A stretch of DNA of 48,283 nt, taken from the NCBI GenBank assembly GCA_030648285.1, contig JAUSIC010000003.1:1-48283 (forward strand), read 5' to 3'. The DNA is from Nanobdellota archaeon. Its GTDB lineage: Archaea > Nanobdellota > Nanobdellia > Pacearchaeales > GW2011-AR1. Below are positions 1 to 48,283 of the stretch, piece after piece (the first letter of the stretch is position 1; each line of letters begins with the position of its first letter). The position numbers and the translations under genes were made by a program. Under the pieces are notes generated by a model. It made no database searches, was not told the DNA's origin, and saw only the letters and a list, made by a program, of their open reading frames with translations.

Positions 1-54
1 CCAGAAGAAATAAAAAAAGTAAAGAAGACAAAGAAGAAGGGGGCTAGTGAGTAA
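1..54 (+). CDS. C-terminal tail of upstream CDS, probably ribosomal protein S3 (partial)
   Basis: Open frame PEEIKKVKKTKKKGASE* ending at 54; lysine-rich tail directly upstream of L29, as S3 is in archaeal operons. Confidence 0.5.
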   Translation, partial: PEEIKKVKKTKKKGASE

Positions 55-66
55 TAACGAAATAAC

Positions 67-243
67 ATGGCAAAATTAAAATCAAAAGATATTCAAAAAA
101 TGAGTAAACAAGAAAAGGAAAAGAAATTAAAAGAACTTAAAATGGAATTAGTGAAGTCAAAAGCAGGTTCTGCAAAAGGCGGAAGTTCAAGGACAAAGGA
201 AATTAAAAAAATTATTGCAAGAATCATCACGCTCAACAAATAA
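67..243 (+). CDS. rpl29: 50S ribosomal protein L29 (uL29)
   Basis: 58 aa MAKLKSKDIQKMSKQEKEKKLKELKMELVKSKAGSAKGG..., typical L29 and in the operon position. Confidence 0.85.
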   Translation: MAKLKSKDIQKMSKQEKEKKLKELKMELVKSKAGSAKGGSSRTKEIKKIIARIITLNK

Positions 244-540
244 ATGGAAATATGTCCAAAATGTGGCTTGCCAATGCAGGCCTGTGTTTGTGAACAAATC
301 ACAAAGGGTTCACAAAGGATAAAGGTAACGCTCGATAAGAAGCGTTATGGGAAAATCGTAACTGTCGTAACAGGGTTTGACAGCAGCATTGACGTACAGA
401 AAATCGCCAAGTCTCTGAAAAATGAGCTTGCTTGCGGTGGAACGTCAAAGAACAACGAAGTTGAGCTGCAAGGAGATCACTCGAAGAAAATTCGAGCAAT
501 CCTGGTTAAACTCGGGTTCAACGAAGAATCTATAGATTAA
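244..540 (+). CDS. Translation initiation factor 1 (SUI1/eIF1)
   Basis: 98 aa with CPKCGLP...C zinc-like N-terminus and KRYGKIVTVVTGFD...LKNELACGGT SUI1 core. Confidence 0.9.
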   Translation: MEICPKCGLPMQACVCEQITKGSQRIKVTLDKKRYGKIVTVVTGFDSSIDVQKIAKSLKNELACGGTSKNNEVELQGDHSKKIRAILVKLGFNEESID

Positions 541-585
541 CCCAACTTATATTCAAAAACACAGAAGAGGAGAAACAGAAAGAAA

Positions 586-957
586 ATGAAAAAAACAGAA
601 ACAAAAGTAGAAGAAAAAGGAAAGAAAATCTTAGTTGGAACTCTTGAGGACTGCCATGACAAAAATTGTCACATTCACGGAAACCTGAAAACTCGTGGAA
701 GAACATTTGAAGGAACAGTTACAAAAAAATTTCCACACAGAATTACAATTGAATTTGAAAGAATGATTTACTCAAGAAAATATGAAAGATACTACAAATC
801 AAAAACAAAACTTCATGCAAAACTTACAAAATGCATGGAAAAATATATTGATGTTGGAGATTTGATAAAAATACAGGAAACACGTCCGTTGAGCAAGATT
901 ATTCATTTTGTTGTTATAGACAAAATAAAAAGCAAGGAGGAAGTTCATAGAAAATGA
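586..957 (+). CDS. rps17: 30S ribosomal protein S17 (uS17)
   Basis: Operon position; RTFEGTVTKKFPHRITIEFER..DVGDLIKIQETRPLSK. Confidence 0.9.
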   Translation: MKKTETKVEEKGKKILVGTLEDCHDKNCHIHGNLKTRGRTFEGTVTKKFPHRITIEFERMIYSRKYERYYKSKTKLHAKLTKCMEKYIDVGDLIKIQETRPLSKIIHFVVIDKIKSKEEVHRK

Positions 958-974
958 GCGCTAATTTCAAATGA
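954..974 (+). other. 6-codon coupling micro-ORF MSANFK* between S17 and L14
   Basis: ATGAGCGCTAATTTCAAATGA; overlaps the S17 stop by ATGA and the L14 start by ATGA. Confidence 0.4.
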
Positions 975-1372
975 AAGCAATATCAGCAAGAGCAACAAAC
1001 GCATTGAACTTAGGAACAATAGTTGTAATCGCAGATAACAGCGGAGGAAGAATTGGAAGAATAGTCTCTGTAAAGAGAGCAAAAGGAACAAAAGGAAGAC
1101 AAGTGTCAGCGAAAATAGCAGACTGGGTAAAAGTTAGCGTAAGAAAGGGAATACCAGACATGAAAGGAAAAGTCTTTGATGCTGTTGTTATAAGACAAAG
1201 ACAAGCTTATAGAAGACTGACTGGAGAAAGAGTTGCTTTTGAAGACAATGCTGTTGCAATACTCAAGGATGAAAAAGGAAATCCAAAGGGAACACAAATT
1301 AAAGGACCTGTTGCAAGGGAAGTAATGGAAAGATGGAGTTCTGTAGCTAAACTTGCATCAGTTGTATATTAA
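971..1372 (+). CDS. rpl14: 50S ribosomal protein L14 (uL14)
   Basis: Operon position; GTIVVIADNSGGRIGRIVSVKR...AVIRQRQAYRR...VAFEDNAVAIL. Confidence 0.95.
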   Translation: MKAISARATNALNLGTIVVIADNSGGRIGRIVSVKRAKGTKGRQVSAKIADWVKVSVRKGIPDMKGKVFDAVVIRQRQAYRRLTGERVAFEDNAVAILKDEKGNPKGTQIKGPVAREVMERWSSVAKLASVVY

Positions 1373-1373
1373 A

Positions 1374-1826
1374 ATGAACAAGAAATTTTCAAAACATTGG
1401 AAGTCAAGCAGAAAACCAAGAAAACAAAGAAAGTACATAGCAAAAGCTCCGATTCATATAAAGAGAAAAATGCTTCATGTTCAGTTGTCAAAAGAATTAA
1501 GAAAAAAGTATGGAATAAGGAATATAACAATAAACAAAGGAGACACTGTAAAAGTCATGAAAGGGAAATTCAAGAAAAAACAAGGAAAAGTAACAGAAGT
1601 GAATACAAAAAGACTAAGAATATTTGTTGAAGGAGTTCAAGTAAGAAAACAGGATGGAAGCAAAGCAAATGTTTTCATAAGACCTGCGAACTTGCAAATT
1701 GTTGAATTAAATCTTGAGAAGAAAAGAAGCAAGATTGAAAGAATGAAAAAAGAAACCAAAGAAAAAGTAAAAGAAGAAAAAACAGAAAGCAAAGTTAAAG
1801 AAAAAATCACGGAGGAAAAGAAATAA
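1374..1826 (+). CDS. rpl24: 50S ribosomal protein L24 (uL24)
   Basis: KOW motif GDTVKVMKGKFKKKQGKVTEVN; start taken as ATG 1374 (MNKKFSKHWKSSRKPRKQRKY). Confidence 0.92.
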   Translation: MNKKFSKHWKSSRKPRKQRKYIAKAPIHIKRKMLHVQLSKELRKKYGIRNITINKGDTVKVMKGKFKKKQGKVTEVNTKRLRIFVEGVQVRKQDGSKANVFIRPANLQIVELNLEKKRSKIERMKKETKEKVKEEKTESKVKEKITEEKK

Positions 1827-1876
1827 TGACAGAACTAAAGTTCAGCACAAATAAAAATTCGGGAGAATTTTCATAA
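1826..1876 (+). other. Leader micro-ORF (16 aa, MTELKFSTNKNSGEFS*) coupled to S4e by TAATG
   Basis: Starts in the TAATG overlap with the L24 stop and ends in the TAATG overlap with the S4e start; 3' half resembles the leader at 28561-28659. Confidence 0.65.
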
Positions 1877-2517
1877 TGACACACTTGAAAAGACAGCAAT
1901 CACCAAAGAGCTGGCCTGTTGTAAGAAAAGGAACAAAATACTTAGTAAAACCCAAATCAAATGGAATTCCAATGCTTATAATTTTAAGAGACATGCTTGA
2001 AGTTGCACAGAACAGAAAAGAAGTAAAGAGGGCAATCAACATGAAAAATATTCTATTGAATCAAAAACAAGTGAAAGATGAAAAAAACAGCGCTGTTTTA
2101 TTTGATACAATAAGTGTTATTCCTACAAAGAAGAATTACAGGATAACTTTCTCTGAAAAAGGAAGATTTCAGCTTGATGAAATAAAAGAAAATGAAACAA
2201 ACAACAAGATAGCAAAAATAATCAACAAGAAAATGCTCAAAGGAAAGAAAACGCAAATTAATCTTAGCGATGGAAGAAATTTCTTGTCTGACTTGAAATG
2301 CAATGTAAATGATTCTGTATTAGTAAATCTAAAAGAAAAGAAAATAGAAAAATGCATTCCATTAAAAGAAAAATCAAACATCTTTGTATTTGAAGGAAAA
2401 CACGTTGGAAAACAAGGAATAATTGAAAAGATAATTCCAGAACAAAAAATGGTTGAAGCAGATGTTAAAGGAAATAAAATTCAGGTTTTAATTAAACAAC
2501 TTATGGTAATAGAATAA
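1876..2517 (+). CDS. rps4e: 30S ribosomal protein S4e
   Basis: MTHLKRQQSPKSWPVVRKGTKYLVKPKSNGIPMLIILRDML..., KOW-like VFEGKHVGKQGIIEKI. Confidence 0.95.
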   Translation: MTHLKRQQSPKSWPVVRKGTKYLVKPKSNGIPMLIILRDMLEVAQNRKEVKRAINMKNILLNQKQVKDEKNSAVLFDTISVIPTKKNYRITFSEKGRFQLDEIKENETNNKIAKIINKKMLKGKKTQINLSDGRNFLSDLKCNVNDSVLVNLKEKKIEKCIPLKEKSNIFVFEGKHVGKQGIIEKIIPEQKMVEADVKGNKIQVLIKQLMVIE

Positions 2518-2518
2518 A

Positions 2519-3013
2519 ATGTCAAACATAATGAGAACAATAAAAATCGAGAAGGTTGTTTTAGGAATAGGTGCAACAGGAGACAATCTTGAGAAAGGAA
2601 TAAAACTTCTTGAATTAATAACAGAGAGAAAAGCTTCAAGAAGAACTTCTGCCAAGAGAATTCCTTCTTTAGGAGTAAGGCCTAAATTGCAAGTAGGAGC
2701 AATTGTTACAATAAGAAAAGAACCTGAGAAGATATTAAAGAGAATGCTTTCTGCAATTGATAATAGATTAAAAACAAAACAAATGAGCGAAAATAATTTT
2801 TCATTCGGAATAAAAGAATATATTGAAATTCCTGGAATGGAATTCCAAAGAGATATTGGAATCATGGGGCTTGACGTAACAGTAGTATTCAAAAGAACAG
2901 GAAGAAGAGTAAAATTAAGAAAAGTCAAAACAGGAAAAGTTCCAAAAAGACAAGTAATAACAAAAGAAGAAATAATTAAATTCATGGAGGACAACTTTCA
3001 GACAAAGTTCTAA
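2519..3013 (+). CDS. rpl5: 50S ribosomal protein L5 (uL5)
   Basis: IEKVVLGIGATGD..., GVRPKLQVGAIVTIRKEP, operon position. Confidence 0.92.
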   Translation: MSNIMRTIKIEKVVLGIGATGDNLEKGIKLLELITERKASRRTSAKRIPSLGVRPKLQVGAIVTIRKEPEKILKRMLSAIDNRLKTKQMSENNFSFGIKEYIEIPGMEFQRDIGIMGLDVTVVFKRTGRRVKLRKVKTGKVPKRQVITKEEIIKFMEDNFQTKF

Positions 3014-3014
3014 A

Positions 3015-3245
3015 ATGACAGCAAGCGATTGGAAAAAAGTATTAAAACAGATTGAAAACAAACCTGTAAAAAGGGACAAATTTACTAAACATAACAAGCC
3101 AAAGCAAAGAACAACAGGAATTGCAATGAAAAAATGCGAAAGATGTGGAAGATTTGGCGCTCATATCAGTTCATATGGATTAAACTTATGCCGACACTGC
3201 TTCAGGGAAACTGCAGTAGAAATCGGTTTCAAAAAATACAACTAA
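3015..3245 (+). CDS. rps14: 30S ribosomal protein S14 (uS14), zinc-binding
   Basis: CERCGRFGAHISSYGLNLCRHCFRE. Confidence 0.93.
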   Translation: MTASDWKKVLKQIENKPVKRDKFTKHNKPKQRTTGIAMKKCERCGRFGAHISSYGLNLCRHCFRETAVEIGFKKYN

Positions 3246-3246
3246 A

Positions 3247-3303
3247 ATGTCAACTCCATTCCACAATTTCAAATTAAATAAAATGATGACAGCAAAATTG
3301 TAA
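3247..3303 (+). other. 18-aa micro-ORF (MSTPFHNFKLNKMMTAKL*) between S14 and S8
   Basis: ATG 2 nt after the S14 stop; TAA 1 nt before the S8 ATG; fills the intergenic space exactly. Confidence 0.4.
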
Positions 3304-3304
3304 A

Positions 3305-3685
3305 ATGTCGCAAGATATTGTTTCGGACGCATTAAACATGATAAGAAATGCCAAAAGGGCAAGAAGAGATAGTGTGAAAATCAATAGAATATCAAATCTC
3401 TTAATCGAAGTTCTGAAAATAATGAAAGAGAAAGAAGCAATAAAGAAATACAAGATTGACAGCAAGGAAAAATCAATAGAAGTAACATTCGGAGATTTCA
3501 CAGAATGCAGAGCAATAAAGCCAAGATTCACTGCAGACAAAACTCAAATTGAAAAATACAGAAGAAGATATCTTCCTGCAAGAAACTTAGGAACAATAAT
3601 CATTTCAACAAATAAAGGATTAATGACTCACGAAGAGGCATTTGCAGAAGGAATTGGAGGAATCCTTGTTGCGTATTTTTATTAA
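3305..3685 (+). CDS. rps8: 30S ribosomal protein S8 (uS8)
   Basis: DIVSDALNMIRNAKRARRDSV..., NLGTIIISTNKGLMTHEEA. Confidence 0.93.
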   Translation: MSQDIVSDALNMIRNAKRARRDSVKINRISNLLIEVLKIMKEKEAIKKYKIDSKEKSIEVTFGDFTECRAIKPRFTADKTQIEKYRRRYLPARNLGTIIISTNKGLMTHEEAFAEGIGGILVAYFY

Positions 3686-3686
3686 A

Positions 3687-3944
3687 ATGAACGAAAAACC
3701 AAGAATAGAAAACAGAGTATCTGGATTAGGAAGAGCAGTAATATTTGGAGGAATTGCTATTCTTTATAGTAATCTTCTTTCTAATAATTTATTGGGGAAT
3801 AGTCTTAAAACTATTATGGATGCTGGATGTGCAATAGTAGCTACTGATGGTATCGGAGATTTAGTTACTGGACAAAATCATTATTTATCTTCAAGATTAA
3901 TTAAACATCTTAATGAAAGGAGAAATTTGAAATATTTAATATAA
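3687..3944 (+). CDS. Small hydrophobic hypothetical protein inserted between S8 and L6
   Basis: 85 aa from MNEKPRIENRVSGLGRAVIFGGIAILYSNLL; hydrophobic segment; operon-compatible spacing; family not recognised. Confidence 0.6.
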   Translation: MNEKPRIENRVSGLGRAVIFGGIAILYSNLLSNNLLGNSLKTIMDAGCAIVATDGIGDLVTGQNHYLSSRLIKHLNERRNLKYLI

Positions 3945-3945
3945 C

Positions 3946-4488
3946 ATGAAAAAAGATTTATCGCAAACAATTGAAATTCCAGAAGGAGTGGAAGCGAACA
4001 TAGACGGAAGTTCAATCACTGTAAAGGGAAGCAAAGGAGAAAACAAAAGGACATTCAATGTCACAAATCTTTCTTTTGAGAAAAAAGGAAATAAAATAGT
4101 TGTTGGAAACAAAAAAGCAACAAAAAAAGACAAAAGAATGATGAACACAATTGCAGCACATGTCAAGAACATGATAAAAGGAGTTCAGGAAAAATTTGAA
4201 TACAAATTAAAAGTGTGCTTCAGCCATTTCCCAATCACAGTTGAATTAAAAGGAAATGAAGGAATAATAAAAAATTTCTTGGGAGAAAAAACACCAAGAA
4301 AAATGAAAATCAAAGAAGGTGCAGAAGTGAAAGTGGACAAAGATATAATCACAATAACCTCAACAGACAAGGAGATAGCAGGAAAAGTTGCAGCTGATTT
4401 TGAAAGAGCAACATGGATAAGAATGAGAGATAGAAGAATTTTCCAAGATGGCATTTTCATAACAAGTAAAGCAGGAGAAGATATCTGA
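3946..4488 (+). CDS. rpl6: 50S ribosomal protein L6 (uL6)
   Basis: IEIPEGVEANIDGSSITVKGSKGEN...; operon position. Confidence 0.93.
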   Translation: MKKDLSQTIEIPEGVEANIDGSSITVKGSKGENKRTFNVTNLSFEKKGNKIVVGNKKATKKDKRMMNTIAAHVKNMIKGVQEKFEYKLKVCFSHFPITVELKGNEGIIKNFLGEKTPRKMKIKEGAEVKVDKDIITITSTDKEIAGKVAADFERATWIRMRDRRIFQDGIFITSKAGEDI

Positions 4489-4964
4489 TGTCTAAAGAAT
4501 TTTTGAAGCGTGGTTGGAAGAGATATTCAAGACTAGGAAGAAAAAGAAAAAAAATAAGAGTATGGAGAAGAGCAGCAGGAAGACAAAACAAGATGAGAGA
4601 AAGAAAAAGAGGATACACAAACATAGTCAGCATTGGTTATGGAAGAGAAAAATCAGGAAGAGGAAAAGTTCAAGACAAAGTTCCTGTAATGGTTCACAAT
4701 CTTAAAGAATTAGCAAAAGTAAAGAAAACTGAAATAGTAATAATCGCAAACGTTGGAAAAAAGAAAAAAATGGAAATAGCAAAAAAAGCAAATGAAATGA
4801 AATTAGATGTTCAAAACTTAAACGTAAAAAGATTTTTGAAGAAAGCAGAAAGAAAAGCGAAACAGATAGGAAATCTGAAAAACGGACAAGCCGTTTTAAA
4901 GAAAGAAGTTAAAAAGGAAGAAAAAAAGACAGAAGTAAAGACTAAGGAGGAAAAGAAAAAATGA
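4488..4964 (+). CDS. rpl32e: 50S ribosomal protein L32e
   Basis: RGWKRYSRLGRKRKKIRVWRRAAGRQNKMRERKRG; position between L6 and L19e. Confidence 0.9.
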   Translation: MSKEFLKRGWKRYSRLGRKRKKIRVWRRAAGRQNKMRERKRGYTNIVSIGYGREKSGRGKVQDKVPVMVHNLKELAKVKKTEIVIIANVGKKKKMEIAKKANEMKLDVQNLNVKRFLKKAERKAKQIGNLKNGQAVLKKEVKKEEKKTEVKTKEEKKK

Positions 4965-5365
4965 ACCTCACAAAGAAAAAAGAATTAGCAAAGAAGACTT
5001 TGAAAGTTGGAAAAGACAGAATTGCATTCGTTGATGCAAGATTAGATGAAATCAAAGAAGCAATAACAAGACAAGATATTCTTGATTTAGTGAACGAAGG
5101 AGCAATCATAGTAAAACCTGTAAAAGGAAGACTGAAAAAAACAAAGAAAAAATCAAGAAGTGTTGGAAACATAAGAAAGAAACCAAATGTGAGGAAGAAA
5201 ACCTATGTAATACTTGTAAGAAAACAAAGAAGTTATGTAGCAGAATTAAAAAGACAAAAAGAAATAACAAATGAAGAATTTAAAATGCTCAGAAGAAAAA
5301 TAAGAAACAAAGATTTCAGAAATAAAGCTCACTTAAGAGAATATAGCCAGGAGATGAAAAAATGA
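4961..5365 (+). CDS. rpl19e: 50S ribosomal protein L19e
   Basis: KKELAKKTLKVGKDRIAFVDARLDEIKEAITRQDILDLVNEGAI. Confidence 0.93.
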   Translation: MNLTKKKELAKKTLKVGKDRIAFVDARLDEIKEAITRQDILDLVNEGAIIVKPVKGRLKKTKKKSRSVGNIRKKPNVRKKTYVILVRKQRSYVAELKRQKEITNEEFKMLRRKIRNKDFRNKAHLREYSQEMKK

Positions 5366-5865
5366 CTAGAATGAGAAAAGTACCAAAGAGAAGAAGACAA
5401 GAAGGAAAAACAGATTATGCAAAAAGAATGAAATTGCTTAAAGGCAATTCTCCAAGAATAATCTTCAGAAGAACAAACAGATACATAATCAGCCAATATG
5501 TAACAAGCAAAGAAGCTCAAGACAAGATAGTTTTCGGAACAAGTTCAAAAGAATTATTGAAACATGGATGGCCGAAAGAAGCATCAGGAAGCTTGAAATC
5601 ATTAACAGCATCTTACTTTACAGGATTTTTAGCAGGAAAGAAAATACTAAAAGAAAAATTAAAAGCTCCAATTCTCGACTTTGGTATGAATCTTGTTCTT
5701 CACAAATCAAGAGAATTTGCATTCATAAAAGGACTTGTTGATTCTGGTGTTAAAATAAAAACAGAAGAAAAAGCCTTTCCTGAAGAATCAAGAATAAAAG
5801 GAGAACACATGAAGAATAAAGTTCCATTCGCAAAAATTAAAGAAAATATAGAAGGAGAAAAATAA
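5362..5865 (+). CDS. rpl18: 50S ribosomal protein L18 (uL18)
   Basis: RRRQEGKTDYAKRMKLLKGNSPRIIFRRTNRYIISQYV. Confidence 0.93.
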   Translation: MTRMRKVPKRRRQEGKTDYAKRMKLLKGNSPRIIFRRTNRYIISQYVTSKEAQDKIVFGTSSKELLKHGWPKEASGSLKSLTASYFTGFLAGKKILKEKLKAPILDFGMNLVLHKSREFAFIKGLVDSGVKIKTEEKAFPEESRIKGEHMKNKVPFAKIKENIEGEK

Positions 5866-5866
5866 A

Positions 5867-5971
5867 ATGACAGAAATAGGAAATTTCACTGCAGACAAGA
5901 AGTCAGCCGTTCGTTCGTCAAAGCCGAGCGACAGCACAAATACAAAATCGGCATGGAGGTATTTTGCATAA
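5867..5971 (+). other. Leader micro-ORF (34 aa, MTEIGNFTADKKSAVRSSKPSDSTNTKSAWRYFA*) coupled to S5 by TAATG
   Basis: ATG 2 nt after the L18 stop; GGAGGT near the 3' end; TAATG overlap with S5; 76 nt identical to the leader at 28584-28659(-); last ~35 nt identical to the prefoldin leader. Confidence 0.75.
5943..5966 (+). promoter_or_regulatory. Putative SD-presenting hairpin CAAAAT-(12 nt with GGAGG)-ATTTTG before S5
   Basis: 6-bp inverted repeat flanking the SD; same layout in other leaders. Confidence 0.45.
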
Positions 5972-6732
5972 TGGCAGAAGAAAAAACAGAAGAACAAATC
6001 AGCCAGGAAATGCTGGAAAAAGAACTTGAAAAAGAAATAATAGAAAAACAAGTAGTAGAAAGAAGCAAAGAAGAAATGGAGAGGGATGACAAGATTGCTT
6101 CTTGGGTTCCAAAAACAAAACTTGGAAGAGAAGTAAAAGAAGGAAAAATCAAAAAAATAGATGAAATTCTTGATGCTAAGCAAAAAATCTTAGAAGAACA
6201 AATTGTTGAAAAATTGCTTAATCTAAAATCAGATTTAATTTCAATTGGGCAATCAAAAGGAAAATTCGGTGGAGGAAAAAGAAGAGCCTGGAGACAAACT
6301 CAAAGAAAAACAAAAGAAGGGAATGTTCCGACTTTCTCAACAATGGCTGTTGTAGGAGATGGAAATGGGCATGTAGGAGTAGGCATGGGAGAAGCAAAAG
6401 AAACTCTTCCTGCAAGAGACAAAGCAATAAGAAAAGCAAAAATAAATATTATAAAAATTATCAGAGGATGCTCAAGTTTTGATTGCAATTGTTCTGAACC
6501 TCACACAATTCCATTTCAAGTAGAAGGAAAATCAGGAAGTGTAAGAATAACCTTGATTCCAGCACCTCAAGGAACAGGATTAGTTATCGGAAATGAATTG
6601 AAAAAAGTATTAAAACTCGCAGGAATTAAAGATGTATATAGCAAGACATTTGGAAGCATTAGAACAACTTTTAATTTTGTTCAAGCTTGCATGGATGCCT
6701 TGAAGAAAACAAACCCAATTTATAGAAAATGA
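5971..6732 (+). CDS. rps5: 30S ribosomal protein S5 (uS5), extended N-terminus
   Basis: VGDGNGHVGVGMGEAKETLPARDKAIRKAKINIIKI...; start assigned to ATG 5971 behind GGAGGT rather than ORF-track start 5953. Confidence 0.95.
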   Translation: MAEEKTEEQISQEMLEKELEKEIIEKQVVERSKEEMERDDKIASWVPKTKLGREVKEGKIKKIDEILDAKQKILEEQIVEKLLNLKSDLISIGQSKGKFGGGKRRAWRQTQRKTKEGNVPTFSTMAVVGDGNGHVGVGMGEAKETLPARDKAIRKAKINIIKIIRGCSSFDCNCSEPHTIPFQVEGKSGSVRITLIPAPQGTGLVIGNELKKVLKLAGIKDVYSKTFGSIRTTFNFVQACMDALKKTNPIYRK

Positions 6733-7013
6733 AAAGTGCAACAGAGATTAAACAAGTAAGAAATTTAGAAGATTTAAGAGAAATACATGTAGATGATGCT
6801 GTTGAAGTTCCAACAATAGAAGCAAGAGGAATTGTTTATGGTTTTGATAAATTGTATGGATGGATGGACTTAATAGAAGATTGGGGTAATGGGTTATTAC
6901 AAGTGATGTATGTATTTAACAGAGATGAGATAATATTAAACAGCAGTACACTATTAAAAAAAGATGTTGAAAAATATGAAGCTAAATTAAGAGAAGTGGG
7001 GGTTATCAAATGA
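6729..7013 (+). CDS. Hypothetical protein (94 aa) inserted between S5 and L30
   Basis: Overlapping start/stop (ATGA) with both S5 and L30; no family recognised. Confidence 0.7.
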   Translation: MKSATEIKQVRNLEDLREIHVDDAVEVPTIEARGIVYGFDKLYGWMDLIEDWGNGLLQVMYVFNRDEIILNSSTLLKKDVEKYEAKLREVGVIK

Positions 7014-7351
7014 TAGCAATAATAAGAATAACAGGGCAAATCAATCTTAGTGAGAACATAAAAGAAACTTTCCAAAGATTAAATCTAAAGAAAAAATATA
7101 CATGCATTGTTATTGAAGAAATGAATGATGTGCAAAAAGGAATGCTTAAAAAAATCAAAGACTTTGTTGCATACGGAGAATTAAACAAAGAAACTTATGA
7201 CAAGTTAGTTGAAAAAAGAGGACAAAAAGAAAAAAATATTTTCAGATTGCATCCTGCAAGAGGGGGAATCAATACAAAGAAAGCTTTTCCTAAAGGAGTT
7301 TTAGGAAATCACAAGCAAGAAATAAATAAATTAGTGGAGAGAATGCTCTAA
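7010..7351 (+). CDS. rpl30: 50S ribosomal protein L30 (uL30)
   Basis: MIAIIRITGQINLSENIKETFQRLNLKKKYTCIVIEE...FRLHPARGG. Confidence 0.92.
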   Translation: MIAIIRITGQINLSENIKETFQRLNLKKKYTCIVIEEMNDVQKGMLKKIKDFVAYGELNKETYDKLVEKRGQKEKNIFRLHPARGGINTKKAFPKGVLGNHKQEINKLVERML

Positions 7352-7788
7352 TGATAAAAACACACAAACGAACAAAACAAAGCAGAAGGCACGGACAAGG
7401 AATGGGAAGTCATGGTAGAGGAGCAAGAAAAAAGGGAAAAGGAAAAGGACATCAAGGAGGAAAAGGAATGTCTGGAACAGGAAAAAGAGCAGGGCAAAAA
7501 GTAACATTAATGACTTCACTTTATGGGCATGGATATTTCGGAAAACAGGGAATAACAAGCAAAGGAACAGAAAGAGACAAGAGAGATAGAATAAACTTAA
7601 GAGATATTGAGAAACATCTTGACAAATATGGAAAAAAATCAGGAGACAAATGGGAAGTTGAATTAAAAGGATACAAGATTTTAGGAGAAGGAGAAGTAAC
7701 CAGTAAATTAATAATAAAGGCAAAAGAGGCTTCGAAATCAGCAATTGACAAAGTCAAAAGCGCTGGTGGAGAAATCATACTGAAATAA
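7351..7788 (+). CDS. rpl15: 50S ribosomal protein L15 (uL15)
   Basis: HKRTKQSRRHGQGMGSHGRGARKKGKGKGHQGGKG. Confidence 0.93.
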   Translation: MIKTHKRTKQSRRHGQGMGSHGRGARKKGKGKGHQGGKGMSGTGKRAGQKVTLMTSLYGHGYFGKQGITSKGTERDKRDRINLRDIEKHLDKYGKKSGDKWEVELKGYKILGEGEVTSKLIIKAKEASKSAIDKVKSAGGEIILK

Positions 7789-7794
7789 AATAAA

Positions 7795-9243
7795 ATGGTA
7801 GATTTGAAGAAAATTTTTGGATTAATTCCAGAAGTTAGTTCACCAGAAGAGAAAAAATTAAGCTTTAATGTAAAGCTCAAATGGACACTGATTGTTCTGG
7901 GTGCATTTTTTATTCTTGCAAACATTTCTCTTTTTGGATTATCAAACAATGCTCTTGAAAGATTCAAATATTTAGCTATTATTTTAGGAACTGATTTTGG
8001 TAGCATTATTTCCTTAGGTATTGGTCCAATAGTAATGGCTTCTGTAATTCTGCAGTTATTAACAGGAGTTGGAATAATAAAAATAGATTTAACAACAGAA
8101 GAAGGGAAAAAATTCTTCCAAGGCTTGCAGAAACTCTTGGTTTTCGCTTTCATAATTTTTGAAGCATTGGTTTATGTATTGATGAACGGGCTTCAGGCAA
8201 TGCCTGGTTTAGAAGTAATAGTAATTGTGCAATTAATCTTAGGAGGCATTGCAATTTTCTACATGGATGATATAATGACTAAATGGGGATTTGGTTCGGG
8301 AGTTAGCTTGTTCATTGCTGCAGGAGTTGCTTGGAGATTATTTGCTACATTATTCCAGTTCATAGATGCACAAGGGAAAAATTGCCTGCTCAGTTTTGGC
8401 AGTACAATGTGTTCTGGAAAAGTGTTTGTCTTAATCCAGTCAATAAGCGTTCTCAGAGACAGCACTGAATTTGCAGTTGCATTAGGAGCAATTCTCGTAA
8501 CTATCGGAATTTTCCTTTTGGTTGTTTTTGTGCAATCTCTAAAAGTTGAAGTTCCTTTGTCTTATGGAAGATTAAGAGGATACGCTGTCAAATGGCCACT
8601 TGCATTTTTATACGCGAGCAACATGCCTGTTATCTTAACAGCAGCATTAATTGCAAATATTCAGTTGTTTGGAGGAATGATTGATAACGCTGCTTCTGCT
8701 TGTGTCCAAGGAGCATGCACTGGTGCTGCAAAAGTTGCATCCTTTTTCGGTGGTTTCTTAGGACATTTCAATCCAAGCGGAGAAGCAGTATCTGGATTAG
8801 CATTTTGGATGGGAAACAGAAATCTTCTTGAATTAATCTTGAGAGGAGCATTTATTCCGGCTTATATTCTTCAAGGATTGACACACATATTATTTTTTGT
8901 TGTCTTGGCAACAGTATTTTCTGTCTTTTGGGTAAAAACTTCACAAATGGATTCAAAAGCTCAAGCACACAAAATTGCTGCATCTGGATTGCAAGTGGCA
9001 GGTTTCAGGCAGGATGAGAGAATATTGGAAAATATCCTTGACAGATACATAATGCCTTTGACAATAATGGGCGGAATTGCGATAGGATTATTAGCTGCAC
9101 TTACAGATGTTTTAGGTGCATTAGTTTCAGGAACAGCAATTCTTTTAGGAGTAATGATTATGTACCAATTCTATCAAAACATTGCACAACAGCATCAGGT
9201 TGATATGAACCCTGCATTCAGAAAGTTTATGGGTGCTGCATAG
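7795..9243 (+). CDS. secY: Preprotein translocase subunit SecY
   Basis: 482 aa polytopic; LSYGRLRGYAVKWPLAFLYASNMPVIL; follows L15. Confidence 0.96.
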   Translation: MVDLKKIFGLIPEVSSPEEKKLSFNVKLKWTLIVLGAFFILANISLFGLSNNALERFKYLAIILGTDFGSIISLGIGPIVMASVILQLLTGVGIIKIDLTTEEGKKFFQGLQKLLVFAFIIFEALVYVLMNGLQAMPGLEVIVIVQLILGGIAIFYMDDIMTKWGFGSGVSLFIAAGVAWRLFATLFQFIDAQGKNCLLSFGSTMCSGKVFVLIQSISVLRDSTEFAVALGAILVTIGIFLLVVFVQSLKVEVPLSYGRLRGYAVKWPLAFLYASNMPVILTAALIANIQLFGGMIDNAASACVQGACTGAAKVASFFGGFLGHFNPSGEAVSGLAFWMGNRNLLELILRGAFIPAYILQGLTHILFFVVLATVFSVFWVKTSQMDSKAQAHKIAASGLQVAGFRQDERILENILDRYIMPLTIMGGIAIGLLAALTDVLGALVSGTAILLGVMIMYQFYQNIAQQHQVDMNPAFRKFMGAA

Positions 9244-9273
9244 TTTTAAAAGACGATTTTAACTTAAACAAAA

Positions 9274-9882
9274 ATGGTAGACGAACAAGATAAAATGACA
9301 GGCATTATCCCAAATAAGGGTTCAATAAGCCATGAAGACAAGAAAGGAAGCATGCTGCCAATTGTAATTATCATGTTTATCTCTTTATTTATTGCATTTG
9401 CATGGGATAAATTTCCTGTTATAAAAAATTCTGTTCATGCTGTTTTAAATCCAACTGCAGGGGCATTATTAAAATTGAATATTCCTGGAGGATTAGAAAT
9501 TGGAATGATTATTATTGTTTTCCTGATTACCTTAATATCAACTTTAGTGCAGAAATTTGCTACAGACCAGAATGCATTAAGAGAATTAAAGAAAGAACAG
9601 AAAATTCTTAATGAAGAAATGAAAAAATATAAAGAACATCCTGAAAAAGTTGCAGAGCTTTCAAAAAAGCAAATGGAATTTATTCCAAAAACAATGAAAT
9701 TGACAAGCCGTTCAATGCTTTACACAGGTGTTCCATTTATTTTATTCTTTAGGTGGTTTAGCGATGTTTTTACTGCAATGGGAAATCCTAAATTCTTTGG
9801 CATAATGGGATGGTTCTTGTTCTACTTCATATTCACGATTGTGTTCTCTGCTATATTGAAGAAAGTAATGAAGGTTGTTTAA
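9274..9882 (+). CDS. EMC3/TMCO1-family (DUF106) membrane insertase-like protein
   Basis: Follows SecY; TM segments plus coiled coil; KQMEFIPKTMKLTSRSMLYTGVPFILFFRWF. Confidence 0.8.
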   Translation: MVDEQDKMTGIIPNKGSISHEDKKGSMLPIVIIMFISLFIAFAWDKFPVIKNSVHAVLNPTAGALLKLNIPGGLEIGMIIIVFLITLISTLVQKFATDQNALRELKKEQKILNEEMKKYKEHPEKVAELSKKQMEFIPKTMKLTSRSMLYTGVPFILFFRWFSDVFTAMGNPKFFGIMGWFLFYFIFTIVFSAILKKVMKVV

Positions 9883-10021
9883 CTACTCCGAAACTAACTT
9901 TGTCAAGTTTCTTCGAAAGAAATAATTAAGGTGTATAACTTTAACGCCGAGTTTGACTAAAACGATTGTCATCAACTTAAATATCTACAAAAGGCTTCAA
10001 TTATTCTATTAACCCTCTCTA

Positions 10022-10036
10022 GGGTGGGCGGGTGGG
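10022..10036 (+). other. G-quadruplex motif GGGTGGGCGGGTGGG
   Basis: Four G3 runs with 1-nt loops in an otherwise A/T-rich intergenic region. Confidence 0.8.
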
Positions 10037-10079
10037 ATTAAGACAATAAATTTAAAAGCCAAAATATAATTCATTTTAT

Positions 10080-10157
10080 ATGAAAAATAGGAAATTTTCC
10101 AATGTCCTCAGCATGAAACCTGCAGATACAAAATCGGCATGGAGGTATTTTGCATAA
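10080..10157 (+). other. Leader micro-ORF (25 aa, MKNRKFSNVLSMKPADTKSAWRYFA*) coupled to prefoldin by TAATG
   Basis: 3' ATACAAAATCGGCATGGAGGTATTTTGCATAATGG is identical to the S5 leader. Confidence 0.7.
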
Positions 10158-10558
10158 TGGAAGAACCTAATGAACAAGAAAAACAAGAACTAATGATGAA
10201 ACTAGGATTTTTCGAACAGCAAATAAGACAAATTCAGCAACAAATTCAGGCAATTGAACAAGGAATTGTTGAAATGACTTCATTAAATTCAGGACTTGAA
10301 GAATTACAAGGCAAAAAAGATGCAGAAATTCTTGCTCCAATTGGAAGAGGAATTTATGCTAAAGCAAAGTTACTTTCAGAAGAATTGATTGTCAATGTTG
10401 GAAGCAATAATCTTGTGACAAAAGGAATTTCTGAAACAAGAAAACTCATTGAAAGCCAGATTCAAAAACTAGAAGAAATCAAAGTTGAAATGAATAATAA
10501 TCTTGAGAATTTAGGAAAAGAAATTGAAAGTGTAATGGGTGAAAAGCACGAACATTAA
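10157..10558 (+). CDS. pfdA: Prefoldin alpha subunit
   Basis: Coiled coil–beta–coiled coil protein; LAPIGRGIYAKAKLLSEELIVNVGSNNLV; start ATG 10157. Confidence 0.88.
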   Translation: MEEPNEQEKQELMMKLGFFEQQIRQIQQQIQAIEQGIVEMTSLNSGLEELQGKKDAEILAPIGRGIYAKAKLLSEELIVNVGSNNLVTKGISETRKLIESQIQKLEEIKVEMNNNLENLGKEIESVMGEKHEH

Positions 10559-11361
10559 CTAACTTTTTTCACAAACCTATCATAACTCAATGCCCCGAAT
10601 TCAGTAACTATCTTTTTAATATATTTTTTATCCACAAACTCAAACGCGGGATTTTTTATTTTGATATGGTTAGGCGCTTTATCCCAGATTTCATTTAATT
10701 CTCTTTGTTCAAAGGGAATTCTCTTTTTTGTGAATTTCCAAGAATCAGCAATAATGTAAACAGGAGTTTTGTTTATTTTTGCCAATTGAGCAATAACCCC
10801 GCTTCCAACCTTGTTTATTATTCCTTCTCTTAACAAAGCATCTGAACCTAAAAATATTTTATTTGCTTTTCTCATTCCTTGCTTTCCCGATAATGCAATT
10901 CCAATAGCAGAATCAACAAACATTGTAACTTTTATGTTTGCATTTTTCAATTGCTTTGCTGTTTTTCTTCCCTGATACAAAGGGCGAGTTTCTGTATTGT
11001 AAACTTGAAATTTTTTTCCTTTTCTTTTAGCATAAATTAAAGCATTGATAACATTTGTCGAATGGCAATGAGTAAAAATAATATCATCTGTTTTTATTAA
11101 TTTTAAAATAACTTTGTTTATTTCTGTTTGACTATAATCAAAATGCTTTTTTATATCTGAAGAAGGAAAATCTTCTGCTAAATTTACAACTTTTTCGAGC
11201 ATTGGTTCTGTTTCTCTTAAAGAAATAAGTTTTCTCTTTGATTCTTTTGTTGGAATTAAAGAATAAGCATACAATGCTGCTTTTGCAATATTTCTTGCTC
11301 CTTGAATTTTAACTTCTTTTATATCTCTCGCAATTTTGTTGAAAACTTGCTGTTTTGACAT
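10555..11361 (-). CDS. eIF2B alpha/beta/delta-like family protein (ribose-1,5-bisphosphate isomerase/initiation factor 2B homologue)
   Basis: IIFTHCHSTNVINAL..YNTETRPLYQGRKTAKQL..VTMFVDSAIG...LGSDALLREGIINKVGSGVIAQLAK. Confidence 0.88.
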   Translation of the reverse strand: MSKQQVFNKIARDIKEVKIQGARNIAKAALYAYSLIPTKESKRKLISLRETEPMLEKVVNLAEDFPSSDIKKHFDYSQTEINKVILKLIKTDDIIFTHCHSTNVINALIYAKRKGKKFQVYNTETRPLYQGRKTAKQLKNANIKVTMFVDSAIGIALSGKQGMRKANKIFLGSDALLREGIINKVGSGVIAQLAKINKTPVYIIADSWKFTKKRIPFEQRELNEIWDKAPNHIKIKNPAFEFVDKKYIKKIVTEFGALSYDRFVKKVS

Positions 11362-11416
11362 CTCTTTTTGATAAGAAGTTCTAAATGTTTAAAAAACCTC
11401 TTCTTCTTTATACTAT

Positions 11417-12274
11417 ATGCTTGAGTCGTTAGTGAATCCAAAAAGAGTTGAGAAAGGTTCTTGGAAAATGTTCTTTATAGGTTTACTTTATGGTTCATTA
11501 TCTCTTCTTTTAGTTCATTGGTTTTTTTCAAGAGATGCTGTTTTATCAAAATTTTCAGGAATGATTGTTGTTCTTTTTTGTGTGATGTTTTCTCTTCCTT
11601 TCATATATTATGTTATTAAAAAAGAAGAAAAACAGGATGAACAAATTGAAGGAGTGTTGCATGTCTGGAAAGCCCATAGCGATGCTATTTTTGCATTCAT
11701 GTGGCTGTTTTTAGGTTTTTTAATCGCATTTTCATTCTGGTATATATTACTGCAAAATACAAGTCTGTTCAATGCTCAACTGGAAACTTATTGCATGATT
11801 AACAGCCCAGGAGGAATTGAAAATTGTGTTGCAAAATATTCAGATATACAAGGAATGATGTCAGGAGCTTCTACAAGTGTAGTTAATTTTTTATCAATAA
11901 TAGAAAATAATATCTATGTTATGATTTTTACTCTTTTGTTATCATTAATCTTTGGGGCAGGTGCAATTTTTGTTTTGGCTTGGAATGCAAGTGTTATTGC
12001 TTCTGCTATTGGGGTATTCACAAGATATCACCTGGCTCAGGTTCCAATAGGACTCTTAAGATACATGATACACGGAGTTCCTGAAATTGCTGCTTACTTT
12101 GTAACAGCTCTTGCAGGAGGAATCTTGGGAACAGGAATAATAAGGCATGGAATAAAGGACAAAAGGTTCTTGCATATAATTGAGAATGTCACAATTCTGC
12201 TGTTTATTTCTTTGGCTCTTTTGGTTATTGCAGGGTTGATGGAAGTCTATTTAACACCATTGTTCTTCAAATAA
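11417..12274 (+). CDS. Stage II sporulation protein M (SpoIIM/DUF95)-family membrane protein
   Basis: Multi-TM; AGAIFVLAWNASVIASAIGVF...MIHGVPEIAAYFVTALAGGIL. Confidence 0.8.
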   Translation: MLESLVNPKRVEKGSWKMFFIGLLYGSLSLLLVHWFFSRDAVLSKFSGMIVVLFCVMFSLPFIYYVIKKEEKQDEQIEGVLHVWKAHSDAIFAFMWLFLGFLIAFSFWYILLQNTSLFNAQLETYCMINSPGGIENCVAKYSDIQGMMSGASTSVVNFLSIIENNIYVMIFTLLLSLIFGAGAIFVLAWNASVIASAIGVFTRYHLAQVPIGLLRYMIHGVPEIAAYFVTALAGGILGTGIIRHGIKDKRFLHIIENVTILLFISLALLVIAGLMEVYLTPLFFK

Positions 12275-12313
12275 ACAATATTTAAAAATGGTTTATTGCT
12301 GATTAAATTACAT

Positions 12314-15100
12314 ATGGAAGAAATAAAAGAGAATGTTTTAACTCCTGATTTTTCTGGAGTATCAGATGAACTAGCAGACAGAAAGAAGAAACTTCTTGGT
12401 TTTTTGAAGAAAAAAGGACAATGGATTTATTATGCAATACTTGCATTCATAATTTTTATTGCAACTTTTGTAAGAACAAGAAATATCTCTAAATTAAAAG
12501 ACATAACAACAGGAACTTGGACATTAGGACCTGATTTAGACCCTTTCTTATTCCTGAGATGGGCAAAATATATAGCCCAGCATGGAAGCTTGTTTATTTT
12601 GGACAAGTTAAGGTCTGTTCCTTTGGCAGATATTTGTGTTGGTATACAGTGTAATCCTGTAAATACTTCAGGAGACATGAAACTACTATCTTACATGATA
12701 GTTTGGGTCTGGAAATTTTTATCTATTTTCAAAGAAGCAAGTGTAACTTATGCTGCTATAATCTTTCCTGTAATCATGTTCGTTTTGACAATAATCGCAT
12801 TTTTCCTTTTTGCAAGAAAAGTTTTCTACAAGATGGATGTAAAATCAAGAAATATCATTGCCTTGATATCAACTGCATTTTTCGCTGTAGTTCCTTCTTT
12901 ACTACCAAGAACAATCGCAGGAATACCTGAAAAAGAATCTGCTGCGTTCTTCTTCATTTTTCTCAGCTTTTACTTTTTCCTTGAAGCATTCACTTCTGAA
13001 AAATTAAGAGGAAAACTCATCTTTGGAATTCTTTCAGGAATAACTACAGGACTGCTTGCGCTCATATGGGGAGGAGCAGGGTTTGTCTTTCTCACTATAC
13101 CTGCTGCAGTTTTGTTCGCTTTTCTTCTTGGAAAAATTGATACTCATAAATTTTATTCTTATGGGCTATGGGTTTTAAGCTTTACATTAATCATGATTCC
13201 CTCTTCAACAAGATATGCCCTTGAAAATTTATTGACTTCAACTTCAACAGCTGTAACTTATCTATTATTTTTAGTTCTTGGAGTTGACATCCTCATATTC
13301 AAAAAGAAAATCTTTAAACTCAATGAAAAGATAAAAATAAAACTTCCACAACAGATTATTTCTCTGATTATTTCTTTTGTTTTAATAGCAATTTTAGGAA
13401 GCCTTGCTTTTGGAATATCTTTTATTCCGCATCAGGTTCAGGATGTCATAAGCCAGACAATACATCCATTAGACCAGACAAGATTCAGTGTTACTGTAGC
13501 AGAAAATAAACAGCCTTCTTTTGTCGGCGACTGGAAAGACAGTTTCGGGCCTGTTATATGGAATATTCCTTTATTTTTCTGGCTCTTTTTTATTGGTTCT
13601 ATTTTCTTATTTGCTAATCTTATAGAAAAATTAGAAAAGAAAGAAAGAATAATTTTGACAATAGCTTATACTATCTTCTTAGCAGGATTAATATTCAGCA
13701 AATATTCTCCTTCAGGAGTATTAAACGGAGAAAGCACCACGAGTTTAATTGTTTATTTTGGAGGAGTGCTGGTTTTCCTTATTAGTTTTGGATATTTCTA
13801 CATTAAGAGATATAAAGAAAGCAAATTATCTGCATTTAAGGAATTTGAATTTTCATATTTGATTTATTTTATTGTATTAACCATGGCAATAATGGCAGCA
13901 AGAGGAGCAGTCAGACTTATAATGGTTTTAGGAGCAATAAGTCCGCTTGCTATTGGCTTTTTAGTTTACAAAACTTCAAAAGACTATTTCAAGCAAAAAG
14001 ACAATGTTAAAAAATTCGCAATAGCAGTAATTGCATTAATCATAATAATCGCTGCTGTTTTTACTCTATGGACATATTATAGGGCTGACAGAGCTACTGG
14101 AGAGAATTTTGCTCCTGGCCCATACCAATGGCAATGGCAAAAAGCAATGGCTTGGGTGAGAGAAAATACATCAGTCAATGCTGTATTTGCTCATTGGTGG
14201 GATTATGGTTATTGGGTTCAAAGCATTGGAGAGAGAGCAACAATCGTAGATGGAGGTAATAGTGTAGGATATTGGAATCATTTAATGGGAAGGTATGTGC
14301 TTGCAGGAAATAATGAAAAAGATTCTTTAGATTTTCTTTATGCACATAATGCAACGCATTTACTCATAGACTCTTCTGAAATTGGAAAATATACTGCATT
14401 TTCCAGCATTGGCTCTGATGGAGATTATGATAAAATGTCTTGGATTCCTGAAATCCTGATGGATGAAAAACAAATAGTAGAGAAAAATAATGAAACCATG
14501 TATGTTTATATAATCCCCGGAGGAGGTACTGCAACAGACGAAGATATTCTCTGGAGTGAAAATGGAAAAGATATATTGCTTCCTGGAAGAAGCTCTTACC
14601 TAATTGGAGTAATCTTAAGCAAAAGTTCAGATAATAGGATATCCCAGCCTACTGGTGTTTTTGTATATAATAATCAACAATACAGGATTCCTTTCAGATA
14701 TGTTTATATCAAGGGAAATCTCAACGATTTCAATTCAGGATTAGATGCAGGAATATTCCTATACCCTAGGATAGAAACTACTTCAACAGGAATAAAGCAA
14801 AATGGGATAGGAGCAGGGTTTTATTTAAGCCCAAGAACAATTCACTCCAGCATTGCCCAGTTATATTTATTTGAGCAAAAATCAGATTATTTCAAAATAG
14901 CACATGTGGAAAGCAATGCTATTGTGAGTGATTTAAAAAGTAATGGATTTTATGAGGGAGAATTTTTATATTACCAAGGATTCCAAGGACCAATAAAGAT
15001 ATGGGCAATAACATATCCTTCAGATATAAAATTAAAGCAAGAATATTTAAATATAAATTATCCGAAAGAATTTCAAACAACAGATCCTGCTAGATACTAA
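12314..15100 (+). CDS. aglB: Oligosaccharyltransferase STT3/AglB
   Basis: ~928 aa, many TMs, catalytic AHWWDYGYWVQSIGERATIVDGGN; start taken as ATG 12314 instead of TTG 12296. Confidence 0.92.
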   Translation: MEEIKENVLTPDFSGVSDELADRKKKLLGFLKKKGQWIYYAILAFIIFIATFVRTRNISKLKDITTGTWTLGPDLDPFLFLRWAKYIAQHGSLFILDKLRSVPLADICVGIQCNPVNTSGDMKLLSYMIVWVWKFLSIFKEASVTYAAIIFPVIMFVLTIIAFFLFARKVFYKMDVKSRNIIALISTAFFAVVPSLLPRTIAGIPEKESAAFFFIFLSFYFFLEAFTSEKLRGKLIFGILSGITTGLLALIWGGAGFVFLTIPAAVLFAFLLGKIDTHKFYSYGLWVLSFTLIMIPSSTRYALENLLTSTSTAVTYLLFLVLGVDILIFKKKIFKLNEKIKIKLPQQIISLIISFVLIAILGSLAFGISFIPHQVQDVISQTIHPLDQTRFSVTVAENKQPSFVGDWKDSFGPVIWNIPLFFWLFFIGSIFLFANLIEKLEKKERIILTIAYTIFLAGLIFSKYSPSGVLNGESTTSLIVYFGGVLVFLISFGYFYIKRYKESKLSAFKEFEFSYLIYFIVLTMAIMAARGAVRLIMVLGAISPLAIGFLVYKTSKDYFKQKDNVKKFAIAVIALIIIIAAVFTLWTYYRADRATGENFAPGPYQWQWQKAMAWVRENTSVNAVFAHWWDYGYWVQSIGERATIVDGGNSVGYWNHLMGRYVLAGNNEKDSLDFLYAHNATHLLIDSSEIGKYTAFSSIGSDGDYDKMSWIPEILMDEKQIVEKNNETMYVYIIPGGGTATDEDILWSENGKDILLPGRSSYLIGVILSKSSDNRISQPTGVFVYNNQQYRIPFRYVYIKGNLNDFNSGLDAGIFLYPRIETTSTGIKQNGIGAGFYLSPRTIHSSIAQLYLFEQKSDYFKIAHVESNAIVSDLKSNGFYEGEFLYYQGFQGPIKIWAITYPSDIKLKQEYLNINYPKEFQTTDPARY

Positions 15101-15101
15101 A

Positions 15102-15158
15102 ATGAGCAAACAGGAAATTTGCCACAAATACAAAATAGATAAGAGGTATTTTGCATAA
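15102..15158 (+). other. Leader micro-ORF (18 aa, MSKQEICHKYKIDKRYFA*) coupled to the MraY-like gene by TAATG
   Basis: Fills the gap between STT3 and the next gene; GAGGTATTTTGCATAATGG 3' end shared with other leaders. Confidence 0.7.
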
Positions 15159-16150
15159 TGGAAATTATACTGGTAATTCCCCTTCTTCTAAGCTTTTTAA
15201 TGGCTTTATTTTTAATGCCGTTTTGGATTAAAAAAGCTAAAGAGATTGGGCTTGTATGGGAAGATATGAACAAGCCAGAACATCCAAAGAATGTTGCTGG
15301 TTCTGGAGGGGTTGCAGTATTTTTAGCATTTATACTAGGAGTTTTAACATATATTGCCATAAAGACATTTTACTTCAAATCAAAAGATAATCTAATAGAA
15401 ATTTTTGCTTCTTTGAGTGTTATCTTGGTAATTTCATTTATTGGAATTTTAGATGATTTGTTAGGATGGAGAAAAGGAGGATTATCTGCAAAATCAAGAC
15501 TGGCTTTGTTATTGTTTGCATCTATTCCTTTGATTGTAATAAATGCAGGAGAATCAAATATATTTGGAAATGTAGAATTAGGATTGATATATCCTCTGGT
15601 TTTTATCCCTCTCGGAATAATTGGAGCATCAGCAACCTTTAATTTCTTAGCAGGTTATAATGGATTGGAAACAAGCCAGGGAATATTGATATTATCCAGT
15701 CTTTCATTAATAACATTTACAACAGGAGAAAAATGGCTTTCAATAATTATTTTATGCATGGTTGCTTCTTTAATTCCTTTTTATCTTTTTAATAAATATC
15801 CTGCAAAAGTTTTTCCAGGGAATATAATTACCTATTCTGTAGGAGGTTTAATTGCAATGATAGCTATACTTGGAAATTTGGAAAAAATTGCTATCTTCTT
15901 TTTCATCCCCTATATCTTAGAAACAATCCTGAAAGTTAGAGGAAAATTAAAAAAACAAAGTTTTGCAAGGGTAAATCCTGACGGAAGTTTGGAAGTGCCT
16001 TATGAAAAAATTTATGGGTTGGAACATTTGGCAATATTTATTTTAAAAAAGGTAAAAAAGAAGGTTTATGAGAAAGATGTTGTTTATCTCATAAATGGGT
16101 TTCAGATATTTATAATAATATTAGGAATGATATTATTCTGGAGACCTTAA
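15158..16150 (+). CDS. MraY/WecA-like phospho-sugar polyprenyl-P transferase (GT family 4 type)
   Basis: Multi-TM; PEHPKNVAGSGG...FIGILDDLLGWRKGGLSAKSRL...NFLAGYNGLETSQG. Confidence 0.88.
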   Translation: MEIILVIPLLLSFLMALFLMPFWIKKAKEIGLVWEDMNKPEHPKNVAGSGGVAVFLAFILGVLTYIAIKTFYFKSKDNLIEIFASLSVILVISFIGILDDLLGWRKGGLSAKSRLALLLFASIPLIVINAGESNIFGNVELGLIYPLVFIPLGIIGASATFNFLAGYNGLETSQGILILSSLSLITFTTGEKWLSIIILCMVASLIPFYLFNKYPAKVFPGNIITYSVGGLIAMIAILGNLEKIAIFFFIPYILETILKVRGKLKKQSFARVNPDGSLEVPYEKIYGLEHLAIFILKKVKKKVYEKDVVYLINGFQIFIIILGMILFWRP

Positions 16151-16152
16151 TA

Positions 16153-16356
16153 ATGAGCAAACAAGAAATTAAATTCGCGACCTCACTAATATGGATTAAA
16201 CGTGAAATCGCTCACCACAAATACAAAATCGACAGGAGTGAATGGAAACGAACAGGAAGTTCATTTCACGCTCTTTTTCAAAAAGTGAATGACAAGAAAG
16301 AAACATTATTTTTAGGAAAAAATAACGAAGAAAAATATCGGAGGTATTTTGCATAA
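16153..16356 (+). other. Expanded leader micro-ORF (67 aa, MSKQEI...KYRRYFA*) coupled to the UPF0104 gene by TAATG
   Basis: Same MSKQEI start and RYFA* end as 15102-15158; internal CACAAATACAAAATCGACAGGAG; GGAGGTATTTTGCATAATG at 3' end. Confidence 0.65.
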
Positions 16357-17297
16357 TGAAAATTAGAAAACTTTTGCCTATAATAGGAATTTTAATCTTT
16401 CTGTACATTTTAATAAGATTAGATATAAGAAAAGTCTTATTAGAAATCAGCCAGGCAAAAGTAAATTTTCTGTTAATTGCTGTATTATTCATTTTCATTT
16501 CCTTTTTAACAGAAACATTAAAATGGTTTTCAATAGCAAGAGTGCAAAAAACTAATATTCCTTTTTTTAAGGCAGTAAAAGTAAATCTAATCAGTTCTTT
16601 TTATGGATTCATAACTCCTTCAAAAGTGGGGGGGGTAATACGTGCAAAATATTTGAAAGAATACAACAACAATGTCGGAAAAGGAGTTGGAAATTTTATA
16701 TTGGACAAGGTTTTGGATGTATGTTCCTTAGTGTTTTTAGCAATATTATTTTCTTTTGTGTTTAGAGAGTTTCTTCCAATTAATTTTTTCTATTACTCAA
16801 TTGCCCTGCTTTCATTGATGATAATATTTCTATTCATCTTTTTTGATATGAGGAAGAGCAGATTTTTTCTAAAGATAGTCTATAAAAGATTCATTCCAAA
16901 GAGATGGAAAGAAAGAGCAAGAAAAGAATTTTATTCTTTCTATGAAGATATGCCTAAAAAAAGATATTTTTTCCTATTTTTTCTCTTAAACATTCTTAAT
17001 TGGATTGTCTTATATTCTATAAGCTTTTTTATTGGAAAATCTATTGGAATAAACCTCTCTTTCTTTTATTTCTTAGCAATTCTTCCAATAGCTACTTTAG
17101 TTGCACAGATACCAATAACAATCTCTGGATTAGGTACAAGAGAGGCAATCTTAATCACTTTATTCGGATTAGTGGGAATTGATAAAACAAAAGTATTTTC
17201 AATGTCCATGATAAATCTGTTCATAGGAGCTGTTATTCCTTCTGCAGTAGGTTGGATTTTAAGTCTGAAAAACAATAAAAATTATAAACAAACCTAA
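16356..17297 (+). CDS. Lysylphosphatidylglycerol synthase TM-region/UPF0104 flippase-like membrane protein
   Basis: Polytopic; VNLISSFYGFITPSKVGGVIRAKYLKE...ITISGLGTREAI. Confidence 0.85.
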   Translation: MKIRKLLPIIGILIFLYILIRLDIRKVLLEISQAKVNFLLIAVLFIFISFLTETLKWFSIARVQKTNIPFFKAVKVNLISSFYGFITPSKVGGVIRAKYLKEYNNNVGKGVGNFILDKVLDVCSLVFLAILFSFVFREFLPINFFYYSIALLSLMIIFLFIFFDMRKSRFFLKIVYKRFIPKRWKERARKEFYSFYEDMPKKRYFFLFFLLNILNWIVLYSISFFIGKSIGINLSFFYFLAILPIATLVAQIPITISGLGTREAILITLFGLVGIDKTKVFSMSMINLFIGAVIPSAVGWILSLKNNKNYKQT

Positions 17298-17309
17298 TAT
17301 TGCCAATTT

Positions 17310-18758
17310 ATGAAAATTTTTATAGGATATCCTCCTACAGAATCAAAAAAAGGTATTGCACTTCTTTCGCAAAACAGGCAATTTCAATGGTTCAGCAATG
17401 CCTCTTATTTATTTCCTGTAATACTTGCATCTGCAGCGACTATTTTAAAAAAGAATCATGAAGTTCAATGGATAGACTGTGTTGCTGAAAAAATATCAAA
17501 AGAGGAATTTTTTGAAAAGATAGAAAAAGAAAAGCCAGACTTGTTTGTTTTTGAAACAAAAACACCTGTAATAAAACAGCATTGGAAATTGATTGATGAA
17601 CTAAAAGAAAAATTTCCAAAAATGAATATTGCAATTCTTGGAGACCATGTTACATCTTTTCCAAAAGAAAGTATGGAGAACTCAAAAGTTGACTTTGTTC
17701 TAAAAGGAGGAGATTATGATTTCTTACTAGATGAGCTTGTTGAGTCTATTGGGAAAAATAAAAATTTTCCAGAAGGAGTAATGTACAGAGATGGTAAAAA
17801 AATTATTGACACAGGAGATTTTCAATTGAAGCATAACCTTGATGATGCTGGTTTTATTGACAGGGAATTGACAAAATGGAGACTTTATCAAAAAGAATAC
17901 AACATAAGCAGAGAGCCTTATTTTTACATAATGTCTGGAAGAGACTGCTGGTGGGGGAAATGCAAATTCTGTTCCTGGCCAAGGCTTTACCCAAGATTTA
18001 GAGTAAGAAGCGTGGAAAATGTCCTTGATGAAATAGAAATGCTGATAAAAAATTACAACACAAGAGAGATATTTGATGATTCTGGAACACTTGCCACTGG
18101 AAAATGGCTGAAAGATTTGTGCAATGGATTAATTGAAAGAGGGTATAACAAGAAAATAAAATATTCATGCAATATGAGGTTTGGAGCTTTAGAGCAGGAA
18201 GATTATAATCTAATGAAAAAAGCAGGATTTAGATTATTAAAATTTGGCTTGGAAAGCGCTAATCAAGAAACACTAGACAGACTGAACAAAGGAATAAAAG
18301 TAGAAGATATTCTTGAAGGATGCAAGAGGGCTAAAAAAGCAGGCTTGACAGTTCATTTAACAATGATTGTTGGTTATCCTTGGGAAACAAAAGAAGATGC
18401 ATTAAAGACATTTAAACTCGCAAAAATGCTTATGCAAACAGGCAAGGCTGATTTACTTCAGGCAACAGTTCTAATTCCTTATCCAGGAACACCATTATGG
18501 AAAGAAGCAGTTGAAAATGACTGGTTCTTGTTTGACAAAGAAGATTACGAGAGATATGACATGAGAGAGCCTGTCTTAAAGACAAAAGACTCTGATGCCA
18601 AGGAGATTGCAGCTATCTGTGAAAAAATTTATACTATATTTCTCACTCCTAATTATATATTTCAGAGACTTATCAGGATAAGAACAATAGATGATTTAAA
18701 ATTAAACATACGAGGAGTAAAGGCTGTCTTTGGTCATTTGAATGATTTCAAGAGGTAA
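17310..18758 (+). CDS. B12-binding-domain-type radical SAM protein
   Basis: MSGRDCWWGKCKFCSWPRLYPRFRVRSVENV; N-terminal cobalamin-like domain with KGGDYDFLL. Confidence 0.9.
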   Translation: MKIFIGYPPTESKKGIALLSQNRQFQWFSNASYLFPVILASAATILKKNHEVQWIDCVAEKISKEEFFEKIEKEKPDLFVFETKTPVIKQHWKLIDELKEKFPKMNIAILGDHVTSFPKESMENSKVDFVLKGGDYDFLLDELVESIGKNKNFPEGVMYRDGKKIIDTGDFQLKHNLDDAGFIDRELTKWRLYQKEYNISREPYFYIMSGRDCWWGKCKFCSWPRLYPRFRVRSVENVLDEIEMLIKNYNTREIFDDSGTLATGKWLKDLCNGLIERGYNKKIKYSCNMRFGALEQEDYNLMKKAGFRLLKFGLESANQETLDRLNKGIKVEDILEGCKRAKKAGLTVHLTMIVGYPWETKEDALKTFKLAKMLMQTGKADLLQATVLIPYPGTPLWKEAVENDWFLFDKEDYERYDMREPVLKTKDSDAKEIAAICEKIYTIFLTPNYIFQRLIRIRTIDDLKLNIRGVKAVFGHLNDFKR

Positions 18759-18801
18759 AAATAATATAAATGCTTAAAAAAAGAAAAAGTTGAATAAAAA
18801 C

Positions 18802-19677
18802 ATGAAAAAAGGAATATTTGTTAAGTTATCTGGATATGGTGAAGATTCTTGGAGTTCTGAATTTGAATTTGCTAAGAAATTAGATTGTGATTGTGTGGAA
18901 TTTGTTTTAGATTATCCTTTACTTGGACCTTCAACATATGATGAAAAAACTCTTGAAAGAATAAAGGGAATGGCTGGAGATTTGGAGATAATAGTTCATC
19001 TCATGCCTCATAGATATCTTACACCAAATAAGTACGATCAAGTTCCAGAACTTAAAGGAAAAACATTTGATTTGGCTTCACTAGATTCACAAGTTAGAAG
19101 ATTCAGCATACAAGAGGTTGAAAAAAGTTTTGTCATGGCTAAGCAATTAGGAGCAAGAATTGTTACTATTCATGGAGGATTTTGCAGAAATCAAAATCAG
19201 TACCAAAAAAACCTTGATGCCTTGAGAACTTCTTTAGAAGAATTAAATAAATATGCTAATGGTGTAAAATTATGCTTGGAAAATATGCCTGTAATGGACC
19301 ATTTCGGAAATAAGGTTGAAGAAATTCCAAAATCTCCTGAAGATTTAAATTTACTCACAGAAAATTTAGAGAATGTTGGTATTACTCTTGATACAGGACA
19401 TGCTAATACAATAATGCAACCAGAGAGATTTTTTGATAAATTAAAGAAAGTTTGGAATATACATGTTCATGACAATGGGGGAGATAGAGATAATCACTTG
19501 ATATTGGGAGAGGGGAATATTGACTTTGTTTATCTTATTGAGTTATTAAAAGAAAGAAATTATGAAGGCTATTTTAATCTTGAACTTGATATAAATTGGG
19601 ACGAATCAAAAGTAAAGGTAAGTCCGTCAAGAGAACAGAGAGGGGCTTCATGGAAGTATATTCAAGGATTATTATAA
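18802..19677 (+). CDS. Sugar phosphate isomerase/epimerase (xylose isomerase-like TIM barrel, AP endonuclease 2 fold)
   Basis: IVTIHGGFCRNQ...LCLENMPV...GITLDTGHAN...NIHVHDNGGDRDNHLILGEGNIDF; start ATG 18802 preferred to TTG 18790. Confidence 0.88.
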   Translation: MKKGIFVKLSGYGEDSWSSEFEFAKKLDCDCVEFVLDYPLLGPSTYDEKTLERIKGMAGDLEIIVHLMPHRYLTPNKYDQVPELKGKTFDLASLDSQVRRFSIQEVEKSFVMAKQLGARIVTIHGGFCRNQNQYQKNLDALRTSLEELNKYANGVKLCLENMPVMDHFGNKVEEIPKSPEDLNLLTENLENVGITLDTGHANTIMQPERFFDKLKKVWNIHVHDNGGDRDNHLILGEGNIDFVYLIELLKERNYEGYFNLELDINWDESKVKVSPSREQRGASWKYIQGLL

Positions 19678-19684
19678 TTTATTC

Positions 19685-19924
19685 TTACCAAACATCAATA
19701 TTCTGAATAATACCTCCAAGAATAACACCTGGTTCTACTGCTGCTCCTAATAATGCTCCTGTAGCAATACATTGCCCAAAAGAATAATCTTTTGTAAAAA
19801 GAGAATATATTGCTCCTCCGATTGCTCCAAGAGTTGTGCTTCCTAAAGTTAAACCATAAACTACTCCTAACTCTTTTATATTATTCCAGCCAGATTTTCT
19901 TTCAAGCCCTGATGTTTTTTCCAT
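19685..19924 (-). CDS. Small glycine-rich membrane protein, hypothetical
   Basis: 79 aa with two hydrophobic Gly/Ala-rich segments; fills gap between neighbours. Confidence 0.55.
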   Translation of the reverse strand: MEKTSGLERKSGWNNIKELGVVYGLTLGSTTLGAIGGAIYSLFTKDYSFGQCIATGALLGAAVEPGVILGGIIQNIDVW

Positions 19925-19948
19925 AGCCTTAACATTTATGTTATCTTT

Positions 19949-20722
19949 TTAAATATTTAGATAACTCTCAATCGTCTTGAAATCATAACCTTTAGCTTTG
20001 CAGAACTGAATATATTTTTCAAGTTTGTTTAATAGTTTTTGACTGTGCTTTGCTTTCATGAAAAAAGGAATTTGTGCATTTGTCAAATCAGCAAACTCCC
20101 ATGGATGAAAAATTAACATCGTATAATCTGAAGAAAGAGAATTTATTTTTGTGAAAATTTTTGAATACAAAAAGGGGAAATTCTTGAAGGTGAGCCATTC
20201 GAGAGGAAGACGTATTATTGGAAGCGCTGAAAGAGGAAATTCTGTTATATTTCCAATTCTATTCGGCTTTCTTTTCTTAAACAAATTAATATATCTTCCA
20301 GGAATAAAAGTAGGATTGACAGAAGAATCATAAGAAAAACCGAAATCAGAAAGAGAAGAAATATCTTTTATTTCAAATCTTGGTGCTCTGAAACCATGAA
20401 CTTGTTTTTTAATAATTTTCTCAATTTCCTGTTTTGCCAGCGGAATTCTTGACAAATCCTTAAAATAAGAATCAGAATGAACATAACCATGACAGGCAAT
20501 TTCATGCTTTTTTGAAATATCTTTTATCAAAGAAGGATAATGTTTTGCAAAATTCGATGTCGTAAAAAAAGTTGCCTTGATATTATATTTAGATAGTAAT
20601 CCTAGTATTAACAAAAGTCCTTGCTTGGAAGTTTCAAATTGTTCTTGTTCACTGATTTCTCCACTAAACTCTAAAGGAGCATCAAATTCTTCCAAATCAA
20701 AAGTAAGCAATACCTGTTTCAT
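19949..20722 (-). CDS. Polysaccharide deacetylase (NodB homology)
   Basis: LLTFDLEEFD...NIKATFFTTSNFA...HEIACHGYVHSDSYF...HGFRAPRFE. Confidence 0.92.
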   Translation of the reverse strand: MKQVLLTFDLEEFDAPLEFSGEISEQEQFETSKQGLLLILGLLSKYNIKATFFTTSNFAKHYPSLIKDISKKHEIACHGYVHSDSYFKDLSRIPLAKQEIEKIIKKQVHGFRAPRFEIKDISSLSDFGFSYDSSVNPTFIPGRYINLFKKRKPNRIGNITEFPLSALPIIRLPLEWLTFKNFPFLYSKIFTKINSLSSDYTMLIFHPWEFADLTNAQIPFFMKAKHSQKLLNKLEKYIQFCKAKGYDFKTIESYLNI

Positions 20723-21408
20723 TTTAAAAATCTTAAAATAAAGAGCCTTTTAAGCATTCCTGGAAGAATCCTCAACTTAACTGTGCTATAATCAGATTCT
20801 TTTGGTATTAGAAAGTATTCTTTTATCCTGAATTTTTTCTGCTGAATTCTATACAAAAGCTCTATATCAAATTCAAAGCCAGTGCATATAAAATTTTTCT
20901 CTAGGCTATCCCATACATACCTGTTCATGAATTTTGCTCCTGCCTGAGTGTCTGAAAGATAAATCCTGAAAAGAATTTTTGAGACAAGTGCATTACTAAT
21001 TGAGAAAAATCTCCTGCTCGTAGAAGTTTGATATTTCATGCTTCTGTGCTTGAATTTTGTCCCTATAACAATGTCTGCATCCTCAAGAAAATTTATCATT
21101 TTTAATATTTCTTCTAATTGAAAGGGATTATCTGCATCTAAAAAACCAATTATGCTATTTTCTGCCTGATTAAAACCTTTTACTAATGCGTTCCCTTTTC
21201 CTCTTTCAGGAACATTGATAATTTTTAAAGGGTATCTTGATTTTAAAGAATTGCATATTTCAAAAGTTTTATCTTTGCAGGCATTGCAAACAATGATAAA
21301 TTCAAGTTTTTTAAAATGCTTTGAAAAAACATTAAAATATTCTAAGATAGATTTTTCTATTGATCTTTCAGCATTATGGGCAGGTATTACAAGAGAGAGA
21401 CTCCTCAT
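20719..21408 (-). CDS. Glycosyltransferase family 2 (dolichyl-phosphate sugar synthase-like)
   Basis: LSLVIPAHNAERSIEKSI...VPERGKGNALVKGF...IIGFLDADNPF. Confidence 0.92.
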   Translation of the reverse strand: MRSLSLVIPAHNAERSIEKSILEYFNVFSKHFKKLEFIIVCNACKDKTFEICNSLKSRYPLKIINVPERGKGNALVKGFNQAENSIIGFLDADNPFQLEEILKMINFLEDADIVIGTKFKHRSMKYQTSTSRRFFSISNALVSKILFRIYLSDTQAGAKFMNRYVWDSLEKNFICTGFEFDIELLYRIQQKKFRIKEYFLIPKESDYSTVKLRILPGMLKRLFILRFLK

Positions 21409-21497
21409 AAAGTCTTTTATTCCGGTTCATTTATAAAAATAGTTATGGTAGTTTAATATATAGAAATCTTTTTTAACCGAAAATTCTAACCCCGAAT

Positions 21498-22634
21498 ATG
21501 CTTTATACAGTTTCTAAAATAGCAGATAAAAAGATACAAGAGGATATTGAAATTATAAAGAAAATCATTCTTGGCAAATTAAACCCAAGAGCAATAGTTC
21601 TATTTGGGGGTTTTGGACATGGAGGAGGAAGTTTTAAGATTCTTAACAAAAAAATTATTCCTCTGAATGATTATGACATCTACATAATTATGAATAATAA
21701 GATTAATGATCCAATCTTAGAAGAGTTAGGAAAAGAATGCTCAAAAGCGCTTGGCAGAGGAGGAATGGAAATTGTTGAAAAATTCCAAGATACTTATGAT
21801 GAAGATAAATTCTTTCATGTGGATTTGCATTCTCTGGAATATAAAAAGTTGGAAAAATTATATCCTACCCAAAGAAGCTTTGATTTGAAAACGAGTCTTG
21901 TTATTTGGGGAGATAAAAATGTGCTTGATAAGATTCCCCAAATAAAAATATCAAAGTCAGATGCCATACGCTTGTTATTCAATAAACTTAATCATTTTGC
22001 TATTGCAGAAGGGAATTCAAATATAATAAAATCCATATATGCTGTTAAGGGGCTGACTGATTTATGTTCTAGCCTGCTAATCTTTTATGACAAGTATGAT
22101 TCAAAATATCAAGAAAGGGAGAAAAATTTTCAGGAATTAAATGTTCCTGACAGGTTGAAAAAACTTGTTTCAGAAGCAACCAAATCAAAGCTTTTTTATG
22201 GCTATTCTATAAAAAATGTTGAAAGGTTTTTTTTAGAATCCAAAAAATGGGTGGAATGGACACTAAAAAAGATATTAAGAGAATATCTTAAAATAGACTC
22301 AGAAGACTGGAAAGTCATATGCAGAAAAATGTATCAAAAACTTCCTTATATTTATTTTAATGATTATCTGAAAAGCAAGTATCTCTTTTTAGGACAGTAT
22401 TACCTAAATATTATGTTTTTTGTTTCTGGATTAAGAAAAAGAAAATTTTTAATTAAAAGCTTAATGAGATGGAGAGATGCTGGCTTGATAATAGGAACTG
22501 CAATGATACTCTATTCTTTCGAAGAAGAGAATGAAGCAGAAAGATACATTAAAAAAATAACAAACAGCAGAAAATCACTAAAAAAGAGAATTTTAGAGTT
22601 ATATTCTATATATTATCTGCAAAAATTGATATAA
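21498..22634 (+). CDS. Nucleotidyltransferase-fold protein
   Basis: AIVLFGGFGHGGGSF...IPLNDYDIYIIM (GG[F]-x-DxD-like) in 378 aa. Confidence 0.7.
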   Translation: MLYTVSKIADKKIQEDIEIIKKIILGKLNPRAIVLFGGFGHGGGSFKILNKKIIPLNDYDIYIIMNNKINDPILEELGKECSKALGRGGMEIVEKFQDTYDEDKFFHVDLHSLEYKKLEKLYPTQRSFDLKTSLVIWGDKNVLDKIPQIKISKSDAIRLLFNKLNHFAIAEGNSNIIKSIYAVKGLTDLCSSLLIFYDKYDSKYQEREKNFQELNVPDRLKKLVSEATKSKLFYGYSIKNVERFFLESKKWVEWTLKKILREYLKIDSEDWKVICRKMYQKLPYIYFNDYLKSKYLFLGQYYLNIMFFVSGLRKRKFLIKSLMRWRDAGLIIGTAMILYSFEEENEAERYIKKITNSRKSLKKRILELYSIYYLQKLI

Positions 22635-22676
22635 AATCATAAAAATCTTTATTAATCCTCTAATTGATAACCCCCT

Positions 22677-24116
22677 ATGAAACTAGTTTTAATTGAACCT
22701 AACATCCAAGGATACGCACTAATGCCCACAATGTCTCTGGCAATACTAAAATCATACATAAATGAGAAAAGCAGGCATAATGCAAGAGTAATAGACTTGA
22801 TATTTCATAAAAAAAATTGGAAAGAATATTTAAGCGAACAGATAAAAGAATTAAAACCTGATTTAATAGGAATGTCTGTTTTAAGCTTCAATTATCTAGC
22901 TGCTTTGGAAATTGCCAAGTTCATAAAGGAAAAATTTGGAACAAAGATAATATTCGGGGGCGTGCACGTAATTCTTTCTCCAGAAGAGGTTATAGAAAAT
23001 AAAGATGTGGATATAATCTGCACAGGAGAAGGAGAAGAAGTATTAAAGAATCTTTTGGATAAAAAACTAAATTGCAAAGATGTGAAAGGGATATGGTATA
23101 AAAAAGAAGAAAAAATAATCAAAAATCAAAAAATAAAACTGATAGAAAACTTGGACAGTATTCCGTTTCCAGATTGGAGTGATTTTGACTTAAAAAAATA
23201 TTTTTTGATAAGCGGAAACAATCTTCCGATAATGGGTTCTCGCGGATGTCCTTACCAATGCACGTACTGCAGTAATCATGCATTAAGAGAAAATTTGATT
23301 GGAAAATATGTAAGATTCAGAAGCGTGGACAACATAATAGAAGAAATAGAATTGAGAATAAAGCAATACCACAACAAGGGATTCAAATATCTATTTTTTT
23401 ATGATGATACTTTCATAATGTACAGAGATTTTGTCTTAGAATTTTGCAGGAAATTCAAAGAAAAAGGGTTTCATAAAAAAATAAAATGGAACGTGAATGT
23501 AAGGGCAAATCTCGTTACAGATGAAATAATAAAAGCAATGAAAGATGCAGGATGCTATGAAGTAAGAATGGGAGTTGAAGCAGGAAATGATTACATAAGA
23601 AATGAAATCTATAAGAGAAATATGTCTGAAAAGCAAATTTTTGATGCTATTAAAATAATTAAAAAATATGGGTTGCAACTAAGACTGCAGTTCATAATTG
23701 GCGCTCCTTATGAGAACCTTGATATGATGAATGAAAGCTTTGAAATGGCAAAAAAATCAGAAGCAGATTATGTCTTGTTTCCTGTCTTAATTCCTCTTCC
23801 TTCGACAAAAATGAAGGAACTTTGCGAAGAAGAAGGAGTCATTGAAAGAAAGAAATTCAAAAGTTCGCATGAAATGTTCACTAATCCTGTTGTAAGAACA
23901 AAATTTGTGTCAAGAAAAGAAATCAAAAATTTTGTCAATAAAATAAGAATGTACCAGGTTAAAAAATATTTTTTAGAAGGATTAAAGTTAAGAGGCTTAA
24001 TCTTTGTAAAAGATTCCTTGATTTTTTTTGTCTATTACAAGAGAAAATATGATTTGGAAATAGATAACATTTTCCGTTTTACAATAAATAAATACAAGCT
24101 TGAGGATTTAAAATGA
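22677..24116 (+). CDS. B12-binding-domain-type radical SAM protein
   Basis: IIFGGVHVILSPEEV..GEGEE; GSRGCPYQCTYCSNHAL. Confidence 0.93.
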   Translation: MKLVLIEPNIQGYALMPTMSLAILKSYINEKSRHNARVIDLIFHKKNWKEYLSEQIKELKPDLIGMSVLSFNYLAALEIAKFIKEKFGTKIIFGGVHVILSPEEVIENKDVDIICTGEGEEVLKNLLDKKLNCKDVKGIWYKKEEKIIKNQKIKLIENLDSIPFPDWSDFDLKKYFLISGNNLPIMGSRGCPYQCTYCSNHALRENLIGKYVRFRSVDNIIEEIELRIKQYHNKGFKYLFFYDDTFIMYRDFVLEFCRKFKEKGFHKKIKWNVNVRANLVTDEIIKAMKDAGCYEVRMGVEAGNDYIRNEIYKRNMSEKQIFDAIKIIKKYGLQLRLQFIIGAPYENLDMMNESFEMAKKSEADYVLFPVLIPLPSTKMKELCEEEGVIERKKFKSSHEMFTNPVVRTKFVSRKEIKNFVNKIRMYQVKKYFLEGLKLRGLIFVKDSLIFFVYYKRKYDLEIDNIFRFTINKYKLEDLK

Positions 24117-25513
24117 GTCAATTAAAAGTTCTATTAATTCAACCAAATTACAGAAGAATCTATGCATACGCAAAAAACAAAGAGATTACTCCTATTTTTC
24201 CTCCATTTGGACTTGCTTATATCGCAGCAGTATTGAAAAAAAATAATATTCCTGTTAAGATATTAGAATCAAATGTTTTTGATTTAAATCATGAACAGAT
24301 AAAAAAGGAAATTGAGGAGTATAATCCCAATATTGTTGGAATTACTTCTACAACTTCAATGATTGAAGAAGCTCATGAAATCGCCCTGCTTTGTGACGAG
24401 AAAATAAAAGTAATAATAGGGGGAGTTCATGCAAGTTCTCTTCCAGAAGAAACACTGGAAAAATTCGAGAGATTTGATTTTTTAGTAAGGGGAGAAGGAG
24501 AATTTGCAATGCTGGAACTTGTTCAAAAGAAACCCTTGGAGAAAATAAAAGGGTTATCTTACAGAAAAAATGGGAAAATAAAACATAATGCTCCAAGAGA
24601 ATTAAACAATCAACTCGATGAACTCCCTTTCCCTTCGAGAGAACTTTTGCCAATGGATAAATATTTCAGCGCAGGAGCAAAACAAACACCAAGCGATTAC
24701 ATACTCAGCTCGAGAGGATGCCCTTACCAATGCATTTTTTGTGCAGACCATCTTGTCCATGGAAGAAAATTTAGGTTTAGAAGCCCTGAAAATATAATTA
24801 AAGAAGTCGAGGAACTCCATAAAAGAGGGGTGAAAGACTGGGATTTTATCGATGATAATTTCACTTTAATTAATGAAAGAGTTGAAAAATTCTGCGATTT
24901 GATGATACAAAAAGGACTAAATAAAAAAATGAGCTGGAGATGTGCAAATGGAATAAGAGTTGACAGGATAACTCTTGAATTATTGAAAAAAATGAAAGAA
25001 GCAGGCTGTTACATGGTTTCTCTTGGAATAGAATCTGGAAATGAAGAAATTCTAAGAAATATGAAGAAAGACATTAATCTAGAAAAAGTTAGAATGGCTG
25101 TTAAATGGTGCAATGAAGTCGGAATTGAAACAAGAGGGTTATTCATGTTTGGTAATCTCGGGGAAAATGAAAAAACAATGCAAGACACAATAGATTTCGC
25201 AAAAAGCCTTAATTTAGATACAGCATCCTTTCATATAACAATTCCTTTTCCAAATACAGAATATTGGAACATTGTAAAAAAAGAAGGAGAAATATATCCA
25301 AAGAATTATAGGGATTATATTGCATATGGAAACGTTATCTTCAAGCACGGAGAACTGAATGAAAAAACATTATTAAAAATGCAAACGAAAGCATTCAAGG
25401 AATTTTATTTCAGGCCAAAAATAGTTTTCAAGGCTTTGAAAAGCATGAATTCTCTTAGAAAAATAAAAGTTTACTTTAATGCAGGAATTGCTTTTCTTGG
25501 AATAAATAAATGA
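24113..25513 (+). CDS. B12-binding-domain-type radical SAM protein
   Basis: IIGGVHASSLPEETL..GEGEF; SSRGCPYQCIFCADHLVHGRKFRFRSPENI. Confidence 0.94.
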   Translation: MSQLKVLLIQPNYRRIYAYAKNKEITPIFPPFGLAYIAAVLKKNNIPVKILESNVFDLNHEQIKKEIEEYNPNIVGITSTTSMIEEAHEIALLCDEKIKVIIGGVHASSLPEETLEKFERFDFLVRGEGEFAMLELVQKKPLEKIKGLSYRKNGKIKHNAPRELNNQLDELPFPSRELLPMDKYFSAGAKQTPSDYILSSRGCPYQCIFCADHLVHGRKFRFRSPENIIKEVEELHKRGVKDWDFIDDNFTLINERVEKFCDLMIQKGLNKKMSWRCANGIRVDRITLELLKKMKEAGCYMVSLGIESGNEEILRNMKKDINLEKVRMAVKWCNEVGIETRGLFMFGNLGENEKTMQDTIDFAKSLNLDTASFHITIPFPNTEYWNIVKKEGEIYPKNYRDYIAYGNVIFKHGELNEKTLLKMQTKAFKEFYFRPKIVFKALKSMNSLRKIKVYFNAGIAFLGINK

Positions 25514-26409
25514 TAAAAATAATCATGATAGACGCATTCAAAGAAGAATATCTAAACTATGCCCCTTATCTTTCTTCATTGACAAAAAAATATCAATGGG
25601 GAGAATTAAAAATGCCAATTGGACATTGGGGAGGAGTAGAAGTATTCTTTCATGGAAAATCTGACAAGCTTGCTCTTTTTCAAAAAAAAGAGAAATCTTC
25701 ATTAAAATGGACTAAAAAATTTGCTTGGCTCGAGAAATTATTCGGAAGAACAGCTATTGATGCCTTGATAAATTTTCCAAGGTTTATCTTAGGTTATGAA
25801 TTATTCAAAACAGGAAAAGTTCCAATTAACCAATTAGGGAAATTTGATTTTTGTGTTAAAGAACCATTATACTCTTCAAAAGAGATAGAATTTGAATATA
25901 TTGGAGATTTAGACAATGTAGCACATAGATATGGGACAAAAAGCCAGCGGACAATCGACACAATAAAAAAAGTTGATGAAAAAATATCCAAAGAGGATTT
26001 TGATATAATATTTTCAGACCATGGAATGATTGATGTTAAAAAAACAATCAATGTTCCTTTAAGTGAGAATTGCTTTATTGATTCAGACATGGCAAGATAC
26101 TGGGGAAATGAAGAGGAATTAAATGAGATAAAAAAGAGACTTCCAATGAAAGATGGAAAGATAATTGACTGGAAAGATAAATCTTATGGAGATCTGATTT
26201 TTATTGTCAAGCCAGGAATTTTAATCTTGCCTAATTATTGGCAAGGAAAACAACCTGCAAAGGCTATGCATGGTTATTATGGAGATAATAAAGAACTAAA
26301 TGGGATTTACATAATAAAAAAACAAGGAAACAGGAAAAATTTGGGGGTAGAAGAATTGCATGAGATATTGAATAAAATGAAGGAGGAAGAGAAAATTGGA
26401 AGAAAATAA
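25510..26409 (+). CDS. Alkaline phosphatase superfamily/type I phosphodiesterase-like protein
   Basis: MIDAF; YIGDLDNVAHRYG; FSDHGMIDV; AMHGYYGDNKELNGIYII. Confidence 0.8.
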   Translation: MIKIIMIDAFKEEYLNYAPYLSSLTKKYQWGELKMPIGHWGGVEVFFHGKSDKLALFQKKEKSSLKWTKKFAWLEKLFGRTAIDALINFPRFILGYELFKTGKVPINQLGKFDFCVKEPLYSSKEIEFEYIGDLDNVAHRYGTKSQRTIDTIKKVDEKISKEDFDIIFSDHGMIDVKKTINVPLSENCFIDSDMARYWGNEEELNEIKKRLPMKDGKIIDWKDKSYGDLIFIVKPGILILPNYWQGKQPAKAMHGYYGDNKELNGIYIIKKQGNRKNLGVEELHEILNKMKEEEKIGRK

Positions 26410-26932
26410 ACTAGAAGACACTTATGAAGATAAAAATCTTTTAACAAGATTTTACTTCAGAACAAAGGTTTGGTTAGCAGTAAGAACTGCAAAATTAAAA
26501 AAAGAAGATATTATATTAGACTTTGGATGCGGAGGAGGGTGGCTGGAAAAGAAACTCAAGGGTTATCAAATATATGGATATGATATTAATCCTAAGAAAA
26601 CATTTATCAAAGATTATAAAACAATCAAACCCAATAAGATTTTTGTTCTGGACGTATTTGAGCATATTCCAACAGAAGAAATCAAAAAAATAGTTGAGAA
26701 TTTTAAAAAATTAAATAATAATTTTATATTAATTGTTTCTGTTCCTACTGAAAATTTAGCTTCAAGAAAAATAAGAAAATTCGTAGGCAAGCCAGAAGTT
26801 CCAAAAGAACACATCACAAAATATCAAGAGATAACTAAAATTTTAAAAGATAATTTTATTATAAAAAAGAGAATTAATTTTTTCACAATTAGCCATATTT
26901 TAATATTTAGTTATAATTCGCTTGATATATGA
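26396..26932 (+). CDS. Class I SAM-dependent methyltransferase
   Basis: IILDFGCGGGWLEKKLKGYQIYGYDINPKK...VFEHIPTEE. Confidence 0.87.
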   Translation: MEENKLEDTYEDKNLLTRFYFRTKVWLAVRTAKLKKEDIILDFGCGGGWLEKKLKGYQIYGYDINPKKTFIKDYKTIKPNKIFVLDVFEHIPTEEIKKIVENFKKLNNNFILIVSVPTENLASRKIRKFVGKPEVPKEHITKYQEITKILKDNFIIKKRINFFTISHILIFSYNSLDI

Positions 26933-28511
26933 CTAAAATTGGTTGATTGTCCTGTTGATAACCCTGAACAGGAAACCATGTATCATTATGAACCATTGGA
27001 TAATTTACCATCCAATCATCATGTTTCTGAAATATTGACAAAATTAAAAACTTTGGTTTTTCTTTATTTACAAATTCATCAAAGCTTGTTTCATTGAAAT
27101 AATCCCCGCTATGACTTTCTGGATTTTTAAATCCGTCATCAAATGTTCCTGTTCTTCTTTCGGAATAATAAGAAATCTGTGGGAAGCTCTGGGTTATAAT
27201 TGTATCATCAATATTTGAATGCTGTTTTATCCATTCTCCTGCAAGTTTAAGTTCATAATAAGAACTCTTTTTACTTTCTGTTAGCTGATAACCCCAAACT
27301 AAATTAGGTATAAGACTAGCAACTAGAATAATTAAAATCAAAATAGCAATAACTTTTTTATTTATCTTCAGATGCTTTTCTACTAGTTTTCCTAATTCAA
27401 AAAGAGGAATCGCAGCAATCATAAACAAGAAGGGATGCTGCATTAAGGTATATCTCTGCTGAGCAGTCGGATCCATTTGCATATAGCCTAATACCAAAAG
27501 AGGAAGAGCTATCCAGAGAAAAACAAATAACTTGCTTTGAATTGTCTTGTTTTTGAATATCTTGTCAAATCCTAAAAAAAGATCTGCAAAGAAATAAACA
27601 GCACCGATTATAAACAATATGAATATCGGAAGAGTCAGATTATATGGCAAATCCAAGAAGTAAATAGGCCAGTTTACAACAGAAGTTCTCGCTACTGGTG
27701 CAGCTGCTGTCTTGATAATACCCAAGTCATAAGAGAGTATATCTATCAGAGGATTTCCAAAATGCTTTGCATAAACAATAAAATGAGGCACTAAGGCTAA
27801 GGCAAATATTAAAAGAGTAATCCACAAAGATTTATTTTTTAGAAACTTAAACTTTTCTTTAATAAAAGCAAGTACGAAAAACATTGGAAGAACCATTAGG
27901 TTCTGCATTCTGATTAAAACAGATACAGCAAGGAAAAGTCCAGACAAGTACAGATATTTTTTTCCCTTTTCCATTTCATATCCTTTCCAAAAAAGAAACA
28001 AAGTCAAAAGAATAAAAAAAGTAGAAGGTATATCTGTCATTGTTCTTCCTGTGAAGAAAAAAGCAACCCATGAAAAAGTAAGTCCTATTGCTGTGAATAA
28101 GGCATATTTTTTATTGAACATGTCCCTGACTAAAAAATAAGAAACTGCGATAATTCCTGTTGAAAACAAAACTTCTGAAAATCTTATTCCAACTTCCCCT
28201 AATCCAATCTTAAAAAATAAGGCTCCAAATAATGGCCACAAAGCTCCTCTTCTGTAATACCACAAATCAGTCATATTACCAACACCTGCCCATAATTTAG
28301 CAGTAGACATGTATTCTGCACCATCAAACCACATTGCCTGGTCTTTTGTTATAAAAAAGACTACAACCCTAATAACAAATGCTAAAATTAAAACTCCAAT
28401 AAATGCCTTATCATAATTATCTTGAACCCAAGAAAATAGTTTTGTTTTTATTGTCTTTTTTCTTTCTTCAATAATTTTTTCTTCTGATTTAATTGCTATT
28501 ATTTCTTCCAT
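26907..28511 (-). CDS. GT39/PMT-like polytopic glycosyltransferase (dolichyl-phosphate-mannose-type)
   Basis: ~12 TM; DQAMWFDGAEYMSTAKLWAG; YYRRGALWPLFGALFFKIG. Confidence 0.85.
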   Translation of the reverse strand: MEEIIAIKSEEKIIEERKKTIKTKLFSWVQDNYDKAFIGVLILAFVIRVVVFFITKDQAMWFDGAEYMSTAKLWAGVGNMTDLWYYRRGALWPLFGALFFKIGLGEVGIRFSEVLFSTGIIAVSYFLVRDMFNKKYALFTAIGLTFSWVAFFFTGRTMTDIPSTFFILLTLFLFWKGYEMEKGKKYLYLSGLFLAVSVLIRMQNLMVLPMFFVLAFIKEKFKFLKNKSLWITLLIFALALVPHFIVYAKHFGNPLIDILSYDLGIIKTAAAPVARTSVVNWPIYFLDLPYNLTLPIFILFIIGAVYFFADLFLGFDKIFKNKTIQSKLFVFLWIALPLLVLGYMQMDPTAQQRYTLMQHPFLFMIAAIPLFELGKLVEKHLKINKKVIAILILIILVASLIPNLVWGYQLTESKKSSYYELKLAGEWIKQHSNIDDTIITQSFPQISYYSERRTGTFDDGFKNPESHSGDYFNETSFDEFVNKEKPKFLILSIFQKHDDWMVNYPMVHNDTWFPVQGYQQDNQPILVIYQANYN

Positions 28512-28561
28512 TACATAAAATCTCCTATTTTATGTTTGTGGCAAATCTCCTGTTTGCTCAT
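28511..28561 (-). other. Leader micro-ORF 2 (16 aa, MSKQEICHKHKIGDFM*) coupled to the GT39 gene by TAATG
   Basis: Reverse strand ATGAGCAAACAGGAGATTTGCCACAAACATAAAATAGGAGATTTTATGTAATGG; related to 15102-15158. Confidence 0.7.
28513..28535 (-). promoter_or_regulatory. Perfect 9-bp hairpin ACATAAAAT-AGGAG-ATTTTATGT with SD as loop
   Basis: Exact inverted repeat; AGGAG is the whole loop; start codon is immediately downstream. Confidence 0.7.
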
Positions 28562-28659
28562 TATGAAAATTCTTCTGAATTTTTATTTGTGCTGTCGCTC
28601 GGCTTTGACGAACGAACGGCTGACTTCTTGTCTGCAGTGAAATTTCCTATTTCTGTCAT
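28561..28659 (-). other. Leader micro-ORF 1 (32 aa, MTEIGNFTADKKSAVRSSKPSDSTNKNSEEFS*) coupled to micro-ORF 2 by TAATG
   Basis: First 76 nt identical to 5867-5942; 3' end AAAATTC-AGAA-GAATTTTCATAATG matches the S4e leader layout. Confidence 0.75.
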
Positions 28660-28686
28660 TATATGATTTGTTATATTGATTATTTT

Positions 28687-29163
28687 TTAATCGTTTTTTA
28701 TCTTCTTAATTATGTCTGTTGTAGAATTAACTTTATCGCTGGTGAATGCTATTTTTCCGCCATAGCTTTCAACAACTCTTCTTTCTTCCTGATTGCATGT
28801 ATCTATGTTATATTCTCCTCCTTTGACATACACATCTGGCTTGAGAGACTGAATATGGCCAACAGGACTCTGCTCATCATAAATTAAGATAAAATCAACA
28901 GAACTTAAAGCAGAGAGTATTTCTGCTCTTTCTCTTTGGGGTATTTTCGGCCTGTCTGGCCCTTTAACTGCCTTGACAGAAGAATCTGAATTTAAGCCGA
29001 CAATCAAAAAATCCCCTTTCTCTTTAGACTCATTCAAGTGCCTTATATGCCCTACATGAAGTATATCAAAGCACCCATTTGTCCAAATTATTGTTTTTCC
29101 CTGCTTTTTCAACTGAGGAACAATAATCAGCAATTCCTCATAAGTCTTTATTTTATCAGACAT
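28687..29163 (-). CDS. RfaE2/HldE-C-like cytidylyltransferase (ADP-heptose synthase-like)
   Basis: TNGCFDILHVGHIRHLNESKEKGD..VGLNSDSSVKAVKGPDRP...KGGEYN. Confidence 0.93.
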   Translation of the reverse strand: MSDKIKTYEELLIIVPQLKKQGKTIIWTNGCFDILHVGHIRHLNESKEKGDFLIVGLNSDSSVKAVKGPDRPKIPQRERAEILSALSSVDFILIYDEQSPVGHIQSLKPDVYVKGGEYNIDTCNQEERRVVESYGGKIAFTSDKVNSTTDIIKKIKND

Positions 29164-29194
29164 TTAACTAAAAATAATAAGCCTTTTAAAAAAG

Positions 29195-30166
29195 TTATTG
29201 TGATAGAGCATTTAAAACCTCCTCAGCAGATATGCTTTTTGTAAGCTCTTCAGAGTACAAATCCTGCTTCTCTGGAAAAAAGTCATAAAGTTTTGGTGAA
29301 ACTATTTTTTTTAATGTTCCATATCCTTCAATTTCATCAGGAGAAGTACAGAAAAACAAGCCTATTGTTGGTTTTTTTAATGCAAGAGAAATGTGCAGTG
29401 AAACACTATCTGGACAAACAATCTCATCGCATAAACTTATTAAAGAAATTAGCTCTCTAAGAGAGCAATTCAAATCATGCGTATAAATTTTTATCCCTTG
29501 CTCTTTTAATTCTTCAATTAATTCTTCATACTTACCTTTTTCATCAGGTCCTCCAAGCAACAAAACTTCCTTATTTATTTTTCTAATAAATTCTTTTGTG
29601 TTTTCAAAATTCCAAACTTTTGAAGGCCATTTTGGAGAAGAACCTGCATAGATTCCGATTAGTTTTTTTTGAGTAAGATTATTATCTCTCAAGAATTTTT
29701 CAGCGTAATCTTTTTCCTTATCAGTTAAAACAATTACAGGCAATTCCTTAGAATAGGGTAATTCTGCTGCATCAAACATCATTTCTTGATATGTTCTTTT
29801 ATTTGTCTTTTTTAGATTATCATCAAATAAGGTATTTAGATAATATTCTGCAGAGAGATTAAATGCAACAGGATAACCATTTTCATTATAAAAACCAAAT
29901 TTTTTTTCTGCATTAATTTCTTTTGCTATTCTTGTAGCTTCTTCATCAACATCAAAATTATATAGGATGTCAAAAAATTCTCTGGGATAATTAAAAATTG
30001 AAAATACCCTCTGAACATGAGGATTTGCTTCAAATATTTGCATATTATGCTCTTTTGTTATCCAAGTTATCTCTGAATCAGGATATTTTTTCCTAACTGC
30101 CTGAGCTATTGGAAGAGTTCTTATGACATCTCCAGACGCACCTAATTTGATTATCAGTACCTTCAT
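29195..30166 (-). CDS. Glycosyltransferase family 9 (heptosyltransferase-like)
   Basis: MKVLIIKLGASGDVIRTLPIAQAVRKKYPDSEITWIT...IGIYAGSSPKWPSKVW...LLGGPDEK. Confidence 0.93.
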   Translation of the reverse strand: MKVLIIKLGASGDVIRTLPIAQAVRKKYPDSEITWITKEHNMQIFEANPHVQRVFSIFNYPREFFDILYNFDVDEEATRIAKEINAEKKFGFYNENGYPVAFNLSAEYYLNTLFDDNLKKTNKRTYQEMMFDAAELPYSKELPVIVLTDKEKDYAEKFLRDNNLTQKKLIGIYAGSSPKWPSKVWNFENTKEFIRKINKEVLLLGGPDEKGKYEELIEELKEQGIKIYTHDLNCSLRELISLISLCDEIVCPDSVSLHISLALKKPTIGLFFCTSPDEIEGYGTLKKIVSPKLYDFFPEKQDLYSEELTKSISAEEVLNALSQ

Positions 30167-30199
30167 GAATTTTTATATAGAAAACCTTATATAAAGATT

Positions 30200-30634
30200 A
30201 TGAAAGAAAAATATATGAAAGTTTACATAGCAGGAAAATTGTGCAATGAAGATGAAAGAAAATTCTTGGAAAAACTTGCAAAATTAGCAGAAGAATTAGG
30301 ATTTGAGACATTTCTTCCCCACAGAGAGATAGGATTAGCTAAAAATATATATGATGTTGAGAAAATATTTAATGGAGATATAATAAACGGATTTAAGGAT
30401 GTTTCTTTGGTTATTGCAGACTTGAATGGATTGCATATTGGTTCAGGAACTGCATGGGAATTAGGATATGCCTATGCAAAAGGAATTCCTGTAATAGGAA
30501 TCAAAGAAGACGAGCCAATAGAAAATGCATTGGATAGTTTAAGTGCAATAATAATTCATTCTACAAAGATAGTAAATTCTTTAGAAGAATTGAAAAAGGA
30601 ATTAGAAAGGTTTAAAATTAATCAAGAGGCTTAG
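30200..30634 (+). CDS. Nucleoside 2-deoxyribosyltransferase-family protein
   Basis: MKVYIAGKLCNEDERKF...DVSLVIADLNGLHIGSGTAWELGYAYAKGIPVIGI. Confidence 0.88.
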   Translation: MKEKYMKVYIAGKLCNEDERKFLEKLAKLAEELGFETFLPHREIGLAKNIYDVEKIFNGDIINGFKDVSLVIADLNGLHIGSGTAWELGYAYAKGIPVIGIKEDEPIENALDSLSAIIIHSTKIVNSLEELKKELERFKINQEA

Positions 30635-31520
30635 TCGATTGTATTTCTGTTTCTCTCCAGCCATCAGAATAATTTGTTTTTTGTTTTATATCCTCGAAGG
30701 CTTTTTTATAGATGCTGTATCTTGCTTTTAACAATTCTGTTGTCCAGCCAAATTCCTTCATTTTTTTTGAGTATAACAAGGAATGAAAAAGACCATATTT
30801 TATCTCATTGAAAAAAGATTTTGTTCTTGGCATTTCTGGAAATAATTTGTTCAGATTTTCATGCCCTTTTATATTTCTTATTTTTTGATTCTCCCAGTCT
30901 TTGATATTGTCTGGATTTTTCACAAAAACTTCCACATCAGGAAGATATTTTATTTTATATCCTTTTTTCCAGAAAAGATAAGGAATAACAGAATCTTCTG
31001 AAGCGTCTATAGGAAAATCAACAATAACTCCCTTTCGAATTGCAAACAAATATCCTGAACATTCAAAGAACTTTTCTTTTTGCGATAACTTCTTTCTCAC
31101 TTTATCAGCCCCTGAAAAAAGAAGATGAGACCAGTATCCAAATTTTGTATCTCTGGAATCCACTGAAACAGGCTTTCCTGTTATGCATCCTATTTTTGAA
31201 TCTTGAAATGCATCTGAAATTTCCTTAACTGTATTTTGAGAAACATAGACATCTCCATCTGTAAGAATAAAAATATCTTTCTCTGTGCCAGGAAATTCCT
31301 GAAATAAAAGATTTAATGCATAAGATTTTCCTTCTCCTGGATCAAGAAAAAAATTAAACCTCTTGTCGTCTATATTCTCTTTTAAAAATTTCTCAACTTC
31401 TTCAAAAGGGTCAACAACAAACACCCTCAAATCTTCATCTTTATATTGCTCTAAAAAAACATTAACAGCTCTCAAAGTAGAAACAGGTTCTTTATACGAA
31501 GTGATAATAACATCTATCAT
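30618..31520 (-). CDS. Glycosyltransferase family 2
   Basis: MIDVIITSYKEPVSTLRAVN...DIFILTDGDVYVSQNT. Confidence 0.87.
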   Translation of the reverse strand: MIDVIITSYKEPVSTLRAVNVFLEQYKDEDLRVFVVDPFEEVEKFLKENIDDKRFNFFLDPGEGKSYALNLLFQEFPGTEKDIFILTDGDVYVSQNTVKEISDAFQDSKIGCITGKPVSVDSRDTKFGYWSHLLFSGADKVRKKLSQKEKFFECSGYLFAIRKGVIVDFPIDASEDSVIPYLFWKKGYKIKYLPDVEVFVKNPDNIKDWENQKIRNIKGHENLNKLFPEMPRTKSFFNEIKYGLFHSLLYSKKMKEFGWTTELLKARYSIYKKAFEDIKQKTNYSDGWRETEIQSTKPLD

Positions 31521-31521
31521 T

Positions 31522-31719
31522 TTAATTTAAAGACTCAAAAGGGTAGTCTTCTGGCCTTATTAGAACAATTGTTTCTTCTTTTGCGTTTTTTGCCAGAATC
31601 CTTACTTTTCTTTTTCCCTGTTTCCCCATGTCTGAAATTTCAAATTCATGTATAAAATATTCTTGGCTAGCTATTAAGATTTTATCTCCTTTTTTTAACT
31701 CTGATGCTGGTTTTCTCAT
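31522..31719 (-). CDS. Small SH3/KOW-like protein resembling the N-terminal domain of aIF5A/EF-P
   Basis: 65 aa ASELKKGDKILIASQEYFIHEFEISDMGKQGKRKVRILA. Confidence 0.6.
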   Translation of the reverse strand: MRKPASELKKGDKILIASQEYFIHEFEISDMGKQGKRKVRILAKNAKEETIVLIRPEDYPFESLN

Positions 31720-31741
31720 TGATTATTTCTGATAAAACAAA

Positions 31742-31749
31742 TTTATAAA
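31742..31749. promoter_or_regulatory. Palindromic TATA box TTTATAAA, candidate bidirectional promoter
   Basis: Centred in the 51-nt divergent gap, ~22 nt from both start codons. Confidence 0.6.
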
Positions 31750-31770
31750 GATTGTTAAAATTTAAAAGGG

Positions 31771-32481
31771 ATGAAAAATGCGATAATACTCTGTTCAGGA
31801 GGATTAGACAGTGTTGTTACTTCTCATTATGTAAGAGAAAAACTAGGATATGAGAAAATTATTATCCTGTTCTTTAATTATAATCAAAAGAGCCTCATAA
31901 AAGAAAGAAAATCCTCAAAAAAATGCGCAAAAGACATTAAAGCCAAATTCAGTGAAATTGATTTAAGATTATTATTTTCACATATAAATAAAAGTGTTAG
32001 AATAAAAAAAATAAAAAGAAAAGAACTGAAAAACAGTTCTAAAGAATCAGAAAAACTTTATGTTCCTTGTAGAAATACTTTGTTTTTAGTTTATTCTCTT
32101 GCTTTGGCAGAATCTCTGTATAAAGATAAGAAAGAAATTTATGATATTTTTACTGGATTTAAAAATGAAGGAAAAGAATCTTATCCAGATACAACTCCTG
32201 AATTTGTTGAGGAGATGAACAAGCTAAGCAAAATTAGCTGTTATAAACCTTTTAAGATTAATGCTCCTTTAATAAGAAAAGATAAAGAAGATATCATAAA
32301 ATTAGGAATAAATTTAGGAGTGAATCTTAAAGATACATTTAGCTGTTATAATAGTTTAAATGGAAAACATTGCGGATATTGCTTGGCGTGCAGATTAAGG
32401 CAAGAGGGATTTTATTGGGCAAATGTCAAGGATCCTACAATTTACAAAGAAAAACTGAAAGATTTTCGAACAGCCGAATAA
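31771..32481 (+). CDS. queC: 7-cyano-7-deazaguanine synthase-like (QueC)
   Basis: LCSGGLDSVVTSHYV PP-loop; SCYNSLNGKHCGYCLACRLRQEGF zinc motif. Confidence 0.9.
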   Translation: MKNAIILCSGGLDSVVTSHYVREKLGYEKIIILFFNYNQKSLIKERKSSKKCAKDIKAKFSEIDLRLLFSHINKSVRIKKIKRKELKNSSKESEKLYVPCRNTLFLVYSLALAESLYKDKKEIYDIFTGFKNEGKESYPDTTPEFVEEMNKLSKISCYKPFKINAPLIRKDKEDIIKLGINLGVNLKDTFSCYNSLNGKHCGYCLACRLRQEGFYWANVKDPTIYKEKLKDFRTAE

Positions 32482-34017
32482 TTATACCCTATACCTTGTT
32501 TTGTCATACCAAACTTTGAATGAAATTGGCAAAGAGCGATACATTGGTTTTATTATCTTTTCTCTTGTTAAATCTGAAATTGATACTGCATAGAGTGAGA
32601 AATAAGACATCAGGGGATTTTTCAGATTTTTTCTGATTCTTTTTTCTTTTAAGAGATAATTCAAAAGAAAATTAGGCATGAACCCGTATCTTTTTTCTGT
32701 CACAGAACCTCTCATCAAATTCAAAATTAGATTAAGATAAATGTTTCTTTTTTTCAACAAGATATGCTTGCTTCTATCCCAATAATTCAATTGATAAGCT
32801 GCATCTTTTTCAGTCTTGATTATTCCTTCTCTCCTTGCTCTTACATCTAATTTTGAACCTGGAAAAAATACAAGATTGTTGACAGACAAATAATATGGTT
32901 TTGGAAGTTTCCTAAGAAGCTTTATTAGATTTAAAATATGCTCTGGTTTTTCATAAGGATTGCAAGTTATTACATCATACATGATTGCCAATTTGTTTTT
33001 ATATTTATTAATTATTTTTGCTGCATTCAAGACATGATTATCTGTCTGATTCCTATGATAAATCTCAAGGTTAGTTTTTTCGCTTCCTTGTATTCCAACA
33101 ATAATATCTGTGCAGCCTGCATCTACTAGCAATTTTATTTTTTCTTCTGACACAGTATGCGGATCTGCAAGGCATTTGAATCTCATATTAACTTTCTCTT
33201 TGTAAAGCTTGCAGAATTTTTTTATGTCTTCTATAGGGCGGAGAGAAAAAGTATCATCTCTTATATCAAAATAACCCAGAGAAGGAAATTTATTTTTTAA
33301 GTACAAAACACCCTCTATTATGTATTCTGGAGAATGCCATCTCAGGACTTTCTTTCTTTTTCCTTCATAAAGTTGGTTGAATAAGCTATTTGAACAATAA
33401 TCACAACCATAAGGACAGCCTCTTCCTGTTAGGAAAAATATCTGCCCTCCCAAATCTCTTTCTCTGAATTTTATTATTTTTCTTTTTTCTAAAATAAAAT
33501 GGTCTTCAATATCATAATCTGGAAGAGGAAGAGAATCCAGATTGTCTATCAAATTTCTTACTGGATTTTTTATTATTTTTCCTGCTTTTTTTATCCAGAG
33601 GTTTTTTATCTTATCAAAACTTTTTTTCTTTTCAATTGCATTAACCAAATCAATGATTGCATCTTCTCCTTCACCTACGCAGACAATATCTGCATGCCTT
33701 ATGCATTCTTCAGGAGAGATTGTTGCATGAACTCCTCCATAGACTATTGGAATGTTCGTATTTTTTTTCAAAAAAGAAATTAATCTTGAAGCCCTATGTG
33801 CTGTAGAAGCATAGGAGTTTATTCCAATTAGTTTACTTTCTCTGCACAGATTTAATAATTGAATTAATTCTTCTCTTGAATAATTTTTAGAATAATCTTC
33901 ACTTAGAGTCATAAAAACGATTTTTACTTTATGTCCTTGTTTTTTTAAAACAGAGGAAATTGTCCTTATTCCTTGGTCAGAAGGATATGTTGATGTAGAA
34001 ATGAGAGTTACTTGCAT
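32482..34017 (-). CDS. B12-binding-domain-type radical SAM protein
   Basis: YGGVHATISPEECIRHADIVCVGEGEDA; LTGRGCPYGCDYCSNSLF. Confidence 0.94.
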   Translation of the reverse strand: MQVTLISTSTYPSDQGIRTISSVLKKQGHKVKIVFMTLSEDYSKNYSREELIQLLNLCRESKLIGINSYASTAHRASRLISFLKKNTNIPIVYGGVHATISPEECIRHADIVCVGEGEDAIIDLVNAIEKKKSFDKIKNLWIKKAGKIIKNPVRNLIDNLDSLPLPDYDIEDHFILEKRKIIKFRERDLGGQIFFLTGRGCPYGCDYCSNSLFNQLYEGKRKKVLRWHSPEYIIEGVLYLKNKFPSLGYFDIRDDTFSLRPIEDIKKFCKLYKEKVNMRFKCLADPHTVSEEKIKLLVDAGCTDIIVGIQGSEKTNLEIYHRNQTDNHVLNAAKIINKYKNKLAIMYDVITCNPYEKPEHILNLIKLLRKLPKPYYLSVNNLVFFPGSKLDVRARREGIIKTEKDAAYQLNYWDRSKHILLKKRNIYLNLILNLMRGSVTEKRYGFMPNFLLNYLLKEKRIRKNLKNPLMSYFSLYAVSISDLTREKIIKPMYRSLPISFKVWYDKTRYRV

Positions 34018-34107
34018 AAAACGAGCAAAATAGATGTTCTTTTTAAATTTTTATTCATTTACAGGAACACGGAAATCTTTTAAAAACCATACTCAATGGC
34101 TATTTTG

Positions 34108-35991
34108 ATGAAAGCACTCATACTTGCAGGGGGCAGAGGCAAAAGATTAGATGATTGGACTGAAAACAAGAATAAAAGCATGATTAAACTTTTTGAAAAA
34201 CCAATCATAGAGTATAACCTTGAACATGCAATAGAAGCAGGAGTCAAAGAGATAATCATAGTTATTGGTTATAAAGGAGAAGAAATAAAAAGAGCTTTTG
34301 GAAAAGAATACAAGGGAATTCCAATAAAGTATATTCTTCAGAAAGAGCAGAGAGGAGTAATACATGCAATAGAATGTGCAAGACACACAATAGGAGATTC
34401 TGATTTTTTGCTGATGCTCGCAGATGAAATTGTTCCTGAATCAAAAATAAAAGAGATGGCTAAAAAATTCAGGAAAGAAAATTTATTTGCTATATGTGGA
34501 ATAATAAATGAAAAACAGACAGCAAGCATAGGCAAAACTTATTCTGCAATGGTCAATGAAAAAAACAGGGTGTTTAGACTGATTGAAAAACCAAAAGTAG
34601 TAATCAACAAGATAAAAGGAACAGGACACTGCATTCTCAAGAATGACATGCTTAACTACCTTGAGAGAACTCCTATCAATGCAAACAGAGGAGAAAGAGA
34701 ATTAGTTGACTGGATTCAAGTGGCTGTTGATGATGGAAAAGAAGTTTATGTTTATCCAATAAGTAGAATTGGATATGTAAATGTAAATACAAAAGAAGAT
34801 TATGATTTAGCAAAAGAACTTTTAAGAAAATCAAATCCAAAAGTTTTGATTGTTCATACACAGATGAAATTCTTAGGAGGGGCAGAATTATTGATAGTTG
34901 AATTATGCAACTGGCTTACAAAGAATGGAGTAAAAAATGATATTCTAGCATTATCCAAATCAAAAGAAGTTGAAAACTCTCTTATTGATACAGAGATAAT
35001 AATTCCCAAACATAACATTAATTTGCAACCTCCTGGATTCAAAAATACAGGAGAAGTTATACAATTCATTAAAATTTACAGAAAGAAACTGAAAAAAATA
35101 TTAAAAAATTATGATGTAATTAATTTTCATAATTTTCCTGTTACCTGGACTCTTTTTCCAAGAAAAAAACCTTGTGTCTGGATGCTGAATGAACCTCCAA
35201 ATTTATGGAGCAAGCCAAATGCAGGATTATTGCTAAAAACACTAAACAAAACAAGAAACTGGCTTGATAAATTCATAATCAAGAAGAGTGTAGATATAAT
35301 CTGCACTGCTGATGAATTCAATAAGACAAGAGCAGAAAAAAGATACAAAAAAAGTTCAAGGATAATATATTACGGAGTTAATCATGATTTTTTTTCTAAA
35401 GGAAAAGCTGAAAGAGCAATTAAAAAATTCAACTTGAAGAATAATTTTGTTGTTCTCCAATCAGGAATGATTATTGATACTAAAAACCAGTTGGAGAGTG
35501 TCAAAACAATAAAAAAAGTAAAAGAAAGTATTCCAAATGTTCTTTTATTGTTAGCAGGAAAGGTTGCTGATGAAAAATACAAAAAAATAATTGAGGATTA
35601 TATCAAAGAAAATAATTTAGAAAAAAATGTTTTATTCACAGGAAATTTATCAAGAGAAGAATTGAGAGACTTATACAAAGCAAGTGATGTTGGCTTGTTC
35701 CCTGTTGGAAAACAAGGAGGATGGTTGGCTCCATTTGAAATGCTTTGTTCTGGAAATCCTGTTATTGTTTCAGAAGAGATGGGTGCTGCTTCTTTGATAA
35801 AAAATTTCAATCTAGGGGTTGTTACAAAAGATTATGCAAGTTCCTTGCTAGAGGTTCATAAAAACAAGAAGGATTATGTGAAACAAGCAAAAGAGGCTTC
35901 ATTATTCATAAAAAAGAATTTATCTTGGAAAATATTTACAGATAAAATGATTAAAGCTTATAAGGATGCACTGGGAAAGGAAAAATATTAA
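34108..35991 (+). CDS. Sugar nucleotidyltransferase–GT4 glycosyltransferase fusion
   Basis: N-term MKALILAGGRGKRLDDWTENKNKSMIKLFEKPIIEY; C-term GT-B VLIVHTQMKFLGGAELLIVEL...GLFPVGKQGGWLAPFEMLCSGNPVIVSEEMG; start 34108 favoured by TATA spacing (ORF track 34096). Confidence 0.93.
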   Translation: MKALILAGGRGKRLDDWTENKNKSMIKLFEKPIIEYNLEHAIEAGVKEIIIVIGYKGEEIKRAFGKEYKGIPIKYILQKEQRGVIHAIECARHTIGDSDFLLMLADEIVPESKIKEMAKKFRKENLFAICGIINEKQTASIGKTYSAMVNEKNRVFRLIEKPKVVINKIKGTGHCILKNDMLNYLERTPINANRGERELVDWIQVAVDDGKEVYVYPISRIGYVNVNTKEDYDLAKELLRKSNPKVLIVHTQMKFLGGAELLIVELCNWLTKNGVKNDILALSKSKEVENSLIDTEIIIPKHNINLQPPGFKNTGEVIQFIKIYRKKLKKILKNYDVINFHNFPVTWTLFPRKKPCVWMLNEPPNLWSKPNAGLLLKTLNKTRNWLDKFIIKKSVDIICTADEFNKTRAEKRYKKSSRIIYYGVNHDFFSKGKAERAIKKFNLKNNFVVLQSGMIIDTKNQLESVKTIKKVKESIPNVLLLLAGKVADEKYKKIIEDYIKENNLEKNVLFTGNLSREELRDLYKASDVGLFPVGKQGGWLAPFEMLCSGNPVIVSEEMGAASLIKNFNLGVVTKDYASSLLEVHKNKKDYVKQAKEASLFIKKNLSWKIFTDKMIKAYKDALGKEKY

Positions 35992-36147
35992 TTACTCTTT
36001 TAACTTTGCTACTCCTAACCTTAATCTTATTGCTTCTGAGATGAATTCAGCTCTTGAACGATAACCCTCTTTTGACTTTTCCATATATTTATCTATCATT
36101 TTAGCTAAATCTTCTGTAATAGAGATATTAACATATCTTACTCTCAT
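35992..36147 (-). CDS. Ribbon-helix-helix (CopG-like) DNA-binding protein
   Basis: MRVRYVNISITEDLAKMIDKYMEKSKEGYRSRAEFISEAIRLRL; start at 36147 rather than the long ORF start. Confidence 0.85.
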   Translation of the reverse strand: MRVRYVNISITEDLAKMIDKYMEKSKEGYRSRAEFISEAIRLRLGVAKLKE

Positions 36148-36182
36148 CAAGTACAGGTAGTGGAAAGATTTATTAACTTTTT

Positions 36183-36200
36183 TCACGCACATATGCGTGA
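36183..36200. promoter_or_regulatory. Candidate operator TCACGCA-CATA-TGCGTGA
   Basis: Perfect 7-bp inverted repeat in the divergent RHH/methyltransferase region. Confidence 0.55.
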
Positions 36201-36247
36201 TGAATAGAGTGCTAAGAGGAAAATTTGTAACCCTAAAACATTTTATA

Positions 36248-36868
36248 ATGAAAATTTTGAATATTTTTGAGTATGAGATTCTATCTAATTTAAATGGATA
36301 TAAAATAAGAAAATTGCACAGACCTTCTTTGATGTTTGTCAAAGAAAAATTAGGCAAGGATTTAGTAGTTGCAGAAGTCGGTGTGTGGAAAGGGGAAAAT
36401 GCAGAAGATATGTTAAAATACCTTCCCATAAAAAAAATTTATTTAATTGACCCTTGGGACTTGGATGTTGAAGAGGGAGCAAAAAATATAGAAAATTTAA
36501 CAGATAACATTAATGAAGAAGAGATGAGACAGGCAGAAAGAGAGACAATAAAGAGAATGTCTAAGTTTAAAGATAAAGTAGTAATCATAAGAAAATCATC
36601 TACAGAAGCACTAAAAGATATTAAGGACAAATTGGATTTTGTTTATATGGATATATTTGGTGCTAGGAAAGATAAGGGAATAAGAAAAGAAATAGAAAAT
36701 TATTATAAAAAATTAAAAAAAGGAGGGATAATTGCAGGAGACGATATTGATAATGGAAAGTCTGGAAGTTTGGGTAATGGCGTTCCAAATGCAGTCTCGA
36801 GATTTGCAACAGAGAACAATTTAGATTTGTTTATCAATAAAAGAGACTGGTGGTGTATTAAAAAATAG
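36248..36868 (+). CDS. Class I SAM-dependent methyltransferase (Methyltransf_24-like)
   Basis: LVVAEVGVWKGENAEDMLKYLPIKKIYLIDPWD...LDFVYMDIFGARKDKGIRKEIENYYKKLKKGGIIAGDD; start could be 36197. Confidence 0.82.
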   Translation: MKILNIFEYEILSNLNGYKIRKLHRPSLMFVKEKLGKDLVVAEVGVWKGENAEDMLKYLPIKKIYLIDPWDLDVEEGAKNIENLTDNINEEEMRQAERETIKRMSKFKDKVVIIRKSSTEALKDIKDKLDFVYMDIFGARKDKGIRKEIENYYKKLKKGGIIAGDDIDNGKSGSLGNGVPNAVSRFATENNLDLFINKRDWWCIKK

Positions 36869-37988
36869 GGTTTCTCAATTCATAAGCAGGACAATGACTA
36901 CAGGCAGGAGAAAACTTGTTCTGCCTTATTGCTTTTCTCATTGCCTTGTATCTTGGAGAATACCAGATTTCTCTGAATGGTTTTTCCAAAGCGTTTCCTA
37001 AAGATAATTTCTTTTGCCAGTCTCTCTGATTGTCTTCATTCTGGGCACAGCAAGGAGTAACATGTCCTGTGACAAAAATAAACGGCATGATATATTCCTT
37101 GCAATTATTTATTGAAGGTTTTCTTTCTAATCCTTCTGAATCCTGCTTTGCAGCCATGTTAACTGTGACTGGAATTTTATATTTTTGTGCTCTTTCTCTG
37201 ACCATGCGAACATATGATTCATCTATTTCTACTGCATATTTTTCTGCTTCTTTGTAATTATGCAACATAGGAGTTATTAGAACTTCTCCAATATCTGTAT
37301 TAAGAGAATGAATAAAATCTAAAAATTGTAAAACTTCCTCTTTAGAATCCTTTGTTATAATGTAATGGAAACTCAAAATTGGGAACCTTGCTTTCATTTG
37401 TTTCTTAATTTGAACAAATTTTCTTATATTTTTTTCAATCAACTCATAATTGCTTCCACGACAAACTTTTTCAAAGCTTTTTTTTGTAGCCCCATAAGTA
37501 GAAATGAACTGGAAATCAGGGCCAATCTTAATTAATTCTTTTATTTCCTTGTCATCTTTAAAATGAGCAAAATGGTCAAAGACTTCTATTATTGTTCCTT
37601 TTGATTTTGCATAAGCCATCATCTTATGATAATCTTTGTTGAGATAAGAACTTCCTATTCCTGTTAATCCAAGCCACTTTGGTTTTCCATAACCATCAAA
37701 TATTTTTTTGAATTGTTCAAAAGTTATATTTTTAGAAGGTTCTTTCCAATAACTATGCTCACAGCAGACGCATTTGAAGTTGCAGACAGTTGTTGGTTCT
37801 ATTTCCAAGAAAGGAGGAAACAAATCAATTCCTAATTTAGGCAAGAATTTGTTCAAAAGAAAAGATGCTGTTTTCCTGTTCCACCATAAAGGATAAACCC
37901 AGAACATATTGTAAATTTCCCTGAACCTGCCTGCCAATATGAAGTTAGAAAATAATCTCAGTTTATGAGAAAGAGACATTGTTGGCAT
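36858..37988 (-). CDS. Radical SAM/SPASM-domain protein
   Basis: EPTTVCNFKCVCCEHSYW; C-terminal TPCCAQNED...ACSHCPAYE. Confidence 0.9.
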   Translation of the reverse strand: MPTMSLSHKLRLFSNFILAGRFREIYNMFWVYPLWWNRKTASFLLNKFLPKLGIDLFPPFLEIEPTTVCNFKCVCCEHSYWKEPSKNITFEQFKKIFDGYGKPKWLGLTGIGSSYLNKDYHKMMAYAKSKGTIIEVFDHFAHFKDDKEIKELIKIGPDFQFISTYGATKKSFEKVCRGSNYELIEKNIRKFVQIKKQMKARFPILSFHYIITKDSKEEVLQFLDFIHSLNTDIGEVLITPMLHNYKEAEKYAVEIDESYVRMVRERAQKYKIPVTVNMAAKQDSEGLERKPSINNCKEYIMPFIFVTGHVTPCCAQNEDNQRDWQKKLSLGNALEKPFREIWYSPRYKAMRKAIRQNKFSPACSHCPAYELRNPIF

Positions 37989-38019
37989 TTGTGGAAAAGA
38001 TAAAACCGATTTATAAAGA

Positions 38020-38826
38020 TTATTCTAAATAATGATTATCTTTCAAAGTTCTTACAAAATTCGTTGTTGAATCATAAATTGGACCATAGAATCTATTTAA
38101 TTCATCTAATTCTCCCACAACTCTTTCAACATATCTATGAGGAATAGCAAAATGATGTGCTTCTACTCCATGAATTCTTTGATTTTGTATATCTTTCTTT
38201 ACTTCTGATTCAAACTCGATTACTTCTTCTAAACTTCTTTCAACATGAAATCTAGATAAATCATCAAAAAATCCAAAACTGAATAATGGCTGAGGAATTT
38301 TTCCTGCTTTCATGAATGGAAAAATACCAAGAGCAATACCATTTCCTGGAAATTGCCTAAAATTCTCTAAACCTGTTTCTTGCTGCAGTTCTAATGCTGC
38401 TGTTACTGAAGGATGCTGTCCATAAATACCCATACCTGCTGCAGCTGCTTGAAATGCAAAGGGGGTAGAAACATCTTTTCCTCTCATGTGAAATAAAAAA
38501 CTCTTTGTTTTTGGATCATAACAGTTTACTAACACTCCTGTAATAGGGCCTACAAAATCAGGATATTCTGCTAAAACTTTTGCAGAAGGGTATAATTTTG
38601 GAACTTCATACAAAACAACATTTCCTGTTGTAGCTCTGTCAATCTCAAAGATTCCTTGTTGTAGATGAGAACCTTTCCCTACCGCTCCTGTAGAAATCAT
38701 CTCTTTATTTATTTCATACCATAACTGTGTAGACAAGGGAGGCATATTAGGACATATTGTAATAGAAAAATTATCTTTAACTGTTCCACAGAATTCCAAC
38801 ATGTCTTGTTCTGTTTGAATCTTCAT
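38020..38826 (-). CDS. Putative degenerate Nudix-fold protein
   Basis: GMGIYGQHPSVTAALELQQETGL aligns with the Nudix box spacing GX5EX7REUXEEXGU with substitutions. Confidence 0.6.
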   Translation of the reverse strand: MKIQTEQDMLEFCGTVKDNFSITICPNMPPLSTQLWYEINKEMISTGAVGKGSHLQQGIFEIDRATTGNVVLYEVPKLYPSAKVLAEYPDFVGPITGVLVNCYDPKTKSFLFHMRGKDVSTPFAFQAAAAGMGIYGQHPSVTAALELQQETGLENFRQFPGNGIALGIFPFMKAGKIPQPLFSFGFFDDLSRFHVERSLEEVIEFESEVKKDIQNQRIHGVEAHHFAIPHRYVERVVGELDELNRFYGPIYDSTTNFVRTLKDNHYLE

Positions 38827-38926
38827 AAAATTTCATATAAAAATTACTTAAAAAGATATCTGTCTTTTATTATATAAGTGATAATATTACATAAATTCTT
38901 TTAAACTTAAATCATGATTATTTTTT

Positions 38927-39970
38927 ATGCCAAAGGTCTTAGTTACAGGAGGATGCGGTTTTTTAGGAAGTCATATCTGTGAATTATTCAAAAAAAGAGG
39001 ATGGGATGTTATTGCTTATGATAACATGACTACTTATGAATTCAAGAAAAATGCTTACATGAAACCAGAATCAAGATATCACAACCAGAGATTATTAGAA
39101 GACCTTGGTGTGAAAGTTGTAATTGAAGATGTGAGAGACAAAGAGACTCTGTTTCTATGGACAGAAGGGTGTGATTACATTTGCCATACTGCTGCTCAGC
39201 CAACAATGACTTTAAGCTGGGAAGAACCAGAAAGAGATTTTACAACTAATGTTATAGGAACATTCAATGTTTTGGAAGCTGCAAGAAAGTTTAACATTCC
39301 TGTAGTTTCTTGTAATTCAATTCATTGCTATGGGCCAGATAAAATTAATTCTGAAATAACTGAAAGAGAAACAAGATTTGTCAGAGAACCTGTTGCAATT
39401 GATGAAAATGAACCCTTATTGCAAGGGGTTGTGACTCCTCTGCACGCATCAAAAACTTCTGCTGAAAATTACATAAGGTGCTACATAGACACATTCAAAT
39501 TAAAGGCAGCAAGCTTCAGACTTACTGGAATTTATGGTCCTAATCAGTTCGGTGGAGAAGACCATGGATGGGTTGCGAATTTTGCTATTCGTAATATTTT
39601 AGAAATGCCTTTGACAATTTTTGGAGCAGGAAAACAATTAAGAGATATTTTATATGCGACAGATGTCGCAGAAGCTTTTTGGTGTTTTTACCAGAATCCT
39701 GTTTCAGGAATTTACAATATCGGCGGAGGAGGAAAAACCATGATTTCTTTATTGGAGTGCATTGAACTAATTGAAAAAATAACAGGAAAAAAATCAGATT
39801 TAAGATTCGGCAAAGACAGATTTGGAGACTTGAGGTATTATGTTTCAGATATCTCAAAAGCAAAAAAATATCTAAAATGGGAACCAAAAGTCATGCCTGA
39901 AGAAGGCATTCAAAAATTGATAGACTGGATTAAGAAGAATGAGAATTTGTTCATTAAAAATCTCAATTAA
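38927..39970 (+). CDS. NAD-dependent epimerase/dehydratase (extended SDR, CDP-paratose-2-epimerase-like)
   Basis: VLVTGGCGFLGSHICELFKKRGWDVIAYDNM...FRLTGIYGPNQFGGEDHGWVANF. Confidence 0.9.
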   Translation: MPKVLVTGGCGFLGSHICELFKKRGWDVIAYDNMTTYEFKKNAYMKPESRYHNQRLLEDLGVKVVIEDVRDKETLFLWTEGCDYICHTAAQPTMTLSWEEPERDFTTNVIGTFNVLEAARKFNIPVVSCNSIHCYGPDKINSEITERETRFVREPVAIDENEPLLQGVVTPLHASKTSAENYIRCYIDTFKLKAASFRLTGIYGPNQFGGEDHGWVANFAIRNILEMPLTIFGAGKQLRDILYATDVAEAFWCFYQNPVSGIYNIGGGGKTMISLLECIELIEKITGKKSDLRFGKDRFGDLRYYVSDISKAKKYLKWEPKVMPEEGIQKLIDWIKKNENLFIKNLN

Positions 39971-40001
39971 TTTTATAAATTGAAGAATTACTTAGAAAAT
40001 T

Positions 40002-41528
40002 ATGAAAAAGAATAAAATACTGTTCTTGAAGGCAAGAACAGGTATGGATGACCCTTCTCCTCCTATGTCATTTAGTTTTCTTGGACGCATTGCAGAAGAA
40101 GAAGGTTTTGAAGTTCTTGTTGAAAATTTAAATGCGCAGTATAATGAAAAGACAAACGAAGATATTGTGGAATTGATAAAAAAAGAAGAACCGACAATTG
40201 TGGGAGTTCATATCTTCACTAATGCTGCAAAGTATTCTTATGAATTAATGAAAAAAATTAAGCCTTATTGCAAATTATTGATTGTTGGGGGTCCACACCC
40301 GACAATATGTCCTGAAGAAACACTTGAAATGGGAGCAGACGTTGCCTTTGTTGGAGAAGCAGAAATTTCGTTCAGAAAATTCTTAAAAAATATAAAGGGC
40401 AACAAAAGCCTGAAAAATTTAAAGGGAATTGTATTTCAAGATAATAAAAAGATAATAAAAACAGGAAAAGAAGAAGTAATTTTTGATTTGGACAAAATTC
40501 CAATACCAGATAAAAGGTTTAACAGAAAATCTGATTATATAAAAATAAAAGATGAGATAAATAATTTTGGGCAGATTTTATCCACAAGGGGATGTCCTGG
40601 GAGATGCACATATTGTTTTTCTCTGTTCAGCAAATGTTACAGATATATGTCTGCTCAGAAAGTTTTTGAGGAGATAATGGATTTGAAAAAGACTTATGGA
40701 ATAAACTTCATTAACTTTATTGATGATGCATTTACAATCAACAAGGAAAGGCTTATTGAACTCTGTGATTTGCTCATGGGTAAAAACATTGAATGGTCTT
40801 GTGCAACAAGGGTTGATTTTCTTAATAAAGAATTAATAATTAAAATGGGAAAAGCAGGTTGCAAAATGATAAACTTCGGAGTTGAAAGCGCGCTTCCAGA
40901 GACATTATTGAAAATGAAAAAAACAGCCAATCCAAAATGGTATGTTGAGCACACAGATAATCTTTTAAAATGGTGTTATGAAGAAAAAATAAGAGTTGCT
41001 GTGAATATTTTAACTGGATTTCCCTGGGAAACAGCAGAAGGCATGAAAGAAATGCAAAAATACATCAATAAAACAAAAAAATATGTGACTTCTGGATTTT
41101 ATGGGGGAATTCTTCAACCACAGCCAGGCACAGAGATGTATACAGAATATGCAAAAGAATATGGTTTTGAAAAATGGTGGCTTCAAAAAAGATCTATATT
41201 CAAAGATGATTACAGGCCTTTTTTCATGGCATATTATCACCAATATTGGGATCATCTTCAAAATAATTTTTTCAATTTTGATAAAGACAAATTCAGGGAA
41301 ATAGACAAGCTTTACAAACTAATGGGGAAATGGAACCTCTACATTTTTACCAAGAGAAGATTTAAGAATCCATTCATAATTCAATTTATTTATCAGGGGT
41401 TATTTCTTTTAAGCAATATTTCAATAATACTATACAAATTATCTCCAAGATTAGAAAAAAGAATACTAGAGAGAATTAAAAAATTTGGTTACAAGTTTAA
41501 GTTTAGAAAAGGAAGTGAAGAATTATGA
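40002..41528 (+). CDS. B12-binding-domain-type radical SAM protein
   Basis: IVGGPHPTICPEETL..VGEAEISF; STRGCPGRCTYCFSLF. Confidence 0.94.
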   Translation: MKKNKILFLKARTGMDDPSPPMSFSFLGRIAEEEGFEVLVENLNAQYNEKTNEDIVELIKKEEPTIVGVHIFTNAAKYSYELMKKIKPYCKLLIVGGPHPTICPEETLEMGADVAFVGEAEISFRKFLKNIKGNKSLKNLKGIVFQDNKKIIKTGKEEVIFDLDKIPIPDKRFNRKSDYIKIKDEINNFGQILSTRGCPGRCTYCFSLFSKCYRYMSAQKVFEEIMDLKKTYGINFINFIDDAFTINKERLIELCDLLMGKNIEWSCATRVDFLNKELIIKMGKAGCKMINFGVESALPETLLKMKKTANPKWYVEHTDNLLKWCYEEKIRVAVNILTGFPWETAEGMKEMQKYINKTKKYVTSGFYGGILQPQPGTEMYTEYAKEYGFEKWWLQKRSIFKDDYRPFFMAYYHQYWDHLQNNFFNFDKDKFREIDKLYKLMGKWNLYIFTKRRFKNPFIIQFIYQGLFLLSNISIILYKLSPRLEKRILERIKKFGYKFKFRKGSEEL

Positions 41529-42907
41529 CAAGATTAGTTTTAGTCAATGCTGGGAAAAATTATGAATATGGGGTTCATGAACCAATAAACTTGCTATGTC
41601 TAGCAGCTTACGCAAAAAAATTTGGGCATGAGGTCTTCATAGCAGACCAGCTTGCAGGAGAAAATGTTTTCAGAAAAATAAAAAAACTTAACCCTGATTT
41701 TGTAGGGATAACAGGAACAACTGCAGTCATAACTGATGCATACGAAATAGCAGACTGGTGCAGAAAAGAAAAATATAAAGTAATCTTGGGCGGAGTACAT
41801 GTCAGTGTCATGCCTGAAGAAGCATTAAGACATGGAGATTTTGTTGTTGCAGGAGAAGGAGAAGATGCATTAATAAAAATACTTGAAGGAAAAGCAAAAA
41901 AAGGCATTGTAACAGGAAAAGTAATAGAAGATTTAGATTCTTTGCCTAAGATTGACAGGAGCATGATAAATATGAGATACTATCAAGCAGGAAAAGATAG
42001 AAATCCTGGCTCTCATCTTCATTTTGTTCCCTCAAATACAAAACTCAATTCAATGCTCTCAACAAGAGGTTGCCCTTATAATTGCATTTTTTGCCATAAC
42101 AGCTGGAGAGGGCTTAGAGTTAGAATAAATTCTGCTAAACATATAATAGAAGAAATGAAAGATTTGAAAGAAAAATATGGAACAGAAGCAATTTTTTTCA
42201 TGGACGATGATTTGCTATTTAATAAAAAAAGGGTTTACGAGTTCTGTGAATTATACAAGAAAGAAAAACTCAATATAATCTGGGGTTGCTCTGCAAGCGT
42301 GAATTCAGTTGATGAAGAGATTTTAAGAGCCATAAAAGAGATAAATTGCAAGCAGATAATGTTCGGGCTTGAATCTGGAAATGAAAGAATCTTAAAAATG
42401 TTAAAAAATGGGATTGCAACAATAGAAAAAAACAAAAGTGCAATTCTCCTTGCAAAAAAAGTAGGGATATTTGCTACAGGAAATTTCATGATAGGAAATC
42501 CTACTGAAACAGAAGTAGAAGTTATGGATTCAAAGAGGTTTATTATAGAAAATGACTTGGAAGGATTTGGAGTAACTATATCCACACCATTACCGGGGAC
42601 AAAGTTATGGGACATGTTTAAAGAACAAGGAGCAATTCCTAAAGATATAGACTGGAGAAAGTTCAATACAAATAAATTAACATTCAATTTAAGCAAAATA
42701 TCAAATGAAAGATTAGACGAACTATGGAGGGAATTCTTGAACCTTACTCTTGAAAGAAATGCACAAACCTCCCCAAAAAGATTATTAAAAGTTGCATTAA
42801 AACATCCTGACAAAGCAATCAGAAGATTCATCTATAATCCTAAATCTGTATTAGTTCTGGTAAAAAAGATGTTTAAACAAAAGTATGAAAAAAATAAAAA
42901 TAATTGA
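41525..42907 (+). CDS. B12-binding-domain-type radical SAM protein
   Basis: ILGGVHVSVMPEEALRHGDFVVAGEGEDA; STRGCPYNCIFCHNSW. Confidence 0.94.
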   Translation: MTRLVLVNAGKNYEYGVHEPINLLCLAAYAKKFGHEVFIADQLAGENVFRKIKKLNPDFVGITGTTAVITDAYEIADWCRKEKYKVILGGVHVSVMPEEALRHGDFVVAGEGEDALIKILEGKAKKGIVTGKVIEDLDSLPKIDRSMINMRYYQAGKDRNPGSHLHFVPSNTKLNSMLSTRGCPYNCIFCHNSWRGLRVRINSAKHIIEEMKDLKEKYGTEAIFFMDDDLLFNKKRVYEFCELYKKEKLNIIWGCSASVNSVDEEILRAIKEINCKQIMFGLESGNERILKMLKNGIATIEKNKSAILLAKKVGIFATGNFMIGNPTETEVEVMDSKRFIIENDLEGFGVTISTPLPGTKLWDMFKEQGAIPKDIDWRKFNTNKLTFNLSKISNERLDELWREFLNLTLERNAQTSPKRLLKVALKHPDKAIRRFIYNPKSVLVLVKKMFKQKYEKNKNN

Positions 42908-44066
42908 AATTTCTCATTCTTCTGAGTCTTATTCTTTAGGAGAAGGTGAAAAAGAACTGAAAAAACTTGTCATAAATGACTGGCCTGCAAGAGTTTCTAA
43001 ACAAATAAAGAAATTTTATCCTGAAATTGAAGTTGAATGCTGGGCTCCTGAAAAGATATACAAGGAAGAAAAGAGATTCCAAGAATTTGGAGTATTATTC
43101 AAGTTTTTTCCAACTACTTTTGCTTTGAGATATGCAATGGATTTTTCAATTCCAATGATAAAGGAACTAAAAAAAGAAGTTGAGAAAAGCAAAAAAGAAA
43201 ATTACAAATTAATTATTCATTTCCACGAGATTCATAACATTCATGGTTTAACAATAGCTACATTGTTCAAGAATGAAAATGTGATTGTCCAGCATCATGG
43301 GGGAAGCAATCCAATGAAGCATCTCAAGGGAGCAAGAATGAAAAAATTTCTTTTTCCTTTATTACTTTTTGGACAATTATGGGAAAACAAGGTTTTGAAG
43401 AATATAAAATATTATTACACTCTAAGCGATTATGAGAAGATATATTTGAAAAAAACAGCTCCAAATTCAAGGCTGAAATTTCAAACAATGGGTATTGAAG
43501 AAGAATATTTTAAAAATACAGACAAAAAGGTTGCAAGAATAAAATTGAAATTGCCTAAAGATAAAAAAATAATTCTTTTCATAGGAAAAGTTGACAGGAT
43601 AAAAGGAATGGATTTATTATTAGAGGCTATGAAAGATTTGAGAGACATAGAATTGAAAATAATTGGATTCGGACCTCAAGAACCAATATTCAAAAAATAT
43701 GTGAAAGAAAATAATTTAGATAATGTGGAATTTTTAGGCGGTGTTTTTGGAGAAAAGAAAATGTTATATCTAAGCAGTGCTGATGCTTTTGTCCTTCCTT
43801 CAAGAAGAGAAGGAGCACCTGTTACTGTAATGGAAGCATTATCAAGAAATACTCCTGTTGTTGTAAGCGATGTTGGAGGGGTTAAGCTAATGATAGAGAA
43901 CAACAGAGAAGGAATAATAATAAGACAGAACAATGTGAAAGACATTGTAAATGCATTAAGAAAAATTTTAAGATGGAAAAAGAAAAATGTGAGGCAATAT
44001 GCAAGAAAATATGAATGGAAAAAAATAATTGATGAAACTGTAAGAGATTACAATGAAATTAAATAA
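42885..44066 (+). CDS. Glycosyltransferase family 4
   Basis: IILFIGKVDRIKGMDLLLEAM...ADAFVLPSRREGAPVTVMEALSRNTPVVVSDVGG. Confidence 0.93.
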   Translation: MKKIKIIEISHSSESYSLGEGEKELKKLVINDWPARVSKQIKKFYPEIEVECWAPEKIYKEEKRFQEFGVLFKFFPTTFALRYAMDFSIPMIKELKKEVEKSKKENYKLIIHFHEIHNIHGLTIATLFKNENVIVQHHGGSNPMKHLKGARMKKFLFPLLLFGQLWENKVLKNIKYYYTLSDYEKIYLKKTAPNSRLKFQTMGIEEEYFKNTDKKVARIKLKLPKDKKIILFIGKVDRIKGMDLLLEAMKDLRDIELKIIGFGPQEPIFKKYVKENNLDNVEFLGGVFGEKKMLYLSSADAFVLPSRREGAPVTVMEALSRNTPVVVSDVGGVKLMIENNREGIIIRQNNVKDIVNALRKILRWKKKNVRQYARKYEWKKIIDETVRDYNEIK

Positions 44067-45171
44067 AATCTATGTCATCCCCGTAACAATCCAAAGCATC
44101 ATGAAGTATTTCATAACCTGGTTCTCTGTTAATGATGCCTTTTATATGAAGATTTTTAGCATCATTTGTGCAATGGTGCTTGCAATTTTCTTCTGGATTG
44201 AAATTTTTGAACTTTCCTGCTGCTTCTGGACTAAACCATAATTCTTTGAAGGATTTATCTTTTATTGAACCAAGAATTCCTGTTTCAGAATATGCTTTGT
44301 CATGGCAAAAGTAAACATTGCAATCAGCACCAATTACAGGAACAGTCTGCATGATGTAACATTTCTGATAACATCTCTGAGGAACACTTGCTCCTGAAAA
44401 ATCTCCTGCATAGGTATCATGAACAGCAAATTTATCTGAATGAAAATCTCTTTTAGCTCTTTCAATCTGTTCTAAAACAGTTTCTTTTATTGGCTCATGA
44501 TATTTTTTGAAATCCTGGTTCCACATAGGAGTTATTTTAATGTGATTAACCCCTAAATCCCTGAAATATTTTACAGAGTCATAAACTTGAGATGCATTTT
44601 CTAACTGAACAACAAAATTTATTCCGAACTCACATCCTTGTCTTTTTATCTTTGCAAATTCTCTGATATTTTTTTCTAATTCATAAAACCAGCTTTCTGG
44701 TCTTTTTCTTATTAGTGAAAAAGTTTTAGAATCACACGAGTTTGCAGATATTCTCACCCAATTAGCTTGTGAAAGTATTTTTGCTTTTTCTCCCTCTAAT
44801 GCCTGCCCATTCGTGATAATTGAAAGACCAATTCCATACTCCAGTGTTTTTTTCATAGCTTCTTCTATATAAGGATAAATTAGCGGTTCTCCTCCTCCTG
44901 AAAAAGTAATTGCCTTTACTCCCATTTCTTTAAAGTCCTTTAAAATTTCCAGAATTTTTTCCCTTGGAATTTCAGAAGTTCTGTTCAATAAACTTCTGAC
45001 ATCAGTATCTCCTGTTTCAGGATCATAAGAACAAAAACTACAACGATGATTGCATATATTTGTCGGCTTGAATCTAATGTAAATAGGAGCAATTATTTTT
45101 CCCTCTTTTAATGCTTTTAATTTTTTAGGATGCAGAACTATCTTTAATCCACCATACCTCTGAGCAATCAT
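44059..45171 (-). CDS. Radical SAM/SPASM-domain protein
   Basis: KPTNICNHRCSFCSYD; GVKAITFSGGGEPLIYP; start 45171 (MIAQRYGG) favoured because the ORF-track start 45210 would place the TATA-like TTTATAAA inside the CDS. Confidence 0.9.
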   Translation of the reverse strand: MIAQRYGGLKIVLHPKKLKALKEGKIIAPIYIRFKPTNICNHRCSFCSYDPETGDTDVRSLLNRTSEIPREKILEILKDFKEMGVKAITFSGGGEPLIYPYIEEAMKKTLEYGIGLSIITNGQALEGEKAKILSQANWVRISANSCDSKTFSLIRKRPESWFYELEKNIREFAKIKRQGCEFGINFVVQLENASQVYDSVKYFRDLGVNHIKITPMWNQDFKKYHEPIKETVLEQIERAKRDFHSDKFAVHDTYAGDFSGASVPQRCYQKCYIMQTVPVIGADCNVYFCHDKAYSETGILGSIKDKSFKELWFSPEAAGKFKNFNPEENCKHHCTNDAKNLHIKGIINREPGYEILHDALDCYGDDIDFI

Positions 45172-45276
45172 GATTATTGCAGAAAAAAATTGTTTATAAA
45201 GATTATGCAATTAAATACCATAAAAAAGAGTTGTTTTTCTATAAATAAATGCTTATAAATTCAACAGGAATTTAAA

Positions 45277-46785
45277 TTGAAAATGAGAATACATATTCTT
45301 GGTTCTGATGGCTTTGTAGGAAAAAGATTAATGGTGTTTTTTTCAGGAATTGCAGAAACAAGAGGATATTCTCTTTCTGACTGCGATTTATTAAGTCTGG
45401 AATCAGTTTCCAACTTGCCGAAATTTACAGAGCAAGACGTAGTGATAATGGTTTCTTCAATAACCAGATTGAAAGAAAATTCTCTTGAATCAATGGAAAA
45501 AAATATTCTGATGGCAGATAATATATCTAAATTCATAAAAGAAAACCCTCCTGGTTATTTTGTTTTTCTAAGCACAATAGATGTTTATGGTGCTAACCCT
45601 CAAATTCCAGTAAAAGAAACTAATTTTCCCAATCCAAGCGATTATTATTCATTGTCTAAATTAGCCAGTGAATTTTTACTAAGAAAAGTATGCGCGGAAA
45701 AAGATATTCCTCTGTTAATCTTAAGATTGTCTGGTTTATACGGAAAAGGAGATGAAGGAAAAAGCACGATAAACAAGTTATTTGAATCTGCTGTTAGAGA
45801 TAGAAAAATAACTATTATTGGAGATGGAAGTGATACACGGGACTTTGTTTATGTTGAAGATGTCTGCAAATTAATATGGAATGGAATCTTGCAAAAAAAA
45901 GATTCTTTAGTAAATGTCGCAACAGGAGAAAGTTATTCTATAAATGAAATTGTTAACTTGTTAAGACAATATCTCTCTTACGGAATTTCTATAGAGTACA
46001 AAGAAGAATCTGGGCAGAAAAGAGCCAAAGAACTGCGTTTTGACAATTCTTTGTTGAAAAAAAACTTTCCTTGGTTTGAATTTACTAACTTGAAAAATGG
46101 CTTAAAATTATATTTTGAAACACCAAGATTGACAGAAATAAATTTAATGGAGAGATACCCTCAATCAAAAAGAAATCCTGATGAAAGGGCTTTAGAAAAA
46201 ACAGAAGAAGATAGAAAGATTGCCAGAGAATTCGGAAAAGAATTTTTTGATGGAGACAGGAAACATGGTTATGGAGGATATAGTTATCATCCAAGGTTTT
46301 GGACAGATGTTGTTCAAGACATAATCAAGCATTATAAATTAACAGAGGAAAGCAGTCTGCTCGATGTGGGGTGTGGAAAAGGATTTATGTTATATGATTT
46401 TAAAAAAGCTCTTCCTGGGATGAAAATAAGAGGGATAGATATTTCCAGATATGCTGTTGAAAATGGGAAAGAAGAAATAAAAGAATTTCTTAATGTCGGA
46501 AATGCTAAATATTTGGGAGAATTCAAGGACAAAGAGTTTGATTTGGTAATCTCCACGACCACAATCCATAATCTTCCTAGAGAAGAATGCAAACAAGCAG
46601 TCAGGGAAATACAAAGAGTTGGAAAAAATGCGTTTGTTACAGTAGATGCCTGGAGGAATGAAGAAGAAAGAAAAAGAATGGAAGCGTGGAATCTAACTGC
46701 ATTAACATATATGCATGTTGATGATTGGAAAAAATTTTTTGAAGAATGTGGATATACTGGAGATTGCTATTGGTTTACTCCTTAG
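45277..46785 (+). CDS. SDR epimerase/dehydratase–methyltransferase fusion
   Basis: N-term ILGSDGFVGKRLM...DYYSLSKLASEF...; C-term SSLLDVGCGKGFMLYDFKKALPGMKIRGIDIS. Confidence 0.9.
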   Translation: MKMRIHILGSDGFVGKRLMVFFSGIAETRGYSLSDCDLLSLESVSNLPKFTEQDVVIMVSSITRLKENSLESMEKNILMADNISKFIKENPPGYFVFLSTIDVYGANPQIPVKETNFPNPSDYYSLSKLASEFLLRKVCAEKDIPLLILRLSGLYGKGDEGKSTINKLFESAVRDRKITIIGDGSDTRDFVYVEDVCKLIWNGILQKKDSLVNVATGESYSINEIVNLLRQYLSYGISIEYKEESGQKRAKELRFDNSLLKKNFPWFEFTNLKNGLKLYFETPRLTEINLMERYPQSKRNPDERALEKTEEDRKIAREFGKEFFDGDRKHGYGGYSYHPRFWTDVVQDIIKHYKLTEESSLLDVGCGKGFMLYDFKKALPGMKIRGIDISRYAVENGKEEIKEFLNVGNAKYLGEFKDKEFDLVISTTTIHNLPREECKQAVREIQRVGKNAFVTVDAWRNEEERKRMEAWNLTALTYMHVDDWKKFFEECGYTGDCYWFTP

Positions 46786-46841
46786 TGCATCTCTCTTTCA
46801 CAATCTTTTTAAAGAGTTTTTGGATTTTGAATAAGTATCTA

Positions 46842-46861
46842 TAAGTTTATAAATAAACTTA
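46842..46861. promoter_or_regulatory. TATA-centred inverted repeat TAAGTTTAT-AA-ATAAACTTA
   Basis: Perfect 9-bp arms containing TTTATAAA, 24 nt before ATG 46877. Confidence 0.55.
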
Positions 46862-46876
46862 CTAGATTAAAATAAA

Positions 46877-47503
46877 ATGGAGAACATGACAAAAGAAGAG
46901 CTGATAAAATTTGAGGGAGAAATAAACGATTTGTGGGAACAGGCAAAGATTCCGTATCCTGTTCACTTTTGCGGAGGTAATGAGGAACAGCTTATTGAAA
47001 TATTCAAAGAAATAAAACCTGAAGATTATGTATTTTCAACTCATCGTGCACATTATCATGCTCTTTTAAAAGGAATTTCTCCTGAAAAATTAAAGGAAAT
47101 AATAATGCGTGGAGACAGCATGCATATTTTCAGCAAAGAATTCAACTTTTTTACATCTGCTATTGTCTGTGGTGTTCCTTCTATTGCAGTAGGAACAGCT
47201 CTTGCATTAAAGAAAAAAAATAGTAAAAAGCACGTGTGGTGTTTCATAGGAGATGGAGCAGAAGATGAAGGGCATTTTTATGAAGCAGCAAGATATGTTG
47301 AAGGGCATAATTTGCCTTGCACATTTATCATAGAAGACAATAATCGTTCTGTAGAAACTCCAAAAGAAGTTAGATATGGAAAATCTGAGATAAAATGGCC
47401 AAATTGTGTAAGAAGATATTACTACAAATCCAATTACCCTCATGTTGGAACAGAAAAATGGGTTAATTTTGGAAATACTAAAGCAGGAGGTTCAAGTTTT
47501 TAA
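46877..47503 (+). CDS. TPP-dependent dehydrogenase E1 alpha-like/transketolase N-like subunit
   Basis: FSTHRAHYHALLKGI...GDGAEDEGHFYEAARYVEGHNLPCTFIIEDNN TPP motif. Confidence 0.9.
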   Translation: MENMTKEELIKFEGEINDLWEQAKIPYPVHFCGGNEEQLIEIFKEIKPEDYVFSTHRAHYHALLKGISPEKLKEIIMRGDSMHIFSKEFNFFTSAIVCGVPSIAVGTALALKKKNSKKHVWCFIGDGAEDEGHFYEAARYVEGHNLPCTFIIEDNNRSVETPKEVRYGKSEIKWPNCVRRYYYKSNYPHVGTEKWVNFGNTKAGGSSF

Positions 47504-48036
47504 TGAAATACAAAGAAGCTGTCAAGAAATCAATGGAAATGTTAGCTGGAGAAAATAATACCCTTTTCTTAGGTTATAATATCTGCTTTGGTTCAAAAGG
47601 ATACGGAACAATGACAGATATTCCTGATGAAAAGAAAATAGAAACTCCTTTAGCAGAGAATTTGATGATAGGACTTGCTATGGGCATGTCTTTAGAAGGA
47701 TATCATCCAATAATCTTCTTTGAGAGACATGATTTCATGCTAATTGCTCTTGATGGCATAGTCAATCATCTAGACAAGATTGAGAGCATGTCAAAAGGAG
47801 AATTTCATATGCCTGTGATTATAAGAGCAGTGATTGGTTCAACAGCTCCTTTAAATCCAGGACCACAACACACCCAGGATTTCACAGAAGCTTTCAAGAA
47901 AATGATTAAATTTCCTATCTATGAACCAAAAACTCCCAAGGAAATAATAGAATGTTACGAGAAAGCAAAAAATTCACATACACCTGTAATGATTATAGAA
48001 AAAAAAGATTTGTATGAATTTGAAGATGGGAATTGA
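47503..48036 (+). CDS. TPP enzyme beta-like subunit (transketolase pyrimidine-binding domain)
   Basis: ETPLAENLMIGLAMGMSLEGYHPIIFFERHDFMLIALDGIVNHLDK. Confidence 0.9.
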   Translation: MKYKEAVKKSMEMLAGENNTLFLGYNICFGSKGYGTMTDIPDEKKIETPLAENLMIGLAMGMSLEGYHPIIFFERHDFMLIALDGIVNHLDKIESMSKGEFHMPVIIRAVIGSTAPLNPGPQHTQDFTEAFKKMIKFPIYEPKTPKEIIECYEKAKNSHTPVMIIEKKDLYEFEDGN

Positions 48037-48283
48037 TATATCAAACCATAAATTAATGTATCACCCAAAAAGGGTTTATGAATGGAATGAAAAGGGAGAT
48101 TGTTATCCGATATATGTAGAAATAGGACTTACTAATTTATGCAACCATAAATGTATTTTTTGTGCTTTAGATTTTTTGAAGCACGAAGGAAATTTCATAG
48201 ACAGAGAAGTAATGTTAAAAGCTTTGAAAGAAATGGGTGAAAAAGGAGTTAAATCAATAATGTTTGCTGGAGAAGGAGAATCT
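48026..48283 (+). CDS. Radical SAM protein (partial, runs off window)
   Basis: ATG 48026: MGIDISNHKLMYHPKRVYEWNEKGDCYPIYVEIGLTNLCNHKCIFCALDF...IMFAGEGES. Confidence 0.88.
   Translation, partial: MGIDISNHKLMYHPKRVYEWNEKGDCYPIYVEIGLTNLCNHKCIFCALDFLKHEGNFIDREVMLKALKEMGEKGVKSIMFAGEGES

Follow-up and report, generated by a model that had tools for sequence, protein, structure and literature searches.

Dispersed micro-ORF cassettes at gene start codons in a Pacearchaeota genome

Introduction

The window analysed here is a stretch of 48,283 nucleotides that forms contig C5 of a Nanobdellota archaeon genome (G000). It raises the question of what the short, mutually related open reading frames are that stand directly in front of several of its unrelated genes, and how these genes could be translated with such an element on their start codon. 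Inserted DNA is usually tolerated because it is spliced out (introns, inteins), fused in frame (Rickettsia palindromic elements, RPE) or bypassed by the ribosome. G000 is a 622 kb assembly in 25 contigs, is 85% complete and was assessed as stretches totalling 621,528 bases. One MAG per species was considered, and every cassette-bearing genome is a MAG.

Seven cassettes in the window

Translation and Pfam assignment confirm the claim of a preliminary description of this DNA that seven micro-ORFs precede six unrelated genes, the stop of each overlapping the next ATG as TAATG. The genes are assigned to S4e, S5, prefoldin, Glycos_transf_4 (MraY-like), LPG_synthase_TM (UPF0104) and PMT_2/PMT (GT39). 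The rpS4e cassette (1826–1878, forward strand) consists of a micro-ORF at 1826–1876 (peptide MTELKFSTNKNSGEFS) and the gene ATG at 1876–1878, and its 3′ stem pairs 1854–1860 with 1865–1871 around the loop GGGA (1861–1864). The rpS5 cassette (5867–5973, forward strand; micro-ORF 5867–5971, peptide MTEIGNFTADKKSAVRSSKPSDSTNTKSAWRYFA, gene ATG 5971–5973) is a long form with two additional hairpin modules. Its 5′ hairpin GAAAT-AGGAA-ATTTC (5873–5887) is inferred from the sequence and from stem compensation between copies, and its 3′ hairpin CAAAAT-(CGGCATGGAGGT)-ATTTTG (5943–5966) holds the Shine–Dalgarno (SD) sequence GGAGG (5955–5959) within the loop. Also on the forward strand are the cassettes of prefoldin (10080–10159; micro-ORF 10080–10157, peptide MKNRKFSNVLSMKPADTKSAWRYFA), of the MraY-like Glycos_transf_4 gene (15102–15160; micro-ORF 15102–15158, peptide MSKQEICHKYKIDKRYFA) and of the UPF0104 gene (16153–16358; micro-ORF 16153–16356). 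The last is the longest, with additional hairpin modules and a peptide of 67 aa ending in EEKYRRYFA. The PMT/GT39 gene, on the reverse strand, follows a tandem pair, the first at 28561–28659 (MTEIGNFTADKKSAVRSSKPSDSTNKNSEEFS) and the second at 28509–28561 (MSKQEICHKHKIGDFM). The second ends on the gene ATG at 28511 and has the stem CATAAAAT-AGGAG-ATTTTATG. The module TGTCCTC..CCTGC.GATAC of the prefoldin cassette recurs in the relatives G183, G025 and G171.

The S5 cassette and the first PMT/GT39 cassette have 88 nt in common at 97% identity. The block GAGGTATTTTGCATAATG, allowing up to three mismatches, has four matches in the window, all of them exact, with 0.15 expected. A covariance model run with filters off recovers six window copies at E ≤ 3.3e-6 and the segment 16323–16358 at E = 0.45, and finds no other convincing copy in the window. 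Elsewhere in the window, ORF pairs at 22677–25513 and 41525–44066 have mutually similar DNA (GGAGAAGGAGAA.., GAATCTGGAAATGAA..) and by eye are radical-SAM-like paralogues.

Copy number and placement in the genome

G000 carries about 45–49 cassettes, nearly all of which end at a gene start in the same orientation as the gene. This is the outcome that the preliminary description had anticipated when it proposed a scan of the complete genome for copies placed exactly at start codons. The block TTTTGCATAATG occurs 36 times (reversed-pattern control 0), and a sensitive self-BLAST yields 49 clusters (E ≤ 1e-4), including a few that are unrelated sequences or no more than bare fragments. Placement was tested with blocks that do not include the start codon, a tandem copy being counted through to the next gene. 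All 28 G000 occurrences of the internal 13-mer CACAAATACAAAA and all 29 of AAATACAAAAT.G lead to a T[AG]ATG that opens a frame of at least 30 codons on the same strand. Covariance-model matches terminate at an ATG in 33/33 and 18/18 cases, and this ATG nearly always opens a gene.

Cassettes are about 47–206 nt long. The exceptions in G000 are an intergenic copy that is apparently dead, with TAG in frame (C15:48781), a module fragment (C17:12872), two copies with TAAAGATG in place of TAATG (C16:23754 and C16:54178) and a variant with GGAGGTCATTTCAAATG (C9:23294). In G183, 15 of the 18 model matches on contig C3 are on the forward strand, compared with 318:243 for long ORFs, a possible replication-strand bias.

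The target genes have no function in common. Beyond the window, those of G000 include the ribosomal proteins L16/L10e, S3Ae, L1, S3, S27a and S9, a proteasome subunit, two SecD/SecF proteins, a T2SSE-type ATPase, an Rpb11-like RNA polymerase subunit, a metallo-β-lactamase fold (tRNase Z-like) protein, Nre and DNA polymerase subunit B. A RuBisCO large-chain gene (PF00016/PF02788; C6:13592, locus L037) has a long-form cassette.

The uS3 gene bears a cassette in four genera (G000, G183, G171 and G087), of a different subtype in each, which could mark a hot spot or, alternatively, an ancient insertion that has since turned over. In G171, five genes within a single 15 kb stretch containing ribosomal proteins have cassettes, and at loci L113, L114 and L117 two or three hairpin units form head-to-tail chains (ATACAAAACAGGAAATTTTGCATAATGATAAAAAACAGGAGTTTTTCATAATG).

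Hairpins and the Shine–Dalgarno loop

From 5′ to 3′ the cassette is composed of an ATG, a 5′ hairpin, optional hairpin modules, a 3′ hairpin with an SD loop and CATAATG. The sequence blocks reported earlier do recur, but the covarying hairpins to which they belong had been missed. The 'AGGAAATTT box' near the ATG is present and corresponds to the loop and 3′ arm of the 5′ hairpin, and the 'CACAAATACAAAAT ... ATTTTGCATAATG' blocks include both arms of the 3′ hairpin. The 5′ hairpin takes the forms GAAAT-AGGAA-ATTTC, GCAAA-CAGGAAA-TTTGC, AAAAA-TAAA-TTTTT, GAAC-TAAC-GTTC, GAAAC-AGAA-GTTTC and others. Its stem varies by compensation among copies and its loop sequence is not conserved. A perfect stem of at least 5 bp is found in 68% of 79 copies compared with 6% of mononucleotide-shuffled controls. 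The optional modules are exemplified by GAAC-AGGAA-GTTC with flanks GTGAA/TTCAC, identified by eye and from folds.

The 3′ stem was evaluated in a 36-sequence cross-genus alignment made without fitting to structure. Stem cells are paired in 87.7% of cases versus 36–54% in slid controls, and two-sided changes number 21 versus 4.5 after shuffling. The closing pair forms in 72 of 88 (versus 53.5), and in the CATAAAAT...ATTTTATG form the outer pairs are U-A/A-U/C-G instead of the C-G/A.C/U-A of the common form. An SD-like 3′ loop is present in 83 of 88 cassettes, and the 16S 3′ end GGATCACCTCCT, which contains the anti-SD, is present. By a crude scan of ordinary long ORFs in G000, an SD-like motif lies within 20 nt in 31% of those in operons and in 24% of the remainder. 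The 3′ loops of the G000 subtype are 11–12 nt long, those of nearly all others 4–9 nt, and the G171 subtype forms AAAAAC..GTTTTTC chains. An Rfam search with the cassette gave no matches.

The reading frame is maintained, the peptide is not

Identical cassette DNA is read as ..STNTKS.., ..AQIQN.. or ..HKYKI.. depending on the copy, so that all three frames are used. The mosaic halves behind the peptide types of the preliminary description are real, but the peptide itself is not conserved. To quantify this, 74 copies from several genomes were split at a common internal block. The half lengths modulo 3 cover all phases (left 26/24/24, right 28/25/21), and the phases of the two halves are complementary in 69 of the 74. 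The frame is open from the ATG to TAATG in 68, compared with a mean of 24.0 and a maximum of 39 on random re-pairing (5000 trials). A few cassettes are thus without an open frame. In three G000 copies in which TAA or TAG cuts the MSK frame, either an internal ATG (MVKRFFA or similar, then a stop) or a longer frame, read by eye at C7:23190, again reaches TAATG. Selection thus acts on translation of the cassette and not on the peptide, with the reservation that translation itself is inferred, as there are no ribosome-profiling or expression data. No conserved peptide was found in the cassettes.

Insertion at the original start codon

Relatives without the cassette show what preceded it. In most relatives with a readable rpL18–rpS5 junction, the L18 stop is followed by a few bases and the ATG of S5. 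The junction reads gaaaaataaa and then ATGGCAGAAAAG in G025, whereas in the window the same gaaaaataaa is followed by ATGACAG...TTTTGCATA and then ATGGCAGAAGAA. For S4e, the empty site of G183 joins GGAGGAAAAGAAATA to ATGTCACACCTAAAAAGACAG, compared with GGAGGAAAAGAAATA, ATGACAG...TTTTCATA and ATGACACACTTGAAAAGACAG in the window, and the 16 nt left flank is identical in both. The MraY-like Glycos_transf_4 gene has a syntenic empty site in G183, at +1 nt from the upstream stop in both genomes. Within one genus, a cassette precedes MTASDW.. in G182 and is absent from G183, with an SD context (ttcgaGACGGAG / ttcgaAACGGAG) in the same place.

Over 67 filled/empty comparisons, the 16 nt preceding the micro-ORF agree with the empty flank at 8.25 positions; shuffled pairs give 7.36 (at most 7.91 in 200 shuffles) and the element end 6.76. 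The signal comes from the best-conserved sites. For 25 filled/empty pairs that share the upstream gene, we compared how far its stop lies from the micro-ORF ATG in the filled site and from the gene ATG in the empty one. The two distances agree to within 9 nt in 19 pairs, although the search span was only about 60 nt and some loci are counted twice. The most parsimonious interpretation is that the cassette was inserted precisely at the original start codon, leaving the old upstream context in front of the micro-ORF, but loss is not strictly excluded. The element had been described as intercistronic; it is a cassette, but one that sits at the original start codon and not merely between cistrons. 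Four G000 genes also have a cassette in G183, always with a different internal make-up, which points to turnover by recombination or to repeated insertion.

Of the 45 G000 copies, 29 begin between −7 and +35 nt from the stop of the upstream gene, many at −4, −1 or +1, and eight of these have an SD before the micro-ORF. A simple motif scan finds a TATA-like box 18–45 nt upstream of 14 of the remaining 16, as in leaderless transcripts. The micro-ORF therefore appears to inherit whatever started the gene. A preference of the cassette for SD-less genes is not supported (SD in 8/29 versus 37/120 in the background).

Distribution

Related cassettes are found in about 20 genomes from 11–13 genera of a single Pacearchaeota family, and the proposed scan of related genomes thus did find them in other genera. 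Examples among the Pacearchaeota/Nanoarchaeota MAGs are GW2011_AR19 (G171), STB_23 (G183) and RBG_19FT_COMBO_34_9 (G179). The hairpin pattern matched 20 of 200 genomes of the order (control 0), a few single matches being chance-like. The covariance model with strict filters matched 19 of 180 genomes, all from one family and 11 genera, with up to 33 matches per genome, and in 371 genomes of the phylum it found nothing outside the same family. A gapped hairpin pattern run against 85,462 bacterial and archaeal species gave no match outside Pacearchaeota/Nanoarchaeota records, one match labelled just 'archaeon' being placed here in the same family. A long exact pattern had no matches in GTDB genomes, but it is too specific to the G000 subtype and its own genome was possibly left out. 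G000 and G171 each have their own subtype, which indicates lineage-specific amplification.

Interpretation and alternatives

The data show where the cassettes lie, their orientation and their precise boundaries, as well as the open frame, the covarying hairpins and the SD loops. We consider it probable that these features describe a dispersing start-codon cassette that is translationally transparent, akin to a natural bicistronic design working by termination–reinitiation, although translation is inferred and there are no transposition data. Termination–reinitiation is experimentally known in archaea (PMC6728339), and translational coupling through hairpin unfolding is established (PMC12548453). 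The criteria are matched by the frame that remains open to the overlapping start (68/74) and by the SD-like loops (83/88) together with the anti-SD in 16S rRNA. The ribosome that formerly started the gene, whether upstream-coupled, SD-led or leaderless, would start on the micro-ORF instead and unfold the cassette hairpins as it translates. It would then terminate at the UAA of UAAUG and reinitiate at the AUG that overlaps this stop, aided by the SD over which it has just moved. That downstream translation proceeds via the micro-ORF is an inference resting on the established biology of termination–reinitiation, of coupling by unfolding of hairpins and of synthetic bicistronic elements (PMC5995908). 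Restart on the gene AUG would make the insert translationally transparent, so that copies could accumulate before essential genes. Copies appear to spread and recombine within lineages by a route that has not been identified. Copies are nearly lacking from intergenic DNA, where they would do no harm, which argues either for targeting of start codons or for a benefit at starts. Whether the host gains from the added SD or merely tolerates it remains open. We lean, by a small margin of belief, towards a mobile DNA element directed at start codons that escapes the notice of selection by being translated, bringing along a start, a stop, an SD hairpin and a restart of its own. The ability of the cassette to sit before essential genes without silencing them belongs to this reading and shares its slight preference.

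The hairpins might instead be a cis-regulatory leader of the host, bound by a cellular RNA-binding protein or responsive to the state of translation, with cassettes recruited into a regulon. Covarying hairpins with GGA-type loops, several ribosomal-protein or translation/secretion targets and the occurrence at uS3 in four genera would fit. We nevertheless think this unlikely, because target functions are mixed (RuBisCO, proteasome, SecD/F, pilus ATPase, glycosyl transferases), most orthologues lack the cassette, the 5′ loop sequence is not conserved, and there is neither a CsrA (PF02599) nor an Rfam match. A somewhat smaller chance is given to a selfish or neutral element that inserts without regard to starts and survives only where its frame and SD keep the gene translated. 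It would explain a frame kept whatever the peptide, the tandem and mosaic copies and the lack of an obvious benefit, but non-coding DNA away from starts, where insertion would be equally harmless, is essentially without copies, suggesting targeting or benefit.

Coupled gene pairs commonly show stop–start overlaps with intragenic SDs (PMC6728339), and ordinary operon spacing could in principle produce such overlaps by convergent evolution. The long identity between copies (88 nt, 97%), the family-limited distribution and the clean empty sites already refute this, as the preliminary description had held. Nor is there any realistic prospect of an assembly artefact: only MAGs show the cassette, but the same design recurs as different subtypes in intact gene contexts in many independently assembled MAGs. 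The spreading, recombining cassette proposed initially is thus upheld by the number of copies (about 45–49), the other genera of the family, the mosaic halves exchanged with the frame kept and the precise empty sites. The delivery of a translation-initiation module, part of the same proposal, is supported as well, with boosting of initiation and a dedicated mobility mechanism unproven.

Comparison with known systems

The translation mechanism of termination–reinitiation is itself already known. In the Haloferax pairs for which it was shown (PMC6728339), a stop–start overlap and an SD in the upstream frame are likewise present, but both cistrons are ordinary genes; in the present case a repeated insert without a conserved peptide takes the place of the upstream gene. 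Synthetic bicistronic design uses a leader cistron of fewer than 20 codons with SD2 in its 3′ end and a stop overlapping the next start (PMC5995908, citing Mutalik 2013). It is man-made, while the cassettes are natural, dispersed, hairpin-rich and multi-copy. RPEs are short dispersed palindromes with an ORF in unrelated genes (PMC10969869), but the peptide they encode is conserved, and many of them lie in frame within ORFs and so alter the protein. An RPE-type in-frame insertion is rejected for the cassette, which is a separate cistron at the start codon, its stop overlapping the gene ATG, and has no conserved peptide. In class 1 integrons, ORF-11 of attI1 and short attC ORFs are tiny ORFs on a recombination site that raise translation of the next gene by termination–reinitiation (PMC8876359). 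ORF-11, however, occupies a single fixed site in each integron and requires arrays built by the integrase; the cassettes showed no integron context, the integrase family being outside the search. The bypassing inserts of Magnusiomyces mitochondria are also numerous, short and tolerated by the ribosome (81 positions, PMC5009743), but they are skipped inside ORFs, whereas the cassettes are inferred to be translated and restarted from. REP/RAYT elements and MITEs resemble the cassettes as short, non-autonomous hairpin repeats that spread by copying; they differ in that the cassette genome has no Y1 transposase, no target duplication was found and the position is the start codon. An attenuator leader peptide is rejected, since there is no conserved peptide and the target genes are unrelated.

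Within the open-access literature, the combination of start-codon residence, an obligate but non-conserved ORF and restart occurs in no described family that we found. The earlier statement that no named family matches accordingly stands: no published description was found in open-access full texts (subscription papers and preprints lie mostly outside) and Rfam has no match. If the reading is correct, restart is a further way to make inserts tolerable. The cassettes then supply bicistronic translation elements for archaea that are natural, present in many copies and tested by evolution, and comparative data alone could show the requirements of termination–reinitiation. It is puzzling how inserted DNA could locate start codons in archaeal genomes that are among the smallest. 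Gene-calling programs easily mis-annotate both the micro-ORFs and the true starts that follow them.

Candidate routes of spread

Of the mobility enzymes sought, Y1 transposase and reverse transcriptase, neither could be linked to the cassettes. IS200/IS605 or REP/RAYT activity is rejected, as the Y1 transposase is absent from G000 and from 13 of 15 relatives searched. For a MITE reading, the search for an autonomous transposase covered Y1_Tnp only, which is absent from G000 (assembly 85% complete). Viral carriage is rejected, with no matches for two patterns among IMG/VR viral contigs. A CsrA-like regulon or CsrA/RsmA leader is likewise rejected, PF02599 being absent in nine genomes with a positive control. 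A reverse transcriptase gene (G000 C16:47648–48652, reverse strand; locus L056, 47648–49611) adjoins a protein that by eye has a DGR-variable-protein-like C-terminus. Retro-mobility is rejected, since this reverse transcriptase looks like that of a DGR and none was found in the cassette-rich G183 and G171.

No target-site duplication beyond the common ATG was detected, flank similarity not exceeding that of shuffles in most tests; a 6 nt duplication test was marginal (p = 0.03, one among several tests). At G000 C25:10074 and G171 L116, the first 12–15 nt are common to the micro-ORF and the gene (ATGGTTGAAACA; ATGGAAATAAAAAAC). This could be a target duplication, but over all copies it is not significant. 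Another hairpin repeat, TTCACCCATATGTTTGGGCGAGAAGCTGAAATCGCTC, is present in G000 at three intergenic sites (C16:50389, and C20:8508 and C25:7860 on the reverse strand). It resembles a module inside the cassettes at C14:10212 (reverse strand) and C2:17405, and cassettes may pick up local repeats.
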